A stretch of 64,000 bases of DNA. Source: an uncultured Acidimicrobiales bacterium (lineage in GTDB: Bacteria > Actinomycetota > Acidimicrobiia > Acidimicrobiales > SZUA-35). Shown piece after piece: positions 1 to 64,000 of this stretch. A program made the translations under genes and the position numbers. The stretch lies in the NCBI GenBank assembly GCA_937976305.1, contig CALJSB010000027.1:1-64000 (forward strand), given 5' to 3'. The stretch's first letter is position 1. The number at the start of each line of letters is the position of its first letter. The notes beneath the pieces are model-generated. The model was not told where the DNA came from. It searched no databases and saw only the letters and a list, made by a program, of their open reading frames with translations.

Positions 1-387
1 TGTCGACTCCTCCGGTCACGTTGCGTTGCGCTGCGATGACGCTCATGATGATCTGGCCTCTCCAAGTCGTAACGGGCTTCTGGAAGGGCGGTCGACTGGG
101 AACGGACGGGACAGCCACGAGTCTGCTGGAACAGGCTCCTATGAGGTCACGAAACCGCAGTCGACAAACCCAGGACGTGGTGGTCCTGTCAGAACGGCCG
201 ACAGTTCAACAAAAGACACATCGGTCAGTCACACACCTGGGTCAGACCCAACCACAGGACCACCACCCCTGGAGTCTCCTCCAACCGGCAAAGACCGGCA
301 CGAACATCTTGGCTGTCACACCCCTTCAGTAGTGTTCATCAAGAGTCAAAAGCGGATGAATAGCGGGAACGATGAGAGGGGCTGAAG
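1..387. other. non-coding stretch with inverted repeats
   Basis: I see no convincing gene here: the open frames are low-complexity and lack start signals. The sequence does contain structure. A perfect 13-base inverted repeat pairs 177-189 (GTGGTGGTCCTGT) with 254-266 (ACAGGACCACCAC), and inside its loop TGGGTC-A-GACCCA forms a small palindrome at 238-250. It may be a structured leader of the following HNH gene or a flank of a repeated element. The left end of the window could also contain the tail of an upstream transcript. Confidence 0.5.
177..266. repeat. 13-base inverted repeat with 64-base loop
   Basis: Arms at 177-189 and 254-266 are exact reverse complements. The loop holds a second palindrome at 238-250. 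The whole lies about 120 bases upstream of the DUF222/HNH gene. Function unknown; it could fold as RNA or be a site recognised by a DNA-binding protein. Confidence 0.45.
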
Positions 388-1686
388 GTGGGGAAACAGG
401 CGGAAGTAGCGGGCCGGATAGCTGCAGCAGTTAGTTCGTTGGAAGGGATCGCAGCCGAGATCGAACGATCAACTTTGGGTGAGGATGAGATCGCTGACGC
501 TCTGGCTGCTGTTCGCCGAGCGCAGCGTTTGAGCGCTGGCATCTTGGCTGCGCTTGGGGCGCAATCTCTTCGATTGTCTGCGGCAGGCGAGGGCCCGAAT
601 CCTGAAGATGCACTCACCGCCGACAATGGTGTGCCGTTAGCTACCGCCCGAGTCGAGTTGAACCGGGCAACAACCCTCGATCGGTTCCCGGTGTTGGCCG
701 AATCGTTCCGGGCCGGTGAGATCCCCGAGGCCAATCTCGACGTGCTGTCTGGCATCACCAGACGCATGCGTCCTGAAGAGATCGAATCGCTCGTTGGGAG
801 CGATGCCGACCTCGCCCGCGCCGCAGTACGGCTGAGCACCGACTCATTCCGACGCAACGTGTCCAGGTTGCGAGACAACCATCGAACCGACGGTGGGAAG
901 AAGGCAGCCGACCAAGCCACCGACGATTCGTTCGCCCGGGTGGCCGCAGCCCGAGACAAGAGCGGATATCGCATCAACGGATTCCTCGACCCGATTCCAG
1001 GCGCTTCGGTCCGGGCCGCGATCGACCAAGAAGCCCGACGTGTCCTGCAAACGACCATGCATGCTGGTCTGTCGGGTGAACAGGCAGCGGCTCAGGCCCT
1101 GCACGACCTCATCCTTCGCGGCGACGCCGCAAACGGCCTGTCCGAAACAAACCGGACAAGCCCCGGGGCGCCCCGAGCGAACGTCAACATCAGCGTCTTG
1201 GTCGATCGTCAAACGCTCGAACACGGACCGCACCCAGACACGACTTGCGAAACCGAAGGCGGCTTGCCGGTGAGTCCGAATCAGATCGGACAACTCTGCT
1301 GCGATGCAATCTTGCGGCGAGTCGACACCGCACCCGACGGCCACGTCCACGTTTCACAATCGGTTCGCACAGCCACCGCAAAACAACGAGCCGCTCTCCG
1401 ATCCCTGTATCCAAACTGCCCGCTCTCAGGTGAAAGCTGGGACCACATCGAAATCCACCACGTCGTGTTCTACGAAGAATCCAAGCGCACGGTCCTGTCA
1501 GAGCTCGTGCCAATCAGCCGTCGCTGGCATCACCTCATCCACGACGAAGGCTGGCGACTCGACATGGAGGCCGACCGCACTCTCCACCTGTACCGGCCAG
1601 ACGGCACCCACGAACGCGCCATCGCTCCTCCGGCACCTTCGCATGTTACGAAGAGCAGCCAAGACGACCACCTACTCGCCGCCTGA
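388..1686 (+). CDS. DUF222 / HNH endonuclease-signature protein (13E12 repeat family)
   Basis: 432 aa. The N-terminal three quarters is helical and Ala/Arg/Glu-rich, as in the DUF222 (13E12) family that is multi-copy in many Actinobacteria. The C-terminal part (about residues 340-395) is an HNH-type nuclease domain: the Ile-His-His core comes after a Cys-Pro-Leu-Ser-Gly segment and is followed by Arg-Arg-Trp-His-His-Leu-Ile-His and GW. The second Cys of the usual CxxC zinc knuckle is not obvious, so metal binding may be altered. The GTG start follows a GAGGGG-type ribosome site in GAGAGGGGCTGAAG. A 20-base palindromic sequence inside the gene recurs exactly just after the stop codon. Biological role of the family is not settled; nuclease activity is inferred. 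Confidence 0.85.
   Translation: MGKQAEVAGRIAAAVSSLEGIAAEIERSTLGEDEIADALAAVRRAQRLSAGILAALGAQSLRLSAAGEGPNPEDALTADNGVPLATARVELNRATTLDRFPVLAESFRAGEIPEANLDVLSGITRRMRPEEIESLVGSDADLARAAVRLSTDSFRRNVSRLRDNHRTDGGKKAADQATDDSFARVAAARDKSGYRINGFLDPIPGASVRAAIDQEARRVLQTTMHAGLSGEQAAAQALHDLILRGDAANGLSETNRTSPGAPRANVNISVLVDRQTLEHGPHPDTTCETEGGLPVSPNQIGQLCCDAILRRVDTAPDGHVHVSQSVRTATAKQRAALRSLYPNCPLSGESWDHIEIHHVVFYEESKRTVLSELVPISRRWHHLIHDEGWRLDMEADRTLHLYRPDGTHERAIAPPAPSHVTKSSQDDHLLAA
1139..1158. repeat. 20-base palindromic repeat, copy 1 (inside HNH gene)
   Basis: TGTCCG-AAACAAAC-CGGACA: 6-base arms around an 8-base loop, lying inside the DUF222/HNH coding sequence. An identical 20-mer occurs at 1733-1752. Confidence 0.7.
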
Positions 1687-1732
1687 GCGGCCAGCCGAAC
1701 ACACGAACACACCCGATCGGCCAATGTCGATG

Positions 1733-1752
1733 TGTCCGAAACAAACCGGACA
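1733..1752. repeat. 20-base palindromic repeat, copy 2 (after HNH gene)
   Basis: Identical to 1139-1158 (TGTCCG-N8-CGGACA), 47 bases after the HNH stop codon. The exact match, including the non-palindromic loop, argues for a shared origin or a recognised site. Confidence 0.7.
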
Positions 1753-1963
1753 CCACTCGACAGAGCTCCGACGTTGTGAGCCCCAGCGAACAACTCGCTG
1801 GGTGAGCGCAGCGAACGGCATCTTCCCTGACTGATCTTTGACAACTGAAAACTGCCGGGTTGATGGTCAGATCGAGGTCGCTGCCATTGAGGCTGAACTC
1901 GGCTGGGCCCTGGCGTCGCCGTCTTGCGTCTAAGGCGCCCCGAGCCATGGACGCCCCACCAGA

Positions 1964-1969
1964 TAGCGT
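1964..1969 (+). promoter_or_regulatory. -10 box of a probable leaderless promoter
   Basis: TAGCGT, 6 bases before the ATG at 1976; no ribosome-binding site is present, so transcription probably starts at or next to the start codon. Confidence 0.5.
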
Positions 1970-1975
1970 CGGCTC

Positions 1976-2407
1976 ATGCCAAAAGACGCCCTCCTGAAGG
2001 TAGCCAACACCGTTCACCGGACGTTGATCTCGCTGAGCGGCGGCAAGGTTGGTTGGGTCGCCGGGAACATGCCCGTGCTCAAACTCACCACTACCGGCCG
2101 CAAGTCAGGCGAGCAACGTCAGGTGATGCTGACCACGCCTCATCAAGACGGTGACACGATCGTGATCGTTGCCTCCAAGGGCGGCGATTCAAAGCATCCG
2201 GCCTGGTACCTCAATCTGGTCGAAGATCCCAATGTCCGTGTCGAGATGAACGATCTGCCGGACGAAGCTCGGACCGCTCGGGTGGCAACCGATGCAGAGC
2301 ACGCAGAGCTCTGGCCCAGAATCGTCGCCGACTACTCCAACTATGGCGACTACCAGGCCAAGACCGATCGCACGATCCCGTTGATCTTTCTGGAGCCCAA
2401 CGACTGA
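1976..2407 (+). CDS. nitroreductase-family deazaflavin (F420)-dependent oxidoreductase, Ddn-like
   Basis: 143 aa, the usual length of the family. Visible family features are the central TTTGRKSG-type segment (residues 39-46), the hydrophobic strand IVIVASKGG, KHPAWYLNL (about residues 74-82) and PNVRVEM. This is the split beta-barrel fold typified by mycobacterial Ddn, which uses reduced F420 to reduce quinones or nitro compounds. The substrate cannot be told. The gene stands alone; its start is fixed by ATG preceded by TAGCGT-N6 and no Shine-Dalgarno. Presence of this family implies, but does not prove, that the host makes F420. Confidence 0.85.
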   Translation: MPKDALLKVANTVHRTLISLSGGKVGWVAGNMPVLKLTTTGRKSGEQRQVMLTTPHQDGDTIVIVASKGGDSKHPAWYLNLVEDPNVRVEMNDLPDEARTARVATDAEHAELWPRIVADYSNYGDYQAKTDRTIPLIFLEPND

Positions 2408-2433
2408 CTGTTCGGCAAGAGAGTGGCGTGACG

Positions 2434-2463
2434 TTGACGAGGCTGGTGACTCAGCACTAGGCC
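2434..2463 (+). promoter_or_regulatory. probable -35/-10 promoter
   Basis: TTGACG (2434-2439), an 18-base spacer and TAGGCC (2458-2463), ending 6 bases before the ATG at 2470. The -10 departs from TANNNT at its last base. Confidence 0.4.
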
Positions 2464-2469
2464 AGAGCC

Positions 2470-3390
2470 ATGACGATCGGATTCATCGGGTTGGGTGTGA
2501 TGGGCGAGCCCATGTGCCGCAACCTCGCAGCAAAGAGCGACGAACCGGTGGTGGTGTTCGACGTACGACCCGAGCCGATCGCGCGGCTTGTGGCCGACGG
2601 GGCGTCGGCAGCATCGTCGATCGCCGACGTGGCCGATCGATGCGACGTGGTGCTCTTGAGCTTGCCCGGCGGGCCAGAGCTCGAAGCGGTGGTTGCTGGC
2701 GGTGGCGACGGTCATGAAGCCAGCGGCGGCAGCCCGAGCGGCATCCTCGCCAACGCCCGACCTGGCCAGTTGATTGTCGATCACAGCACGGCACCGGTCG
2801 CCCTGACCCGGCAACTCGCAGATCAGTGCGCCGCAGCCGGCGTCGACTACTGCGACGCACCCATTGCTCGCACCAGACAGGCTGCGATCGACGGCACGCT
2901 CAGCATCATGGTCGGCTGCGCCGAGGGCTCGTTCGGCCGGATTGAACCGATCCTTCGCCACATGGCCGCTGACGTCACACGATGCGGCGGGGTCAGCTCA
3001 GGCCAGGTCACCAAGATCCTCAACAACATGATGTTGTTCCAAAACGTGCGGGCTATCGCCGAAGCCCACGCCATCGCCACCGGCCTTCACCAAGAACACG
3101 GTGACGATCTCGGACTCGACATCGACACGGTCTTTGAGGTGATCACTGGGGCGTCGGGCGGCAGTTTCGCTCTCGCCAATCACGGGCGGAAGTCGATCCT
3201 CCCCGGCGATTTCCCGCTCGAGGCGTTCTCGACGAGATACGCCATGAAGGACCTGAGCTATGCGATCGAGCTGGCTGAGGAGCTCGGCGTCGACGCCGTC
3301 GGGGCCCGCACGGTGGGCGAACTGTTGGCCTCAGCCGTCGATGCAGGTTTCGAGCACGAGTACTTCCCCGTGGTGCGACGCATGCTCTAG
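2470..3390 (+). CDS. NAD(P)-dependent beta-hydroxyacid dehydrogenase (3-hydroxyisobutyrate dehydrogenase family)
   Basis: 306 aa, typical length. The N-terminal Rossmann fold starts with IGFIGLGVMGEPM (GxGxxG). DHSTAP (about residues 104-109) and DAPIARTRQAAIDGTLSIMVG (from about 129) are the substrate-site and glycine-loop regions. The catalytic Lys is probably K182 in TKILNN. The C-terminal half is the all-helical dimerisation domain. It should oxidise a 3-hydroxyacid (3-hydroxyisobutyrate, tartronate semialdehyde or similar) with NAD(P); the exact substrate is not determinable. It converges with the lactonase-like gene downstream, only 12 bases away. Confidence 0.88.
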   Translation: MTIGFIGLGVMGEPMCRNLAAKSDEPVVVFDVRPEPIARLVADGASAASSIADVADRCDVVLLSLPGGPELEAVVAGGGDGHEASGGSPSGILANARPGQLIVDHSTAPVALTRQLADQCAAAGVDYCDAPIARTRQAAIDGTLSIMVGCAEGSFGRIEPILRHMAADVTRCGGVSSGQVTKILNNMMLFQNVRAIAEAHAIATGLHQEHGDDLGLDIDTVFEVITGASGGSFALANHGRKSILPGDFPLEAFSTRYAMKDLSYAIELAEELGVDAVGARTVGELLASAVDAGFEHEYFPVVRRML

Positions 3391-3402
3391 CGAGGCGGGG
3401 CC

Positions 3403-4206
3403 TCAGGTGAGAGTCGGCACAACGTCGAGTCGAACCGCAATGCCCTCCAGCCCGTCACCGGCTGGCGGGTAGCGATCGAAGACCTGCGGATCGTGGCCCG
3501 GAATCACGAAGTTCGGATCGTCCGCAAGTTCCTGACAGCGCCGATGGCCGTCGAGCATGTCGCCGAGGTTGTACACGATCGGGAACGGCCGCCCGGCCTG
3601 CATGTTCTCGTAGTAGTGGCTGGCATCTGAGGCCAAGACCAGCCAACCAATATCGGTTGCCACCCGCACGATCTGCAGACCCATGGTGTGGCCCCCGACG
3701 AGGTGGACAGACAGGCCCGGCGCGAGCTCAGCGTCGCCATCGTGAAAGATCACTTGCTGGCCGTACACGAGATGCACGAGATCAGCGACATGATCGACCG
3801 TGTAGGCGTGGTTGAACGCTGGTTGGGCCATGTGTCGTCCGCTGGCGAACTGCATCTCGTTGTCTTGCAGATGGAAGCGGGCATTCGGGAAACGCGCGAA
3901 GCCACCGACATGGTCGTAGTGCAGGTGCGTGAGGATGACATCGTCGATCGACGCCGCATCGATGCCGATGGTGGCCAGCGCTTCGTCGACCGGCCGAATC
4001 AGATTGCGATCACGTCGCTCTGCGTCGAGCCGATCGAAGCCGGTGTCGACCACCCAGGTCTTGTCGGGGCCGACGATCGCCCAGATGAAGTAGTCCATGT
4101 CCATTGGTTCGTCGTGCGGATCGCCACCGATGAAGTGCTCGGGGCGACGGGCAGCACGATCGGCGTACTTGATGGCGTAGACCTCATAGCTCGGCAGTCC
4201 GTCCAT
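3403..4206 (-). CDS. metallo-beta-lactamase-fold hydrolase, AHL-lactonase-like
   Basis: 267 aa. The metal motif HLHYDH is at residues 94-99; the further ligands H173 (GGHTMG), D194 (LASDAS) and H238 (IPGHDP) are all present. Spacing matches the AiiA-type N-acyl-homoserine-lactone lactonases closely, so it is a two-metal lactone or ester hydrolase. The family also contains enzymes acting on unrelated lactones, so quorum quenching is only one possibility. The ATG at 4206 is preceded on the minus strand by TAGCTT-N6, a leaderless promoter. No signal peptide: cytoplasmic. Confidence 0.85.
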   Translation of the reverse strand: MDGLPSYEVYAIKYADRAARRPEHFIGGDPHDEPMDMDYFIWAIVGPDKTWVVDTGFDRLDAERRDRNLIRPVDEALATIGIDAASIDDVILTHLHYDHVGGFARFPNARFHLQDNEMQFASGRHMAQPAFNHAYTVDHVADLVHLVYGQQVIFHDGDAELAPGLSVHLVGGHTMGLQIVRVATDIGWLVLASDASHYYENMQAGRPFPIVYNLGDMLDGHRRCQELADDPNFVIPGHDPQVFDRYPPAGDGLEGIAVRLDVVPTLT

Positions 4207-4212
4207 GCGGCG

Positions 4213-4218
4213 AAGCTA
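4213..4218 (-). promoter_or_regulatory. -10 box of a probable leaderless promoter
   Basis: TAGCTT on the minus strand, 6 bases before the ATG at 4206, with no ribosome-binding site. Confidence 0.5.
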
Positions 4219-4291
4219 ATGGCTACACCGCCGCACCACCGCACCGCCGCACCACCGCTTGGTCACACTGGGTCACTGAAACGCACAGGGC

Positions 4292-4297
4292 TACGGT
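4292..4297 (+). promoter_or_regulatory. -10 box of a probable leaderless promoter
   Basis: TACGGT, 6 bases before the GTG at 4304; no Shine-Dalgarno. Confidence 0.5.
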
Positions 4298-4303
4298 GCC
4301 GAT

Positions 4304-4729
4304 GTGTCCGTACCGTCCGAGCAATCGATGCCGCACGAGGAAGCTGCCTCAGAAGTCGGCGTCAGCCCGTACGACACGGCTGCGTCAGCCGTCACTCGAT
4401 TCCTCGTCGAGGTGGCAGCGTGGGTCGCCGGCCCGTGGGCCGCAGCTTCGCTGACGGGTCGAGAATGGCTCGCCGTTCCCGTCCTCGTCGTGCTCGTTGC
4501 CATCCCCGCCACGTTCTCGACGATGGGTGACAAGAAGTCAGTCGTGGTTGCCACGCCTGGACCCACCCGGATCGTGATCGAGCTCTTCTTGTTGGCCGTC
4601 GCCGTCGCCGCAGCGGCGATTGTGTGGCCGACGCCTTTGGTCGTCGGCGTTGCCATCATCGGCATCGTCATGTTGGTGACGGGGGCCGACCGCTACCGAT
4701 GGCTAGCCAAGGGAGCGCCGCTCAGCTGA
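4304..4729 (+). CDS. small integral membrane protein, YrdB / DUF2568-like
   Basis: 141 aa. After a polar N-terminus of about 35 residues there are four hydrophobic segments (around residues 34-45, 51-65, 83-103 and 104-122), with ATFSTMGDKKSVV between the second and third. This layout, and the small size, resemble the DUF2568 (YrdB) membrane family, whose function is unknown. GTG start chosen because TACGGT-N6 precedes it; an in-frame ATG at 4328 is an alternative. It converges with the PHP-domain gene, 16 bases downstream. Confidence 0.7.
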   Translation: MSVPSEQSMPHEEAASEVGVSPYDTAASAVTRFLVEVAAWVAGPWAAASLTGREWLAVPVLVVLVAIPATFSTMGDKKSVVVATPGPTRIVIELFLLAVAVAAAAIVWPTPLVVGVAIIGIVMLVTGADRYRWLAKGAPLS

Positions 4730-4745
4730 CGAAGTCAGCGCCAGA

Positions 4746-5393
4746 TCAGGTGGGTTCGTCGAGGCTGGGGATGATGCGAGGCGTCCATGGGCGAGCCGGA
4801 TCACAGTGGTGGCCGTAGACGACTCCCTCGGCCAGAGCGGCGAGAAACTCTGCTGGCCCGTCGAAGTCGGGCATCTCAACGTAGGCCGCGCCAAAGGCAT
4901 CGGGCACATGAGCATCGCTGCCGGCACCGCCCGGCAGCCCTTTGACGGACGCATACACAGCGGCCTGCCGTTGCAGAGAGCTGAGGCTTGTCTTGGCGTT
5001 GAAAGCCTCGATGGCATCGACGAGCCCGTGCTCGACCAGCTCGTCGATCTCGTGCGGAGCGAGGCAGTTACGCATCGGATCAAACGGATGCGGAACGTAG
5101 ACGAGGCCACCTTGATCTCGAATGGCTCGGGCCGTGTCGAGCAACGGCATCCCCGGAGCAATGCGCTCGCTGAGAAAGAGCCCGATGAGCTCGCCCTGTC
5201 CGATCCGGATCTCTTCACCAACGACCACACGACATGGCAGCTCGTCCCGAAGTCGTTCAGCCCCGGCGGTTGCGTTGTGGTCGGTGAGACACACCACATC
5301 GATGGCGCAGGCCGTCAGGGCATCAACCAGCTCTTCGGGCGTTGTGGTGCAATCGCCAGACCACATCGTGTGAGAGTGCATGTCGACCCGCAC
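4746..5393 (-). CDS. PHP-domain metal-dependent phosphoesterase
   Basis: About 215 aa from the GTG at 5393 (ATG at 5381 is the alternative). The PHP signatures are in order: MHSHTMWSGDC near the N-terminus, CLTDHNAT, then EEIR, VPHPFDPMR and a C-terminal GSDAHV. These supply the His/Asp/Glu ligands of a trinuclear metal site of the TrpH type, seen in enzymes that hydrolyse phosphoesters such as nucleoside bisphosphates. It lies 80 bases downstream of tldE on the same strand and could be the last gene of that operon. The longer open frame reaching back into tldE has no conserved sequence and was not used. Confidence 0.85.
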   Translation of the reverse strand: MRVDMHSHTMWSGDCTTTPEELVDALTACAIDVVCLTDHNATAGAERLRDELPCRVVVGEEIRIGQGELIGLFLSERIAPGMPLLDTARAIRDQGGLVYVPHPFDPMRNCLAPHEIDELVEHGLVDAIEAFNAKTSLSSLQRQAAVYASVKGLPGGAGSDAHVPDAFGAAYVEMPDFDGPAEFLAALAEGVVYGHHCDPARPWTPRIIPSLDEPT

Positions 5394-5473
5394 GAAACCG
5401 TTTCGACGATCCTCCGCCAGGTGCGGGTGCCGCTCGATGGCCGCTGGTGACGGCGTTGCCGGAATGGTCGGGC

Positions 5474-6832
5474 TCAATCGGTCGAACCCGACAACATCAC
5501 GTTGCCGATGACGAGGCTCGGCGTGCTCACTCCGCTTGGCAGGTGCTTGCGGTCGGACCCGACGTTGGTGACGTCGAGCAGCAGACGCTGCAAGGTTGAG
5601 CCAGCCGTGCACTCGCTGATCGGTTCAGCCAACTCACCGTTGCGAATGACGAGACCCTCGATGCCGACCGAGAAGTCGCCAGACACGGCGTTGACGCCCG
5701 AGTGGAGCCCGGCCAAGTTGAACACGAGGATGCCGTCGTCGACCCCTGCGATCAGCTCGTCGAGCGTGCCGCCATCGCCGTTGGCCACTGAAAGCGCGTG
5801 GATGCCCGGGCTTGGCAACCCACGGGTGCCCCGCACGGCTGAGCCGGTTGAGCCGGTTCCGGCCCGACGGCCGGTGTAAGAGTCGTAGAGATAGCCCTTG
5901 AGCACGCCGTCCACCACAAGGTCGTTGGGTCGGCAAGCCAGCCCCTCACCGTCGTGGGAGTCGGCACCGAGCGAGTCAGGGTCGGTCGGGTCATCAACGA
6001 AGGTGAGCGACGGGGCCGCCACCTCTTCACCGACGCGATCAACAAACGGCGACCGCTGCTTGACGATGCGATCACCAGTAAGTGTTCCGGCGATCAGGCC
6101 GATCACGGTGGCCGACAGGTGGGGGTCGAGCACGAGGCTGACCGGCTTGGTTCCCGGCTTGCTGGCTCCGATGAGATCAGTGGCCCGGCTCACAGCTCGG
6201 TTGGCCACCCACTCGAGGTCGAGCTCAGACGGGCGACGAGCGCCATCGCCGGCGTAGCCGGTTTGGGTTCGGTCACCGTCATCGGCAAGTGCTTGCACGC
6301 CGAGGCCGGCCGACGTGGAGCGAGTGTGCGCTTGCACGCCTGCCGAACTCGCCAGTGCAAAGCTGCTTGCGGAGTCGCCGTAGGACGCAACTCGTACGCC
6401 TGAGATGCGAGGGTCGCCGTCGAGCACCCGACGTTCGAGGTCGATGGCCAAGGCGATGCGCTCGTCGCTCGTCATGGCAGGCACTTCGTCACGCCACAGA
6501 TCGACATCAACCGCTTCGACACCATCTGGTTCTGCGATCCCAGCATCGGGATCGGCCTCGGCGTAGCTGGCGTTGTCTCGGGCATCGGCCAGCGTTCGAT
6601 CGAGTAGGTCGGCATCGAGGGTTCCCGCGCTGGCGAAGCCTTCTCGGCCGTCGCGGATCACTCGAACTCCGACACCCTGGGTTTCGGCACTCGTGAACGA
6701 TTCGACTTCACCTCCGTAGACACGGACCGTTGTCGACACGGAATGACCGCATGCCACTTCGATCTGCTCGCCTGCTTCGGCCCGGCCAACAAGGCGGTTA
6801 GCCACCTCGAGCAATGCCGCTGAGTCGGTCAT
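5474..6832 (-). CDS. tldE: TldE (PmbA)-type subunit of the TldD/TldE metalloprotease
   Basis: 452 aa, normal length. The N-terminal domain has the family pattern TTVRVYGGEVESFTSAET followed by GVGVRVIRDGREGFAS. The C-terminal domain contains GTRGLPSPG, a hydrophobic FNLAGLHSGV region and SGDFSVGIEGLVIRNGEL. It lacks HExxxH, as expected for the non-catalytic partner that forms a heterodimer with TldD. The ATG overlaps the tldD stop by four bases (ATGA), so the two are translationally coupled. The pair degrades unfolded or peptide substrates and in some bacteria matures ribosomal peptides; no precursor peptide was seen nearby. Confidence 0.92.
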   Translation of the reverse strand: MTDSAALLEVANRLVGRAEAGEQIEVACGHSVSTTVRVYGGEVESFTSAETQGVGVRVIRDGREGFASAGTLDADLLDRTLADARDNASYAEADPDAGIAEPDGVEAVDVDLWRDEVPAMTSDERIALAIDLERRVLDGDPRISGVRVASYGDSASSFALASSAGVQAHTRSTSAGLGVQALADDGDRTQTGYAGDGARRPSELDLEWVANRAVSRATDLIGASKPGTKPVSLVLDPHLSATVIGLIAGTLTGDRIVKQRSPFVDRVGEEVAAPSLTFVDDPTDPDSLGADSHDGEGLACRPNDLVVDGVLKGYLYDSYTGRRAGTGSTGSAVRGTRGLPSPGIHALSVANGDGGTLDELIAGVDDGILVFNLAGLHSGVNAVSGDFSVGIEGLVIRNGELAEPISECTAGSTLQRLLLDVTNVGSDRKHLPSGVSTPSLVIGNVMLSGSTD

Positions 6833-8217
6833 GCTGCGGTGCCACCGATCGTCATTTCAGTCACCCGAAGCGTCGGCACGCCGTCACCGACGGGGACACC
6901 CTGGCCGTCTTTGCCACAGGTGCCGGGAGGACCCATCTCGAAGTCGTTTCCGACGGCATCGATCTGTTGCAGCACCTTCGGGCCGTTGCCGATGAGCTGG
7001 CCCTCGCGCAGAGGGGCCGTGATCTTGCCGTCTTCGATGAGGTAGGCCTCGGTCATACCAAACACGAAGTCACCAGACGCCGTGTTGACCTGACCACCAC
7101 CGAGCTTGGCGACATACACGCCGTTGTCAACGCCCGCGATGATCTCGTCTGGGGTCTGGTCGCCCGGGGCGAGGTAGGTGTTGGTCATGCGCACCATGGG
7201 GAGATGGCGGTAGCTCTGGCGCCGACCGTTGCCGCTCGAGCGGCGACCATCTTGACGGGCTCGATTGCCATCCCACATGTAATCGACGAGCACGCCCTTT
7301 TCGATCAAGACATTCCGGGCTGCCGGCTGGCCTTCGTCGTCGACGGCGTAGTGGCCCCACTCCCCTGCCATCGTGCCGTCATCGATCAGGGTGACGAGCG
7401 GCGATGCAACCTGCTGACCGACGCGATCGGCGAATGCTGAGGCGCCCTTGCGCACGAGGTCGGCTTCGAGGCCGTGCCCACATGCTTCGTGAAAGAGCAC
7501 GCCGCCCGAGCCCGGGCCGATCACCACGACATGTGTTCCAGAAGGTGCGGGACGAGCTTCGAGCTTGGTCATCGCTCGCTCCGCTGCGTTCGTTGCGAGC
7601 TGGTCGACGTCGTATCGATCGAACAATTCGAACCCGATGGCGTGACCGATCGATTCGTACCCGGTCTGCAGACCGGAGTCGCCCTTGGCGACACAGGTCA
7701 CGGCGAAGTTGGTGCGGGTCTGATCGTCTGTGGCAAAGACCCCATCAGAATTAGCGACGAGGATGCGGCGGCGATTGTCGCCCTGGCGCGCACTCACCTG
7801 CGTGATGGCGTCGTTGTACGCCCTCGCGACTTCGTCGGCTCGACGGACGAGGGCAACCTTGCGAGCCTTGTCGACAGTCGCTGGGTCGACTTGGGCATCG
7901 CTCGAAGCGGTCGGGCCAGATTCGATCTCGATCGTGCGAGCACCGCCACCCTCGGCCTTTGCTGCATCGGCCGCTGCCTTCGCTGCTGCGAGCAATCGGT
8001 CTTCGGAGAGATCAGCGGTATGGGCAAATCCAGTTGTCTCGCCCGAGATCACACGAATTCCGGCACCGCGATCGCGACTCGACGAGAGGTTCTCGACTCG
8101 CCCATCGTCGAGGTTGACACCACTGCGTTCGACGTCTTCGACGAAGATCTCAGCAAAGTCGGCCCCTCCGGCGAGACCAGTCGAAAGCACACGGTTGATC
8201 GTCTGTTCATCAATCAC
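6829..8217 (-). CDS. tldD: TldD metalloprotease, catalytic subunit
   Basis: About 462 aa. The zinc-binding HEACGHGLEAD (HExxxH) is present, followed by the conserved C-terminal segments RQSYRHLPMVRMTNTYL and NTASGDFVFGMTEAYLIEDGKI. The N-terminal domain has the AGGADFAEIFVE and SRDRGAGIRVISGETTGFA family patterns. The start is placed at the GTG at 8217 because TACGCT lies 7 bases upstream on the minus strand; an upstream TTG at 8247 has no promoter or ribosome site. It forms an operon with tldE, with a four-base overlap. Divergent from dxs. Confidence 0.93.
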   Translation of the reverse strand: MIDEQTINRVLSTGLAGGADFAEIFVEDVERSGVNLDDGRVENLSSSRDRGAGIRVISGETTGFAHTADLSEDRLLAAAKAAADAAKAEGGGARTIEIESGPTASSDAQVDPATVDKARKVALVRRADEVARAYNDAITQVSARQGDNRRRILVANSDGVFATDDQTRTNFAVTCVAKGDSGLQTGYESIGHAIGFELFDRYDVDQLATNAAERAMTKLEARPAPSGTHVVVIGPGSGGVLFHEACGHGLEADLVRKGASAFADRVGQQVASPLVTLIDDGTMAGEWGHYAVDDEGQPAARNVLIEKGVLVDYMWDGNRARQDGRRSSGNGRRQSYRHLPMVRMTNTYLAPGDQTPDEIIAGVDNGVYVAKLGGGQVNTASGDFVFGMTEAYLIEDGKITAPLREGQLIGNGPKVLQQIDAVGNDFEMGPPGTCGKDGQGVPVGDGVPTLRVTEMTIGGTAA

Positions 8218-8224
8218 GCTCTCA

Positions 8225-8230
8225 AGCGTA
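8225..8230 (-). promoter_or_regulatory. -10 box of a probable leaderless promoter for tldDE
   Basis: TACGCT on the minus strand, 7 bases before the GTG at 8217. Supports a start later than the longest frame. Confidence 0.45.
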
Positions 8231-8338
8231 GATCGAACGGCCACCAAGAGCGGGTTCGAGCGGAATGCTGGTCAGGCGCCTGCACAGGATCTCCGCATTC
8301 TTGACATGCCCTCTCGGGCGTTCGTCCGCTAGCGTGCG

Positions 8339-10222
8339 TTGGCAGTGGTCCTCGAATCCATCACCGGCCCAGCAGACCTGCGCCGCTTAGATTCAACCGA
8401 ACTCACGACTCTGTGTCGGGAGATTCGCGAGTTCATCGTCGACACCGTCAATCAGAAGAAGGACGGTCACCTCGGGTCGAACCTCGGTGCGGTCGAGCTC
8501 ACCATCGCCATCCATCGGTCGGTCTCCTCGCCTGACGACGTCATCTTGTGGGACACCGGGCACCAGACCTACGTGCACAAGATGCTCACGGGACGCACCG
8601 ACGACTTCGCCACACTTCGCGAGGCTGGCGGGTTGTCCGGCTACCCCAGTCGTGAAGAATCTGACCACGACTGGATCGAGAACAGCCACGCATCCACCGT
8701 GCTCGGCTATGCCCACGGCCTCTCTGCTGCCTTCGCCAAGACCGGCCAAGCGCATCGACGGATTGTTGCTGTGTTGGGTGACGGCTCGATGACCGGTGGT
8801 ATGGCATTCGAGGGTTTGAACAACCTCGGACACTCCGGCAGCGACGTCACCATCGTGCTCAACGACAACGGTCGTTCGTATGCGCCAACGATCTCGCTGC
8901 TCACTGAGAGCCTGGTGAAGATTCGCTCGAACCCGGTCTACATGCAGCGGCAACGCCGCTTTGAAGCGTGGGCTGCGAAGCTGCCGCTGATCGGCCGCTA
9001 CTCCACCCTCGGCGTGAATGCCTCCAAGGCTGCCATCCGAGAAGCCCTCGAACCGCAGGAGTTCTTCGAGCCCCTTGGCGTTCGCTACATGGGCCCCTTC
9101 GATGGCCACGACATTCCAGAACTCGAGACCGCACTTCGTAACGCAGCAGAGTTCGAAGGCCCCGTGGTTCTTCATGTCAAGACAAACAAGGGTCGTGGGT
9201 ACGCGCCAGCTGAGAACGACCCGATCAAGAACATGCACGACATGGGCGGCGTGAAGCCTGGCACCTACACGGCATCGTTCACTGAGTCGCTCGTCAAGCT
9301 CGGCGAAGAACACTCCGACGTCGTCGCCATCACCGCCGCAATGCCAGACTCCACTGGCCTGTTGCCGTTCCGAGATCGTTTCCCCGATCGTTGTTACGAC
9401 GTCGGTATTGCCGAACAACACGCCGTGACCGCTGCTGCAGGTATGGCGATGGGCGGGCTCCGACCGGTTGTTGCGCTGTACGCCACGTTCTTGTCGAGGG
9501 CGTTCGATCAAGCGAACCTCGATGTCGGTCTTCATGGCCAACGGGTGATCTTCTGCCTCGACCGTGCGGGCATCACCGGCAGTGATGGGCCATCACACCA
9601 CGGCATCTTCGACCTCGTGCTGATGTCCAAGATCCCGAACATGACGATCTGGTGCCCCTCGTCCTACCAAGAGCTTCAACAAATGCTCACCGACGCCTAC
9701 GACCTGGCCGAGGGTCCGGCAATGATTCGTTGGCCAAAGACTCCTGCGCCTTCGGTCACCGACGACGAAGTGGGTCGAGGCTTCGACGCTCGCCTTGTGA
9801 GCACCAGCGCATCTGGCGACAAACATGTCTGCATCGTTGGTGTCGGCAAGATGCTCGAGGCAGCCAAGAACGCTGCTGCCGAACTGACCGCCGAAGGCAT
9901 CAACGTCACGGTGTGGGATCCGCGCTGTGTGAAGCCGCTCGATCAGAGCATGATCGAAGACGCGGCTGCTCACCGGCTGGTCGTCACCATCGAAGATGGC
10001 CTCCGTGACGGCGGTATCGGCGCGGCCGTCCGCGACCAGATCGATGGTTGCGAAACCGTCGAGCGTCCGAACGTGCTCGTGCTTGGCGTTCCGACCGACT
10101 ATCTCCCGCATGCCAAGCCCGATGCGATCTTGGCCGATCTCGGACTCGACGGTGGCGGCGTTGCTACGACGATTCGTCAGGCGCTCACCTCGCAACGAGG
10201 GAGTGCGCCAGCCGGCGCCTAG
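8339..10222 (+). CDS. dxs: 1-deoxy-D-xylulose-5-phosphate synthase
   Basis: 627 aa, full length for Dxs. The thiamine-diphosphate site is visible: WDTGHQTYVHKML, then GDGSMTGGMAFEGLNN, then YDVGIAEQHAVTAAAGMA containing the catalytic Glu. The C-terminal transketolase domain has CLDRAGITGSDGPSHHG and a final regulatory fold with VGVGKMLEAA. It condenses pyruvate and glyceraldehyde 3-phosphate, the entry step of the MEP isoprenoid route, and so supplies polyprenols, including carriers for the mannosyltransferase genes near 57-59 kb. The start is uncertain: TTG at 8339 or GTG at 8345, with a TAGCGT box at 8330-8335. Confidence 0.95.
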   Translation: MAVVLESITGPADLRRLDSTELTTLCREIREFIVDTVNQKKDGHLGSNLGAVELTIAIHRSVSSPDDVILWDTGHQTYVHKMLTGRTDDFATLREAGGLSGYPSREESDHDWIENSHASTVLGYAHGLSAAFAKTGQAHRRIVAVLGDGSMTGGMAFEGLNNLGHSGSDVTIVLNDNGRSYAPTISLLTESLVKIRSNPVYMQRQRRFEAWAAKLPLIGRYSTLGVNASKAAIREALEPQEFFEPLGVRYMGPFDGHDIPELETALRNAAEFEGPVVLHVKTNKGRGYAPAENDPIKNMHDMGGVKPGTYTASFTESLVKLGEEHSDVVAITAAMPDSTGLLPFRDRFPDRCYDVGIAEQHAVTAAAGMAMGGLRPVVALYATFLSRAFDQANLDVGLHGQRVIFCLDRAGITGSDGPSHHGIFDLVLMSKIPNMTIWCPSSYQELQQMLTDAYDLAEGPAMIRWPKTPAPSVTDDEVGRGFDARLVSTSASGDKHVCIVGVGKMLEAAKNAAAELTAEGINVTVWDPRCVKPLDQSMIEDAAAHRLVVTIEDGLRDGGIGAAVRDQIDGCETVERPNVLVLGVPTDYLPHAKPDAILADLGLDGGGVATTIRQALTSQRGSAPAGA

Positions 10223-10277
10223 CCATACAGCTCAGGCATAGCGGCGCCCACGCGGCGATGTTCGCTGAGACAGTCGG

Positions 10278-11744
10278 TTACGGGAGTGGTCGGTCGGCCA
10301 GTGAAGGCCGTGCTGTGTTCGCACCGAGGTCCTTGGCCGCACGCACGTAGTTTTCGAGATCGCGATCAACCTCCGCTGCCGGTGCTGGGCGAGCGAACAG
10401 AAAGCCTTGAGCAAGGTCGCAGCCGAGCTCTTGCAGAATCTCGGCTTGCTGCGGTGTCTCGACGCCTTCGGCGATCACGGCGCAGCCGAGATCGTGGGCC
10501 ATGCGGATGAGGTTGCCAACGATGACGCGATCCTCCTCTGCAAGCCCGAGACCACCAACGAGCACCCGAGGAAGTCGAATGACATCGAAGCGGCAACGAC
10601 GCAACAGGTCGGGCGAGCCGAAACCAACGCCGAAGTCTTCGAGCGCTATTCCGACGCCCTCACCCTTCAAGATCTGAAGAGCTGGCCACAACAGATTGAT
10701 GTCAGGCCCGGCGGTGTCGCCGTTGACATCGAGCAGGACTTGGCTCGGCCGAACGCCGAGTTCGTGCACCGCTCCCATCACGACCTCGATGAAGCGTGAA
10801 TCGCGAACAAAGGTTGGGTCGAGGTTTGTCGCACCAAAGAGGCTCGGCAGCTTGAGCCGCCGATTCCAGAGACTGACGTGTCGCAATGTCTCGCGAAGTA
10901 CCCATGCGTGTAGCGGCACAACAATGGGAGACGCACGGAGAGCATCGAGGAAGACGCCCGGTGAGATCAGTTCTGCTCCGGAAGGTCCGGCGTCAGGAGC
11001 AAGCCAACGAAGCACCGCCTCAAAGCCGACGAGCGTGCCGCCGTTGAGCGAGACAATCGGCTGGTAGTACAGCTGGAACTCGTCGTTCTCGAACGCCCGT
11101 TGGAGCCGAACGGCAAGCACCTCGGGTTGGCGCTGCGCTGACTGGGTTTGATCGCGAATCACGAAGTGGCCGGCGCTCTGAAGGCGGGCCTCAGCCAGTG
11201 CTGCTTCGACGTCGACGAGCAGCCGACGCTCGTTCGTCTCGTGATCGCTGAGCTGCCCAGCAACGGCGACGTGCACCGGCACAACGAAGTTCTCGAAGGT
11301 CACCTGCAAAGGCAACATCGAAACGAGATCGCTCGCGGTGCGACGGGCTTCTTCAACTCCGAAGAGTCCGGGCCAAATGACGGCGAACTCAGAACCCAGA
11401 TAGCGGGCGATCGAGCCCTTCTGCCCCACCGCAGCCGAGAGTGACTCAGCAATGACCTGCAGAACCTCGTCGCCGACGGCACTTCCGTAGCCGTTGTTGA
11501 TCTCGGACAGGTTCGCAACGGACACGAGAAACATGCCGAAGCGATCGCCGGTGCGACGGCACCGATCGAGACTGGTGGTGACCCACTGCTCGAGCTGCCA
11601 GCGGTCGGGAAGACCCGTCAGACCATCAAGGTTCTGCGCTGCACTGTTGTCTGTTTCCGCTGTTTGCGAAGCACCTGTTGATGTGCGCCGAAAAACCATC
11701 GAGCCGCAAACCACCCTTCTCGTATGGGAAGTACGTCGGCACAC
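10278..11744 (-). CDS. degenerate GGDEF-EAL protein
   Basis: 488 aa (473 if the ATG at 11699 is used). A GGDEF-fold domain at about residues 38-200 begins with DGLTGLPDR, but the signature loop is LGSEF (residues 116-120) instead of GGDEF. An EAL-fold domain follows at about 210-470: the first Glu is kept (FEAVLRW, 242), NLDP replaces the NLS motif, LLDVNGD replaces the usual LELTE, EDFGVGF replaces DDFGTGY, and the catalytic Lys position reads IRLPR. AEGVET is intact. These changes suggest it binds or senses cyclic di-GMP rather than making or cleaving it efficiently. No membrane segment. Convergent with dxs. Confidence 0.85.
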
Positions 11745-11794
11745 ATTGGCCCAACTTGAGCAAGTGATCTCGCCCAGAAGAGTTCACAACCCGG

Positions 11795-12616
11795 CTACGT
11801 CGCAGGCCGTCGCTCACGAAGCAGGACTTCTTGGACAATCGTTGCCCCGTGGCAGCCGTCGGCGGTGAAGACGTTGCCAACAGTGATACCGCGAGCGCCA
11901 ACGAGCGTGTGACAGCGCATGTCAGCCAGGAGCCACTCGGTGGGGTCCGTCTGGCGATGGAAATAGATCGAATGGTCGAGGCTGGCCCCGGTGAAATACT
12001 CGCGCTGCTCGTTTGGATCGGTGATCTGTTTTGGGTGAGCTGCTCTGGCGGCACCGGTTGGTGCGCCATCGGAGACAAACGCAAGCCCACAGGCCATCAA
12101 CTGCGGGTCGTCTGGCAGCTCAGCCGCCAATCGGAGGTAGACCACGGAGCGACCGACCTCGGGACTTGTTCGGCGGCGTTCGAGCAGGCTGCCCCAGCCT
12201 GAGTCCTCGATCTCACCGAGACTCGGGACGTCGTCTGGGAGCGTGGTTGGCTGAACGTCGACCGCTTCTTCTGGGCGCTGGAAGCTCGCAGACATGTTGA
12301 GAATCGCACCGTTCGATTGGCGGGCCACGACTCGTCTCGTCGCAAACGACCGACCGTTGCGAATGCGATCGACCTCGTATCGAACAGGCTCCTTGTCGGT
12401 GCCACCACGGATGAAGTAGGCGTGGAGGGAGTGAATGCCGAACTCGGGATCAACCGTTCGTTGGGCAGCCCGCAGCGACTGGGCAACAACTTGTCCACCA
12501 AAGAGACGCCCCCAGCGGGTCTTCGGGGCAATGCCGACGAAGGTATCCGGCCCCTGTTCGACAAGGCCCATCAGTTCTTCGAAGCTGGTGTTGGCGATGC
12601 TCCGCTCGGTATTCAC
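11795..12616 (-). CDS. tesB: acyl-CoA thioesterase II (TesB family)
   Basis: 273 aa. A double hot-dog thioesterase: RWGRLFGGQVVAQSL and LHAYFIRGG lie in the first fold, with ARQSNGAILNMSASFQ following; the second fold has LDHSIYFHR, SEWLL-like TEWLLADM and the C-terminal TADGCHGATIVQEVLLR. Hydrolyses medium or long acyl-CoA to free acid and CoA, cytoplasmic. The ATG overlaps the stop of the DUF2237 gene by four bases, so both are one operon. The nearby acyl-CoA ligase (13984) would counteract it. Confidence 0.92.
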   Translation of the reverse strand: MNTERSIANTSFEELMGLVEQGPDTFVGIAPKTRWGRLFGGQVVAQSLRAAQRTVDPEFGIHSLHAYFIRGGTDKEPVRYEVDRIRNGRSFATRRVVARQSNGAILNMSASFQRPEEAVDVQPTTLPDDVPSLGEIEDSGWGSLLERRRTSPEVGRSVVYLRLAAELPDDPQLMACGLAFVSDGAPTGAARAAHPKQITDPNEQREYFTGASLDHSIYFHRQTDPTEWLLADMRCHTLVGARGITVGNVFTADGCHGATIVQEVLLRERRPAT

Positions 12617-12978
12617 AGTGCTGGCGCTTCGTGACGCCGCAGTTCATCGAGCGTGACCCACTCGAGGACCGCGGCATGCGTCGCCTCGAGTACAACCGGC
12701 GGAGCGGCATCGGCATCGAGGGCTTCTTTCCAACGAGCGGCACAGAGGCACCACTGATCGCCATCGTTCAAGCCAGCAAAGCCATAGGCCGGCATCGGGG
12801 TGGACAAGTCGTTGCCTTGTGCCTTGCTGAAGGCCAGAAACTCATCGGTCACTCGAGCACACACCACATGCACGCCGGCATCATCAGCGCCGGTGTTGCA
12901 ACACCCATCGCGGTAAAAGCCCGTAAGAGGGTCGGTTGAACACGACTCGAGCTCGGTTCCCAGAACATTCTGCGCCAT
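12613..12978 (-). CDS. DUF2237 family protein
   Basis: 121 aa from the ATG at 12978. Nearly every family landmark is visible: NVLGTELESCSTDPLTGFYR, DGCCNTGADDAGVHVVCA, FLAFSKAQGNDLSTP, WCLCAARWKEAL and PVVLEATH. The conserved cysteines (CSTDP, CCNTG, VCARV, CLCAARW) suggest metal binding or redox chemistry, but the function of DUF2237 is unknown. First gene of a two-gene operon with tesB (ATGA overlap). A near-consensus box CACACT lies 7 bases upstream. Divergent from the peptidase gene at 13029. Confidence 0.88.
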   Translation of the reverse strand: MAQNVLGTELESCSTDPLTGFYRDGCCNTGADDAGVHVVCARVTDEFLAFSKAQGNDLSTPMPAYGFAGLNDGDQWCLCAARWKEALDADAAPPVVLEATHAAVLEWVTLDELRRHEAPAL

Positions 12979-13016
12979 GTCGTGCAGTGTGCCACGGCCA
13001 CGACGATCTCCCGAGT

Positions 13017-13022
13017 TACCGT
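13017..13022 (+). promoter_or_regulatory. -10 box of a probable leaderless promoter
   Basis: TACCGT, 6 bases before the GTG at 13029. Supports choosing this GTG over upstream in-frame starts. Confidence 0.5.
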
Positions 13023-13028
13023 CCTTCG

Positions 13029-13967
13029 GTGCCATTTCTCGCTCGTTGCGCCGTTCTGGTGGCCACGTTCGTCAGCCTGCTGACCGCCTGCTCCAACCTC
13101 GTGATTGTTGACGATGCTGCTTCTGACGCCGGAACGGACGGGGCCACAACGACCGCCTCTTCTCCGGCACCGAACGAAACTGATCGAGCCGAGCCCCAAA
13201 TCGAGACCACAACCTCGACAAGCCCGACGACGACCCAGCCCACCACCGCGTCCACGGTTCCACCGCTGACGACTCCCGACTGGCTTGGTTCTCGCCCGCT
13301 CGAAACAAACCAAAGCGGCTTTGCCGACGCTCAGCCCACGCCCGAGGAGCTCCTCGACCGGCGGCTACCGACGGTCGACACACTGCTGCCTCCACCAAGC
13401 GATGCCTTCGTCTCGAGCATCCAGCCCCTCGAGGGCGAGCCCCTCGAACGGTCGACGTGGCAGCCAGCCTGCCCGGTGAGCCCAGAAGAACTCAGCTACG
13501 TCACGGTGAGTTTCTGGGGGTTTGATGATGCCCACCACACCGGCGAGCTCATCGTGGCCGCCGACCAGGCTGAGGGCATTGTTGGTGTGTTCGAAAAGCT
13601 GCATGAGGTCCGCTTCCCGATGGAAGAAATGCGCATCGTCACGCCGGCCGACCTGAGCGGGTTTCCCACCGGCGATACCAACAACACCGCAACCTTTGCC
13701 TGCCGAGCGGTTACTGGCGGGAATCGATTCTCCGAGCACGCTTTCGGCTTGGCCATCGATATCAATCCGTTCCACAACCCGTACCACCGCAACGGACTGG
13801 TGCTCCCCGAACTCGCCACTGCCTACCTCGATCGCGACCAGATGCTCGACGGCATGATCACCCGCGGCGATGTCGTGGTGCAGGCGTTTGCCGAGATCGG
13901 ATGGGAATGGGGCGGCGATTGGCAGTCACTCAAAGACTTCCAGCACTTTGCCCTGAACAATCGATGA
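13029..13967 (+). CDS. secreted M15-type D-Ala-D-Ala carboxypeptidase-like lipoprotein
   Basis: 312 aa. The GTG start gives a signal peptide (VPFLARCAVLVATFVSLL) ending at a lipobox-like LTAC, followed by a long Thr/Pro/Ser-rich spacer (about residues 30-130). The C-terminal domain has the VanY/M15 zinc motifs: SEHAFGLAIDIN (SxHxxGxAxD) and WEWGGDW with DFQHF. It should cleave D-amino-acid peptide bonds in cell-wall peptides, anchored outside the membrane. Monocistronic, divergent from the DUF2237-tesB operon. Confidence 0.85.
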   Translation: MPFLARCAVLVATFVSLLTACSNLVIVDDAASDAGTDGATTTASSPAPNETDRAEPQIETTTSTSPTTTQPTTASTVPPLTTPDWLGSRPLETNQSGFADAQPTPEELLDRRLPTVDTLLPPPSDAFVSSIQPLEGEPLERSTWQPACPVSPEELSYVTVSFWGFDDAHHTGELIVAADQAEGIVGVFEKLHEVRFPMEEMRIVTPADLSGFPTGDTNNTATFACRAVTGGNRFSEHAFGLAIDINPFHNPYHRNGLVLPELATAYLDRDQMLDGMITRGDVVVQAFAEIGWEWGGDWQSLKDFQHFALNNR

Positions 13968-13969
13968 TC

Positions 13970-13975
13970 TAGCTT
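13970..13975 (+). promoter_or_regulatory. -10 box of a probable leaderless promoter
   Basis: TAGCTT, overlapping the stop codon of the previous gene and 8 bases before the ATG at 13984. Confidence 0.4.
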
Positions 13976-13983
13976 TTCGCCCC

Positions 13984-15573
13984 ATGGGGACCACATCAGT
14001 TGCAGAACGAGCTCGTGAATCAATCAAGACCCTTGCTGACTTCGGTCGGTTCTGGGCGGCAGAAACGCCAGACAAGGTTGCGCTGATCGCCGACGGTCGC
14101 ACCTGGACATTCAACGAACTCGACCTCGAGAGTCAGCAGGTTGCTCAAGGGCTCCTTGCCGCAGGGGTCGGTCCCGCAGGTCGGGTGGCGTTCCTCGATC
14201 GGAACGTGCCCGAATACTTCCCGCACGTTTTTGGCGGGGCCAAGATCAATGCGGTCTCGGTAGCGGTGAACTGGCGGCTCGCACCACCCGAGATGGAGTT
14301 CATCATCAACAACGCGGAAGCGTCCGTGATCTTCATCGGCGCGGAGTTTCTCGACCATCTCGCGAAGATGAACCTGGAAACCGTCGAGAAGATCATCGTC
14401 ATCGGCGACGCGGGCGCCTCTGGTCACCAGACGTATGAGGAGTGGGTCGCCGGCTATGAGGCGATGGATCCTGACATCGAGATCGGGCCGGAGGACACCT
14501 GCTACCAGCTCTACACCTCCGGCACCACTGGCTTGCCCAAGGGCGTCGAGATCACCAACCACAACTTCAGTTTCACGATGGCCATCGGAGCCGAGAACTG
14601 GACCTTGCACCAAGAGGCAGTGAATCTCGTGGCCATGCCGCTGTTTCACATTGCCGGCAGTGGCTGGGGTTTGGCCGGTATGTACTGCGGCGCTCAGACC
14701 GTGATGGTCCGCGAGGTCAACCCAATGGAGTTGATCGAAGTGATCCCCCAGTATGGGATCACCCACGCCCTGCTCGTTCCCGCCGTGTTGCAGTTCATCC
14801 TTGCCGTCCCCGCCTCCAAGGACGCCGACTTCAGCGCGGTCGAAGCAATCGTCTACGGAGCGTCACCGATCACCGAGCAGGTGCTGGTCGGTTCCATGGA
14901 TCTGTTCAAGTGCAACTTCATCCAGGCCTACGGTCTGACAGAGACAACCGGTGGCGTTGTGCAACTCGATCCAGAAGATCACGATCCGACCGGCGACAAG
15001 GCCCATCTGTTACGGGCTGCCGGCAAGCCCTGGGGCGACGTGCAGATCCGAATCGTCGACGCGGTGACCACCGACGACGTGCCGCCCGGCGAGGTCGGCG
15101 AGATCTGGGTCAAGAGCGAGCAGATCATGAAGGGCTACTGGCGTAACCCTGAAGCAACGGCGGCCTCGATCAACGAGGAGGGATGGTTCCGAACCGGCGA
15201 CGCCGGCTACATGAACGACGGGTATCTGTTCATCCACGACCGCGTCAAAGACATGATCGTCTCTGGCGGCGAAAACATCTACCCAGCCGAGATCGAGAAT
15301 GCCCTCATGAAGCACCCGTCGATTGCTGATGCCGCAGCCATCGGCATTCCGAGCGAGAAGTGGGGCGAAACGGTCTTGGCCATCATCGTCAAGGCCGACG
15401 ATGGCCTCACCGACGAAGAAGTGGTCGCCTTCTCGAAGGAAAATCTCGCCAGCTACAAGTGTCCCCGAGAGGTCAGCTTTGTCGAGGCGCTCCCGAGGAA
15501 TCCCTCCGGCAAGATCCTCAAGACCGAGCTACGTGCTCCCTATTGGGAGGGCAAAGAGCGCATGGTGAACTAG
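13984..15573 (+). CDS. acyl-CoA synthetase (AMP-forming, class I adenylate-forming family)
   Basis: 529 aa. Motif A3 YTSGTTGLPKG is near residue 175, AYGLTETTGG near 318, the hinge FRTGDAGYMNDGYLFIHDRVKDMI near 400-425 followed by GGENIYPAEIE, and the catalytic Lys in NPSGKILKTELR near the C-terminus. It activates a carboxylic acid to the acyl-AMP and then acyl-CoA; a fatty or aromatic acid is likely, but the substrate pocket is not readable by eye. Begins 16 bases after the peptidase stop, with its own TAGCTT box, so it is probably transcribed separately. Confidence 0.92.
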   Translation: MGTTSVAERARESIKTLADFGRFWAAETPDKVALIADGRTWTFNELDLESQQVAQGLLAAGVGPAGRVAFLDRNVPEYFPHVFGGAKINAVSVAVNWRLAPPEMEFIINNAEASVIFIGAEFLDHLAKMNLETVEKIIVIGDAGASGHQTYEEWVAGYEAMDPDIEIGPEDTCYQLYTSGTTGLPKGVEITNHNFSFTMAIGAENWTLHQEAVNLVAMPLFHIAGSGWGLAGMYCGAQTVMVREVNPMELIEVIPQYGITHALLVPAVLQFILAVPASKDADFSAVEAIVYGASPITEQVLVGSMDLFKCNFIQAYGLTETTGGVVQLDPEDHDPTGDKAHLLRAAGKPWGDVQIRIVDAVTTDDVPPGEVGEIWVKSEQIMKGYWRNPEATAASINEEGWFRTGDAGYMNDGYLFIHDRVKDMIVSGGENIYPAEIENALMKHPSIADAAAIGIPSEKWGETVLAIIVKADDGLTDEEVVAFSKENLASYKCPREVSFVEALPRNPSGKILKTELRAPYWEGKERMVN

Positions 15574-15645
15574 GAAGTACGGCTCCCTGAAGCACGGCTA
15601 CCTACAAGAACTCCTGTCAGCACCTGTGAAGTAAGCACGGGGCTG

Positions 15646-15684
15646 TATCGGCTGTTCTACAGGACCCCCAAATTTGGGCCGATA
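15646..15684. repeat. nested palindrome before the GGDEF-EAL gene
   Basis: TATCGGC (15646-15652) and GCCGATA (15678-15684) form 7-base arms around a perfect 12-base palindrome CCCAAATTTGGG (15667-15678, sharing one base with the right arm). It ends 9 bases before the ATG at 15694. Possible operator or structured leader. Confidence 0.45.
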
Positions 15685-15693
15685 CCCCTTGGC

Positions 15694-18195
15694 ATGCGCG
15701 GGAATCAACGCTGGCGAGCAGGGAAGGTCGACAAGATCGATCACATCGTTCGCACCGCCGCGCTAGCGCTCTTCCTCGTGTGCGTCGCACTTGTGCCTGG
15801 CATCGACGAGAGCCGCAACCTCCTCCTGTTCTACATCGCTGCGGTTGTGCTCCCCATCCAATTCGGGCTCCAGCTTTTGCTCGCTCGTCTCAAGGTCGAA
15901 GAGCGAAGTTCGTGGGGAGATCTGTCAGGCATCGTTTTTGCCGCGGGGGCAGCGCTCGTCGAGCCCAAGCTGCTCGGGGCCGCTCTCATCATCCAGTTTG
16001 CGAACATTGCGCGCTCGCTTTCAGCTCGACGGCTCACCTTCGCCCCATGGTCCGCTGGCCTGACCCTCGGCCTCATGACCGCACTTCTCGTCATATTCGA
16101 CTTCCCAGAGGCTCACATTCCGGCCTACGCGGCGGCCGTTGTTGTGGTTCCGAGGCTCGTGGTGGGCGCGAGACGAGCGCGCAAGAACGATGAGCACAAG
16201 ACGGCACAGATGACAAGCGTCGTGAGCTCGCTGCCGATTCTCATGTGGGAAGCCGACCGGACGACGGGCGACATGAAATCGCTCGTGGGCCAACCAGGTC
16301 GGGTGTTGGGGGCGTCACAAGAGCAACTTCTGGGTCAGGGGTACATCGACCGCATTCACAGCGACAACAAGGACGAGTTCCTGCAGCGGTTCACCACTGG
16401 CGACAACGTGCCGTTGACCTACCAGATTCAGCGCCCAGACGGCGCGTACCGTTGGATCAGCGACCGCATCGAGGACGTGCAGGTCGACGGTGAAGATCTT
16501 GTCCGGGGCATTTCCTACGACGTCACCGCTGAGCGCCAGGCTCACATGTCGATGGCTCGCCAGTCAGAAATCGTCCAACGGATGTCGGCGGCCACGATCG
16601 TGCTCGACAGTCCGGGCCAGCTCGGCAAGGCCCGAATCCTCCAAATCACCGACCCAGATTGCGACCTCACCCCGAATCCCCGACGGCATGTGGGCGACCG
16701 TTTCGGCGACGCCTTTCCGGAGCTTGCGCAGACGGAATGGCTCGGTGAGGCCATGGCAAACGTCGGGAGAGTCAGTTCGATCGAGATTGACCCACAATCG
16801 ATCATGTCGCAGACAAGAGGGCAGATCTCGGTTGAAACGGAGGTGTTCTCACTTCCCGATGGTTCCGCAGCCATCATCGTCGAGAACGTCACCGAGCGCG
16901 AGCGCGCCAACGCCGTGATTCGGCATCAAGCGAGCCACGACAGCCTCACGAACCTTCCAAACCGGAACGAACTCATGCGGGTGATGAACCTTGCATCGGA
17001 GGGCAGCGAGCGATTTGCTCTGGCCCTTTTGGATCTCAACCGGTTCAAGAACATCAATGACACATTGGGTCACTTCACGGGTGATGAGTTGCTCCGCGTC
17101 ATCGCGAATCGACTCGAGGGGGCTGTTGGCCCGAACGATCTTGTTGCCCGACTCGGGGGTGACGAGTTCGCTGTTGTGCTCAACGATCTGGAAGCGTCAC
17201 CGCTCGACGCCCGATTGGCAGCGATCGTCGCAGCCTGTCGGGAAAAGGCGTCGATTGGTGGCTCTGCGGTTGCGACCGGGGCGAGCATCGGCGTTGCTGT
17301 CTTTCCCGACCACGGCGAGGATCCCGAGTCTCTTCTGCGCTTCTCCGACATCGCGATGTATGAGGCAAAGCGCGCGAGCGACAGCATTCGCTTCTACGAG
17401 CCGGGCCATACCCGCGTGCCACAGCACCTCGGCCTCATGGCCGATCTCGCATCGGCGTTCAGCGAGCAACAGTTCGAACCGTACTTCCAGCCAAAGCTGC
17501 TGTTGGCCGACGGTTCAGTTTCGGGCGCCGAGGTACTCGCACGTTGGAACCACCCGGAGCGTGGCCTCGTGCTTCCCGGCGACTTCATCGAACTCACACT
17601 GCTCGCAGGCCAGGCAGACGAGCTCCTCACCGACATGCTGGTCAACAGCCTGCTCACGCTCCGACAGATGCCCAAGGAATGCAATCTCGCGGTGAACTTG
17701 TCGGCGGTGAACCTGCGTTGGTCCCGCCTTCCGGCGTTCATCGAGTCGAGCTTGCTCGAAGCCGGTATCAGCCCCAGCCGTCTCATCGTCGAGCTCACAG
17801 AATCAGAACTCATCGACGAATCCGGGGTCGTCCAGCGCTGTCTGCATACGCTCGCCGACATTGGCGTTGGCGTGTCGGTCGACGACTTCGGAACTGGCTA
17901 CTCATCGCTCGCACATCTGCGATCGTTGCCGTTGACCGAGCTCAAGATCGACCAACAGTTTGTGAGCGGGATGATGAACAATCATCACGATCACGTGATC
18001 GTCAAAACCCTGATCGACCTCGGGCACAACCTCGGCCTCGACGTGTCGGCTGAGGGTGTCGACGATGAGCCGACTCGTCAGGCCCTCGCCGACATGGGTT
18101 GCGACAAGGCCCAAGGTTTCATGCTGGGGCGTCCCATGCAGGCCCAGAACTTTCTCGCTCTCTTCGACCCCGCTGGCGTGACGACCGCCGGCTAG
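15694..18195 (+). CDS. membrane-bound PAS-GGDEF-EAL cyclic di-GMP enzyme
   Basis: 833 aa. The N-terminal region (about residues 15-155) has several hydrophobic segments. A PAS-like domain with IHSDNKDEFLQRF and YQIQRPDGAYRWISDRIED lies about 165-290. GGDEF is intact (LGGDEFAVVL, near residue 490, after LTNLPNRNEL and DLNRFKNIND). EAL reads EVLARWNHPE, then NLSAVNLRW, IVELTESELI, VDDFGTGYSSL, LKIDQQF and SAEGVDD, so most catalytic residues are kept. It is likely to make and/or degrade cyclic di-GMP in response to a signal sensed by the membrane or PAS part. Monocistronic, preceded by a nested palindrome. Confidence 0.92.
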   Translation: MRGNQRWRAGKVDKIDHIVRTAALALFLVCVALVPGIDESRNLLLFYIAAVVLPIQFGLQLLLARLKVEERSSWGDLSGIVFAAGAALVEPKLLGAALIIQFANIARSLSARRLTFAPWSAGLTLGLMTALLVIFDFPEAHIPAYAAAVVVVPRLVVGARRARKNDEHKTAQMTSVVSSLPILMWEADRTTGDMKSLVGQPGRVLGASQEQLLGQGYIDRIHSDNKDEFLQRFTTGDNVPLTYQIQRPDGAYRWISDRIEDVQVDGEDLVRGISYDVTAERQAHMSMARQSEIVQRMSAATIVLDSPGQLGKARILQITDPDCDLTPNPRRHVGDRFGDAFPELAQTEWLGEAMANVGRVSSIEIDPQSIMSQTRGQISVETEVFSLPDGSAAIIVENVTERERANAVIRHQASHDSLTNLPNRNELMRVMNLASEGSERFALALLDLNRFKNINDTLGHFTGDELLRVIANRLEGAVGPNDLVARLGGDEFAVVLNDLEASPLDARLAAIVAACREKASIGGSAVATGASIGVAVFPDHGEDPESLLRFSDIAMYEAKRASDSIRFYEPGHTRVPQHLGLMADLASAFSEQQFEPYFQPKLLLADGSVSGAEVLARWNHPERGLVLPGDFIELTLLAGQADELLTDMLVNSLLTLRQMPKECNLAVNLSAVNLRWSRLPAFIESSLLEAGISPSRLIVELTESELIDESGVVQRCLHTLADIGVGVSVDDFGTGYSSLAHLRSLPLTELKIDQQFVSGMMNNHHDHVIVKTLIDLGHNLGLDVSAEGVDDEPTRQALADMGCDKAQGFMLGRPMQAQNFLALFDPAGVTTAG

Positions 18196-18291
18196 TCCAC
18201 GTCACGCAGAAGCCGGGCAAGCAGACACAGGGCCCGCAGAGAGTTCGCTCCGAAAGTGGCGGTTGGCTCCAAGAGTTGGGATCATCCTCCG

Positions 18292-19281
18292 ATGCGTGCT
18301 TGGCAAGTCAACGACCTCGGTGAACCTCGCGATGTGATGACGCTCGAGGAGATCGAAGATCCCACCCCTGCGGCCGACGAGGTCGTTCTGAAAGTCGAGG
18401 CGTGCGGACTGAAGTTTCCCGACCGGCTGCAGATCCAGGGCGGCTATCAAGTGAAGCCTCCGTTGCCGTTCATCCCTGGCGGAGAAATGGCCGGGACGGT
18501 CGTTGCCCTGGGGAGCGACGTCAGCGGCATCAACGTCGGTGATCGCATGCTGTCGATGGGCATGGGCGGGTTAGCCGAGTTCGCACGGGCCAAGGTCCAC
18601 GAGTGTTTCCCGATCCCCGACGAGATGAGCTTCGATCAGGCGGCGTGCCTGCTGACCAACTACGGCACAACCGTCTTCGCCCTGGAGAACCGAGCCAAGC
18701 TGGCTGCGGGTGAGACGATGCTCGTCACCGCAGCCGCCGGGGGTGTCGGGTCCGCTGCCATTCAGGTCGGAAAGGCGCTCGGCGCTCGCGTGCTCGGGTT
18801 GGCTGGTGGACCTGAAAAGGTGCAAACGGTGCTCGAGCTCGGTGCCGATGATGCGTTCGACTACAAGGAGGTCGACATCGTCGAGACCGTTCGTGCCGCC
18901 ACCGACAACAACGGCGTCGACGTTTGTTACGAAGCGGTGGGTGGTGACACCTTCGACCAGGTTCGACGTTGCATGGCGTGGGACGGTCGACTGCTCGTGA
19001 TCGGCTTCACGAGCGGACGCATCCCCGACGCTCCCGCCAACCACATCCTGCTCAAGAACTACGCCATCATGGGCGTGCACTGGGGGGCCTGGCTGGGCCG
19101 CAACCGCTCGGGTTTGAGCGAAAATTGGACCCGCATCGTCGAACTCTTCGGGACGGGCCACATCGATCCACTCATTCACTCGATCCGGCCACTGTCCGAA
19201 GCCGTTGAAGGGCTCGAAGACATCGGCGCTCGCAAGACGGTCGGCAAGGTCGTCATCTCGATCGGAGCGGACGAGTCATGA
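18292..19281 (+). CDS. NADPH:quinone oxidoreductase-family protein (MDR superfamily)
   Basis: 329 aa. MDR fold without zinc ligands: the N-terminal domain has PFIPGGEMAGTVVALGSDV and NVGDRML; the Rossmann part has VTAAAGGVGSAAIQVGKALGARVLG, then YEAVGGDTFDQ and FTSGRIP. This matches zeta-crystallin/QOR-like reductases acting on quinones or alpha,beta-unsaturated acyl compounds. The ATG at 18292 was chosen because MRAWQV is the family's usual N-terminus. It overlaps the following SDR gene by four bases, so both are one operon and probably act on related substrates. Confidence 0.9.
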   Translation: MRAWQVNDLGEPRDVMTLEEIEDPTPAADEVVLKVEACGLKFPDRLQIQGGYQVKPPLPFIPGGEMAGTVVALGSDVSGINVGDRMLSMGMGGLAEFARAKVHECFPIPDEMSFDQAACLLTNYGTTVFALENRAKLAAGETMLVTAAAGGVGSAAIQVGKALGARVLGLAGGPEKVQTVLELGADDAFDYKEVDIVETVRAATDNNGVDVCYEAVGGDTFDQVRRCMAWDGRLLVIGFTSGRIPDAPANHILLKNYAIMGVHWGAWLGRNRSGLSENWTRIVELFGTGHIDPLIHSIRPLSEAVEGLEDIGARKTVGKVVISIGADES

Positions 19282-20045
19282 GCGGAGCCAACTTCGATCT
19301 CACTGGCAAGGTCGCCGTTGTCACCGGAGGAAGCCGCGGTCTCGGCCGTGAGATGGTGCGAGCCTTCTCGGCCGCCGGAGCAACGGTGGTGATTGCCAGC
19401 CGGAAGCTCGAAGCATGCGGGATCTTGGCGACCGAGATCACCAGCGGCGGCGGTGACGCTCTCGCTGTGGAGTGCCACGTCGGCTATTGGGACAGTTGTG
19501 ATGCCCTCGCCGAGACGGTCTACGACACCTACGGGCGCTGCGACATCCTGGTGAACAACGCCGGGATGTCGCCCCTCTATGACCGCCTGGTGAACGTCAG
19601 CGAAGCGCTCTACGACAAGGTGCTCGACGTCAACCTCAAAGGTCCGTTCCGTCTCATGGCCAACTTCGGAGATCGAATGGTGCAAGGCGACGGTGGGTCG
19701 ATCATCAACGTCAGCTCGGTCGCTGCGGTGCGGCCAACACCGAACGAAGCTGCATACGGCGCAGCAAAGTCGGGCCTCAACGCGCTGACGTTGTCGTTCT
19801 CTCGTGAGTACGCCCCGTCGGTTCGTGTGAACACGATCATGCCTGGGCCGTTCCTGACCGACATCTCAAAGGCATGGGACCTCGAGTCGTTCACCGCCAT
19901 GGCCAAAGAGAACATCCCGCTGCAGCGAGGCGGCAACCCAGACGAGATCGTTGGCGCTGCGCTCTACTTCGCGAGCGACGCCTCGAGCTACACCACCGGG
20001 TCCGTGCTGAAGATCGACGGCGGCACCGTGTGGCCACCGGCCTAG
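19278..20045 (+). CDS. short-chain dehydrogenase/reductase
   Basis: 255 aa, classical SDR. Cofactor motif TGGSRGLG near residue 17, NNAGMSPLY, catalytic Ser in INVSSVAAV and YGAAKSG (YxxxK), then the C-terminal GSVLKIDGG. A NAD(P)-dependent alcohol dehydrogenase or ketoreductase; substrate unknown. Translationally coupled to the upstream quinone-oxidoreductase-family gene (ATGA). Confidence 0.92.
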   Translation: MSGANFDLTGKVAVVTGGSRGLGREMVRAFSAAGATVVIASRKLEACGILATEITSGGGDALAVECHVGYWDSCDALAETVYDTYGRCDILVNNAGMSPLYDRLVNVSEALYDKVLDVNLKGPFRLMANFGDRMVQGDGGSIINVSSVAAVRPTPNEAAYGAAKSGLNALTLSFSREYAPSVRVNTIMPGPFLTDISKAWDLESFTAMAKENIPLQRGGNPDEIVGAALYFASDASSYTTGSVLKIDGGTVWPPA

Positions 20046-20197
20046 CAGCCGGCGCGGTCCGACACCTTCGCTCCGAGGAACATTGCCCGTACCGTGCGGA
20101 CACAGGGCGTGCCACTCTGATTTGAGATGCCCGAACCTTGGCGGGAACGGGCGCTCAGAAACCAACAAGCAACTGTGGGCATGCCGTGCGTGAAGTG

Positions 20198-20371
20198 ATG
20201 GGGGACGAAATCGAAGAGCGGAAGCGCCGGGGTTTCCTGGCGTTCTTAGCCATGGTGGTGTTCGTTGCGCTGCAACTGATCGCCATCCAGACATTCACCG
20301 GAAACGAGTCCGGCTTGCCGGATGCCGGCGTGTTTGAGGTCAGTACTGGGGAGCAAGAGCTCCCGCTCTAG
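20198..20371 (+). CDS. small single-span membrane protein
   Basis: 57 aa from ATG at 20198 (GTG at 20186 possible). A charged start (MGDEIEERKRRG) is followed by one hydrophobic helix FLAFLAMVVFVALQLIAIQ and a short acidic tail. No family recognised. The positive-inside layout and helix are typical of real small membrane proteins, but coding evidence is limited; there is no clear ribosome-binding site. It converges with the marR gene, 14 bases away. Confidence 0.5.
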   Translation: MGDEIEERKRRGFLAFLAMVVFVALQLIAIQTFTGNESGLPDAGVFEVSTGEQELPL

Positions 20372-20385
20372 AGCTCGCTTCGATA

Positions 20386-20865
20386 TCAAGCTGGCTCGCC
20401 GAGCTTGTGAAGGAGACGTTTTAGTACGGCCATCTCATCGAGAGTGAGCCGGTTCCCGACGTGACGGTCAATTCCGTCGAGATGTACCCGACCCGCACGC
20501 ATGAACGTGCGCCGACCTTCCTTTGCAAGTACTACGACGCTGCCCCGGCCATCGGTGCCACACGACCGGCGCTCAATGATGCCCTTCTCGACAAGACGGT
20601 CAACGAGACGGGTCGCGCCGCTTCGGCTCAATCGCCGATGGTCCGCGATAGCAGAAGGGCGCAGACCCTCGTCTCCTGCCTCGTAGAGCATCAAGAGGAT
20701 CTCGTAGTGCTCGATCTGCACGCCGGTCCTTTCGGCCATTTCGCGGGCGAGGTCGTTATAAATGCCCGTGAAGGCCATCAGCAGCGAACGCCATGCCTCA
20801 GAGGCAGGGGTTGAACGTACGTCGGTCACGGGTCCGACACTAACCCCTGACAGTAGTTGCGTCAT
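20386..20865 (-). CDS. MarR-family transcriptional regulator
   Basis: 159 aa from the ATG at 20865, which has AGAAG 8 bases upstream; ATG at 20880 is an alternative. The winged helix reads LLMLYEAGDEGLRPSAIADHRRLSRSGATRLVDRLVEKGIIERR, with the wing GTDGRGSVVVLAKEG. It is divergent from the CDGSH-glutamate synthase fusion, and two TAGTTG/CAACTA palindromes lie between them, one covering its own start codon. It probably represses itself and the fusion gene and is released by a small ligand, often a phenolic or oxidant in this family. Confidence 0.9.
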   Translation of the reverse strand: MTQLLSGVSVGPVTDVRSTPASEAWRSLLMAFTGIYNDLAREMAERTGVQIEHYEILLMLYEAGDEGLRPSAIADHRRLSRSGATRLVDRLVEKGIIERRSCGTDGRGSVVVLAKEGRRTFMRAGRVHLDGIDRHVGNRLTLDEMAVLKRLLHKLGEPA

Positions 20866-20873
20866 ACAACTAC
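20853..20873. promoter_or_regulatory. palindromic operator 1 (MarR type)
   Basis: GTAGTTG-N7-CAACTAC, perfect 7-base arms, covering the marR start codon. Shares the TAGTTG half-site with operator 2. Confidence 0.65.
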
Positions 20874-20893
20874 TTCTCATATGGTTGCGCGCA

Positions 20894-20909
20894 TCAACTA
20901 CCTAGTTGA
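20894..20909. promoter_or_regulatory. palindromic operator 2 (MarR type)
   Basis: TCAACTA-CC-TAGTTGA, perfect 7-base arms. It overlaps a TTGACA hexamer (20906-20911) suited to be the -35 box of the fusion gene, so protein bound here would block its promoter. Confidence 0.7.
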
Positions 20910-20961
20910 CATGCGCAACAACCCGCACCAACTCGACTGGCCAGCCGGAGGCATCAGAAAC

Positions 20962-22527
20962 ATGTCCAACCCAATCATTGCTGACAACTCACCCAAGCCG
21001 GTTCAAGTGAAAGCGGGCGAGGAAGTCTTCTGGTGCGCATGTGGCCAGTCGAAGAACCAGCCGTTCTGCGACGGCTCACATGCTGGCACTGACTTCTCAC
21101 CGGTGGCTTTCACACCAGACGAAGACGGCGAAGCCTTCCTGTGCGCGTGCAAGCACACCGGCAACGCTCCGTACTGCGATGGAACTCATACCCAGTTCAC
21201 TGCCGATCAAGTCGGCACCGACGGCGGTGCTGCGATCGAAACAGCCGTGGCGCTCGGTGATTCCGGCGGGTCCGATGCGCCAACGGCGCGGGCTACGCCC
21301 GAAGAACCGACCGTCGCCTTCATTCACGACCTTGCTCGCAACGGTCTGACAAAGTTCGGACATCACGGCCCGATGACCTCAATGGGCGTCCCCCGGAAGG
21401 ATCTTCCCCACTGGGACGACATCCAGATCATGGCGGCGCAGATGGCGACCAAGCCGCTACTCGACGAGGCAGACGTTGGCACCGAACTCGTGATCGGCCC
21501 CGAGGCTGACAAGCCGCTACGACTCGAGATCCCACTGTTCGTATCGGACATGAGCTTCGGAGCTCTCTCCGAGGAAGCGAAGGTGTCGCTGGCCCGAGGT
21601 GCTGAGTTGGCCGGCACCGGCATCTGCTCGGGTGAGGGCGGCATGCTTCCCGAAGAACAGGAAGCCAACAGCCGGTACTTCTACGAGTTGGCCAGCGCCA
21701 AGTTTGGCTACGACGAGAGCCTCCTGCCGCTCGTCCAGGCCTTTCATTTCAAGGGAGGACAGGGGGCCAAGACCGGCACGGGCGGACATCTTCCCGGCTC
21801 GAAGAACCAGGGCAAGATCAGCGAAGTTCGCAAGATTGCCGAAGGCGAACCCGCAATCTCGCCATCGACGTTCGCTGATCTCAACACTGCTGAGGATTTC
21901 AGGCGTTTCGGCGATCGCGTCCGTGAAGTCAGCGGCGGCATTCCGATCGGCATGAAGTTGAGCGCCCAACACATCGAAGCAGATATGGGGTTCGCGCTTG
22001 ACGCCGGCGTCGACTACATCATCCTCGATGGCCGCGGTGGCGGCACTGGCGCGGCGCCAGAGATCTTTCGCAACCACATCTCGGTGCCGACGATCCCGGC
22101 GCTCGCACGAGCTCGCCGCTTTCTCGACGAACGTGGGGCAAGCGGGCGCGTCACCCTCATCATCACGGGCGGCCTGCGTGTCCCAGTCGACTTCGTGAAG
22201 GCGATGGCGCTCGGCGCCGATGGCGTCGCAATCTCCAACTCGGCCATGCAGGCCGTTGGTTGTGTGGCGGCACGCATGTGCAACTCAAACAACTGCCCTG
22301 CCGGCATCGCCACGCAAAAGCCTGAGCTCCGGGCCCGCCTCGACGTCGACGCCGCGAGCCAGCGGCTTGCAACGTTCTTCGAAGCCTCGACCGAGCTCAT
22401 GCAGGTCATGGCACGAGCATGCGGTCACGACCACTTGAGCAAGCTCGAGAAACACGACCTCGCCACGTGGGATGACCAGATGGCGAAGCTCACCGGCATC
22501 GAATATTCAGGCTTTACCGCACTGTGA
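20962..22527 (+). CDS. CDGSH iron-sulfur / FMN-binding glutamate synthase-domain fusion protein
   Basis: 521 aa. Two CDGSH-type motifs come first: CACGQSKNQPFCDGSH (about residues 25-40) and CACKHTGNAPYCDGTH (about 61-76), each fit for a 2Fe-2S cluster. Residues about 150-510 match the synthase domain of glutamate synthase large subunits: FVSDMSFGALSEEAK, FHFKGGQGAKTGTGGHLP, DGRGGGTGAAP and the cluster motif CNSNNCPAGIATQ. There is no glutaminase domain, so it may use free ammonia or act as an FMN/Fe-S oxidoreductase of another kind. GGAGG 11 bases before the ATG fixes the start. Divergent from marR. Confidence 0.88.
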   Translation: MSNPIIADNSPKPVQVKAGEEVFWCACGQSKNQPFCDGSHAGTDFSPVAFTPDEDGEAFLCACKHTGNAPYCDGTHTQFTADQVGTDGGAAIETAVALGDSGGSDAPTARATPEEPTVAFIHDLARNGLTKFGHHGPMTSMGVPRKDLPHWDDIQIMAAQMATKPLLDEADVGTELVIGPEADKPLRLEIPLFVSDMSFGALSEEAKVSLARGAELAGTGICSGEGGMLPEEQEANSRYFYELASAKFGYDESLLPLVQAFHFKGGQGAKTGTGGHLPGSKNQGKISEVRKIAEGEPAISPSTFADLNTAEDFRRFGDRVREVSGGIPIGMKLSAQHIEADMGFALDAGVDYIILDGRGGGTGAAPEIFRNHISVPTIPALARARRFLDERGASGRVTLIITGGLRVPVDFVKAMALGADGVAISNSAMQAVGCVAARMCNSNNCPAGIATQKPELRARLDVDAASQRLATFFEASTELMQVMARACGHDHLSKLEKHDLATWDDQMAKLTGIEYSGFTAL

Positions 22528-22538
22528 GCGGCGGCATG

Positions 22539-23423
22539 TCAACGTTCGACGCCTAGATCACGTCGGAACTCTCCGGGAGTCTGCCCGAGATGGCGGCGCA
22601 CGAACTTCGTGAAGTTCGACGAGTCAACGAGTCCGAACACGTCGCGGATTTCACTGATAGGCCGAGAGCTGTCGGCGAGCAGCCGACGCAGCTCGAGATT
22701 GATGCGCTCGTCAACGACTTGTTTCGCCGTCTGACCCGTGACTGCATCGCAGGCACGGTCCAACGTACGCGTGCTGTAACCGAGCGACGCGCCGAGCTCT
22801 GCCACTGACGGACGGGAAAAGAGCTGCTCCTCGAGCGCCTTGCGGAGATCGAGATATGCCTGCGGAACGGCCTCGAGGCTGCTTGGAGTTCCGACGTGGT
22901 CGTCGATCAGCGTCAGGACGACCTTCAACATGGTGCGGAGCTGCTCGCCCGATCTGATCGATTCCCCGAATCGATCCTGCTCCCTTCGCATCTCATTGAG
23001 CCATCCCATCACTCGCGACAGCTCGGTTGGGTCGAGCTGCACCGCGCTGGGCACACCACTCCCCGGATACCACACCGGACTGCTCGCCGAGTGCGGATGA
23101 TGCTCGACCGGCCAGATCGCCATGTCAGCCACAAGGGTCGGCGTTTCTTCGAACTTCTGCACCTGACCGGGCCGGATATGCAGCACGGTTCCTGCGGACA
23201 AGCGATGCGGTGCGAAGTCCACGTGATGCGTTCCGTGACCGGCGGAGCAAACCACGAGCTGATGAAACCGTGCTCGCTGCAGGTTCCGCATGTGGCGGTC
23301 GGGCATTCGCTCCATGAGTTCTTGCCGATCGAGAATCTCAACCGGAAGACCACCCGAATGGTGTTGAGGATCGAAGAAGATGTCGATCGCCGGTTCTCGC
23401 TTCTCTTCTCCTTCGCCTGACAT
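22539..23423 (-). CDS. AraC-family transcriptional regulator
   Basis: 294 aa. The N-terminal half is a cupin-like sensor (LQRARFHQLVVCSAGHGTHHVDF, GTVLHIRPGQVQKF). The C-terminal about 100 residues have the two AraC helix-turn-helix units: SVAELGASLGYSTRTLDRACDAV and ISEIRDVFGLVDSSNFTKFVRRHLGQTPGEFR. AGAGAGG 5 bases before the ATG is a good ribosome site. It converges with the CDGSH-synthase gene and diverges from the VOC gene, with a palindrome between, so the VOC gene is the likeliest target. Confidence 0.92.
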   Translation of the reverse strand: MSGEGEEKREPAIDIFFDPQHHSGGLPVEILDRQELMERMPDRHMRNLQRARFHQLVVCSAGHGTHHVDFAPHRLSAGTVLHIRPGQVQKFEETPTLVADMAIWPVEHHPHSASSPVWYPGSGVPSAVQLDPTELSRVMGWLNEMRREQDRFGESIRSGEQLRTMLKVVLTLIDDHVGTPSSLEAVPQAYLDLRKALEEQLFSRPSVAELGASLGYSTRTLDRACDAVTGQTAKQVVDERINLELRRLLADSSRPISEIRDVFGLVDSSNFTKFVRRHLGQTPGEFRRDLGVER

Positions 23424-23458
23424 GTCGCCTCTCTGGGCTCGCGGGTGAAATCAGCCTT

Positions 23459-23475
23459 GCCAGTCAAGCACTGGC
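23459..23475. promoter_or_regulatory. palindrome between araC-type gene and VOC gene
   Basis: GCCAGT-CAAGC-ACTGGC, 6-base arms, in the divergent intergenic space. Candidate operator. Confidence 0.45.
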
Positions 23476-23589
23476 ATGACGGGCAACACGCGACCGCTCA
23501 CGAAGCTGTCGGGTTCCGACCTGCACGTGTCGAGATTCGCCCTTGGGGTTCACACGTGCGGTCGGCACGCTGAAGCCGGAGGTAATTCC

Positions 23590-23952
23590 ATGATTGACAA
23601 ATCAGTTCGACCCCGTATTGCCATCGGCCATGTGCTTCTTTCTGGAGCCGACCTTCCAGCTCTCGCTGCGTTCTACGCCGAGGTCGGCATGCGTCCCGTT
23701 GTCGCCATGGAACACATGGCCATCGTGGAGCTTCGCGGCGGCACACACATTGTGATCTCGCCAGGCCCGGCAGGTCAGGGGGAGCTCGATCTCATGGTGG
23801 ACGACATCGACGAGACAAGAGAGATCTTCATGGCCGCCGGGGCTGAGGTGTCCGAGATTCGCCGTGGCAATCCCCACGATCGCTTCCACACCACCGACCC
23901 AGAAGGCAACAAACTGGTTGTGCTCTCAAGCCACGTGACGGGAACCGTCTGA
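23590..23952 (+). CDS. VOC (glyoxalase/dioxygenase fold) protein
   Basis: 120 aa from the ATG at 23590, preceded by GGAGG with 8-base spacing; the longer upstream frame is not conserved in style. The two beta-alpha-beta-beta-beta units of the VOC fold are visible: IGHVLLSGADLPALAAFYAEVGMRPV and ELDLMVDDIDETREIFMAAGAEV, ending in FHTTDPEGNKLVVLS. The expected metal ligands are only partly present (His in IGHV; the C-terminal Glu in DPEGN), so it may be an enzyme or a binding protein. Probably controlled by the divergent AraC regulator. Confidence 0.85.
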   Translation: MIDKSVRPRIAIGHVLLSGADLPALAAFYAEVGMRPVVAMEHMAIVELRGGTHIVISPGPAGQGELDLMVDDIDETREIFMAAGAEVSEIRRGNPHDRFHTTDPEGNKLVVLSSHVTGTV

Positions 23953-24058
23953 GCATGAACGTGCCAGCGATCTTGAGACAACGTCCTCTCATCGCTGTCG
24001 ATGCTGGCTCACCCGTACCGAAATCGAGGGCGAATTTCGCGTTTCGCGCGGGCTCGGG

Positions 24059-24676
24059 TCAGTTGAGATCTTCGGCGTCGACATCCGCACCAACAACAAA
24101 GTTGTAGCCCTCGGCCAAGATACGCATCGTGATATCGAGCTCAGCTTCGGTCTGCGGTGTGTAGATCATCACCACGCCACCCCAGAAGCTCTCGCGTCCG
24201 ACCCACGGATGCAGTTCGCCCCACCTCTGTTCGTCAACCTCTACGGCGACGTCGAGTGGAAGCCACACGTGCAGGCTGCCGTCTGGGTGGATGTGGGCAA
24301 ACTCCTGGCTCAATGCAATCACGTCCGGCCGAGCGAGTTCGAGGTCATCGTCGAACGCGAGCTGGACCGCGCCAGGTAGCGAGATGCCGGATGGTTGGCT
24401 CGAGACGCTCGGAAAGAGGAACGCCCGGCGTCGAAGCTCGGCATCGATCTCGGCGACCGGTCCAACGCCAAGCTGGACATGGGGTACCGACTCACTGGTC
24501 GCGACCCGCTCGCCTTCCCGCTCCGGAAGTTCGAATGCCACCCCCGAGTCCGAGTCGTTCTGTACGTCCACCGACCGTTCCGGGGCGGCTGTATCGCTGC
24601 CGACGGCCGTGCATCCCGCCGCCACAAAAAGCGACACAGCCAGGAGCTTGAGGTTGGACGTCGTTGAGCGGTTCAT
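24059..24676 (-). CDS. lipoprotein with luciferase-like (DUF5519) domain
   Basis: 205 aa. A signal peptide (LKLLAVSLFVAAGC) ends in a lipobox Cys. After an acidic linker, residues about 95-200 match the DUF5519 luciferase-family pattern: SQEFAHIHPDGSLHVWLPLDVA, WGELHPW and GVVMIYTPQTEAELDITMRIL. Domain function is unclear; most members are cytoplasmic, so a lipidated form is unusual. Its ATG overlaps the patatin stop by four bases, making it the last gene of the siderophore-interacting protein operon. Confidence 0.8.
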   Translation of the reverse strand: MNRSTTSNLKLLAVSLFVAAGCTAVGSDTAAPERSVDVQNDSDSGVAFELPEREGERVATSESVPHVQLGVGPVAEIDAELRRRAFLFPSVSSQPSGISLPGAVQLAFDDDLELARPDVIALSQEFAHIHPDGSLHVWLPLDVAVEVDEQRWGELHPWVGRESFWGGVVMIYTPQTEAELDITMRILAEGYNFVVGADVDAEDLN

Positions 24677-25584
24677 GCGCTTCCCGATCTCAGTCGGGCT
24701 GGGCGCCCCAGGTTCCCGCCGCCGCTGCCAGCGTCGTTCAGTAGCTGGGCGACCTCGGCCCGAACTTCTGACACGATGTCGATGGCGACCTCTGGGCTTT
24801 TTCTCGGGAATCCCGCGGCACGAGCGACAATGTCACCGTTCGGTTCGACGACGATCACCTTGGTGCCGGTGCGTTCAAGTAATCGCTTCTCCTGATCGAG
24901 CTGACGCCGAGCCCGCTCTCGAATCAGGCCGCGGCCCGGTCTTGTCATTGGTGAGGCGATGACAGCAACATCGAGGTCGTGATCAGCGAACAGGCCGGCA
25001 TGTGTTGCTGATGCGACCGCACCGTCGATGTAGCGATCTTTACCAATCTGTTTGGGTTGGAACATCCCGGGCACCGCCGATGTCGCCTCGAGCGCGTCAC
25101 TCACAGACACGTCGGTTCGATCTCGCCCGAACACGATGGTTTGGCCATCGCCGAGTCGGACCGCGGTGATCCACAAACCCGCCGGCCAGTGGTCGAGTCC
25201 CGTGGTTGGAAAGCGACGGAGCGGGAACGTAGGAAACGGCCCAGCGGGAAGCAGGCCAGCGAGACCCACAGCTCCTCCCAGGCGAACCATCGACGGTTCT
25301 TGAGGTCGAAGCCGATGCAGCGGACGTCGGGAAAGCTCTTGTTTGATCTGCCGCATCTCTTCACGTTCTTCCTCAGACAACGGCCGGGCAATGGCGTCCA
25401 GCACCTCTTCGGTTGTTGCACCGGAAAAGAGCGACGCCGCGACGGCGCCCCCGGCGGATGTCCCGACGACCGTCTCCGTATCACGTACGCCTACCCCGAG
25501 TGCCGCCGCAACCCCTTCGGCCACCCCGAGATGAAACGCCCACCCAAAGGGGCCGCCAGCGCCGAGAGCAAGTCCGATCCTCAT
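24673..25584 (-). CDS. patatin-like phospholipase
   Basis: 303 aa from the ATG at 25584. The oxyanion loop LALGAGGPFGWAFHLGV, nucleophile elbow GTSAGG and the second catalytic residue in YIDGAVAS (Asp-Gly-Ala) are all present, so the Ser-Asp dyad is intact. No signal peptide: it acts inside the cell on membrane lipid or acyl esters. Two bases separate it from the siderophore-interacting protein gene upstream and four bases overlap the lipoprotein downstream, so the three form one tight operon. Confidence 0.9.
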   Translation of the reverse strand: MRIGLALGAGGPFGWAFHLGVAEGVAAALGVGVRDTETVVGTSAGGAVAASLFSGATTEEVLDAIARPLSEEEREEMRQIKQELSRRPLHRLRPQEPSMVRLGGAVGLAGLLPAGPFPTFPLRRFPTTGLDHWPAGLWITAVRLGDGQTIVFGRDRTDVSVSDALEATSAVPGMFQPKQIGKDRYIDGAVASATHAGLFADHDLDVAVIASPMTRPGRGLIRERARRQLDQEKRLLERTGTKVIVVEPNGDIVARAAGFPRKSPEVAIDIVSEVRAEVAQLLNDAGSGGGNLGRPARLRSGSA

Positions 25585-25586
25585 GC

Positions 25587-26408
25587 TCACGCAGCGTCCT
25601 GCGATTGCTCGGCCATCCAACCACGCTTGACCTCGCGCCACGCCTCGTCAGTGAAGGTCCGACGCCAGTAGGGCGAGATCGAAGCGGTCGAGTCTTCGAC
25701 GCCGCGTTCGATCAGCAGATGCTTGCGAACTGCCCGCACCTCACCGGCTTCCCCATGCACGAAGACGTCAAAGGTGCCGTCAGGAAACTCCGCGGCGGCC
25801 ACCGCCCCGGGTAGAAGCATCTCGGGAGTAGCAGAGGAGTTGCGATACAGCCACGTGACCGAGACGTCGGCTTGAGCGTCGAGTTCGAGCTTGTCCTCGG
25901 GCCCGTCCACGACGACCAACGCCTTGGCGATGGCATCTGGCGGAAGCGCTTCGATCGAAGCAGCGATCGCGGGAAACGCACTCTCGTCCCCGACAAAGAG
26001 ATGCCAGTCGACATCGCGAGATGGCCGATACGAGCCTCCAGGCCCCTCGAACTGCAAACGGTCGCCGGGGCGCGTGCGTTGTGCCCATGCGCCAGCGAAA
26101 CCGACGTCTCCGTGGGCTACGAAGTCGATGGTGAGTTCCTGTCGTTCGCTGTCCCATCGTCGGATCGTGAAGCGCCTCGGCCGCGGCCGGTGCTCTGGCA
26201 AAACACCATCGAGATCGTGCGGCCCGAATGGCACCTGTACTGGAGAGTGAGCCGGAATGAATCGGGCATTGATATAGGCGTCAGTGGCGTCTGTGCCAGC
26301 GAAGTTGGACAACTCACCGTTGTGAAGAACGACGCGAATCATGGTGGGAGTGAGCCTCTCGACTGACTTCACCTCGCCGTACATCGGGGTCTTTTTCTCG
26401 TTGCGCAT
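25587..26408 (-). CDS. siderophore-interacting protein (FAD-dependent ferric-siderophore reductase)
   Basis: 273 aa. The FAD-binding barrel contains RPRRFTIRRWDSERQELTIDFVAHG followed by GFAGAWAQRTRPGD and FEGPGGSYRP; the C-terminal NAD(P) domain has HLFVGDESAFPAIAASIEAL and FVHGEAGEVRAVRKHL. This is the SIP/ViuB family that reduces ferric siderophores to release iron. GGAG 5 bases before the ATG fixes the start. An AT-rich inverted repeat just upstream (26427-26446) may be a metal-responsive operator. First gene of an operon with patatin and a lipoprotein. Confidence 0.92.
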   Translation of the reverse strand: MRNEKKTPMYGEVKSVERLTPTMIRVVLHNGELSNFAGTDATDAYINARFIPAHSPVQVPFGPHDLDGVLPEHRPRPRRFTIRRWDSERQELTIDFVAHGDVGFAGAWAQRTRPGDRLQFEGPGGSYRPSRDVDWHLFVGDESAFPAIAASIEALPPDAIAKALVVVDGPEDKLELDAQADVSVTWLYRNSSATPEMLLPGAVAAAEFPDGTFDVFVHGEAGEVRAVRKHLLIERGVEDSTASISPYWRRTFTDEAWREVKRGWMAEQSQDAA

Positions 26409-26426
26409 AGCTACTCCTTCGAGAGT

Positions 26427-26446
26427 TTGTTAGCAATGCTTAACAA
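26427..26446. promoter_or_regulatory. AT-rich inverted repeat, possible iron-responsive operator
   Basis: TTGTTAGC-AAT-GCTTAACAA: inverted arms with a single-base asymmetry, centred 28 bases before the siderophore-interacting protein start. General shape recalls DtxR/IdeR-type boxes, but it is not a consensus match. Confidence 0.4.
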
Positions 26447-26519
26447 CACACCCGGATGGATCGATTCCGAGTTTGATGGAGACGTCGTCTTTCGACCTTC
26501 GCTTGTCGAACTCCTACCG

Positions 26520-27236
26520 TCAGAGGCCGATGTCGGCGGTCACGAACTCGATCGGCTGGGTGACCACAATGAACGCGCCCACCAACGCAACCACAACCGC
26601 CACGATGAAAACGGCTTGTTGGAATTTCTGCCTGTTCAGCTTCTGGCAGACGCCAACGAGGAACAGCGCGGCGGCAAACACAACCGTCGCGAGCACGTAG
26701 ATATCGGACTGTTGGTTGTTCTGGCGAGCCGCTTCGCCAAAGTCGGCAGCATCGTCTCGCAACTGTTGCGCCCGAACGAACGACTCGACCACGTAGCTGT
26801 CGAGTTCGAACGGGAGCGGCACATCTCCGTCGCCTCGGGCGTTCTGAACGAGCCAGTCGTCAACAGCGACCTGAAGCCGGTCGGGGAAGCTCTGATAGAG
26901 GAACGGGGCGAGTCCTTCTCCTGTTGTGGCCGCCGCACCGTTTCTCTCGGTCAATTCTGGCTCTGCCACTTCGAGCCACGAAACAAAGAGGCTGACGTCG
27001 ATCGAAACTGCGGTGGCACCCAGGTCGGTGAGGGCGTTCGAGTCAGTTCGCGCCTTCCCCGCGTCGCTGAAGTTGATCGCCTGGACACCGCCCCACTTCG
27101 ATGCCTGAAAGCCAGACCAGGCCAACAGCAGGGTCACCGAGGCCAGGACAAACGTTGTGGCCAAGTCACCCCGCCGGTCCCACCACGTCTCTTCTTCCGC
27201 CGGCTTGCCTACGGCACTGTTCTCTTCTGCGCTCAC
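26520..27236 (-). CDS. uncharacterised membrane protein
   Basis: 238 aa from the GTG at 27236, which has GAGGAGC 5 bases upstream. One membrane helix near the N-terminus (about residues 23-43, TTFVLASVTLLLAW), a loop of about 120 residues rich in acidic and aromatic positions, then two closing helices (YVLATVVFAAALFLVGVC and QQAVFIVAVVVALVGAFIVV). The loop would face one side of the membrane. I do not recognise a family. Monocistronic; a 21-base palindrome lies about 60 bases upstream of the start. Confidence 0.75.
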   Translation of the reverse strand: MSAEENSAVGKPAEEETWWDRRGDLATTFVLASVTLLLAWSGFQASKWGGVQAINFSDAGKARTDSNALTDLGATAVSIDVSLFVSWLEVAEPELTERNGAAATTGEGLAPFLYQSFPDRLQVAVDDWLVQNARGDGDVPLPFELDSYVVESFVRAQQLRDDAADFGEAARQNNQQSDIYVLATVVFAAALFLVGVCQKLNRQKFQQAVFIVAVVVALVGAFIVVTQPIEFVTADIGL

Positions 27237-27294
27237 CTTCGCTCCTCTCGCGCGTCGACTATTGCGGGGCTGAACGTATCTTCCCAGCGCCTGA

Positions 27295-27315
27295 AGTGCC
27301 ACTCGAAGTGGCACT
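27295..27315. promoter_or_regulatory. 21-base palindrome upstream of membrane protein gene
   Basis: AGTGCCACT-CGA-AGTGGCACT, perfect 9-base arms. Lies about 60 bases before the GTG at 27236 on the minus strand, a usual place for an operator. It could also serve the divergent spondin gene. Confidence 0.5.
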
Positions 27316-27396
27316 ACAAGCTCACCCTTCCGCGGACGGCAGATCCACAACGGTGAGGGTCAGATCTGAACGATGCGATCGACATTAAGTGAGGAC

Positions 27397-27444
27397 ATGA
27401 ACACACTGAGTGAGACTTTCTTCAGACTCCTGAAGAACCGGTGA
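27397..27444 (+). CDS. possible 15-codon leader peptide
   Basis: ATG with GAGG 3 bases upstream encodes MNTLSETFFRLLKNR then stop. It overlaps a stem-loop TTCTTCAG-ACTC-CTGAAGAA (27418-27437). Located 90 bases before the spondin-domain gene. It may be a regulatory leader or chance; no direct evidence of translation. Confidence 0.2.
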   Translation: MNTLSETFFRLLKNR

Positions 27445-27470
27445 ATGGGCCACCGAATGAGGACGTCCTC
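27418..27470 (+). promoter_or_regulatory. structured leader of the spondin gene
   Basis: Contains a stem-loop at 27418-27437 (8-base stem, 4-base loop) and a perfect 12-base palindrome GAGGACGTCCTC at 27459-27470. Both are upstream of the strong ribosome site GAGGAG before the ATG at 27534. Confidence 0.35.
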
Positions 27471-27533
27471 CTCCCGAGAAGCTGTTTGGGTGAGGGTGCC
27501 CAACACGGGGCACTGCGTGATGAGGAGTAACAG

Positions 27534-28844
27534 ATGCAGATGCACCTTCCACGGCGGAGGACTCTCGCCGCCGGCGTACTAGCGGTCACGACAGCGGCTA
27601 CCGCCGTTGTCGCTGGTCCAGTTGACGCCAGTCGCAACCATCAAGAATTCACCGTTCGAATCGAGAACGTCTCGAACGGTTTCGAATACAGCCAATCGGG
27701 AGCGTTCGCGTACCCGAACAACGGCGACATGCCCGGCCCTGCCTTCCCCGGTGACTTCTATGAGTTCACCACCTATGCCCATCCCGGCGAGAACCTGAGC
27801 TTCGCCACCATGCAGGTGCAGACGAACGACTGGTTCTTCGCCCCCGGCGGCGATGGCATCCCGCTCTATGACGCTGACGGTCACCCGATCTCTGGTGACA
27901 TCACCCAATACATCAACATCTACGACGCTGGCACCGAGATCGACCAGGTTCCAGGCGTTGGTGTCGACCAGGCTCCACGCCAGGCCGGCCCCGACACCGG
28001 CGCAGACGATCCCAACCCGCTCGTGCGACGCGTTGAATCACTTGGCGCCAGCTCACAGTTCATTCACGTGACCGTGACGCCAGGCGAAGGCGGAGAGTTC
28101 ACCGTTCGTGTCACCAACACATCGGGTGATTCTTCACTGCCCGGCCCGATTGCCCCCGGCGTCTACACCATCGGATCCGGCGAGGCCCCGCTCTTCGCCA
28201 CCGGTGAAGTCGACCGTGGCGAAGGCCTCGAGGGTGTTGCCGAAGACGGAGCCGCTGGCCCGCTTGCCGAGGCACTCGATGCTCGCACCGGCACCACGAC
28301 CCCAATTGCTCCGGTGTTCTACGCCGCAACCTGGTGGGATCGTCCGATCTTCACCGAAGGTCGCACGATGAACGGCCTCGGCATCGAACTCCTGGCCGAA
28401 GACGGCAGCCCAGCCCAACTCGTCGAGGGATACGCCGCACGCCCATTCGGTGACATCGGCGCTCAGCCGGTCGCCGTTGGCGCCGAGGGCCCCGGCCCTG
28501 CGTTCCCCGGCGACGTCTATGAGTTCAACGTCTCTGCGACACCGACCCAGCCGCTGCACTTCGCAACCATGTTCGTGCAGACCAACGACTGGTTCTTCTC
28601 GCCATCAGAAGACGGCATCTACCTCTTCGATGAGCACGGCGATCCGATCTCCGGCGACATCACCGATCATGTCGGCATCTGGGATGCTGGCACCGAGATC
28701 GACCAGGTCAACGGATTCGGCCCCGACCAGGCTCCTCGCCAGGCCGGCCCGAACACCGGTGCGGACGATCCCATCAACCACGTCCGTCTCATCTCAGACA
28801 ACGCAGGTGGCTACATCAAGGTGACCATCACCCCCGTCGGCTGA
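27534..28844 (+). CDS. secreted protein with two spondin domains
   Basis: 436 aa with a signal peptide (RRTLAAGVLAVTTAATAVVAGPVDA). Two spondin_N-like domains are evident. Each has AFPGDxYEF, FATMxVQTNDWFF, DGHPISGDIT-type, DAGTEIDQV and DQAPRQAGP-TGADDP segments (about residues 37-190 and 245-436). The second is a near copy of the C-terminal part of the first, pointing to an internal duplication. Bacterial spondin-domain proteins are extracellular and of unknown role, probably adhesion or surface. Ribosome site GAGGAG is 6 bases before the ATG. Followed by a strong terminator. Confidence 0.88.
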   Translation: MQMHLPRRRTLAAGVLAVTTAATAVVAGPVDASRNHQEFTVRIENVSNGFEYSQSGAFAYPNNGDMPGPAFPGDFYEFTTYAHPGENLSFATMQVQTNDWFFAPGGDGIPLYDADGHPISGDITQYINIYDAGTEIDQVPGVGVDQAPRQAGPDTGADDPNPLVRRVESLGASSQFIHVTVTPGEGGEFTVRVTNTSGDSSLPGPIAPGVYTIGSGEAPLFATGEVDRGEGLEGVAEDGAAGPLAEALDARTGTTTPIAPVFYAATWWDRPIFTEGRTMNGLGIELLAEDGSPAQLVEGYAARPFGDIGAQPVAVGAEGPGPAFPGDVYEFNVSATPTQPLHFATMFVQTNDWFFSPSEDGIYLFDEHGDPISGDITDHVGIWDAGTEIDQVNGFGPDQAPRQAGPNTGADDPINHVRLISDNAGGYIKVTITPVG

Positions 28845-28852
28845 TAGCCCAG

Positions 28853-28884
28853 CTCACCCCACATGCCCTCACACCAGGGGTGAG
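28853..28884 (+). repeat. inverted repeat after spondin gene
   Basis: CTCACCCC (28853-28860) pairs with GGGGTGAG (28877-28884) across a 16-base loop, just ahead of the main terminator. It may protect the 3' end or be part of a double terminator. Confidence 0.4.
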
Positions 28885-28896
28885 ATCAGCTGAACC

Positions 28897-28938
28897 GAAG
28901 GCGTGGACCGAATCATCGGTCCACGCCTTCAAGGTTTT
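28897..28938 (+). terminator. strong intrinsic terminator
   Basis: A perfect 15-base stem (28897-28911 with 28916-28930), four-base loop ATCA, then AAGGTTTTTG. It sits between the spondin gene and the convergent mod operon. The T-run serves the plus strand. Confidence 0.85.
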
Positions 28939-28951
28939 TGCCGCCGTCTGA

Positions 28952-30034
28952 TCAGACGTTTGAGACGCTGATCTCGGTGGCCTTGATGGCAACCCAGATC
29001 GATCGACCGGGGGCCAGGCCGAGATCTTCGGTCGCAGCCGGCGTAATGTCGGCGGTCAGCGGGAGCGGCGCTCCGAGCTGCACTCGGCTCGTTTCGCCCA
29101 GGGGCTCGATGCTCTCAACGGTCGCCATCCAAGCGTTACGCGGGCTGCCATCTGGTTGCTCACGATGCAGGGCCACGGCCCGAGGGTGCACCGTCGCAAC
29201 AACCCTCCCCTCGGTCGCTCGATCACTGGTCGACAACGTCACGACATCCGGCGTGGCGACGACATCGGCATCAAGCGAGATGGTGCCATCACGAAGCGTT
29301 CCCGTGATCAGGTTGATGCCGACCAAATCGGCGGCATACGTGGTTTGAGGCCGCCGGCGGATCTCGGCCGGCGTTCCGACCTGCGTCACCTTCCCGTCCT
29401 CGATCACGATGATTCGATCTGCCAGCACGCTGGCATCGGTCGGATCATGCGTCACCAGAATGGTTGGCGCCTCCACGGCGACCAGACGTTCTCGCAAGAG
29501 CCGCCGAATCGCAGTTCGAGTCGTCACGTCGAGGGCGGCCATTGGTTCGTCGAGAAGCAGCAGCTCCGGATTGATAGCAAGCGCGCGGCCCAAGGCCACA
29601 CGCTGCGCCTGCCCGCCGGACAGCTCATCGGCTGGCCGATCTGCAACCGACGTCAGGCCGAGTGCCTCGACGAGCTCGCGGACCATGCGGCGAGATTCAC
29701 CCTTCGAGTGGCCCTGGCTGACAACCCCGAAGGCAACGTTGTCGATCGCTGAGAGGTGCGGAAACAGAAGCTTGTCTTGGAAGGCGACGCCGATCGCTCG
29801 CCGCTCGGGCTCGACAAAGACAGCACTCGCAGGATCATCAAGAACGCGACCTCCGAGCTCAATCGATCCTGAGGTGATTCGCTGCCAACCCATGAGTGCT
29901 TCGAGCGTCGTTGACTTGCCGGCGCCGTTCGGGCCGAGCAATGCCACGGTCTCCCCCGGCTCGACGGAGAGCTCGATGTCGAGCACGAAGTTGCCCCGTT
30001 CGGCCTTCAACTGTGCGTGAAGGGCCCCGCTCAT
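28952..30034 (-). CDS. modC: molybdate ABC transporter ATP-binding protein
   Basis: 360 aa from the ATG at 30034. Walker A GPNGAGKST, signature LSGGQAQRVALGRAL, Walker B LLLLDEPMAALD and the switch His in ILVTHD are all present. The C-terminal 80 residues form the TOBE-type oxyanion-binding domain typical of ModC. It energises molybdate (or tungstate) import with ModB and ModA. Its ATG overlaps the modB stop by four bases. Ends next to the strong terminator of the spondin gene. Confidence 0.93.
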   Translation of the reverse strand: MSGALHAQLKAERGNFVLDIELSVEPGETVALLGPNGAGKSTTLEALMGWQRITSGSIELGGRVLDDPASAVFVEPERRAIGVAFQDKLLFPHLSAIDNVAFGVVSQGHSKGESRRMVRELVEALGLTSVADRPADELSGGQAQRVALGRALAINPELLLLDEPMAALDVTTRTAIRRLLRERLVAVEAPTILVTHDPTDASVLADRIIVIEDGKVTQVGTPAEIRRRPQTTYAADLVGINLITGTLRDGTISLDADVVATPDVVTLSTSDRATEGRVVATVHPRAVALHREQPDGSPRNAWMATVESIEPLGETSRVQLGAPLPLTADITPAATEDLGLAPGRSIWVAIKATEISVSNV

Positions 30035-30828
30035 GTCCGCCACCACCGATCTCGGAGGCCAACGAGCACGGCAACGGAGATGACGACAAGCACCAGACTC
30101 ATCGCGACGGCCTCGTCGCGATCAGATTCGAGGGCAACAAACACTGCGAGTGGCAGCGTCTGGGTGCGGCCTTGCAGATTGCCGGCGAAGGTAATCGTCG
30201 CCCCGAACTCACCGAGAGCCCTGGCCCAGGCGAGCACGATCCCGGCCACGATCGATGGCCGGATCATCGGCAATGTCACTCGCCGAAAGACCTCAAGGGG
30301 CGATGCTCCGAGTGACGCGGCGGCGGCCTCGAAGCGGGGGTCGAGGTTGCGGAATCCACCCTCGACCGTCACAACGAGGAAGGGCAGCGCCACGAAGGTG
30401 TTGGCCATCACGACGCCAGCGGTCGAAAACGGCAACAACAGTCCCGTGACGTCTTCGAGGCCGCCGCCAACCAAGCCTCGCCGCCCGAACGCAAACAGGA
30501 GCGCCGCACCGCCGACAACCGGCGGAAGCACCATGGGCAGGGTCACGATCGCTCGAATCAGGCTTCGGCCCCGCAGTTCTACCCTGGCCAACAACCACGC
30601 AAGAGGAACACCGAGAATCGTCGATAGAGCGGCCGCTGCAAGCGAGCTCAGCAACGAGAGCACAAGGGCATCGCGAACCACGGGCCGGCCAAGAATCTCG
30701 GGCAAGTCAGTCCATGGAACGCGCCAGAGCAACCCGAGGAGCGGCACCACAAAGAAGGCAACGGCAAGCGCGGCCGCAGCAACGAGAACGGGAGGTGCTG
30801 ATTTGATGGAGCGGAGCTGTCGCGTCAC
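30031..30828 (-). CDS. modB: molybdate ABC transporter permease
   Basis: 265 aa with about five to six membrane helices and the EAA-type cytoplasmic loop LGASPLEVFRRVTLPMIRPS, which docks onto ModC; the downstream ALGEFGATITFAGNLQGRTQTLPLAVF is characteristic of ModB. GTG start overlapping the modA stop by four bases (GTGA). Inner-membrane channel of the molybdate importer. Confidence 0.93.
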   Translation of the reverse strand: MTRQLRSIKSAPPVLVAAAALAVAFFVVPLLGLLWRVPWTDLPEILGRPVVRDALVLSLLSSLAAAALSTILGVPLAWLLARVELRGRSLIRAIVTLPMVLPPVVGGAALLFAFGRRGLVGGGLEDVTGLLLPFSTAGVVMANTFVALPFLVVTVEGGFRNLDPRFEAAAASLGASPLEVFRRVTLPMIRPSIVAGIVLAWARALGEFGATITFAGNLQGRTQTLPLAVFVALESDRDEAVAMSLVLVVISVAVLVGLRDRWWRT

Positions 30829-31652
30829 GAACTCACCGGCTGACCCAATCCGTGTCGCTCGAGAATCTCTTGCCCGACCGGCGACAAGACGAAGGCGATG
30901 AACTCGTCAGCAGCACCGTTGGAACCGGTGTTGGTCGAGTCCGCCACGACCGCGATCGCGTAATCGACCTCGACCATCAACTCTTGTGGGAGCGGGATCG
31001 AGTCGCTCGTGCTTGAGATGAGATCAGATCGGTAGACAACGCCAACGTCGAGCTCGCCTTCTTCGATCTTTGCGAGCAACGAGCGGACGTTCGGCTCTTG
31101 GGTGTCTGGGCTTGGTTGGAGGTCGGCGAGCTGGAAGAGCTGTGCGGCTGCCGCGCCACACGGCACTTCGACGGCGCAAATACCAACGACAAGATCTTCA
31201 CGAGACAGGTCGGTGATCGACGTCACGCCAGCGGGGTTACCCGCCGGGACGGCGAGAACCACACCGTTCGTGGCGAACGTCATCGGAACTGACGCGATCG
31301 CCCCAGCATCGACAAGTCCGATCATGACATCGAGGTTTGCCGACGCGAACACGTCGGCTTGAGCGCCGTCAAGGATCTGCTCACGCAACGATGAACTGCC
31401 ACCGAGGACGAGCTCGACGTTGACATCTGACTGTGTGCCTTCGAACGCAGCTGCCATATCGCCAAACGCGTCGGTCAACGAGCTGGCGGCAAAGACCTGA
31501 ATCGTCTCATCTGACCGAGCTGGAGAGCACGCCGAGGCAAGCAACGCAAGACTGAGCATGAGGCTGACGGGCAGTGGCGGGGGCAGGCGCGAGCGACGGG
31601 CGCAGCAACACACCCGTCGAGGGCGCAATCGTCTCATGCTCGAAGTGCTCAT
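30825..31652 (-). CDS. modA: molybdate ABC transporter substrate-binding lipoprotein
   Basis: 275 aa (or 270 from the internal ATG). An Arg-rich start and hydrophobic stretch end at the lipobox LLASAC. The mature part has IQVFAASSLTDAF, GGSSSLREQILDGAQADVFASAN and GVVYRSDL, the usual ModA oxyanion-binding segments. First gene of modABC. It is divergent from a PadR-type regulator, and a GTCTCA-G-TGAGAC palindrome lies in the 25-base gap. Confidence 0.93.
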   Translation of the reverse strand: MSTSSMRRLRPRRVCCCARRSRLPPPLPVSLMLSLALLASACSPARSDETIQVFAASSLTDAFGDMAAAFEGTQSDVNVELVLGGSSSLREQILDGAQADVFASANLDVMIGLVDAGAIASVPMTFATNGVVLAVPAGNPAGVTSITDLSREDLVVGICAVEVPCGAAAAQLFQLADLQPSPDTQEPNVRSLLAKIEEGELDVGVVYRSDLISSTSDSIPLPQELMVEVDYAIAVVADSTNTGSNGAADEFIAFVLSPVGQEILERHGLGQPVSS

Positions 31653-31655
31653 AAC

Positions 31656-31668
31656 GTCTCAGTGAGAC
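31656..31668. promoter_or_regulatory. palindromic operator between modA and the padR-type gene
   Basis: GTCTCA-G-TGAGAC, perfect 6-base arms. On the minus strand it overlaps TAGTCT, a possible -10 box for modA. Position between two divergent starts fits a repressor site for both. Confidence 0.55.
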
Positions 31669-31677
31669 TACTGTGCG

Positions 31678-32223
31678 ATGCAGGACGAAACCATGTCGAC
31701 TTCTGCGCCAACTTCGCCGACACCCGAGCTCGAGCTACCGATGACCGAGCGTGCGGTTCTTGCGCTCCTTTGTGAGGGACCAGCCCATGGATTTGCGCTC
31801 GCCGCGGAACTCCAACCAGAGAGCGATATCGGCCGAGTCTTCACGGTTCGCCGTCCGCTCGTGTATCGAGCACTCAACAATCTCGTCGACCTCGATCTGG
31901 CCCGAGCCGACCGGGAGGAGCCAAGCACCGCAGGACCAAAACGAGTGGTTCACATCGCCACGCCGCAGGGTGTCGAACTCAACACGACGTGGCTCAAAGA
32001 ACCGGTCGAACACATTCGGGATCTGCGTACGCAGCTGTTACTCAAGCTCCTACTGCTTCAACGATCAGGGCGATCGACACAGCAGTTGGTGCACGCCGAA
32101 CGGCGTGAGCTACAGGACACACTTCAGCAACTCATTGACCGCAGGGAGTCCGGGGATGTTGTCGATCGCTGGCGGGCCGGATCGGCCCAAGCAACGCTTG
32201 ACTTCCTTACCCAGTTGGGATGA
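31678..32223 (+). CDS. PadR-family transcriptional regulator
   Basis: 181 aa. The N-terminal winged helix reads LTERAVLALLCEGPAHGFALAAELQ-like, then RPLVYRALNNLVDLDLARADREE and GPKRVVHIATPQGVEL; the C-terminal half is the long helical dimerisation part (RTQLLLKLLLLQRSG to DRRESGDVV). The gene is divergent from modABC with only 25 bases between starts. No ModE is seen, so this protein is the likely local regulator of molybdate uptake, an inference from position. Confidence 0.88.
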   Translation: MQDETMSTSAPTSPTPELELPMTERAVLALLCEGPAHGFALAAELQPESDIGRVFTVRRPLVYRALNNLVDLDLARADREEPSTAGPKRVVHIATPQGVELNTTWLKEPVEHIRDLRTQLLLKLLLLQRSGRSTQQLVHAERRELQDTLQQLIDRRESGDVVDRWRAGSAQATLDFLTQLG

Positions 32224-32250
32224 GGAAGTGCGCGCCGCTCGTGAGCCGGA

Positions 32251-33198
32251 TCAGGCTTCTAGGTCGTTCCAATACGGAGACAACAAATCTGTGTTGACGA
32301 GGTGAGTTGGTTCGTCGCCGTTCAGCACCAGCAACACTTGCTCGAGCGCCATCTCGAGCATTCGCTGCCGCCCCACAACAGTCGATGATGCGATGTGAGG
32401 GGTGACGATCACGTCGTCACGATTGAGGAGCGGATGGTCGGCCGGGAGTGGTTCGGGGTCGGTCACGTCGAGACCGGCATCGGACACTTGACCGGTGTGG
32501 AGAGCCTCAAGAAGCGCATCGTGGTCGACGAGACCGCCCCGACCGGCGTTCACGAACACGACGCCAAACTTGCACTTACCGAACGCTTCGGCGTCGAAGA
32601 TCTTGGCCGTGTCGGCGCTCAACGGAGCATGGAGTGACAGAACATCGGCGGTGGCGCACATCTCGTCGAATGAGACAAGCGTCGTCTTTGCCGGATCGCT
32701 TTCGAGGTCTTCTTGGTCCACGAACGGGTCATGCGCAATCACGCGCATACCGATGGCCGACGCAATGGCGGCGACTCGGCGAGCGATTCGGCCGTAGGCC
32801 AACAGCCCGAGCGTGAGCCCATCGAGTTCGATACCGGTGGCCAAACGGGAGTAGTCACCGGTTTGTTGCCGTAGCCGATGTTGGTGGCGAGGCAGGGTTT
32901 TGGCTGCAGCCAGCATCAGCGCAATCGCGTGTTCTGCGGTGGAAACCGTTGGCCCCTCGGGAGTATTCGTGACCGCGATGCCTCGCTCACTCGCCGCCGC
33001 CAAATCGACCGCATCGAATCCGATTCCGGTGCGAGCGATCACGCGCAGATCAGGGCACTGATCCATCAGCTCAGCGGTCCACGGTGAGCCACCCACGATG
33101 ACGGCTTGAGAACCGGCACGGTCGATGTCGGCGGGTCCGACCAGAAGGTGACCGCCAGCATCCAATTCGGCGAAGGGCCGATCAATCCAGATCTTCAT
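32251..33198 (-). CDS. D-2-hydroxyacid dehydrogenase family protein
   Basis: 315 aa. The two-domain fold is clear: VIARTGIGFDAVDLAAASERGIAVTNTPEG in the substrate domain, AEHAIALMLA, the Rossmann start TLGLLAYGRIARRVA, then VNAGRGGLVD (catalytic Arg), DVTDPEPLP (Glu) and TPHIASST (His). The dinucleotide loop is unusual: AYGRIA instead of GLGRIG, with two Gly changed to Ala. The reaction is NAD(P)-dependent reduction of a 2-oxoacid (glyoxylate, hydroxypyruvate or phosphoglycerate type); the substrate is open. Preceded by GAGTCT-N6, a weak promoter match. Confidence 0.88.
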   Translation of the reverse strand: MKIWIDRPFAELDAGGHLLVGPADIDRAGSQAVIVGGSPWTAELMDQCPDLRVIARTGIGFDAVDLAAASERGIAVTNTPEGPTVSTAEHAIALMLAAAKTLPRHQHRLRQQTGDYSRLATGIELDGLTLGLLAYGRIARRVAAIASAIGMRVIAHDPFVDQEDLESDPAKTTLVSFDEMCATADVLSLHAPLSADTAKIFDAEAFGKCKFGVVFVNAGRGGLVDHDALLEALHTGQVSDAGLDVTDPEPLPADHPLLNRDDVIVTPHIASSTVVGRQRMLEMALEQVLLVLNGDEPTHLVNTDLLSPYWNDLEA

Positions 33199-33390
33199 GT
33201 CGCGAGACTCACGTGGCGTCTTCCTTGCTGGGTTGCCGATGGTGGACGAGCCCAGTTCATCTCAGCGATGAGCAGCTGGCCAACTCTGGCGACCAAGGTA
33301 ACTGCGTCAAGACGCTGCGAGAGCCGAAGCCTGCGCACCTCGACACCGTGCCCAACACCACGGCGCTCACGCCGAGACGCAATCGACGAT

Positions 33391-33396
33391 TAGCCT
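33391..33396 (+). promoter_or_regulatory. -10 box of a probable leaderless promoter
   Basis: TAGCCT, 8 bases before the GTG at 33405, supporting this start for the protease. Confidence 0.4.
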
Positions 33397-33404
33397 CTTC
33401 AGGA

Positions 33405-34064
33405 GTGTCGAAGAGTCGGTTCAGCATTGCGGCGATGTCGCTACTTCTCGTAGGTGCGGCGTGCAGCCCAGCGGGCGCCAACGACATGCCAGAAAATTCG
33501 GTTTTGCGCCTCGAGTTGGCCCAATGCCACAACGGCAACGAACACCGAGCAACAGCGTTTGCGGTTGACGACGGTTACGCCCTTTCGGTTGCCCATGCCT
33601 TCGACAACGTCGACGGATTTCGGGTCCTGACCGCCGACCAACGTGAGCTCCAGGCCGAGGTGGTGTTTCTCGATGCCGAACGTGACATCAGCGTGCTTCG
33701 GATCAGCGGTGACGACACTCCAGAGGGATTGTCGCTTCGCTCTGCTGCCGACGATGACAATGATGCGAGGTTCGCGACCTTCGCCGAAGAGGACGGGCCC
33801 GACACGAAAGACGCGACGATCTTGCGGTTCGTGCGGCTGACGCTCGACGGCGTTGGCGATCGCGCCGGCATTGAACTTGCTGCCGACATCGTTTCCGGTG
33901 ACTCAGGCGGGCCACTGCTCGACGACGATGGCCGCGTGATCGGGATGGTTTTCGCTACCTCACGCCGGGGCGAGCGCGGCTGGGCCATCGCTACCGCTGA
34001 GCTCGAGAGTGCTCTCGAAGCTCGACAAGATGAGGCGATTGAGCGCCCGTGCGCTCCTCGCTGA
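33405..34064 (+). CDS. secreted trypsin-like serine protease (S1 family), putative lipoprotein
   Basis: 219 aa from the GTG at 33405; the longer frame upstream lacks a signal sequence. Signal peptide KSRFSIAAMSLLLVGAAC ends at a Cys. The catalytic triad is visible: His in YALSVAHAF, Asp in AERDISVLRI and Ser in VSGDSGGPLLDDDG. Short for S1 proteases, with no PDZ domain, so unlike DegP. Acts outside the membrane; target unknown. It converges with the thiolase gene, 4 bases away. Confidence 0.85.
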   Translation: MSKSRFSIAAMSLLLVGAACSPAGANDMPENSVLRLELAQCHNGNEHRATAFAVDDGYALSVAHAFDNVDGFRVLTADQRELQAEVVFLDAERDISVLRISGDDTPEGLSLRSAADDDNDARFATFAEEDGPDTKDATILRFVRLTLDGVGDRAGIELAADIVSGDSGGPLLDDDGRVIGMVFATSRRGERGWAIATAELESALEARQDEAIERPCAPR

Positions 34065-34068
34065 CGAG

Positions 34069-35271
34069 CTAACCGAGTTCGCTGCCGACGATCGACACGA
34101 AGCTGACGCAATTGCCGGGCGCACCACCGAGGTTGTGCGTCATCCCGAGCTTCTTGCCACCCTCGGTCACGCTCTTGATCTGACGCTCTGGCGGTGCTTC
34201 TTCACGGAGCTGGAGCCAACACTCGAACAACATCCGAAGTCCTGAGGCGCCAATCGGGTGACCAAAGCTCTTCAGTCCGCCGTCGGGGTTCACCGGCAGT
34301 TCGCCGTCGAGGTCGTAGGTGCCCGCAAGCACCTCTTTCCAGCCGAGACCTCGCTCAGCAAAGCCGAGGTCTTCCATCAACACGAGTTCGGTTGGCGTGA
34401 AGCAGTCGTGCACTTCGGCCATGGCGATCTCGGCCCGGGGATTCTCGACCCCCGCTTGGGCGTATGCATCTGCAGCACACGCAGAGACCTCGTGGAAGGT
34501 CGAGTAGTCGTAGTCAGAATCGATCGGGCCGGCTCCGGGGCCAGCGGTGAAGGCCAAGGCCTTCACGTACAACGGGTTGTCGGTGTACTTGTGAGCGTCT
34601 TCTGCCCGCACGATGATCGCCGCGGCTGCGCCGTCGCTGACACCCGAGCAGTCGAAGATGCCGAGCTGACCAGCAATCAGCGGGGCGTTGCAGATCTTCT
34701 CCTGGCTGACTTCCTTCTGGAACTGCGCACGAGGGTTGCGGGCGCCGTTGTAGTGGTTCTTCCACGCGATGCGAGTCATCACGTCTTTCATCTCGGTCTC
34801 GTCGACGCCGTACTTGCTGGCGTAGGCAGGGGCGAGAAGTGAGAAGCTGGCAGGAGCCGTCAGCGTGGGAGCCGTACCGTCGTCGGGAATGGTGCCGCCG
34901 ACGAGGCCCGACATGCCGTTGTCCTTCAGCTTCTCGACGCCAAAGGCGGCGACCATGTCGTAGGCGCCAGAGGCGACGGCGTAGCAGGCGTTGCGGAATG
35001 CCTCTGAACCGGTGGCGCACATGTTCTCGACACGGGTCACGGGCTTGTAGTCGATCTTGAGCGCTCGGCTGAGCGTCAGACCGGACACACCCGAACCAAG
35101 GGTGCCAAACCAATAGGCGTCGATGTCGTCTTGATTGATGCCAGCCGAGGCGTAGGCCTCGGTCGATGCGTCGACGAGCATGTCTTCGACGCTCTTGTCC
35201 CAGTGCTCACCGAATGGGGTGCAACCCATCCCGACGATCGCAACTTGATCCTTGATTCCTCGTGATCCCAT
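34069..35271 (-). CDS. thiolase-family protein (SCP-x/lipid-transfer type acetyl-CoA acetyltransferase)
   Basis: 400 aa. The nucleophilic Cys lies in RVENMCATGSEAFRNACYAVASG; SFGHPIGASGLRM contains the conserved His and MTHNLGGAPGNCVSFVSI the second Cys region. It belongs to the SCP2-type thiolases that often act with an OB-fold (DUF35) partner in degrading branched or steroid-like acyl-CoAs. Directly upstream (35 bases, same strand) is a synthase-like protein with an OB-fold, a suitable partner. GGGG before the ATG is a modest ribosome site. Confidence 0.88.
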   Translation of the reverse strand: MGSRGIKDQVAIVGMGCTPFGEHWDKSVEDMLVDASTEAYASAGINQDDIDAYWFGTLGSGVSGLTLSRALKIDYKPVTRVENMCATGSEAFRNACYAVASGAYDMVAAFGVEKLKDNGMSGLVGGTIPDDGTAPTLTAPASFSLLAPAYASKYGVDETEMKDVMTRIAWKNHYNGARNPRAQFQKEVSQEKICNAPLIAGQLGIFDCSGVSDGAAAAIIVRAEDAHKYTDNPLYVKALAFTAGPGAGPIDSDYDYSTFHEVSACAADAYAQAGVENPRAEIAMAEVHDCFTPTELVLMEDLGFAERGLGWKEVLAGTYDLDGELPVNPDGGLKSFGHPIGASGLRMLFECWLQLREEAPPERQIKSVTEGGKKLGMTHNLGGAPGNCVSFVSIVGSELG

Positions 35272-35306
35272 GGTGGTCCCCTAGTGGTTGTCTTTGGCCT
35301 TCGTGC

Positions 35307-36722
35307 TCAGGAGGCGAGTGGCTTTGCTTTCCAAAAGTAGTTGTGGATGCCTTCTGCTGTCAGCATCCGGCGAAAGGTCATCTCGACCCGATCACCGATC
35401 TTCACCTTGTCTGGATCGGCATCAGCGAGCTGACATTGAAATCGTCCGCCGCCATCGAAGTCGATCACCACAGTAATCGTGGGAGGCGACAACGAGTAAG
35501 CGAGGTGGTCAATGGTGAACGTCGCGACCGTCGCCGGAACGTCGGCCATCACGACTGGCTCCATCTCATCGACCGCGCCTCCCTTGACCGAAACCCGGGT
35601 CGGCGGAAGGTGAACGGTGCCGGTCGAACGGTCTCGAGAGCCGACAAACCCGTACTTCCACGCCTGGTTGCGGAGCGCTGGTGGAGCAAACGGAGGCACC
35701 GGGTCGGGCCGACGTGGTGGCTCGCGATCGAGAAAGCCACGCCAGGTCAAGAACGTGTTGTAGTCAATCGTGGTGGTGTCTTCGAACTGAGACGCCAGCG
35801 TTGCCGATGGCTGATAGTTCGTGATGGCTTCGGTGGTTCGATAGAAGCCAACATCACAACCGTCGGCGAGGTGGATCACCATGATCGTCTCGCCGGCGCC
35901 GGCGTTGTCGAGCACAGACGAGAGCACGACGCCGGCCTGTGATGAGCCGGTGTTGCCAATCACTCCAGTGTGATCGTCGGCCATGGGCCGACCGTCGACA
36001 CCTGCGGCTCGAGCTGCTCCCCGCACGGCTCGAGCGTGCATGCCGGCCACGACGACGTGGTCGATGTCGTCTGGTTCGAGGCTGCACTCTTTCAACGCAG
36101 CGCTGGCCGCGTCGGTAACGAGCGGCAGGTATGCGTGCTCGCCGAAGCGCTCTTCCCAGACCCGGCTGTAGTTCCACTCGGGCTGCCGCCAGCGGTCAAG
36201 GAACTCAGCGGTCGACGATGCGCCGCCGAGCCACTCGGCGATGACGTCGCCGTCGTTGTCGTCACCAATCATCCAGGCGATGGCAGCGTCACCGAGCGCG
36301 GACTCGTCGCCAGAGCCAGGGCGACCGGAACGCACATCTGAGGCCACGACCATCGTTGGCTTCGACGAGTCGAGTGCTGAACGCAACGCGGCGTTGACCG
36401 ACCGGGCCGAGCCCGTCATGTCGCCGGCAAACACGTGCTGGGGCAGGTTGAGTGCAGCGTGGATCACCGTGGCGTTGGTCTTGTCGAGGTAGGGCGGCGT
36501 GGCGCTCGCGAAGTAGACGGCATTTGGCGTCAGCTTCTCGGTACCGCCGATCGATCGCAGCAAGCCCCGGGCGGCCTCAACCGACATCGAGGTGGCGTCT
36601 TCGTCGTAACCGGCAACCGAGCGAGTGCCTCGCCCACCGCCAGACCCAAGAGCCGCCGTGACGTCAGCTCGATCGAGCCGGTAGTACGGGATGTAGGCGC
36701 TGTAACCGAGAATGCCTCGCAT
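35307..36722 (-). CDS. HMG-CoA synthase-like / OB-fold (DUF35) protein
   Basis: 471 aa. Residues 1-340 have the thiolase-like fold of HMG-CoA synthase/KAS III relatives (RGILGYSAYIPYYRLDR, ATSMSVEAARGLL, HTGVIGNTGSSQAGVVL). Where the catalytic Cys is expected the sequence reads DMTGSARS, so classical condensation is unlikely. The C-terminal about 120 residues look like the DUF35 OB-fold (VVMADVPATVATFTIDHL, KIGDRVEMTFRRM). It may be a scaffold or hydratase/aldolase-type partner for the adjacent thiolase. AAAGAGG 4 bases before the ATG fixes the start. Confidence 0.82.
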   Translation of the reverse strand: MRGILGYSAYIPYYRLDRADVTAALGSGGGRGTRSVAGYDEDATSMSVEAARGLLRSIGGTEKLTPNAVYFASATPPYLDKTNATVIHAALNLPQHVFAGDMTGSARSVNAALRSALDSSKPTMVVASDVRSGRPGSGDESALGDAAIAWMIGDDNDGDVIAEWLGGASSTAEFLDRWRQPEWNYSRVWEERFGEHAYLPLVTDAASAALKECSLEPDDIDHVVVAGMHARAVRGAARAAGVDGRPMADDHTGVIGNTGSSQAGVVLSSVLDNAGAGETIMVIHLADGCDVGFYRTTEAITNYQPSATLASQFEDTTTIDYNTFLTWRGFLDREPPRRPDPVPPFAPPALRNQAWKYGFVGSRDRSTGTVHLPPTRVSVKGGAVDEMEPVVMADVPATVATFTIDHLAYSLSPPTITVVIDFDGGGRFQCQLADADPDKVKIGDRVEMTFRRMLTAEGIHNYFWKAKPLAS

Positions 36723-36800
36723 CGAACCTCTTTCACTCTGTGCCGTTTCACACGGTGCCGTCGCTCCCGAAACTATCTCTCCCCGCCGACTCGGTCGAAC

Positions 36801-37940
36801 TCACACGCTGAGATCGAGGGCGTTGTAGTCGACGATCTCTCGGCGGGCAGCGTCGTCGAATCGCACGTCTTGGCCCGCCAACGGCAGGTACTCAAACGGT
36901 TGCTCGTCGGGATAGCGCTGGCGCCGGGCATCGATCCCCCACCCGATCGCTTTCGAACGCTGAGCGATGCGCTCTGCATCGAGCTCGCCAACCTTGCCGT
37001 GGATGCCGCTTCCGGTCTGCCCGAGCACCGATGCTCGGCGATGAAAGCCCATGTTGAGGGTCACGCGTCGATCAGGGCTCGTGTTGGCGAACGAACCGTG
37101 CACCGCCTGGCGATTGACAATGGCGACATCGCCAGGCTCGCACACGAGTGGAACGGCATCGGGCAGCCGCTCCGAACCAGCCGCCTCGACCATCCCGGCA
37201 ATGTCGACCGTGCGCAGCTTGTGGGTGCCGGGCACGACCCACACACCGTTTGCTGGCGTGCACCCGAACACCTGCCCCATCAGGTTGAAGCCATGGGAGC
37301 CCTGATCCCAGTCGGGCGAGTCCCAGTGGGTGACGCCATCGCGATGCCACGCAACCGAGGGGCCAACCCCCGGGTCCTTCATGAAGAGCACCTCGTTGAA
37401 CGGGGTGAAGTCTCGTCCGTTGATGGCGGCAGCAATGCCGAGCAGATCTGGGTGTCCGTACACCCGCAGACACGCATCGCTGAACTGCAACGTGCCGTGA
37501 ACGACGTACACAACCTCATCGGGCGCGTCCGCCGGAGCTTCGGGCTCGTGCATCTTCACCGGATGACGGCCGTGTGCCAGCTTCGTCCCGCCAACAGGAT
37601 CAGACAGTGTCTTGGCCCAGATTACGTTCTGCGCTTCGAGATCGGTGCCGTAGGCCGGGTTGCCATCGCTGTCGACATCGGCCCCTCGATGCACCGGCAG
37701 ACGCCGGCGAAACTGGGCCAAGTCGCTCTCGATATCAGCCAGTTCGTCGGGCCCGAGCACCCCTTCGAAGATGTAGAAGCCGTACTGCCAATAGGCCTCG
37801 ACGATCTCTGGGTGAAGAACTCCTTCGCCCACAAACCGCACCGGGCCACGGTTGCCAAGCTCAAAGGCTCGGCGTTCTCCATCGGCGAAGTACTCCTGCA
37901 ACTCGGCGCTGGCAACCATTCGCCACATTTGCACGAGCAT
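36801..37940 (-). CDS. phytanoyl-CoA dioxygenase (PhyH) family protein
   Basis: 379 aa (372 from the second ATG). The iron-binding facial triad is visible: HxD in VAWHRDGVTHWD and the distal His in NRQAVHGSFANTSPDRR, the latter also giving the Arg that holds 2-oxoglutarate. Longer than many PhyH proteins. It should hydroxylate an acyl-CoA, lipid or small secondary metabolite with O2 and 2-oxoglutarate; substrate unknown. It lies 33 bases after the ABC permease gene on the same strand and 78 bases before the OB-fold/thiolase pair, so it could be co-transcribed with either. Confidence 0.88.
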   Translation of the reverse strand: MLVQMWRMVASAELQEYFADGERRAFELGNRGPVRFVGEGVLHPEIVEAYWQYGFYIFEGVLGPDELADIESDLAQFRRRLPVHRGADVDSDGNPAYGTDLEAQNVIWAKTLSDPVGGTKLAHGRHPVKMHEPEAPADAPDEVVYVVHGTLQFSDACLRVYGHPDLLGIAAAINGRDFTPFNEVLFMKDPGVGPSVAWHRDGVTHWDSPDWDQGSHGFNLMGQVFGCTPANGVWVVPGTHKLRTVDIAGMVEAAGSERLPDAVPLVCEPGDVAIVNRQAVHGSFANTSPDRRVTLNMGFHRRASVLGQTGSGIHGKVGELDAERIAQRSKAIGWGIDARRQRYPDEQPFEYLPLAGQDVRFDDAARREIVDYNALDLSV

Positions 37941-37973
37941 CGGAAAACTTGCAAGGAACTCCGGAGAAGCTCG

Positions 37974-39161
37974 TCAGTTCGAACCGCCGCTCACCGCGAG
38001 TGCAGGGTCGAGACGAGCTGCTTTGGCGGCGGGGTAGAAACCAGCGAGCATGCCGATGACCAAGGCGGCGCCGAGACCGGATGCCAACGCGAGTGGTGGG
38101 AGATCAACCACCCAGCCTTGGCGGCGGGCATAGCCGATCGTGATGCCCGACCCGAGCAGGATGCCAAGCACCCCACCCAGGCCAGACAACAAAGCAGCCT
38201 CCAACACAAACTGAGAACGGATGTGGCCACGAGTGGCACCGAGAGCCCTGCGAAGACCAATCTCGCCCCGTCGTTCGAGCACAGAGATCACCATCACGTT
38301 GGCGATACCTACGCCTCCCACAAGCAGCGCAACACCACCGAGAGCCAGCAACAAGTTCTGAAGATTCTGATCGACCTCGGCGCGAGCCTCGAGCAGATCG
38401 GACGGGCGGGAAACATCAACCTTCGCTGGCCGACCCGGATGAGCCGTCGGGGCAAGCAGCGGACGTGTCTCGTTGATCAGATCGGGGTCGACGCGAACGT
38501 AGATCGCGGTCGGGTTCGGTTCGACGCCAAGCAGTTCGATTGCCGCTTGATCGCCAATGAGCACCTTGCGCGAGATATCGGGGTTGAGTGGTAGCTCGTC
38601 GAGGATGCCGACAACAACAAAGTCCTGTCCGCCCACGTCGATGACCGGACCACCCTCGAGGTCGGTGATGCCCAGTCGAATCGCAGCCACGTCGCCCAGC
38701 ACCACGACGGGGAGCGCTCGCAGTCCGTCATCCAACGGACGACCCGCTGTGGTGTCCACCCGCAGCGTCTCGAACAATTCGGGAGACGCCGCCATGGCGT
38801 TGATGCCAACGACGTTGGTGTCGCGGTCATTGCGCCGCACCTCGAATTCGGTGCTGATCACCGCAGCAGCAGCGTCGACATTTTCGACGCGCCTGATCAT
38901 GGGTTCCGCCTCGATCGGCAGCGGTTCGATGCTGATGCCCGTCGACGAGGCTTCAACCCGAAGCAGGTTGGTGCCCAAGCTGTCGAGTTGGGCGATCAGC
39001 GCAGCCTTTGACGACGACGAGATACCGACGACCGCAACCATCGATGCAATACCGATGGCGATGCCGAGCGCCGTGAGCGCCGTGCGACCGCGCCGGCTGC
39101 GCAGTCCGACGACACTCGTCGACACCACATCGCGGGCTCGGAGTTTTGATCGATCCATCAT
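37974..39161 (-). CDS. MacB-like ABC transporter permease (FtsX family)
   Basis: 395 aa. One N-terminal helix (TALTALGIAIGIASMVAVVGISSS), a large extracytoplasmic MacB-type domain (about residues 45-255), then three C-terminal helices (LLALGGVALLVGGVGIANVMV; LGGVLGILLGSGITI; LASGLGAALVIGMLAGFYPA) with the RRGEIGLRRALGATRGHI loop. This is the mechanotransmission type of transporter that works on periplasmic or envelope substrates. Four-base overlap with the ATPase gene. Last gene of the lipoprotein-adaptor-ABC operon. Confidence 0.92.
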   Translation of the reverse strand: MMDRSKLRARDVVSTSVVGLRSRRGRTALTALGIAIGIASMVAVVGISSSSKAALIAQLDSLGTNLLRVEASSTGISIEPLPIEAEPMIRRVENVDAAAAVISTEFEVRRNDRDTNVVGINAMAASPELFETLRVDTTAGRPLDDGLRALPVVVLGDVAAIRLGITDLEGGPVIDVGGQDFVVVGILDELPLNPDISRKVLIGDQAAIELLGVEPNPTAIYVRVDPDLINETRPLLAPTAHPGRPAKVDVSRPSDLLEARAEVDQNLQNLLLALGGVALLVGGVGIANVMVISVLERRGEIGLRRALGATRGHIRSQFVLEAALLSGLGGVLGILLGSGITIGYARRQGWVVDLPPLALASGLGAALVIGMLAGFYPAAKAARLDPALAVSGGSN

Positions 39162-39856
39162 TGGTCAACCGCCCGCTGTCGAACCGCCCCGTCGCGAACC
39201 TCAATCTGGCGAGGGAGCTGAGCAGCGAGGTCGGCATCGTGGGTGATGACCACGATCGTCGACCCATCGGCGTTGAGCTGTTTGAGTAAATCAACGATGC
39301 CGTCGCCGGTTGCCGTATCGAGGTTGCCGGTCGGTTCGTCGGCCAAGATCAGCGACGGTTCAGCCACGATGGCCCTGGCGATGGCCACTCGTTGACGCTG
39401 ACCGCCCGAAAGTTTGGTGGGGCGGGCATGCAGCCGATCACCGAGGCCGACCTTTTCGAGGGCGATCTGGGCCATCTCCCGTCGCTGACGCCCACTCGTA
39501 CCTCGATACAGGAGGCCGGCGGCAACGTTGTCGAGAGCGCTCAGCGTTTCGATGAGATGGAAGCTCTGAAACACGAAGCCCAACCGGGCAGAGCGCAAAC
39601 CCGACAACCGGCGATCACTCAACTTCGACGTATCCGTGCCCTCGATGAGAAGGCGGCCCTCGGTTGGCCGATCGAGTGTCCCCATGATGTTGAGCAGCGT
39701 CGACTTGCCCGAACCCGATGGCCCGACAACGGCAACCATCTCGCCGGCCTCGATCCGAAGATCGACACCCACCAGTGCGTTGACTGGCGGCGAGCCCGGG
39801 TAGGTGCGGTGCACGCCCTCGAGCTCGAGAACTGCCGTGTCGCTGGCACGTGTCAT
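39158..39856 (-). CDS. ABC transporter ATP-binding protein (MacB/LolD type)
   Basis: 232 aa. Walker A GPSGSGKST, signature LSGGQRQRVAIARAI, Walker B LILADEPTGNLD, His switch VITHD. GNLD and the GFVFQSFHLI segment are characteristic of LolD/MacB ATPases. Couples ATP hydrolysis to the FtsX-type permease downstream. Its ATG overlaps the adaptor stop and its stop overlaps the permease start. Confidence 0.94.
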   Translation of the reverse strand: MTRASDTAVLELEGVHRTYPGSPPVNALVGVDLRIEAGEMVAVVGPSGSGKSTLLNIMGTLDRPTEGRLLIEGTDTSKLSDRRLSGLRSARLGFVFQSFHLIETLSALDNVAAGLLYRGTSGRQRREMAQIALEKVGLGDRLHARPTKLSGGQRQRVAIARAIVAEPSLILADEPTGNLDTATGDGIVDLLKQLNADGSTIVVITHDADLAAQLPRQIEVRDGAVRQRAVDQ

Positions 39857-40911
39857 AGCGGTATGACGACGTTGTCGCCCTCGTCGAGTCCATCAATGAT
39901 GGCTGTTGTTCCAATCACCGAGACCAGTTCGACCTCGACTCGCTGCACCCCTCCGCCGTTGTCGACTTCCACCTGCCATCTGCCGTCCGACATCGCAAGG
40001 AGTGCGCGAACGGGGACGGTCAGCGCGTCGGTCGCCTGAGTCAGCGATCCGACGACTTCAACCGACTGACCGAGCTCATCGGGATTCACGCCGTCGACCG
40101 AGATCTCGATCAGTTGGCGAACCCCATCGTCGTCGCTCACCCGGGAAGAGCGAGTAACAACACCTGTCACAGGTGGCTCGGCGCTCACATCGATCGTGGC
40201 CCCTTCCGGGAAGAATTCCCGGAGGGTCGTCGATCCGCTCACCGTGAGCACGGTGCCGGTGCCGGTGACTTCGATGGGTGTGAACGACTGCCCCACTCGA
40301 TATTCGGTCTGGAGCAGAACCTCGCTTGTCATGAACACGATCTGTGCCGAATCGACGATGCCTGTTGCGGGATGGCCGACAGATTTCTGCCAGTCCTTGA
40401 CCGCTCGCTGTGTCGACAGGCCGAACACCTCATCGAGCGTCATACGGCCCTTGTCGTCGAAGCCCAAATCGAGCAAGTACTGCTGGAACTGAGCAACGTC
40501 GGCGCCTTTCTGTTGGCCGAGCCGTGTGCCCGCTTCGTCGACCTCCCAGCGACCAACCAACCGAAGCGGCCGGTAGAGCGGAGACTCACCAAGCACAAAG
40601 AACACCGGGCGACCGCCCACCTCAACCAACACGTCGCCGCTCTTCAAGGTGGTCAACGGGGGCGGGGCCCAGGTGACGAGCCCAACGAGTTCCACCGGCA
40701 GCGTGATGCTGGTGCCATAGCCGACAGCAGCCTGGGCTTTCTGCGTCTCGACAACATCTTGGCGGACGACGGGAGCGAGCTCGGTGTCGACAGATGTCTC
40801 GGCCTCCGGGGCTGCGCTGGCCGGATTGTCGCCGCTCGAGCTACATCCGCCGGCGAGGACGGCGAGTGCAGATGCCGCAACCGCTGAGCCGATTGTTGAC
40901 GTGCGGACCAT
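39853..40911 (-). CDS. peptidoglycan-binding adaptor lipoprotein of the ABC exporter
   Basis: 352 aa from the ATG at 40911. Signal peptide ends at the lipobox LAGGC. Residues about 130-210 look like a PG-binding_1 domain (DVAQFQQYLLDLGFDDKGRMTLDEVFGLSTQRAVKDWQKSVG). The rest resembles a MacA/RND-type membrane-fusion protein: TTLKSGDVLVEVGGRPVF, then TDALTVPVRALLAMSDGRWQVEV and a terminal GLDEGDNVVIPL. The central coiled-coil hairpin of MacA is absent, as suits a Gram-positive. It would tie the ABC pump to the cell wall. Two bases separate it from the lipoprotein upstream. Confidence 0.85.
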   Translation of the reverse strand: MVRTSTIGSAVAASALAVLAGGCSSSGDNPASAAPEAETSVDTELAPVVRQDVVETQKAQAAVGYGTSITLPVELVGLVTWAPPPLTTLKSGDVLVEVGGRPVFFVLGESPLYRPLRLVGRWEVDEAGTRLGQQKGADVAQFQQYLLDLGFDDKGRMTLDEVFGLSTQRAVKDWQKSVGHPATGIVDSAQIVFMTSEVLLQTEYRVGQSFTPIEVTGTGTVLTVSGSTTLREFFPEGATIDVSAEPPVTGVVTRSSRVSDDDGVRQLIEISVDGVNPDELGQSVEVVGSLTQATDALTVPVRALLAMSDGRWQVEVDNGGGVQRVEVELVSVIGTTAIIDGLDEGDNVVIPL

Positions 40912-40913
40912 GC

Positions 40914-41441
40914 TCAGTTGTCCTCTCCGTACTTCTCGTACAGGTCCGGAACGACTTCGCGGTAGCAATCGTCTTCGTCTTGGAGGTACTGGGCATCGTC
41001 GAAGCCCTCCGCCTGATCCGCGCTGTCGAGACTGATGCCGCCGCCGTCCATCGTCACGACGTAGCCCTTCGCGGTGATGCACTTCTCGAGATCAGCAGAG
41101 GCATCGATGAGACGTGCCTCGTCTTCGGGGTCCATCTCGAGGCCAGATGCGGCGGGCTCGAGCAGACTCTCGCACTCGCGTTCGATCTCCAAGGCCTCTT
41201 CGTCAGACACACCCTCCGGAATACCCACACTGATGTCGAGGCCGCCGTTGTCGAAGTTCACCTCGCCTTCAAGGCCGGCCTCGGCCATGCAGTCGCGATA
41301 GTCCTCGGCGATCCGAGACTTCTCAGCCTCGCTGAGGTCATCGGTCGCAGACGCTCCACCAATGCCCCCGCAACCGGCCAGGAACACCGCCGCAACAAGT
41401 GCCGTTGCGATCCCAATCTGTTGCTCGCTGAATCGACGCAT
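40914..41441 (-). CDS. small lipoprotein, paralogue B
   Basis: 175 aa. Lipobox LAGC after a hydrophobic stretch. The mature protein is very acidic, begins GGASATDDLSEAEKSRIAEDYRDCM and ends DCYREVVPDLYEKYGEDN; MDPEDEARLIDASADLEKCI lies in the middle. These three segments are nearly the same in the gene just upstream, so the two are tandem duplicates. Four conserved Cys beyond the lipidated one could form disulphides. No family recognised. Start ATG shares one base with the stop of the upstream paralogue. Confidence 0.85.
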   Translation of the reverse strand: MRRFSEQQIGIATALVAAVFLAGCGGIGGASATDDLSEAEKSRIAEDYRDCMAEAGLEGEVNFDNGGLDISVGIPEGVSDEEALEIERECESLLEPAASGLEMDPEDEARLIDASADLEKCITAKGYVVTMDGGGISLDSADQAEGFDDAQYLQDEDDCYREVVPDLYEKYGEDN

Positions 41442-41992
41442 CAGTTTCCCTCTCCGTACTTCTCGTAGAGGTCTGGGACGACTTCGCGGTAGCAGTTGTC
41501 CTCTGCCTCAAGGTACGCGGCCTCGTCGAAGCTCTCGTCGAACTCGTCTTGATCGTCGCTGTTGAACTCGATGCCGCCCTCGGGGTTGATGGCGACGACA
41601 TACCCGGCCTCGGCCAGACACTGCTGCACGTCAGCCGAAGCATCGATCAGCCGGGCCTCATCCTCAGGATCCATCTGTTGTCCGGAGTCGAGATCTTCGA
41701 GGATCTTCTCGCACTCGAGCTCGATGGCTGTGATCTCTTCCATGGGCAGGGTCTCACCCTCGGGACCGATCTCTACGTCGATGCTCACGCCGTTGTTCTC
41801 GAAGGTGACGTGGCCGACGAGGCCACCTTCCTCCATGCAGTTGCTGTACTCCTGTGCCAGGCGTGACTTGTCCGCTTCACTGAGGTTGGCGGTTGCCGAT
41901 GCCCCACCGATCGCGTCACAAGCGGCAAGGAGGGTGACGCTCGCCAGTGCCACCGCCACCGTTCCTGCATTTCTCTTTGTCAGTTGTCTCAT
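41441..41992 (-). CDS. small lipoprotein, paralogue A
   Basis: 183 aa from the ATG at 41992, which has GGAG 5 bases upstream. Lipobox LLAAC, then GGASATANLSEADKSRLAQEY, MDPEDEARLIDASADVQQCL and a C-terminal CYREVVPDLYEKYGEGN, shared with paralogue B. It is the first gene of the operon that runs through the adaptor to the ABC permease. Probably a surface substrate-capture or sensor protein for the exporter; that role is inferred from position only. Confidence 0.85.
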   Translation of the reverse strand: MRQLTKRNAGTVAVALASVTLLAACDAIGGASATANLSEADKSRLAQEYSNCMEEGGLVGHVTFENNGVSIDVEIGPEGETLPMEEITAIELECEKILEDLDSGQQMDPEDEARLIDASADVQQCLAEAGYVVAINPEGGIEFNSDDQDEFDESFDEAAYLEAEDNCYREVVPDLYEKYGEGN

Positions 41993-42039
41993 GTTTGCTC
42001 CATGTACGTTCGAGGTCGTTGTTCCATGTGGGCACCACC

Positions 42040-42109
42040 CTGAGCGCAAGGCCTGAGAAGGTTCTGAGAAGTCCTGAGAGCCGCTTATGCGTTCTCAGTT
42101 TTTCCTCAG
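42040..42109. promoter_or_regulatory. CTGAG repeat cluster, probable response-regulator operator
   Basis: CTGAG at 42040, 42053, 42064 and 42074, then the inverted form CTCAG at 42094 and 42105. Spacings of 13, 11, 10 and 11 bases fit helical-turn-spaced binding by an OmpR-type dimer. The cluster fills the gap between the lipoprotein operon and the divergent response regulator. Confidence 0.65.
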
Positions 42110-42131
42110 AACCCAGTGAGAGACTGTGCTC

Positions 42132-42806
42132 ATGCGACTCCTGGTGGTCGAAGATGAACGAAACGTGGCCACTGCGTTGCAGAGCGGGCTGACTGCTGAG
42201 GGCTTCAGTGTCGACGTCGCCGACGACGGTGATACCGGCTTCTGGATGGCCAAAGAGCACGAGTACGGCCTGATCATCCTCGACGTGATGCTGCCGGGCC
42301 GGAACGGCTACCAGGTGTGTCGCGATTTACGGGCCGACGAAATCACCACACCGATTCTGATGTTGACCGCCAAAGACGGTGAGTACGACCAAGCCGAGGG
42401 TCTCGACACCGGCGCAGACGACTATCTGGTGAAGCCGTTCTCGTTTGTGGTGCTGTTGGCGCATGTTCGAGCGCTGCTCAGACGCGCAGGCGGCCCCAAC
42501 GATGAGCAAGCGGCGCTGATCGCTGGGGATCTGGAACTGAATCACTCCACCCGACAATGCAAAAGAGGTGACACAGCTGCCGAGCTCACCAAGCGCGAGT
42601 TCGACCTACTCGAAGTGCTTGCCTCCCACCCCGGTCAAGTGTTCAGCAAGGACCATCTGCTGTCACAGGTGTGGGGACCGACCTTTGACGGCGGCACCAA
42701 CGTCGTGGAGGTCTACATCGGGTACCTCCGACGTAAGATCGACCGCGGCTCCCTTCCGGCTCGTATCGAGACCGTGCACGGCCACGGATATCGGCTGGCA
42801 CCGTGA
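42132..42806 (+). CDS. OmpR-family response regulator
   Basis: 224 aa. Receiver domain with the acidic pocket VVEDE, phosphoacceptor D51 in LIILDVMLPG and Lys in YLVKPF; C-terminal winged helix with ELTKREFDLLEVLASHPGQVFSKDHLL and VVEVYIGYLRRKI. It overlaps the histidine kinase by four bases (GTGA). Most likely regulates itself and the divergent lipoprotein/ABC operon through the CTGAG repeats. ATG chosen over an upstream GTG; a GAGACT box lies 6 bases before it. Confidence 0.94.
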   Translation: MRLLVVEDERNVATALQSGLTAEGFSVDVADDGDTGFWMAKEHEYGLIILDVMLPGRNGYQVCRDLRADEITTPILMLTAKDGEYDQAEGLDTGADDYLVKPFSFVVLLAHVRALLRRAGGPNDEQAALIAGDLELNHSTRQCKRGDTAAELTKREFDLLEVLASHPGQVFSKDHLLSQVWGPTFDGGTNVVEVYIGYLRRKIDRGSLPARIETVHGHGYRLAP

Positions 42807-44272
42807 AGTCGATTCCACTCCGAGTTCGGATCACGCTGCTCGTGCTGGCCACGTCGGCGCTGACGATTGCGGTCATCGTCTTGTTCGGTGCAGTGTCGTC
42901 AATCGATGAGGACGTAGCCGTTGAATCGTTCGAATCGACCTCGGAGGCGATGGTTCAAACCGACGAACGCTTGCACACCTACAGCGAGCGCCTGCAGGCG
43001 AGGATCCGGGGGTGGTTCGAAGACGAGGGCGGCCAGCCGTTCCAGGACTGGAACGAAGAAGACGGGATTGGAAATCTGCAGGTTCTCGACGTCGGCGGAC
43101 GCGAGATTGAACTGATCAGCGATGGCCAAGTGCAGATCGTCGGCACCGTCCGCTGTCGCGCAACCGCCGACTTCCTCAATTGCCAAGAGGAAGACGACGG
43201 ATCGGGTCCCGTGCGCTGGGCGATCAACGAGGTAGAACGCCGAGCAGAAACCGTTTCACTCGATGTACCGGTGGTTGTCCACGGAATCGTGATCAGAGAT
43301 TCAGCCGGCGACAACCTCCTGGTGCGATTCGAGGCCGACGTGTTTGCCGCGGACGAGGAGATCTCGAGTGGGATCGAAGACCTTGCCTTGATCGTGCTTC
43401 CCTTGCTTCTCGTCATCATCGGCGCCATCACATGGTTTTCCCTGGGCCGAGCGCTCAGCCCTGTTCAGGGCATGATCGATCAGGTCGACGAGATCGGTGT
43501 CGACAGTCTCGACCATCGAGTCCCCGTTCCCGAAGCAGACGACGAACTCAAACACTTGGCAACCACGATGAATCAAATGCTCGATCGCCTGCAGGGAGCC
43601 AACGAGCGACAGCGTCAGTTCATCTCCGATGCCTCACACGAACTGCGCAGCCCCATCACGGCAACCGGGGCAACGCTCGAGGTGGCTCGGTCGAACCCGG
43701 ACGAGGCCGATTGGGAACACGTCGCTGCAGTTGTCGACGAGGAAAACACTCGTCTCGCAAGCCTTGTTGATGATCTGCTTCTCCTGGCCCGAATGGACGA
43801 GAGCGCCGGCTCGAACCCAAGCAGCGGCGATTGGCAGGTCGACCTCGAAGAGATCTGCTTGGCAGAGGCAGATCGGCCTCACCCGGTCGACGTCAACGTG
43901 AAGGTCATCGAACCCGTGCGAGTGGCCGGCAATGTGTCGACGCTGACTCGTGCGATCCGCAATCTGGTCGACAACGCTGCCGCCCACGCCGCCACCGGAG
44001 TCCGCATCGAAGTTGGCCATCGTGGGCCTGAAGCGATTGTGCGCGTGCACGACGACGGACCTGGCGTGCCGCCTGAGTACGCAGACAAGATCTTCGAACG
44101 CTTTGTTCGGGCCGACGAGTCTCGCGTTCGCAACGGCACGGGCGGTGCTGGGCTCGGGCTCGCCATTGCCCGTCGGGTGGCCCACAATCACGGCGGTCGG
44201 CTCGATCTCGTGCCGGCGATTGAGGGAAGCGGCGCGACGTTCGAACTCGGCCTCCCTCGTGCGACCTTGTGA
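42803..44272 (+). CDS. two-component sensor histidine kinase
   Basis: 489 aa. Membrane helix 1 (ITLLVLATSALTIAVIVLFGAV), an extracytoplasmic sensor of about 150 residues, helix 2 (LALIVLPLLLVIIGAITWF), HAMP (ALSPVQGMIDQVDEIG), phosphoacceptor His in ISDASHELRSPI (about residue 278), N box NLVDNAAAHA, G1 HDDGPGVPPE and G2 GTGGAGLGLAIARR. Partner of the OmpR-type regulator upstream. The acidic sensor with two Cys may monitor the envelope or a peptide exported by the adjacent ABC system. Confidence 0.94.
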   Translation: MKSIPLRVRITLLVLATSALTIAVIVLFGAVSSIDEDVAVESFESTSEAMVQTDERLHTYSERLQARIRGWFEDEGGQPFQDWNEEDGIGNLQVLDVGGREIELISDGQVQIVGTVRCRATADFLNCQEEDDGSGPVRWAINEVERRAETVSLDVPVVVHGIVIRDSAGDNLLVRFEADVFAADEEISSGIEDLALIVLPLLLVIIGAITWFSLGRALSPVQGMIDQVDEIGVDSLDHRVPVPEADDELKHLATTMNQMLDRLQGANERQRQFISDASHELRSPITATGATLEVARSNPDEADWEHVAAVVDEENTRLASLVDDLLLLARMDESAGSNPSSGDWQVDLEEICLAEADRPHPVDVNVKVIEPVRVAGNVSTLTRAIRNLVDNAAAHAATGVRIEVGHRGPEAIVRVHDDGPGVPPEYADKIFERFVRADESRVRNGTGGAGLGLAIARRVAHNHGGRLDLVPAIEGSGATFELGLPRATL

Positions 44273-44360
44273 GAATCGACTCCTCGACAGGCACGGACAC
44301 ATCGTGGAAGATCGTGACCACGGGACTGGCGAGGTTCCGGCGCAAACAAGGTGGGGAATC

Positions 44361-45311
44361 ATGCGGGTACTACGAAATATCGTTCTTTTGGCGGTCTTTG
44401 CGATGCTGGCCGTTGGCACGACGCCAGTGGCGGCCCAAACATCAGAAGCACGGCCGCAAGAACAGCGATCAGGCGATCACATCGGCACGGTCGACGGGCT
44501 TCGGGTCGCCCGGACAGAAGGCAGCCTCGCCGTCATCAACTGGAATCGTGTTGCCGGCGCCGAGTCCTACAACGTGTATGTCGACGACAATCCAGCCATC
44601 TCAGATACGGACGGCTGGTTGACCATCAGGGACCTGGACTTCCTCACCTCATACAGCGTGACGGTGACGGCCGTCGTTGCCGGCGTTGAGGGACCACGCT
44701 CGGCCCCGGTCACGTTTGAGACAAGAGACGTCACCTTGCGCGACCCGGGCTTGATCGTCGACTTTGGCATTTTCAAGCTCTCTTCCACCCGTGTGCCCTT
44801 CGCTTGGAGGGACGCGCCGGGAACAACCATCGAGCTCTTCCGCGACGGCGTGCAGATCCCAGCAAGCGAACTCGGCGACTTCTTTGAACGGCCGATCGAC
44901 ACCAACGTGGTTCCAGGTGAGACCTACGTCTACACGGCCCGGCTCAGCAGCAACGCCACCGGGGCCAAAGGCCCGTTTGGTCCTGAGCTCACCGTGACCG
45001 TTCCGCTCGGCGCCTCCGGCCCGCCGACGCTTGTTTCGAGCTACGCCGACACCAGCGTCACTGTGCTGCGTCTCGGCGGCCTGGCTGCGGAGCGGGGCAA
45101 TAGCTTCGAGGTCGAACGCAATGGCGAGTCGATCGGCGTCTTTGCTCGTCGTCTCGCGGGAGCCAACGAGTGGTTCGTTGACGATCGCGGGCGCCCAGAC
45201 GGTGCGAGCACCTACCGAGTGCGCATCATCGGTGCGGGTGGCGAAGCTGGCCCATGGTCAAACGTTGCGGAGACGGCGCCACTCACGACTCCTCCAATCG
45301 TCGGCACCTGA
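44361..45311 (+). CDS. secreted protein with fibronectin type III-like repeats
   Basis: 316 aa from the ATG at 44361, with AGGTGGGG 5 bases upstream. Signal peptide MRVLRNIVLLAVFAMLAVGTTPVAAQ. Residues about 45-120 form an FN3-like domain (VDGLRVARTEGSLAVINWNRVAGAESYNVYVDD, LTSYSVTVTAVV); two more beta-rich repeats of about 85-90 residues follow. No catalytic motif. It lies 88 bases after the histidine kinase on the same strand and could be co-transcribed. Probably a cell-surface or matrix protein. Confidence 0.8.
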   Translation: MRVLRNIVLLAVFAMLAVGTTPVAAQTSEARPQEQRSGDHIGTVDGLRVARTEGSLAVINWNRVAGAESYNVYVDDNPAISDTDGWLTIRDLDFLTSYSVTVTAVVAGVEGPRSAPVTFETRDVTLRDPGLIVDFGIFKLSSTRVPFAWRDAPGTTIELFRDGVQIPASELGDFFERPIDTNVVPGETYVYTARLSSNATGAKGPFGPELTVTVPLGASGPPTLVSSYADTSVTVLRLGGLAAERGNSFEVERNGESIGVFARRLAGANEWFVDDRGRPDGASTYRVRIIGAGGEAGPWSNVAETAPLTTPPIVGT

Positions 45312-45432
45312 CGCCCACACAGCTCCCGCTGAGCGGGAACCTCTCCCCTTGGCCGACGGCTCGGTGCCAGGCTGAAATCAGTCACCGCCTACTGTGGAGC
45401 GGGACGTCGCGAGGTTGAGGAGCTGCACCAGC

Positions 45433-46416
45433 ATGTATCGCATTGACTGTTTGCAATTTGCGAACTGGTCAGAGTCGATCTTCCGCGAGATGAACGACGG
45501 CGGTGTGCACGCCGTCCACGTCACGATCGTGTACCACGAGACCTTTCGCGAAACCGTCGCCGAGATGTCGAAATGGAACCGCTGGTTCCAAGCTCATGGC
45601 GACCTGATCATTCACGGCAAGACAGCCGCCGACGTCGATCGAGCCAAAGAGAGCGGCCGCACGGCGATCTTCTTCGGGTTTCAGAACCCATCCCCCATCG
45701 AGGCCGACATCGACCTGGTCGAGATCCTCCACGCGCTGGGCGCTCGCTTCATGCAGCTCAGCTACAACAACCAGTCGCTGCTGGCGACCGGCTGCTACGA
45801 AGATGACGATCCCGGCATCACCCGCATGGGTAAAGAGGTGATCAAGGAGATGAACCGGGTTGGCCTTGTCATCGACATGAGCCACTCAGCTGATCGCTCG
45901 ACGATCGAGGCCGCCGAGCTTTCCGAACGGCCGATCACGATCACTCACGCCAACCCCCACGCCTGGCACCCAGCGCTTCGCAACAAGCGCCACGAGGTGA
46001 TCAAAGCGGTGACAGACAACGGCGGGATGATGGGTTTCTCGCTCTACCCGCACCACTTGGCCGACAAGACCGACTGCACCCTCGAGAGCTTCTGCCACAT
46101 GGCCTTTGATGCCGCCGAAACCTACGGCGTCGAGCACTTCGGCATCGGCAGCGACCTCTGCCAAGACCAGCCAGACAGCATTGTCGAATACATGCGGGTA
46201 GGGCGCTGGACCAAAGGCATCGACTACGGAGAAGGTTCGGCTGCGGCCCCGGGCTTCCCGCCGCAACCCGATTGGTTTGGCTCCAACCTCGACTTCGGCA
46301 ACATCGAGGCGGGGTTGAAGGCCGTCGGCTTCGATGACGCTGGCGTTGCCGCAGTAATGGGCGACAACTGGTATCGGTTCTTCGCCGAGAACTTCGGCCG
46401 ACAGGAGTCGGCATGA
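45433..46416 (+). CDS. membrane dipeptidase (M19)-family protein with altered metal site
   Basis: 327 aa from the ATG at 45433, with GAGGAG 10 bases upstream. TIM-barrel family M19 features: IDMSHSADRST (H151), ITHANPHAW (H172), GIGSDL (D241) and the C-terminal GDNWYRFFAENF. But the N-terminal HxD metal motif reads IDCLQ, and the bridging Glu of GVEG is replaced in GFQNP (Q84). A normal two-zinc dipeptidase site therefore seems incomplete, so the substrate or mechanism may differ. Overlaps the next gene by four bases; first gene of an uncharacterised trio. Confidence 0.82.
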   Translation: MYRIDCLQFANWSESIFREMNDGGVHAVHVTIVYHETFRETVAEMSKWNRWFQAHGDLIIHGKTAADVDRAKESGRTAIFFGFQNPSPIEADIDLVEILHALGARFMQLSYNNQSLLATGCYEDDDPGITRMGKEVIKEMNRVGLVIDMSHSADRSTIEAAELSERPITITHANPHAWHPALRNKRHEVIKAVTDNGGMMGFSLYPHHLADKTDCTLESFCHMAFDAAETYGVEHFGIGSDLCQDQPDSIVEYMRVGRWTKGIDYGEGSAAAPGFPPQPDWFGSNLDFGNIEAGLKAVGFDDAGVAAVMGDNWYRFFAENFGRQESA

Positions 46417-48128
46417 GTGCAGCTGGCATGAGTGGGTCCGGCGCGGCGCGGCGCTCGCCCGAACTGGTGATGCGGCTCGAGCGGATGGGCTCGTTCCATC
46501 AGTGCCGGTTGTCGTTCATGCGCACGCTGCTGCGTCGGATGAAGCGCGAGGGCTGGTCCTTTGGCCGCCCCCGGTTCGAGATCGACGCAAAGGGAGTTGG
46601 CACGGCTCTCTACACCGCCACAACCTCCGGCGCGGACGGTGAGCCGCCTCGCACCTACACCCTTGTCGCTTTCGCCCACGACCTGCCGGCCGATCAGCGG
46701 TCTGACCGAGTGATCGCCACCGCGTGGGATGCCACCTTCGCATTACACGATGGGGTCCCGACCGACGCAGACATCGAGCGCTTGCGGGCCAACGTGCCGC
46801 TCCAAGAAAGCGGACGGGTCTCGGCCTCAGAGCTCACTCTTTCGCGGGCCAACCGGTCGGTGCGGTTGTTCTCGAGCGTGGTCGATTCGTTGGCCGCCGG
46901 ACGCCAGCCCAAGGTCGAAGACGTCGAGTCGATTGGGTACGCGATGCGCACCACAGCGGTGTACGGAAGCGGCAAGTTCGGCGCCGCCGATCGCCAAGCG
47001 ATCGAGGACCGCCCCGAACTGGTCGCCCCCTTCCAAGCCGAGATGCTCACCGTCTACCTGATCCGCACCTTCGTGATGGACTTGGTCGAGCACATGGCCA
47101 GGATGGCGTCGCCCGACGCCGCGGTGATCGAACCATCACTCCGTCGCCGCTTTGGCGTCGGCAACTCGACGGGTCTCGGCATGGCCCCGTTCCTGCTCAC
47201 CCACCCCCGCCTGATCAACAACTGGATCGAAGCCCGCGAAGAAGCACTGGCTCGGGTCCGAGCGCTGCCATCAGCGAGCGAGGCCGAGATCTCCATGTTC
47301 CTCGCGTCGATCGAAGCATCTCGACGAACGGTCGACAGCTGGCACTCAGAACACCCGATTCAGCAAGCCAAACTGACAGAGCTGCGAGCCGACCTCGACA
47401 TGATCGACCAGCGCCTTGCTGAGGTTTCCTTGAACGCAGCCGACCCCTGGGACGAGCTGATTGCGTGGGCGCACGACGAACTGTCCGTCGAAGGCCAGGA
47501 GCTCCTCGTTTCGTTGGTGCTCGAACCGTACGGCCCCCTCGTCGACGAACTGACCGACACCATGCATGCCGACGAAGCATCCCCGGTGCCGATTGACGGC
47601 TCTCGTCCGGTTGCGGACGTGAAAGCCATGGTCGATCAGGTCTACGGCTGGGCGCTTGCGATCGACTGGCAGTCCGCAGAAACCGATGCTCGGGCCTGGT
47701 ACGTCTCTGAAGAGAAGCTCGAGCCCAGGTTGGGCGAGCGCCACGACGAGCCGATTGGCGACTACGAACAACCGCTTCAGCCCGGGCGCGACGCCGCTCG
47801 GATGTACGCCGATCTCGACACGTGGGACGCTGAGGCAACGCTCGGCGACTTCCTCCGACGTCACCCCGAGCATCGCCACATCGCTCGCCGGCTTGAAGTG
47901 GTCGTCGATGCTCCCTACGCAGAGATTCGCGACAACACCATTGCTGCAGACATGCTGCCCATCGACCTGCTCCGGTCGAAGCTGTCGTTCTTCGGAGCCA
48001 CGCACTTCGACCCGCGATCTGATCGCTGGGTGCGCATCAACATGTTCCGCGGTGCGCCCTTCCCGCACGAGTTAGTCGACGCTGATCCAGACGCGTGGGT
48101 CTATCCCGAACCTCTCGCCACTACATGA
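46413..48128 (+). CDS. conserved protein of unknown function, 571 aa
   Basis: No signal peptide or membrane helix. An Arg-rich start (MRTLLRRMKREGWSFGRPRFEID) leads into a mixed domain with YTATTSGADGEPPRTYTLVAFAHDL, a helical middle (about residues 210-390) and a Trp/Tyr-rich C-terminus (GYGWALAIDWQSAETDARAWYVSEEKLEPR-like, GRDAARMYADLDTW, LRSKLSFFGATHFDPRSDRWVRINMFRG). I do not recognise a family. It is translationally coupled on both sides, to the M19-like gene and to the DUF3726 gene, so the three products almost certainly act together. Confidence 0.88.
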   Translation: MSAAGMSGSGAARRSPELVMRLERMGSFHQCRLSFMRTLLRRMKREGWSFGRPRFEIDAKGVGTALYTATTSGADGEPPRTYTLVAFAHDLPADQRSDRVIATAWDATFALHDGVPTDADIERLRANVPLQESGRVSASELTLSRANRSVRLFSSVVDSLAAGRQPKVEDVESIGYAMRTTAVYGSGKFGAADRQAIEDRPELVAPFQAEMLTVYLIRTFVMDLVEHMARMASPDAAVIEPSLRRRFGVGNSTGLGMAPFLLTHPRLINNWIEAREEALARVRALPSASEAEISMFLASIEASRRTVDSWHSEHPIQQAKLTELRADLDMIDQRLAEVSLNAADPWDELIAWAHDELSVEGQELLVSLVLEPYGPLVDELTDTMHADEASPVPIDGSRPVADVKAMVDQVYGWALAIDWQSAETDARAWYVSEEKLEPRLGERHDEPIGDYEQPLQPGRDAARMYADLDTWDAEATLGDFLRRHPEHRHIARRLEVVVDAPYAEIRDNTIAADMLPIDLLRSKLSFFGATHFDPRSDRWVRINMFRGAPFPHELVDADPDAWVYPEPLATT

Positions 48129-48775
48129 CCGACACCCAACTCGATCTGTCCCTCGGCGAGTTCCGTGCACTGGTGGCGAAGGCAGGGCGAGGTGTTGGCT
48201 TCACCTGGGGTCTCGCTGACGACCTCGCCTACTCAGCCAAGCGTCTCGCCGAGTTCGGCGCGCCGTCCAGCACGATGGTGATACGGCTGCTGCATCGCAT
48301 CGACGGAGTCAGCCTCAGCCGGCTGATGCCCGACGACACATGGCAACCCGACGGCGACGCGCTTTGCCCCATCTGCACCGGAACCTCGCTCGCCGACAGC
48401 TATGCGAACGACGTGGAGACCGTGTCCGTTGACATCGGGCCGGTCATCGAGCCCGCGCTCCTCGTGCCGCTCGCGGCCACGGTTCTCCCATCGACTGAGT
48501 TCGTCTGCTCGGTGTCTTGGGACGGCGGTAGCTACACGTTGAGCGCTGTCGGCCATGAGCAGGTGGGTGCACTGCCGACGATGCCAGTCCCGGTCACGGT
48601 CCGCTGGGGACCGCAGCGCTCCGAAGCGCTCGGGCATGGCGAGGCAACGCCTGCTCTTCGCAACCACCGCGTTCGATTGGACGTCAGCGTGTACGAAGAT
48701 CTCGACCGGCTGGCACAACGCACCTACGCGCCAGCGACCGATGCGAGCCGCGATGCAGGCGCAGGTCCCGCCTAG
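48125..48775 (+). CDS. DUF3726 family protein
   Basis: 216 aa from the ATG at 48125 (ATGA overlap). The start LSLGEFRALVAKAGRGVGFTWGLADDLAYSAKRLAEFG matches the DUF3726 pattern of helix plus GxxWGLAEE-like motif. The middle has CPICTGTSLADSY with a CxxC pair; the C-terminal half is beta-rich (FVCSVSWDGGSYTLSAVG). Function unknown. Third gene of the M19/571-aa/DUF3726 operon. Confidence 0.8.
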   Translation: MTDTQLDLSLGEFRALVAKAGRGVGFTWGLADDLAYSAKRLAEFGAPSSTMVIRLLHRIDGVSLSRLMPDDTWQPDGDALCPICTGTSLADSYANDVETVSVDIGPVIEPALLVPLAATVLPSTEFVCSVSWDGGSYTLSAVGHEQVGALPTMPVPVTVRWGPQRSEALGHGEATPALRNHRVRLDVSVYEDLDRLAQRTYAPATDASRDAGAGPA

Positions 48776-48937
48776 CACTGAGCGACAGAGAAGCTGAGCG
48801 GTAGCGAAGCCGAGCGTTAGGGCATCAGCGGGCTCAGCCAGGGCAGCCCGACGAATCTCGGCGACCCCCGATACGACCCCGACAACACCCGGGGTCCCCC
48901 CGATTGGGGATCGGCGAGCCTGCCTGAAACTCAGTAC
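48776..48937. other. intergenic region before the cyclase gene
   Basis: 162 bases with no gene. GC-rich runs (CCGGGGTCCCCCC then ATTGGGGATCGG) can pair and may terminate the trio. A weak GAAACT box lies 6 bases before the cyclase ATG. Confidence 0.4.
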
Positions 48938-49474
48938 ATGACCGCAGCCGCCACCATCGCTTCAACCCCAACGACTACCCGCCGAGCCACCTGCGTCAAG
49001 ACCATCGTCTTCACCGACATCGAGTCATCGACTGAGTTGTCAGCGGCGCTCGGTGATGATGCGTGGCTCGATCTGCTCTTCGGCCACGAGGATGTCGTCG
49101 AGGTCTGCGCCGCTGAGTTCAACGGAACCGTCGTGAAGTCGCTCGGTGATGGGTTCATGCTGGCGTTCGACACGCCCTCCGACGCCGCTGCATTCTGCGT
49201 CACCCTCCGTCGCCGACTCGACGACCACCCGCAGCTCGGCGAGCTCCTCATTCGGGCTGGCATCCACTGCGGCTCAGTCGTTCCCCGAGGCAGTGACTTC
49301 TTCGGCACCACGGTCAACACGGCGGCCCGAGTCGCTGGCCAGGCAATCGGCGGCCAGACCTTGGTGTCGGCAGACGTCGCTGCAGCCCTCGACATAACGG
49401 CGACCGTTCCGTTCGCACAGACAGAGCTGAAGGGCCTGCCCGGCACCTACCAACTCTCATCGCTGGTGGACTGA
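48938..49474 (+). CDS. class III nucleotide cyclase (probable adenylate cyclase)
   Basis: 178 aa, a single catalytic domain. The two metal Asp are D27 (VFTDIESST) and D71 (KSLGDGFML); transition-state residues N127 and R131 lie in VNTAARV. The base-selecting pair looks like K67 and D120 (SDFFG), the usual choice for ATP, so cyclic AMP is the expected product. No membrane or sensor domain. The gene is 51 bases ahead of a protein with two cyclic-nucleotide-binding domains, an obvious candidate receptor. Confidence 0.88.
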   Translation: MTAAATIASTPTTTRRATCVKTIVFTDIESSTELSAALGDDAWLDLLFGHEDVVEVCAAEFNGTVVKSLGDGFMLAFDTPSDAAAFCVTLRRRLDDHPQLGELLIRAGIHCGSVVPRGSDFFGTTVNTAARVAGQAIGGQTLVSADVAAALDITATVPFAQTELKGLPGTYQLSSLVD

Positions 49475-49525
49475 AAACCCCGATCGACTGGATCCATCCA
49501 TCCAAATCTGACACGCTCCGCCTTC

Positions 49526-51667
49526 ATGAACGGAGGGACCCAGGGCGACGTTCGCGAGGTGGTGCGCCGAAACGGATCGGAGCTCAGACTCGCTGCAGGT
49601 GACACCATCTGTTCAATCGGCGAAAGAAGCGACCGCGCCTTCCTCGTCGTCAACGGTGAAATCGAGGCCAGTTTGCGCGACGGTCTGATTGTCGCCACGC
49701 ACGGGCCTGGTGCGCTGGTTGGGGAGATCACCGCCCTCGTCGGTGGCCGACGCACCGCAACGCTCAGAGCAGCTCAACCGGCGACGGTGATCGAAATCGA
49801 CCGTGCCGGACTGCGGGCGGCGATCAGCGAAGCCGGACCAACGGCTGAAGCTGAGCTGGTAGCGGCCGCACGTGATCGCACCGACCGCAGTCGCGTCGCT
49901 TCACTCTTGGCCGACCAGCTCGGACCTGACCACTACGACGCCGCCACCGCCATCGCCGGGACCGTGTCGTGGATCTCACTGAGCCCGAGCGAACGACTCT
50001 TCTCTCAGGGTGACGACGCGGGCAGCGCATACCTCGTGGTGAGCGGCAGGCTCGAAGTGCTCGATCCGGCAGGCCCCGGTGCAGCCCCGTTGGCCACGAT
50101 CGGTCGGGGCGAAATCGTCGGAGAACTCGGGTTGCTCGACGGCGCCCCGCGCTCAGCAACCGTACGCGCCGTCCGACGATCGCTCGTTGCTCAGCTCGGC
50201 CGGGAAGACTTCATTCGTCTCCTTGCGTCGCATCCCGAACTACCAGCGTTGCTTGTTCGACGATCCGCCGCCCGCATGACATCGAACGTCGAACGGTCAG
50301 CTGGGGCCCGCTCGATCGCTATCGCCGACTTCGTCGCCGAGGGCCACATGCTGCCAAACATCTCTGACCAACTGGAGGCCATCGCGAACACGATGATGCT
50401 CACGCCGGGCGAGATCGATGCCGTGCTCGGTCATCCCAGCATCTCGGAGTGCCGGACCGGAGACCTTGGCGAGGCCCACCTCATTGAGCTGCTCCACGAA
50501 GCCGAGCAATCCAACGATCACCTGCTGTTCGATGTCAGCGACACCTCCGCTCCGATCTGGGCTCGCCGAGCCGTTGAGCGCGCCGATCTGCTGGTTGCGC
50601 TCGTTGACGCCAACCCAACGTCCACCCAGGTGGCCGACGTGGCAAACCTTCGTGCAGAGTCCTCGCGAACGGTTCCGCTTTGGCTCGGCGTCGTACATCC
50701 TGAACACGTCACGAAACCAACCGGCAGCGAGGCACTCCGTAAGCGCCTCGATGCTGATCGGCTCATTCACCTCAAGGGAACAAGCGACGCCGAGGTAGGT
50801 CGCCTCGCGCGGCTTGCTGCTGGGCGAGGCGTTGGCGTCGCACTCAGCGGCGGAGGCGGACGAGGCCTGGGCCATCTCGGCGTGTTGGAGGCCCTGGAAG
50901 AGCTGGGTGTGCCGATCGATGCCGTTGTTGGCACATCGATGGGCTCGGTCATCGCCGGCGTGCACGCCCAAGGTCTCGTCGGGCGAGAGCGCCGCGACGC
51001 CGTCGCAGAGCAGGTGAAGAAGCTGCTCGACTACACGCTCCCGATCGTGTCCATGATCTCCGGTCGTCGGATCAGCGACTCGATCGACAACCAGTTCGGC
51101 GACTGGGCGATCAGCGACACGTGGATTCCGTACGCCTGCGTAAGCACCAGCCTCACGCACTCGGAGCGGCGCACTCATCGCCGCGGCCCGCTCGGATCGG
51201 CCATCCGGGCATCCGTTGCCATTCCCGGCGTTCTTCCTCCGGTTCCAGCCGACGGTGAGCTGCTGGTCGACGGAGGCGTTCTCGACAATCTGCCGATCGG
51301 ACTCCTCACCGAAGACGAAGGGATTGGCACGATCATCGCCTCTGACGTCGCCCCCACGCGCGGCCCGATCGCCCGCGACGACTACGGCACGTCCGTTTCG
51401 GGGTGGCAGGCGTTGCGGCGTCAGGTTTCCAAAGGGCGGAGTCCCTACCCGGGCATCGTTGGGACACTGCTGCGGTCGACGCTGGTGAGTTCGACGAGAG
51501 ATCGTGATCGTCAGGTCGAGTCGGGCGTCATCGACTGCTATCTCCAACTCGACCTACGCGGCGTCGGCCTCCTCGAGTTCGAGGTGGTCGACGAAGTCGC
51601 CGATCGGGCCCGCGAGTTAGCCCACCCGGAACTTGCAACCTGGTGCGCCCAGCGAACCAAGGGCTGA
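49526..51667 (+). CDS. patatin-like phospholipase with two cyclic-nucleotide-binding domains
   Basis: 713 aa. Two CNB domains come first (about residues 15-115 and 135-245). Both keep the phosphate-binding cassette with Glu and Arg: GEITALVGGRRTAT and GELGLLDGAPRSAT. A linker domain of about 170 residues follows. The patatin domain begins VALSGGGGRGLGHLGVLEAL (about 433), with nucleophile elbow GTSMGS (about 469) and LVDGGVLDNLP (Asp-Gly-Gly, about 580). This is the neuropathy-target-esterase-like layout known from mycobacteria. Likely a lipid hydrolase switched by cyclic nucleotide made by the adjacent cyclase. Confidence 0.92.
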   Translation: MNGGTQGDVREVVRRNGSELRLAAGDTICSIGERSDRAFLVVNGEIEASLRDGLIVATHGPGALVGEITALVGGRRTATLRAAQPATVIEIDRAGLRAAISEAGPTAEAELVAAARDRTDRSRVASLLADQLGPDHYDAATAIAGTVSWISLSPSERLFSQGDDAGSAYLVVSGRLEVLDPAGPGAAPLATIGRGEIVGELGLLDGAPRSATVRAVRRSLVAQLGREDFIRLLASHPELPALLVRRSAARMTSNVERSAGARSIAIADFVAEGHMLPNISDQLEAIANTMMLTPGEIDAVLGHPSISECRTGDLGEAHLIELLHEAEQSNDHLLFDVSDTSAPIWARRAVERADLLVALVDANPTSTQVADVANLRAESSRTVPLWLGVVHPEHVTKPTGSEALRKRLDADRLIHLKGTSDAEVGRLARLAAGRGVGVALSGGGGRGLGHLGVLEALEELGVPIDAVVGTSMGSVIAGVHAQGLVGRERRDAVAEQVKKLLDYTLPIVSMISGRRISDSIDNQFGDWAISDTWIPYACVSTSLTHSERRTHRRGPLGSAIRASVAIPGVLPPVPADGELLVDGGVLDNLPIGLLTEDEGIGTIIASDVAPTRGPIARDDYGTSVSGWQALRRQVSKGRSPYPGIVGTLLRSTLVSSTRDRDRQVESGVIDCYLQLDLRGVGLLEFEVVDEVADRARELAHPELATWCAQRTKG

Positions 51668-51729
51668 ACGTCGGGTGAGCCTGCCCCCGCTGGAGTTTGC
51701 CCTTCTGGAAGAATTGACTCATCGAACAC

Positions 51730-53124
51730 ATGCCCCCGCAACCGATGAGAACCGAAAACCCGCCGCTGGCGCAGGCTTGCTTGACGACGGCTGATCAGAC
51801 GCCAACGAGCACGACGCCAACAGCACCGACCAGACGTCGCTCGACGTCGCTCATGGTTTTGGCCGGCGTGCTCGCTTTGCTTGGTGCCGCGTGCTCCGGC
51901 TCGACCGACGCCGCACCAACGGCCAACTCGATCTCCGAAGTCACCATCATCGAGGAAGACAGCGGCACGTCGTCCGCCGACAACGACGGTGTCGAGGACG
52001 CCGGCGCCGATGCGGATGCCGATGAGGCAGCCGCCGACAGCTCTGTGACCGAAGACGAAGCAGATAAAGCCGTCGAACTTCTCGCCCGACCCATGCCGCT
52101 CGACGGCAATCGGATCTATGAAGGCGTTGCCGACTTCTCTTCCGAGCCGAAGATCTTTGACGGCTTCGATGCTGACGGAGTTTTGGCGTGGGAAGGACCG
52201 GACGGCATTGAGTGGGCGCCGTACGACCAGTCGATGCCCGTCGAAGTGGTGGCCGACCCCGACGGAAACGTCAGCACCAGACCCCTGATGCTGGACTCGC
52301 AGCTTCCGGCGGCGTCGGGCGAGGTGCCCGATGCCATCGCAGTGATCGGCGACGAGGTTGTTGCTGCCCTCGCAGGACCAACCGAGCGATATCCGCACGG
52401 CGCGCTCGGCGACAACATCGAGGCATCAGCGGTGCTCGTCGGGGTCACCGCTCAAAACGATGCGGCTGTCACCGGGATCGAGATTCCGCTCGAAGAAGCT
52501 GACGTCGTCGAGGGCATCTCACCAATGCTCGCCGACCTTGATGGTGATGGTTCCGACGAGGTGATCGTCACGGTGAGCAACGCGTCTGGCGGCGCTCGTT
52601 TGGTGGCCTACGACACCACCGACCTCCTCGATGCTGCGAGCCCCGAAGAGCTTGTCGTCGCCGAGAGCGATCCCATTGGACTTGGCAATCGGTGGCGCCA
52701 CCAGATTGGTGTTGGCGCAACGGGTCCGAACGGTGAGACCGAGCTCGTCGTGGTGCGCACACCACACATCGGCGGCAACATCGAGTGGTTCCGCCTCGAC
52801 GGCCAGCGGCTCGAACTTGCCGGCACCTTCGGGCCGAGCACTGGTGGCATCCGCACGACGTCTCATGTGTTGCGGACCACGAATCTCGATCTGGCGGCGC
52901 TCTTTGATGCGGACGGTGACGGTGAGCTCGAGGTCGTCATCCCGATCCAAGAGCGGACAGCGCTGGCGATCGTCGGGCGAACAGCCGAGGGCGGCGAACT
53001 CGAGCAGGTGGTGGAGTTTCCAGGCGAGATCACGACGAACCTCGCCGTGGTCGAGCGAGACGACGGCACCATCGCTGTTGCCATCGGTACCAGCGAGGGC
53101 CAAGTCGTCATCTGGGGCGGCTAA
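51730..53124 (+). CDS. lipoprotein with FG-GAP/VCBS-like beta-propeller repeats
   Basis: 464 aa. A Thr/Pro-rich start precedes a signal segment (TSLMVLAGVLALLGAAC) with lipobox LGAAC at about residue 56; true start may be the ATG at 51745 or later. A 60-residue Asp/Glu/Ala-rich linker leads to a beta-rich domain containing Ca-binding-type repeats DLDGDGSDEV and FDADGDGELEV, as in FG-GAP/VCBS propellers. Probably a surface-anchored binding protein. No enzyme motif. Followed by a pair of palindromic repeats. Confidence 0.78.
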   Translation: MPPQPMRTENPPLAQACLTTADQTPTSTTPTAPTRRRSTSLMVLAGVLALLGAACSGSTDAAPTANSISEVTIIEEDSGTSSADNDGVEDAGADADADEAAADSSVTEDEADKAVELLARPMPLDGNRIYEGVADFSSEPKIFDGFDADGVLAWEGPDGIEWAPYDQSMPVEVVADPDGNVSTRPLMLDSQLPAASGEVPDAIAVIGDEVVAALAGPTERYPHGALGDNIEASAVLVGVTAQNDAAVTGIEIPLEEADVVEGISPMLADLDGDGSDEVIVTVSNASGGARLVAYDTTDLLDAASPEELVVAESDPIGLGNRWRHQIGVGATGPNGETELVVVRTPHIGGNIEWFRLDGQRLELAGTFGPSTGGIRTTSHVLRTTNLDLAALFDADGDGELEVVIPIQERTALAIVGRTAEGGELEQVVEFPGEITTNLAVVERDDGTIAVAIGTSEGQVVIWGG

Positions 53125-53152
53125 CGCTGCTCCGCATCCGGCCGCGACCCCA

Positions 53153-53201
53153 GGAATTGGCACCGTTTTGCACGAACGCTGTGCAGAAATCGTGCCAGTT
53201 C
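53153..53201. repeat. REP-like palindromic element, copy 1
   Basis: Nested inverted repeat: outer arms TGGCAC/GTGCCA, inner arms TGCAC/GTGCA with a 7-base centre. First of a tandem pair 28 bases after the propeller lipoprotein stop. Confidence 0.75.
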
Positions 53202-53224
53202 GACGAAACCCTGCCGTGGCCCCA

Positions 53225-53273
53225 GGAACTGGCACCAAATTGCACGGACGCCGTGCAGAGATCGTGCCAGCTC
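53225..53273. repeat. REP-like palindromic element, copy 2
   Basis: Same unit and orientation as copy 1; the inner palindrome TGCACGG-ACG-CCGTGCA is perfect (53241-53257). Ends 6 bases before the stop codon of the convergent secreted-protein gene. Confidence 0.78.
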
Positions 53274-53279
53274 GGCGCA

Positions 53280-54164
53280 CTACGAGGTGATGACGCCTCG
53301 GACCTCGGTCACCCGTACCTCCTGGCTGCCGGTAACGGCGAGCCCGGGCAAAGCGGGAACGTTGGCGCAGATACTTGCCGGGCTGCAGGCAACGCCGAGG
53401 TCGTACGACACCTGATTCGTGACGGTGAGCGGCCCTTCGTCAGCCGACAGCGCATCGACGTACACATGCTGACAATCCGACACGGCGTCGACAGGCAGCG
53501 AAGCTGACCAGGGCGAGCCCTGTCCACACGAGATCGACGCTGACCCATCCCCCGGATTCCACACCGCCGAAGTCGGCGTCGCGGTCACCGTGACGACCAA
53601 GCCGAGCTCGGCGATCGCCGCAGACGCTTGGGCCTGGGTCCACGCCGCATCGTCGATCCAAAGCCAGACCGGGAGCTGTGTGATGAACGGGAAGGCCACA
53701 CCGTCGGGGCTCATGTTCGGTTCGGGCGGCACGATCGGCACTCGTGATCGGGCCGAACGAACAAGCAGGTCAATCACGTCAGATGGAACGGGATCACCCT
53801 GCTCCCACCAGCGAATGAAGCCGGCGTTGCAGCGAATGAGGACATAGACCGTTGGGTCTGGCACCGCCTCTTCACCGTCTGGCACCGCAGGCGGCGCACC
53901 AACGTTGGACGACAGCACTGACAGATCAAGCAGGCTCAGCCCACTGAAGACATCACACCCCGCATAGGGGTCAGGTCCGAGGTTGACCGCCCCGCCACCG
54001 CCATCGATACGCACATCGATGGACGCCCCAATCGACGGCGACGAACCGGACTCCGACGAAGTGGTGGTATCGACCTCTTCGTCCTTCACGCCTGCCTCGA
54101 CAGGGGACGTAAACACCACCACCAACAAGATGCTGACCAAGGCAAATAGCTGCGCTATTCGCAT
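53280..54164 (-). CDS. secreted protein of unknown function
   Basis: 294 aa from the ATG at 54164. Signal peptide MRIAQLFALVSILLVVVFTSPVEA. The mature part has an Asp/Ser linker, a GGGGAVNLGPDPYAGCDVF segment, a block with YVLIRCNAGFIRWW and FPFITQLPVWLWIDDAAWTQAQA, then a PKD-like beta domain with paired Cys (SISCGQGSPWSASLPVDAVSDCQHVY). Architecture is common among actinobacterial secreted hypothetical proteins. It overlaps the upstream lipoprotein gene by 10 bases and the two form a cassette flanked by paired palindromic repeats. Confidence 0.75.
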   Translation of the reverse strand: MRIAQLFALVSILLVVVFTSPVEAGVKDEEVDTTTSSESGSSPSIGASIDVRIDGGGGAVNLGPDPYAGCDVFSGLSLLDLSVLSSNVGAPPAVPDGEEAVPDPTVYVLIRCNAGFIRWWEQGDPVPSDVIDLLVRSARSRVPIVPPEPNMSPDGVAFPFITQLPVWLWIDDAAWTQAQASAAIAELGLVVTVTATPTSAVWNPGDGSASISCGQGSPWSASLPVDAVSDCQHVYVDALSADEGPLTVTNQVSYDLGVACSPASICANVPALPGLAVTGSQEVRVTEVRGVITS

Positions 54165-54745
54165 TGCTGCTTCTCTGAGCCAAATGAGATGTCGCCTACT
54201 CGCCAAAGACCGTCATCGCCCAATACCAGCTCATAGGCCCTGATGTACGGGACCTCATCCGACTCAACGACGACCGTGCCATCAGCTCCGATTGCGGCAA
54301 TTGCGTCGAGACCGCACTCCACCACAGTGGCTGACCGGCCCTCGATCACGATGTCGATGATGTTCCGCCGCTCAAAGACACCTTCGTACCTGTGGCCAGC
54401 TTCCAGACGGGCTGACAGCGCCAACCGCAGGTCTGCTGCCATCTGCGGCACGTAGTAACGATCGAGAATTGGCGAATCCGGATCAATCGGGTCGAGGTAG
54501 AAGATCGAATCCGCTCCGTCCAACGTCGCAATCAGCTCCGCCTCGATTTCTTCTTGACTGGAGGTCGGGGGTGCGGTCGGCTCGGGTGCCGTGGTCGTTG
54601 TTGAGGCCTCGGTGGTGGTCGACTCTTGCACCACGATGGTGGTGGTGAGCTCGGCGGTGCTCACCGGCGGGCTGGCTTCGTCCGTACAGGCGGTTGCGCT
54701 CACCAGCGCGGCCAGCGCAACGGCCATCCAAAGTCTGATTCTCAC
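54155..54745 (-). CDS. putative lipoprotein of unknown function
   Basis: About 196 aa from the GTG at 54745 (GGGAAG nearby; ATG at 54727 is an alternative). Signal segment RLWMAVALAALVSATAC, then a Thr/Glu/Pro-rich linker and a compact domain with LSARLEAGHRYEGVFERRNIIDIVIEGRSATVVECGLD and a final LWRVGDISFG. This resembles small secreted partners found beside PKD-like hypothetical proteins in Actinobacteria; no function known. The longer open frame upstream runs through palindromic repeats and was rejected. Confidence 0.7.
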   Translation of the reverse strand: MRIRLWMAVALAALVSATACTDEASPPVSTAELTTTIVVQESTTTEASTTTTAPEPTAPPTSSQEEIEAELIATLDGADSIFYLDPIDPDSPILDRYYVPQMAADLRLALSARLEAGHRYEGVFERRNIIDIVIEGRSATVVECGLDAIAAIGADGTVVVESDEVPYIRAYELVLGDDGLWRVGDISFGSEKQQCE

Positions 54746-54819
54746 AGCTTCCCTACGTTCACGATTCGACTGTGGCACGACGTGTGCGATTGAACCATGG
54801 GGCCCGCTCCCCATCCTCC

Positions 54820-54868
54820 GGAACTGACACGAAATTGCACGGACGCCGTGCAGAAACCCTGCCAATTG
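54820..54868. repeat. REP-like palindromic element, copy 3
   Basis: GAACTGACAC, inner palindrome TGCACGG-ACG-CCGTGCA (54836-54852) and TGCCAATT; outer arms slightly diverged from the other copies. Same orientation as copies 1 and 2. Confidence 0.75.
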
Positions 54869-54892
54869 GCAGGGACTGGGCGGCAATCCGAA

Positions 54893-54940
54893 GAACTGGC
54901 ACGAAAATGCACGGATGCCGTGCAGAAACCGTGCCAATTC
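54893..54940. repeat. REP-like palindromic element, copy 4
   Basis: GAACTGGCAC, inner arms TGCACGG-ATG-CCGTGCA (54908-54924), GTGCCAATTC. Second of a tandem pair upstream of the secreted-protein cassette. Confidence 0.78.
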
Positions 54941-55002
54941 GGGAGAACCGGGCGGTGGTTCGGGGGAAGAGGGTGAGCCGGGGGAAGGCAGTGAGCTGAG
55001 GC

Positions 55003-55629
55003 TCAGGTGTAGAAGGGGTTTTCGCCTGCTGAGTGATCGGTGGCGTCAACCACCTCGGTGATCTCGGGCAGGGCCTCAATCAGCATCTTCGAGATGCCGT
55101 CGCGCAGGGTCATGGCGCTGGCGGCACAACCTTGGCAGCCGCCGCCCATCGTCACGATCGCCTTCGATCCGTCGACGCCAACCAGAGCAGCGAAGCCGCC
55201 GTGAGAGGCGAGCGCCGGATTGATGGCTCCGTCGAGCACAGCTTGGATCTTCTCGGGTAGTTCGCCGGTGAGGTCGAGATCGAGCCCATCGAGCGGGTTC
55301 GGCGTGTTGGGATTCCGAATGACCAGACCGCCGTTGTCGACGTTGGCCGGCACATCGAGGGTGGCGCCGGTCATCTTCTCGATCGAGTCTTTCGGGATGA
55401 TCACGGTGAGTTCGTCGTGGTCGCCCTGGGTGTAGACGGCGTCGCCCTCTTCAGCCTCGGAGATGAGGCAAAGGTCGAGGGCGTACGTGAAGTCGGTCAT
55501 GTTCGAGCCGGTGATGGCCACTCGCAGAGCGGACGCACCGGGGTCGTCTTCGGCCGCACGCACATCAAGCACGGTGGCCAGCGCTACTTCGGATACGGCC
55601 ATCACTGTGTCTACATCAGTCGTCACCAT
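55003..55629 (-). CDS. nfuA: NfuA-like iron-sulfur cluster carrier
   Basis: 208 aa from the ATG at 55629. Residues about 5-95 resemble a degenerate A-type (HesB/IscA) domain lacking the Cys ligands; residues about 115-195 are a NifU C-terminal domain with IVTMGGGCQGCAASAMTLRDGI, whose CxxC binds a transferable cluster. This two-domain order is that of NfuA, which carries 4Fe-4S clusters to target enzymes and repairs them. On the minus strand TATCCT lies 4 bases before the ATG. Divergent from the membrane glycosyltransferase gene. Confidence 0.88.
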   Translation of the reverse strand: MVTTDVDTVMAVSEVALATVLDVRAAEDDPGASALRVAITGSNMTDFTYALDLCLISEAEEGDAVYTQGDHDELTVIIPKDSIEKMTGATLDVPANVDNGGLVIRNPNTPNPLDGLDLDLTGELPEKIQAVLDGAINPALASHGGFAALVGVDGSKAIVTMGGGCQGCAASAMTLRDGISKMLIEALPEITEVVDATDHSAGENPFYT

Positions 55630-55661
55630 GTCAAGGATACCGACCCCGACCGCAGCGGCCA

Positions 55662-55667
55662 TATCGT
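55662..55667 (+). promoter_or_regulatory. -10 box of a probable leaderless promoter
   Basis: TATCGT, 7 bases before the GTG at 55675; decides the start of the glycosyltransferase gene. Confidence 0.45.
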
Positions 55668-55674
55668 GCCCGTT

Positions 55675-56883
55675 GTGCCACGATCGACGAGCCCGGGAGC
55701 CGCAACGGCTGACGATGCGGTCTCTCAGCCGGTGTCGTGGCTCGCTGCGGTGTCTATTGCGCTGCGAATTGCAGCTGCCGGGGCCCTGATCTTCGGTCCG
55801 TGGACCAACGAGGCAGTCGAACTGGCTGGTTGGGACATCGAACGGTTTTGGGAAATCGCCGGCATCAGTGGACGGCACTGGATCGACGAACCCGTCGAGT
55901 ATCCGCCTGGCTCGGTTGTGCTGATCGAGGCATTGGTTGGTTCGTCCATCGTTGGCGCTCATCGACTGTTGGTAGCCATCTCGCTCGTGATCGACCTCAG
56001 CCTCGCCGCAGCACTGAACCGCTGGGTCGACCGCAACGCCGCGGCTGCCTATCTCATCCTTGGCCTGCCCCTCGTGCCAGGCGGCTTGCTCCGGTTCGAC
56101 CTCTGGGTTGCCTTGCTCGCACTCGCAGCGTTGCTCGTTTTGCCTCGCCGCAAACCCCTGGCCTTCGGAGCGCTTGTCGCGACCGGAGCCGCCATCAAGA
56201 TCATGCCGGTCGTGCTCATTCCTCTCGCCTTGGCGACGAGACAGTTCCGGTCTGCGATTGCCGCGTCGGCACTCGGCGTTGTTGCCATGGCTGGTTGGCT
56301 CGCGTACGGGTCAAGCGACGCCATTGGCCAGGTGTTGTCGCTGCGAGACGCGACGGGCTGGCACGTCGAGTCACTTCCCGGGGCGGCCATCGCTCTGTTT
56401 GGGGCAGAGACATCGCGGCTCGAGGCCGACGCCTTTCGCATCGGGACGATGTCGACAACGCTGGCCAATGTCGGTCGGCTGATCTTCGCTGCTGCCGTCG
56501 TCGCCCTCGCCTGGGCTAGGGCAGCACACAAACGAACAGCTGACGACAACGCGAATGCCGTGATGGTGCTCGGCATGTTGGCAGCACTCGTGGTGACCGC
56601 TCCCCTGCTCTCCCCACAGTTTCTGCTCTGGCTCACACCGTTCGCCGCCGTCGCCGCCTCGCACCTCGGTTGGCGTCACCCGCTCATTGCCACGACCACC
56701 GCAACAGTCGTGATCACCGGCGCAACGCTCGCAGCCTTTGGCCCGCCCGACTTGCATGGCACGCCACCGGCGGCCCTGCTCACCATTCGCAATCTCATGC
56801 TCATCGCCGTTGTCGCCCTGTCATGGCGAGAACTTTCCGTCAGCTGCGAACGTCCGACCAACAAGAACGCTCCGAGCTCCTAA
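55675..56883 (+). CDS. GT-C-type polyprenyl-linked glycosyltransferase, membrane protein (DUF2029/GT87-like)
   Basis: 402 aa from the GTG at 55675. About nine to ten hydrophobic segments span the protein. The first external loop has FWEIAGISGRHWIDEPVEYPPGSVVLIEAL, where the acidic residues and YPP fit GT87/DUF2029 mannosyl- or arabinosyltransferases that use polyprenyl-phosphate sugars. Further family-like features are GAAIKIMPVVLIPLALATR and the late LLSPQFLLWLTPFAAV. It converges with the GT-C/GT2 fusion and probably draws on the same polyprenol-phosphate-mannose pool. Confidence 0.8.
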   Translation: MPRSTSPGAATADDAVSQPVSWLAAVSIALRIAAAGALIFGPWTNEAVELAGWDIERFWEIAGISGRHWIDEPVEYPPGSVVLIEALVGSSIVGAHRLLVAISLVIDLSLAAALNRWVDRNAAAAYLILGLPLVPGGLLRFDLWVALLALAALLVLPRRKPLAFGALVATGAAIKIMPVVLIPLALATRQFRSAIAASALGVVAMAGWLAYGSSDAIGQVLSLRDATGWHVESLPGAAIALFGAETSRLEADAFRIGTMSTTLANVGRLIFAAAVVALAWARAAHKRTADDNANAVMVLGMLAALVVTAPLLSPQFLLWLTPFAAVAASHLGWRHPLIATTTATVVITGATLAAFGPPDLHGTPPAALLTIRNLMLIAVVALSWRELSVSCERPTNKNAPSS

Positions 56884-56979
56884 CTCGCCGAACTGGAGGC
56901 CGGTACCGTCCAAAACGTCGCTGGGAGACTCCAGAACGGGGTGTTCGTGGTCGGCAGGTGAGCGACGGGTGCAGTGGGG

Positions 56980-59193
56980 TCAGGCTTGGCGGAAGAGACG
57001 CTGGGGGTTGGGCACGCCGGCCCATGGTCGACTTGTGCGCAACCGCAGATCGATCACGTGGCCGACAAAGCGCGCACCCTGGCTCAGATCGGCTTTTGAG
57101 ACGCCCTCAGCCCGGGCCTCGAACCGAAATGGGGTCTGACCAACGCTGAGCTCCGGGTGAGTCGCCAATACTTCGACCAAGATCTTGAACCCGTCGGGCT
57201 CGAGCAGGCCGAGATCGAGCTGATCAAGACGCACGGCGAAAAACCCTGAAAGCGGATCATCAGTTCGTCCCAATCGGGACGGAAACAGCACTTGGGTCGA
57301 GCGAGACGCGGCCCGAGACAGCAGCGACCGTGAGCGAGAGAGCCCGACGTCAGAGCCACCCGGCATACGCCGGCTCGCAACCACCAAGTTGTCGCCAGCA
57401 CGGATGCCCCGAACGAGGTCGGGCAGTACCTCTGGGGGGTGTTGGAGGTCGCCATCGAGCACGACGGCTGTCGCTCCACGGGCCGCATTGAAGCCATCGA
57501 CCACAGCCCCGCCAAGCCCACCCCACCGATCGGCGTCGGTGCGATGGATGAACGACACCGCGCCATCGCTGGAGGCAAGATCAGCCAGCACCGCTGGGGT
57601 TTCGTCGTCGGAGTCGTCAACAAAGATCAGCTCGTATGGCCACGCCGCTACCGCTGCAACCCGATCGGCGAGCTCCCTGACGTTGGCCGCTTCGTTCCGG
57701 GTCGGGACAATGACCGACACCAGATCGACTGAGCGCCGAACCGGCAAGACCGAGCGCACGGCAACCACCGGATTGAACGTGAGGAACAGCAGCAGGGCGA
57801 GGGCCAGTGCGACGGCAAGGATGCGTTGGTCTTCGACGAGACCAAGCGCGAGTTGCGGGCCAGTCGGAAGCACAACGAGCGAAGCCATCGCGCTGATGGC
57901 AACGAAGCTGCGATTACGACCACCAGCCGTCGTGGGTGCCAGCAACATGAGCCCCCACAACAGGTACCAAGGTTGCGTTGTGGGGTGGAGTAGGGCAAAG
58001 AGCGTGAGGCTCCAGCCGAGAGCGACCGGCGCCGATTGTTTGCCTGCCACCAGCAGCCAGACGGTGACCACGCCGGCAAGCACGAGGCCGGAGGTTCTCG
58101 CCACGGCGAGCATCGTGGCCAAGTTGGCACCGGTGACGGTGTGGGCCGCCACCCCGATCACGCTGGTGACGCTCAGGTATGCCTCGACGGGATCGGCGCC
58201 CAACATGGCGTCGACCCAATCCCAACCCCAACCCGTGAGTCGCCCGGCCACACCGATGACGGAGAGTCCGAGCACTGCGGCGCCGACGGCGCGAAGCACG
58301 ACCATCACTCGTGATGAAGCCGCTGTCACCCACGGCCACGCCAGGAACGCGACGCCGAGAACTGCAGGGATCTTGATCGACGCAGCGATAGCGCACAACA
58401 CGATGCCAACGACCCGAAGCTGTGGCCGCAAACCGATCGCCACTCCGGCCAGCAGCACCGCCAGCATCATGGCCTCGTTGTGTGCACCGGAAACAAGGTG
58501 GAGCAGGGTGAGCGGGTTGGCGATGGCCAACACCACAGCATCACGCGAGTTGCGCCCGAACCGTTTCGCCAAGTCGTGTACCGCCACGGCCGACACGATC
58601 AGGCCAACGATCGCAAGCCAGCGGAACATGATGACCGACCCAATCACATCGTCGGAGTTCGACGACACGAGGGCTGAGACGTGCACAAAGATTGGGCCGT
58701 ACACCACCGGTGCATCGAGGTAGAGCGGATCGATTGAGTCGAGCACTGCCGAGTCGCCGAGGGCACCCGGCCCTTCGCTGTAGACGTCAAAGCCCTCATC
58801 CGCGAGCTCTCCTTGAGCTGCGTAGGCGTAGACGTCGCGGCTCGCGAGCGGCGGACCAAGCGCAAAGGGCGCAGCCCACGCACAGATCACGAGCGCGAGC
58901 GCCAGCATCGGCACCGGCTCGGACAGCACAACCTTGCGCAGGCTGAGCCAGGCCCGCACCAGCAAAATCATGCCGGCGTAGAACAAGCCCAGAGCGACGA
59001 CGAGGTCGAGCGAGGGCGACACCGGAATCGTCGGCAGCGACCACAGCTGGCCATCTGCCCCCGGCGTTGCTGCGCCGGCCGCGGCACCACCAATCACGGC
59101 GAGCGACGTGGACAAGAAACCACCAACGGCAAGTAGGGCAAGCCGTCGACGAGGGACGGGTCGGCCAGTTGGCGATGGGGCGATCCCTTCCAC
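56980..59193 (-). CDS. fusion of GT-C mannosyltransferase (MptB-like) and GT2 polyprenol-phosphate-mannose synthase
   Basis: 737 aa from the GTG at 59193, chosen because TACGAT-N6 precedes it. Residues about 1-480 are a multi-helix GT-C domain with SRDVYAYAAQGELADEGFDVY, PVVYGPIFVHVSAL and HPTTQPWYLLWGLMLL, as in MptA/MptB mannosyltransferases. The last 245 residues are a soluble GT2 domain with SVIVPTRNEAANVREL, ELIFVDDSDD, the metal-binding DGDLQHPPE and DPLSGFFAVR, as in dolichol/polyprenol-phosphate mannose synthases. One chain could thus make the lipid-linked mannose and use it for lipomannan or glycoprotein assembly. Confidence 0.88.
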   Translation of the reverse strand: MEGIAPSPTGRPVPRRRLALLAVGGFLSTSLAVIGGAAAGAATPGADGQLWSLPTIPVSPSLDLVVALGLFYAGMILLVRAWLSLRKVVLSEPVPMLALALVICAWAAPFALGPPLASRDVYAYAAQGELADEGFDVYSEGPGALGDSAVLDSIDPLYLDAPVVYGPIFVHVSALVSSNSDDVIGSVIMFRWLAIVGLIVSAVAVHDLAKRFGRNSRDAVVLAIANPLTLLHLVSGAHNEAMMLAVLLAGVAIGLRPQLRVVGIVLCAIAASIKIPAVLGVAFLAWPWVTAASSRVMVVLRAVGAAVLGLSVIGVAGRLTGWGWDWVDAMLGADPVEAYLSVTSVIGVAAHTVTGANLATMLAVARTSGLVLAGVVTVWLLVAGKQSAPVALGWSLTLFALLHPTTQPWYLLWGLMLLAPTTAGGRNRSFVAISAMASLVVLPTGPQLALGLVEDQRILAVALALALLLFLTFNPVVAVRSVLPVRRSVDLVSVIVPTRNEAANVRELADRVAAVAAWPYELIFVDDSDDETPAVLADLASSDGAVSFIHRTDADRWGGLGGAVVDGFNAARGATAVVLDGDLQHPPEVLPDLVRGIRAGDNLVVASRRMPGGSDVGLSRSRSLLSRAASRSTQVLFPSRLGRTDDPLSGFFAVRLDQLDLGLLEPDGFKILVEVLATHPELSVGQTPFRFEARAEGVSKADLSQGARFVGHVIDLRLRTSRPWAGVPNPQRLFRQA

Positions 59194-59199
59194 GCCGGG

Positions 59200-59205
59200 A
59201 TCGTA
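59200..59205 (-). promoter_or_regulatory. -10 box of a probable leaderless promoter
   Basis: TACGAT on the minus strand, 6 bases before the GTG at 59193. Confidence 0.5.
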
Positions 59206-59288
59206 CTGACTCTCCAACCCACGCACGTGGCTCGGCCCGGGAAGGTCCGCCCAGTTGACGAACCTATGGAGTGTTATATACGTTTATT

Positions 59289-59311
59289 TACGTTCAAATG
59301 CCTTGAACGTA
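59289..59311. promoter_or_regulatory. 23-base palindrome in an AT-rich promoter region
   Basis: TACGTTCAA-ATGCC-TTGAACGTA, perfect 9-base arms, about 30 bases before the WXG100-like gene, in the most AT-rich stretch nearby (GTTATATACGTTTATTTA). A strong candidate operator for the type VII-like locus. Confidence 0.6.
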
Positions 59312-59342
59312 CGAAGCACAACAAACACAAGGGAACAAAATC

Positions 59343-59837
59343 ATGGCGATGCTCGGTGCAACACTCGAAGATCTGAACCAGCTGGCAACCAAGCTCAGCA
59401 CAACTGCGGGAGACGTCGGAGCCACTCGGGAGGCAGCGCTCACGCTCACGACCGAAGTTGTTGACGGCGTGACCACCGCCGCAACCCGCGCCCAGCAGCA
59501 GATCACCACCGAAATGGACGCACTCAAGCTGTCGGTGACTGATGCCGTCGCCCAAGCCGACGCCGCCGACTGGACCGGCAACAACGCACAGCGGTTCCGG
59601 GAGTCGGCAGCCGGCTTCGGCGAAGCCATGGGAGCGGCTGAGCAAACAACGGCTGAGACCTTCGAACTGTTCCGGGCCTCGGTCGTCGGCATGGCCGAGT
59701 CGCTCGATGCGTTTGTGCAGTCGCTGTCCGGGTCCCTCACCGAGGCCGAAAGCGCCGCTGGCGAAATGTCTCGGGCCGTCGACGATCAATACAACGGCCT
59801 CGACCAGGTCATGAACCATGGCCTCGGCTACCGATAG
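59343..59837 (+). CDS. WXG100-like protein (type VII secretion substrate-like)
   Basis: 164 aa, almost entirely helical and Ala-rich. The turn ADWTGNNAQRF (about residue 77) supplies a W-x-G motif between two long helices, the hallmark of ESAT-6/WXG100 proteins; the protein is longer than the usual 100 residues. Start MAMLGATLEDLNQLATKLSTTAGDV also fits. AAGGGA 8 bases upstream is a ribosome site. The next gene begins right after its stop codon, so both are co-translated, as in WXG100 gene pairs. Confidence 0.82.
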   Translation: MAMLGATLEDLNQLATKLSTTAGDVGATREAALTLTTEVVDGVTTAATRAQQQITTEMDALKLSVTDAVAQADAADWTGNNAQRFRESAAGFGEAMGAAEQTTAETFELFRASVVGMAESLDAFVQSLSGSLTEAESAAGEMSRAVDDQYNGLDQVMNHGLGYR

Positions 59838-60212
59838 GTGCCGACCGCATCAGAGTTCGAGCAGTCCGCGCTCGAACTCGATCGAGCAGCAGAAGACACC
59901 GAGTCGTTGGTGGCCGGGGCCCGAGAACTGTTTGGCGAGAACGTGCTCAGCGGTGGAGGGCTCAGTCGCCTCGTCGAGTCAACGATCGACGTGACCGAAC
60001 GGACGACTACTTCGACAGCAGCTGAGCTTCGCGAGTTGGCGAACGAGTGCCGATCCCGAGCGTCGGAGTGTCGTGCCTATGCCGCTGAGCTCGCGGCGTA
60101 CAACGAACAGCTCGAGGCCTGGCAACGCGAACGCAACGCCCTACCACCAGGTGTCGCACCACCTCGCCGGCCAACCCGGCCAAGCCGCCCCGCTTCGTGG
60201 GTCGAGATCTGA
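59838..60212 (+). CDS. helical partner protein of the WXG100-like protein
   Basis: 124 aa, GTG start directly abutting the previous TAG. Two helices (EFEQSALELDRAAEDTESLVAGARELF and TSTAAELRELANECRSRASECRAYAAELAAYNEQLEAWQRE) joined by a Gly-rich turn, then a Pro/Arg-rich tail. No W-x-G is seen at the turn. Size, layout and position suggest the second member of an ESX-like heterodimer or a chaperone for the large protein downstream; this is inferred. Confidence 0.75.
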   Translation: MPTASEFEQSALELDRAAEDTESLVAGARELFGENVLSGGGLSRLVESTIDVTERTTTSTAAELRELANECRSRASECRAYAAELAAYNEQLEAWQRERNALPPGVAPPRRPTRPSRPASWVEI

Positions 60213-60224
60213 GAGAGATGAGCA

Positions 60225-62093
60225 ATGGGATCAGCGCAACAGGTCGCCATCGACCCAACTGAGGTTCGACGAAGCGCCGGACAGCTCCGCCTGCGGGCCG
60301 ACAACGCAGACGACATCAGCGGAGAAGCAACTCGAGCGTTGTTCCGGGCCGGGCTGTCGTCGTCGGCGCCCTCTGCCCTTTCCGAGGTGGACGAAGAGCT
60401 GCACCTGTTGGCCGAAATTCTGGTGCAGCGAGCGAACATGGTCGACAGCAACCAGCTGACGCTCGCCCTCTACCCCTGGAGCCACGTCGAGCAGTTGTGG
60501 GAGTCGCTGGTCGACGGTGATGGTGCCACGGCGATCATCGCGGGCGACAACGCTCTTGTCATTGTGCGACAACACGCTGACGATCTCGACACCGACGGCG
60601 ATGGCCTCATCGGGCTGACCGAGCTTCGGGCCGCTGCTGACGACCCAACCCACCCTGCCCTTGCTGCGGCGGCCACATCGCTCCTTGGGAGTCAGTCCAC
60701 CCTCGACGCGCTCGTCGCCGCCACCGATGCCGAGATCTTCTTCGTGCCTGAGCTGGCGATCTCGACCTCCGCCCTCAGCGACCTGTTGGCCACCAACGAC
60801 ACATTGCGGCGGGACGCCGTGACCGCCGCATCCGCGCTGGCGGACGGCAAGACCACCGTCGAGATCGACGGCAAGACGGTCGATGCCACGAAGATCGTTG
60901 CCGATGCGATCAACAATCAGGTGTTCTCCCACGACGCTGGTTCGGCCTATGAGTTCTTGCAGCTGTTGCCGAATTCGGCCAGCGGCGTACCCGGATTTTC
61001 GATCTTTGCCGCCCAGACCGACACGGTGCAGTCGCTCTACGACGCAGCCATGACCGATGTGGCCGAAGACGACTTCCTGACTCGATTCTCGATCGTGACG
61101 CAGATGCCCGAAACAACCGACGGGATCCGCAACCACTACATCACCGAGCTCTACGCCCTCGCTTCCACATCCCTCGAGGGCATGGTCAACCCGGACCAGA
61201 TGGGTGACCCGACGCAACCCGGCCATGGCGGAACCACCTGGCCCACGTGGGGCGCAGCCGCATCAAACACCGTCAAGGGCGCCATTACCGGCGACACGAC
61301 GATCCTCGGAAGGCCACCAACCAACATTGCCAAGCAGCTCATGGCAGACGGCAACCAAGAGATCGCCACGACCATCCTCGGGAAGTACTTCGAGTTCGTC
61401 GAGATCTTCGGAGACGGCGACATCACTGACACCAAGGTCACGGACTTTCTCAACAGCTTCGACGAAGGCGAGCGCGAACTTCAGATTGCGTTTGCGCTCC
61501 AACTCGCAGCGATGACGACGGACGACCCGACGGAGAAACAGAAGTTCCAGCTCCAGTCAAACATCGCCGTCTCGGTCTACGAACAAGCAGTGATCGACGA
61601 CGAACTCGACTTCAACCGGCTCGAAATCGAAGCGCGGATTGGCGCTCACGCTCTCACGGCCGTCATCTCGATCGCCTCGGGGGACCTGCCGCCCACATCG
61701 AAAAGTGTGGCGGAGATCATGACCGAGCACGGCAAACTCGAGCTCGAAGCCGAGGACGGCGAGGGCACCTCTTTCGAGCTCGACGAACCCATCCCCCCGG
61801 GCCCGGAAGACAACAACCTCATCGATGACCTCGATCTCAGCGATGAGCTGAACCCGGCGAACTACGAACTCAGCGAGATCGACATTCCGGGCATCGAACA
61901 GGTCGAACCCGTCTCGGGGATCGACACCACAACTGGACTGTCGGGCAACTCGAACGACTGGACGCAGCCGTCCACGCCCGTGTCGGACTGGACCACCTAT
62001 GGCCAGCGAATGTCCGTCGTGGCAGATCTCTTGCACAAGCATCACGTGAATCCCGCCGCCTACGAAAACGTCGACGTCATCCTCGATCGCTAG
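60225..62093 (+). CDS. large EF-hand protein of the type VII-like locus, unknown function
   Basis: 622 aa without signal peptide. The N-terminal 75 residues (PTEVRRSAGQLRLRADNADDISGEATRAL) look like an ESX-type helical targeting module. A textbook EF-hand loop DTDGDGLIGLTE lies at residues 122-133. The helical middle has FSIFAAQTDTVQSLYDAA, HYITELYALAS and HGGTTWPTWGAAASNTVKG; the C-terminal 120 residues are acidic and Pro-rich. No toxin active site identified. Follows the WXG100-like pair by 12 bases in one operon; likely a secreted effector or structural product. Confidence 0.8.
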   Translation: MGSAQQVAIDPTEVRRSAGQLRLRADNADDISGEATRALFRAGLSSSAPSALSEVDEELHLLAEILVQRANMVDSNQLTLALYPWSHVEQLWESLVDGDGATAIIAGDNALVIVRQHADDLDTDGDGLIGLTELRAAADDPTHPALAAAATSLLGSQSTLDALVAATDAEIFFVPELAISTSALSDLLATNDTLRRDAVTAASALADGKTTVEIDGKTVDATKIVADAINNQVFSHDAGSAYEFLQLLPNSASGVPGFSIFAAQTDTVQSLYDAAMTDVAEDDFLTRFSIVTQMPETTDGIRNHYITELYALASTSLEGMVNPDQMGDPTQPGHGGTTWPTWGAAASNTVKGAITGDTTILGRPPTNIAKQLMADGNQEIATTILGKYFEFVEIFGDGDITDTKVTDFLNSFDEGERELQIAFALQLAAMTTDDPTEKQKFQLQSNIAVSVYEQAVIDDELDFNRLEIEARIGAHALTAVISIASGDLPPTSKSVAEIMTEHGKLELEAEDGEGTSFELDEPIPPGPEDNNLIDDLDLSDELNPANYELSEIDIPGIEQVEPVSGIDTTTGLSGNSNDWTQPSTPVSDWTTYGQRMSVVADLLHKHHVNPAAYENVDVILDR

Positions 62094-62264
62094 CGGCCGC
62101 TGCTGGCCGCGCACCTGAGCTCGAGCACGGGCTGGGCCTCGGACTCTTGGTCGAGCGAGATTGTTGTTGCGGTAGACCGGCACCGTTGCCGGTGGTAGAA
62201 AAACGTCGGGCCAATCGGTGGAGGGAAAGCGGCAGATCGCCGGCCGAGGCCCGGAGGGAACAAC

Positions 62265-63389
62265 GTGAAGAAGATTCTTTTGGCGATGCTTCTCGTCGCC
62301 TCCGCCTTGGTTGCAACCGAGACCTCAGCGTCTGCGGCGTCCTACGACGGCACGACGTACCAGGAGCTACTACAAGACCCGACGCTGCACAACGAACACT
62401 CGATCGTGATCCGGTTCTACGCCGCCGTGTTTGCACGACAGCCAGACAACGACGGCATCCGGTTCTGGCTCGACCAGTACGACGGCGGTGAATGGTCAAC
62501 GCGTCGCATCGCTGACTTCTTCGTGACCAGCGACGAGTTCAAAGCGCTGTACGGCGACAACACGTCGAACGCCCAGTTCGTCGACGCCGTGTACCCGAAT
62601 GTTCTCGGCCGCCAACCCGACGCCAACGGTCGGTCCTTCTGGATCGGCTTTCTCGACGAGGGCAACACTCGAGCCGAGATGGTCCTCCTTGTCTCGAACT
62701 CGCCCGAGTTCATCAACGCAAACCCACTGCCGTCCGACGGTCGGCCCATTCCGGCCCCGGTTGATGCCACTCGAGTCTTTGACGGACTCGTCAACTACAA
62801 CGGCGTGGCGTTCCCCACCGAGAACGACTTTTCGAAGGGAACAAACGCTTGGTGGTATGCAGGCTACGTCAACGTGTTGAGGCAAAAGTTCGACGCGCCA
62901 CTCAACGCCACCAGTCGCACGCCGGTGGCGGGTGGTTACCAGTACGTCCTGGACACTGGTGACGTTTTTGAGTTCACCAATCCATCGTTGGACGTCTCCG
63001 GGCGACTCGCTCACTTCGATGTCAGCCGCGTGCCCCTCGAAACGCGATCAGCGATCGTCGTCGACGAGGTTCCCGATCTCGACCTCAGCTTCTTCGCCTA
63101 CCAGTTCGTCAGCGGAAACGGCCGGATATCGGTCTGGGTGAGGTTCGCTAACGAGTCGGCGAGCAACCAAGAATCGTTTGCCACCGAATGGGTACTCACC
63201 GATGCATCGGGCAATTCGTCGCTACCAGTCGTCGAATCAGGTTTGTCGGTGATACCAGCCGGCGGTATCCGCGACGAGATCGCCATCTTCGAGTCAGACG
63301 CCGCAAAGGGGGGCACCGTCACCCTCGATGTGCAGTTCCAGGTCAACGGTCAGACCAACACCCGGACCTTGACCCTCGACTTCGGCTAG
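62265..63389 (+). CDS. secreted DUF4214-domain protein
   Basis: 374 aa. The GTG start has GGAGG 8 bases upstream. Signal peptide KKILLAMLLVASALVATETSASA. Two DUF4214-type repeats follow: VIRFYAAVFARQPDNDGIRFWLDQYDGGEW and FVDAVYPNVLGRQPDANGRSFWIGFLDEG (residues about 45-150). The C-terminal half is beta-rich and ends in a sandwich-like domain. DUF4214 occurs in surface and glycan-associated proteins. It lies 171 bases after the EF-hand gene and may have its own promoter. Confidence 0.85.
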   Translation: MKKILLAMLLVASALVATETSASAASYDGTTYQELLQDPTLHNEHSIVIRFYAAVFARQPDNDGIRFWLDQYDGGEWSTRRIADFFVTSDEFKALYGDNTSNAQFVDAVYPNVLGRQPDANGRSFWIGFLDEGNTRAEMVLLVSNSPEFINANPLPSDGRPIPAPVDATRVFDGLVNYNGVAFPTENDFSKGTNAWWYAGYVNVLRQKFDAPLNATSRTPVAGGYQYVLDTGDVFEFTNPSLDVSGRLAHFDVSRVPLETRSAIVVDEVPDLDLSFFAYQFVSGNGRISVWVRFANESASNQESFATEWVLTDASGNSSLPVVESGLSVIPAGGIRDEIAIFESDAAKGGTVTLDVQFQVNGQTNTRTLTLDFG

Positions 63390-63411
63390 CCCGTATCGCT
63401 GGCAGCGAAGC

Positions 63412-64000
63412 TCACGCAGCCAACTGCACGACGGCGACTCGGCCGCGGTCAACGATGACCGACCGGCCAACCGGCGCGTCGCGCAGGTCGGGGATGACGA
63501 CCCGACAGATCTCTCCGTCGCGGCTCGTCGGGTTCACCAACATCACGGTGGCGTCGCTCAGCAACTTGCCGATCCAACTGTCGAACCCCTTTGCCGACCG
63601 AGGGCTCGCCGCAATCACCAGCGGCCGGCCCTCGGTGGCAGCCTGCGCGACCAGGGCAACACCCTCATCGCGGCCGACGAGATCAGCGTTGCTCACAACC
63701 AGCGGGTCACTCGCTGCAAGCCGAGCCTCAATTCGATCGACGACCGCCCCGTGGGGTTCGCTCCCCTCACCCAGGACGACAAGCGGCCGCCCCGGCCGAA
63801 CTTCGACCGAGCGCACCTCGAGATCTTCGTCGAGCCCGACAGCGAGCCTGTGGGTTGAGCCGTTGGTGACAACCTCAGGCAGGTCGGCGAGTGAGACCGT
63901 GGGCCCGAGTGTGCGGATCGGACTCGGCACTCCGCCGGCTGGCCGGAGACGGCGAACACGCTCGAGCCGGGATCGTGACAGGTCAGCAACCATGCCGATG
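63412..64000 (-). CDS. C-terminal part of an FtsK/EccC-like protein (partial, runs off the window)
   Basis: The frame is open to the window edge; the visible part is about 196 codons including stop. An internal ATG at 63993 is unlikely to be the start. The sequence has the layout of a final EccC/FtsK-type ATPase-like domain: LADLPEVVTNGSTHRLAVGLDEDLE, then PLVVLGEGSEPHGAVVDRI where a Walker A would be but no GK(S/T), and RPLVIAASPRSAKGF followed by RDAPVGRSVIVDRGRVAVVQL. A degenerate last ATPase domain is normal in EccC. It sits beside WXG100-like genes, which supports the assignment. Confidence 0.55.
   Translation of the reverse strand, partial: IGMVADLSRSRLERVRRLRPAGGVPSPIRTLGPTVSLADLPEVVTNGSTHRLAVGLDEDLEVRSVEVRPGRPLVVLGEGSEPHGAVVDRIEARLAASDPLVVSNADLVGRDEGVALVAQAATEGRPLVIAASPRSAKGFDSWIGKLLSDATVMLVNPTSRDGEICRVVIPDLRDAPVGRSVIVDRGRVAVVQLAA

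What the first reader, a model, noticed from the sequence alone, without database searches (positions are those of the whole stretch)
45433..48775. Uncharacterised, translationally coupled trio: atypical M19 dipeptidase, 571-aa unknown protein, DUF3726
Three genes overlap by four bases each, so their products are made together. The 571-aa protein fits no family I know and DUF3726 has no function. The set looks like a pathway or complex with a hydrolase at its head. M19 enzymes act on dipeptides, beta-lactams or related amide/lactam substrates, so the trio may process an unusual amino-acid conjugate.
Basis: partly seen in the sequence, partly recalled or inferred. Interest (0 to 1): 0.68.

Follow-up and report, generated by a model that had tools for sequence, protein, structure and literature searches.

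The report
Transferred pyridine-betaine breakdown gene trio
Three overlapping genes in an uncultured actinobacterium look like the core of a recently reported pathway for eating homarine, an abundant marine N-methylated compound; one of them codes for a conserved protein whose predicted shape matches no solved structure, and is a good candidate for the unknown ring-opening step.

Summary
The trio is real: M19 (45433-46416), a 571-aa protein "P2" (46413-48128) and DUF3726 (48125-48775), each pair overlapping by ATGA. It is a genuine conserved module. In 70 well-flanked relatives, mostly Rhodobacterales, M19 and DUF3726 each lie near P2 in 66. The commonest full operon is LysR/ALDH-M19-P2-DUF3726-Ldh_2. 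It occurs with betaine-type transporters and sometimes with soxBDAG genes, which resemble N-methylglutamate dehydrogenase (Mgd). P2 also occurs in rhizobia and a haloarchaeon. The window copy nests inside the alphaproteobacterial P2 tree, so it was probably acquired by horizontal transfer and is stripped of its ALDH, Ldh_2, regulator and transporter. The M19 keeps H151, H172, R183 and D241 but lacks the HxD motif (98 of 102 homologues) and the bridging Glu (Gln in all 102). It is not a canonical dipeptidase. DUF3726 is a cut-down Ldh_2 fold. P2 gives a confident model (pLDDT 90.6) with no match in the PDB. Best reading: the core of homarine (N-methylpicolinate) catabolism, with N-methylglutamate oxidised by Mgd. 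That link rests on context plus a 2026 paper that I could cite only second-hand. P2 as ring-opener is inference.

The parts
45433..46416 (+). Atypical peptidase-family M19 homologue, 327 aa; closest solved relative is 2i5g
   Evidence: Pfam PF01244 E 4.7e-67 from profile position 36 on, so the N-terminal stretch is unmatched; PDB 2i5g E 2.6e-49; Q84, Y111, H151, H172, R183, D241 in 102 of 102 aligned sequences, HxD motif in 4 of 102
46413..46416 (+). ATGA overlap between M19 and P2
   Evidence: sequence
46413..48128 (+). P2, 571-aa conserved protein of unknown function, candidate ring-opening enzyme
   Evidence: No Pfam, NCBIfam or PDB relative; AF2 pLDDT 90.6, pTM 0.92; no Foldseek match, best PDB E 0.34 with TM 0.09, none in BFVD
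48125..48128 (+). ATGA overlap between P2 and DUF3726
   Evidence: sequence; the same -4 gap in 58 of 69 relatives
48125..48775 (+). DUF3726 protein, 216 aa, a reduced Ldh_2-fold partner of P2
   Evidence: Pfam PF12525 E 6.5e-9; AF2 pLDDT 91.1; Foldseek best matches are Ldh_2 enzymes, probability 1.00, TMq up to 0.59

Best explanation
The trio is the enzymatic core of a horizontally transferred catabolic module for homarine (N-methylpicolinate) or a very close pyridinium betaine. Shown by tools: the three genes travel together, normally inside LysR / ALDH-M19-(BCCT)-P2-DUF3726-(Ldh_2), often with betaine transporters and in some genomes next to soxBDAG genes resembling N-methylglutamate dehydrogenase (Mgd). 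Reported elsewhere: Mgd takes part in homarine catabolism. Inferred mechanism: P2, with DUF3726 as a non-dehydrogenase partner, opens the pyridinium ring; ALDH oxidises the C5 aldehyde (its nearest curated models act on 2,5-dioxovalerate); the altered M19 hydrolyses the remaining N-acyl (N-formyl) or enamide bond; the Ldh_2 protein, whose nearest solved relative is delta1-piperideine-2-carboxylate reductase, reduces the N-methyl imine to N-methylglutamate; Mgd then yields glutamate. In the window genome only the trio is clustered; an Ldh_2, a soxB-soxA-soxG-like set with folD, ALDHs and a ProV-ProW-OpuAC transporter exist unlinked and could complete the route.
For: Conserved operon in 70 well-flanked relatives: M19 66, DUF3726 66, ALDH 50, LysR 44, Ldh_2 29, BCCT 15; commonest complete form is LysR-ALDH-M19-P2-DUF3726-Ldh_2. 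Annotated Roseobacter and Roseateles plasmids show ALDH, M19, BCCT or glycine-betaine ABC transporter, P2, DUF3726, Ldh, with soxBDAG alongside in TM1040 and Roseateles and purU and folD in Roseateles. Genes annotated soxBDAG were proposed to be N-methylglutamate dehydrogenase in SAR11 (PMC3160333). An AraC-type regulator sits beside mgdABCD in R. pomeroyi (PMC13390433), as a helix-turn-helix gene does beside soxBDAG in TM1040. PMC13390433 states that Mgd participates in homarine catabolism, citing Ferrer-Gonzalez et al. 2026. R. pomeroyi draws homarine down quickly (PMC12817926). ALDH nearest models: 2,5-dioxovalerate and alpha-ketoglutaric semialdehyde dehydrogenase (below cut-off). Ldh_2 nearest PDB: 1wtj. 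The window clade (11 Acidimicrobiia, 100/99) nests in the alphaproteobacterial radiation. Own-genome complement.
Against: I could not read the homarine paper, so identity of these genes with its operon rests on recollection (an operon named homABCDER: five genes plus a regulator) and on context. Mgd-like genes lie within about 10 kb in only a minority (7 of 80 loci for soxB). The window copy lacks linked ALDH, Ldh_2, regulator and transporter, and no BCCT was found in the genome. P2 has no recognisable cofactor or metal site, so ring opening is not shown. Distant relatives (S. meliloti, Bosea, Natrinema) sit with other transporters and may act on other substrates.
Confidence: 0.65

Rival explanations
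1. The module degrades a different N-methylated or quaternary betaine (trigonelline, stachydrine, a carnitine-like compound), and substrate varies between branches of the P2 family; the window copy need not act on homarine.
For: Transporters vary: BCCT, ProVWX-type, spermidine-type and other ABC systems. Some loci carry a luciferase-like monooxygenase and PF06684, a layout that recalls the known trigonelline pathway (own knowledge).
Against: The window clade is nested in the Rhodobacterales branch, 58-64% identical to it, whose loci carry the Mgd-like genes in several cases; trigonelline would not be expected to lead to N-methylglutamate.
Confidence: 0.2
2. One reading: a true M19 hydrolase heading a pathway that cleaves a dipeptide, beta-lactam or amino-acid conjugate.
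For: Clear M19 sequence family; H151, H172, R183 and D241 are retained.
Against: HxD metal motif absent in 98 of 102 and bridging Glu replaced by Gln in all 102 sequences; the neighbours are betaine transporters and N-methyl amine genes, not peptide or lactam genes.
Confidence: 0.07
3. In Acidimicrobiia the stripped trio has been repurposed or is in decay after transfer, with no homarine catabolism in the host.
For: No linked ALDH, Ldh_2, LysR or transporter in the window-type clade.
Against: All three frames are intact and conserved among about ten related genomes at roughly 70-78% identity of P2 with invariant residues unchanged; candidate partner genes exist elsewhere in the genome.
Confidence: 0.08

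Closest known systems
Homarine catabolic operon (Ferrer-Gonzalez et al. 2026, Nat Microbiol, doi 10.1038/s41564-026-02313-7; cited in PMC13390433, paper itself not held)
   Same: Marine Rhodobacterales setting, a five-gene-plus-regulator layout in many relatives (as recalled), link to N-methylglutamate dehydrogenase
   Different: The window has only three clustered genes and lies in Actinomycetota; sequence identity with the published hom proteins could not be checked
Peptidase family M19 (renal dipeptidase type); closest solved member 2i5g (from memory PA5396 of Pseudomonas aeruginosa, beside glycine-betaine genes)
   Same: Sequence family and retained H151, H172, R183, D241; 2i5g shares the altered motifs (GFQN, no HxD)
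   Different: No HxD and the bridging Glu is Gln, so the canonical two-zinc site cannot form as in dipeptidases
Ldh_2 family (malate/L-lactate, ureidoglycolate, sulfolactate dehydrogenases, delta1-piperideine-2-carboxylate reductase)
   Same: DUF3726 takes this fold by Foldseek, and its N-terminal 45 columns align by profile; a true Ldh_2 gene often follows it
   Different: DUF3726 is about 120 residues shorter and its consensus lacks the conserved motifs of the true Ldh_2 neighbours, so it is unlikely to be a dehydrogenase
Trigonelline degradation (Tgn) pathway of Acinetobacter baylyi (own knowledge)
   Same: Breakdown of an N-methylpyridinium carboxylate through ring opening, aldehyde dehydrogenase and hydrolase steps
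   Different: Tgn uses a luciferase-like oxygenase with a flavin reductase; most loci here lack it and have P2 instead

Membership tests
Homarine catabolic operon (hom) | Sequence homology of each protein to the published hom genes | not testable with these tools
   Paper not held
Homarine catabolic operon (hom) | Five structural genes plus a regulator in one locus (as recalled) | tested here: not met
   Window has three genes only; the five-plus-regulator layout is met in many relatives (15 of 70 exactly)
Homarine catabolic operon (hom) | Link to N-methylglutamate dehydrogenase | tested here: inconclusive
   sox-type genes nearby in TM1040, Roseateles, L128, L135, L141, L149; in the window genome a sox-like set is present but unlinked and split over two contig ends
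Homarine catabolic operon (hom) | Growth on or conversion of homarine | not testable with these tools
   Needs experiment
Peptidase family M19 dipeptidases | Sequence family match | tested here: met
   PF01244, 226.9 bits against cut-off 26
Peptidase family M19 dipeptidases | Two-metal site: HxD plus bridging Glu plus two His | tested here: not met
   HxD in 4 of 102, Gln instead of Glu in 102 of 102, two His kept
DUF3726 (PF12525) | Profile match over gathering score | tested here: met
   36 bits against 22.1
Ldh_2 dehydrogenases (for DUF3726) | Fold | tested here: met
   Foldseek probability 1.00, best E 1.4e-3, TMq up to 0.59; profile alignment E 2.9e-4 over 45 columns; the haloarchaeal partner hits Ldh_2 at 4.8e-9
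Ldh_2 dehydrogenases (for DUF3726) | Full-length NAD(P)-binding enzyme with its conserved motifs | tested here: not met
   216 aa against about 335; the motifs seen in the true Ldh_2 neighbours are absent from the DUF3726 consensus

The most novel reading that the evidence does not exclude
P2 is an enzyme of a new fold that, together with a degenerate Ldh_2-fold partner (DUF3726) and a metal-altered M19 subunit, forms one complex that opens N-methylpyridinium rings, and the family, found in bacteria and haloarchaea, serves several different betaines.
Probability: 0.35. Interest if true: 0.82.

Novelty: new variant of a known kind. Interest (0 to 1): 0.56.

Why it matters
Homarine is an abundant marine osmolyte, and how its aromatic ring is opened was not something I could find in any held paper. 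If the assignment holds, it gives a direct target for that step: a widely conserved protein without any named family and with no structural match in the PDB. It also gives DUF3726 a fold and a genetic partner, warns that this M19 branch should not be annotated as dipeptidase, and shows that the module probably crossed from Alphaproteobacteria to Actinomycetota.

Tried and rejected
P2 as a member of a known family: rejected after Pfam, NCBIfam, PADLOC, PDB sequence (single and profile), Foldseek against PDB and BFVD; the weak PE-family and chemoreceptor hits look like helical noise. First guess that genes beside clade-B P2 (L047) were sarcosine oxidase subunits, from their sizes: rejected, they are helicase, Lgt, acyl-CoA dehydrogenase and similar; the real soxBDAG link came from plasmid loci. 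A P2-M19 fusion suspected from long open frames in G420 and G440: in L067 M19 is a separate gene beside P2; not pursued in L066. Checking R. pomeroyi by name was not possible, and it is not among the 20 best plasmid hits listed. Literature on DUF3726: none. Homarine paper: not held. The clade-B third gene (A5) as DUF3726: not established by profile comparison, though one member hits the Pfam model weakly.

Full report
Observation. The three ORFs are at the stated places and overlap by ATGA twice. M19 is a clear PF01244 member; the 571-aa protein (P2) matches nothing; the last is DUF3726. The M19 start at 45433 rather than GTG 45394 fits the relatives, most of which begin just before an ID-x-LQ motif.

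Conservation and order. P2 is found in 36 of 298 genomes of the same order and in 5 of 397 drawn from the phylum, namely the window's own, one of the same order and three from two other families. It is also on 168 plasmid records, chiefly of Sinorhizobium, Phaeobacter and other Alphaproteobacteria, and on one haloarchaeal plasmid. In the window's order two arrangements occur: M19-P2-DUF3726 (the window type) and P2-M19-small protein, often with Ldh_2; M19 is adjacent in 31 of 33 loci with P2 and both flanks (counted by hand). A scan of public genomes gave 80 loci. In 76 with a called P2, M19 lies within two genes upstream in 69, DUF3726 is next in 69, both in 66, and the P2-DUF3726 gap is -4 in 58. 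Nothing else around the window trio recurs in related genomes, so the operon there is the trio alone.

Context. The fuller operon is LysR, ALDH, M19, sometimes BCCT, P2, DUF3726, then often Ldh_2 and a BCCT or ProVWX-type transporter. TM1040 and a Roseateles plasmid carry sarcosine-oxidase-type soxBDAG beside it, the latter with purU and folD. Such soxBDAG genes were proposed as N-methylglutamate dehydrogenase in SAR11 (PMC3160333), and in R. pomeroyi an AraC-type regulator lies beside mgdABCD (PMC13390433), as a helix-turn-helix gene does in TM1040. PMC13390433 notes that Mgd participates in homarine catabolism, citing Ferrer-Gonzalez et al. 2026. That paper is not held. I recall its operon being called homABCDER, i.e. 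five genes and a regulator, which the layout LysR-ALDH-M19-P2-DUF3726-Ldh_2 would fit; this is memory, not a test.

Proteins. M19: across 102 sequences Q84, Y111, H151, H172, R183 and D241 never change, whereas the HxD motif is absent in 98 and the bridging Glu of canonical enzymes is Gln. The solved relative 2i5g shows the same changes. DUF3726: AF2 pLDDT 91.1; its best Foldseek matches are nearly all Ldh_2 enzymes, with profile support at the N-terminus and a haloarchaeal P2 partner that itself resembles Ldh_2. The small partners of S. meliloti, Bosea, Mesorhizobium and L059 align with it over most of the length (E 1.1e-6). P2: AF2 pLDDT 90.6, pTM 0.92 from 75 sequences, with no structural match in PDB or BFVD. 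Across 139 sequences the fixed residues are rich in Arg (R99, R135, R151, R179, R218, R439, R493) and Gly (a G-x-G-N-x-x-G-x-G loop at 248-256), with W271, E276, S432 and E437; H264 is the one near-invariant His and there is no near-invariant Cys. A small known domain inside P2, too weak for Foldseek, cannot be excluded.

Chemistry (inference). Homarine to N-methylglutamate loses one carbon, most simply ring carbon 6. Cleavage between C5 and C6 would leave an N-formyl group and a C5 aldehyde. An ALDH resembling 2,5-dioxovalerate dehydrogenase, an amide hydrolase (M19) and an imine reductase resembling delta1-piperideine-2-carboxylate reductase would supply the remaining steps, leaving ring opening to P2 with DUF3726. 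Only gene linkage and family resemblance are shown; no reaction is.

Origin. The window's Acidimicrobiia clade (11 rows, support 100/99) lies inside the alphaproteobacterial P2 clade (28 rows, 98/93), apart from the other Acidimicrobiia P2, which points to horizontal transfer. In the host genome an Ldh_2 (42% identity), a soxB-soxA-soxG-like-folD set split over two contig ends, several ALDHs (30-33%) and a ProV-ProW-OpuAC transporter exist unlinked; no BCCT was found.

Verdict. A real, transferred and reduced form of what is probably a recently reported catabolic system, with one protein of apparently new fold. Confidence in the homarine assignment 0.65.

Noticed in passing
window 48938-49474 and 49526-51667, + strand: A class III nucleotide cyclase domain protein directly followed by a protein with two cyclic-nucleotide-binding domains and a patatin-like phospholipase; weak PADLOC hits to Pycsar cyclase and hits of the cNMP and patatin domains to Pycsar/CBASS effectors. 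Could be a cyclic-nucleotide signalling or defence pair.
   Followed up: partly
window 36801-37940, - strand: Phytanoyl-CoA dioxygenase-family protein (PF05721).
   Followed up: no
window 5474-8244, - strand: Adjacent TldD/TldE-type (PmbA/TldD) metallopeptidase pair.
   Followed up: no
window 59343-62093, + strand: Three consecutive genes with the look of small helical WXG/type VII-type proteins and a larger partner; the two tested had no Pfam hit.
   Followed up: no
L153:4971-8893; L054:13487-17520: P2 loci carrying a luciferase-like monooxygenase, PF06684 and ALDH genes; a possible alternative oxygenase for the ring-opening step or a second betaine pathway.
   Followed up: partly
L076:11238-22318 (S. 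meliloti 1021 pSymB): A regulator - P2 - DUF3726-like - M19 - ABC transporter - aminotransferase - ALDH cluster in a model rhizobium, a convenient place to test the distant branch of the family.
   Followed up: no
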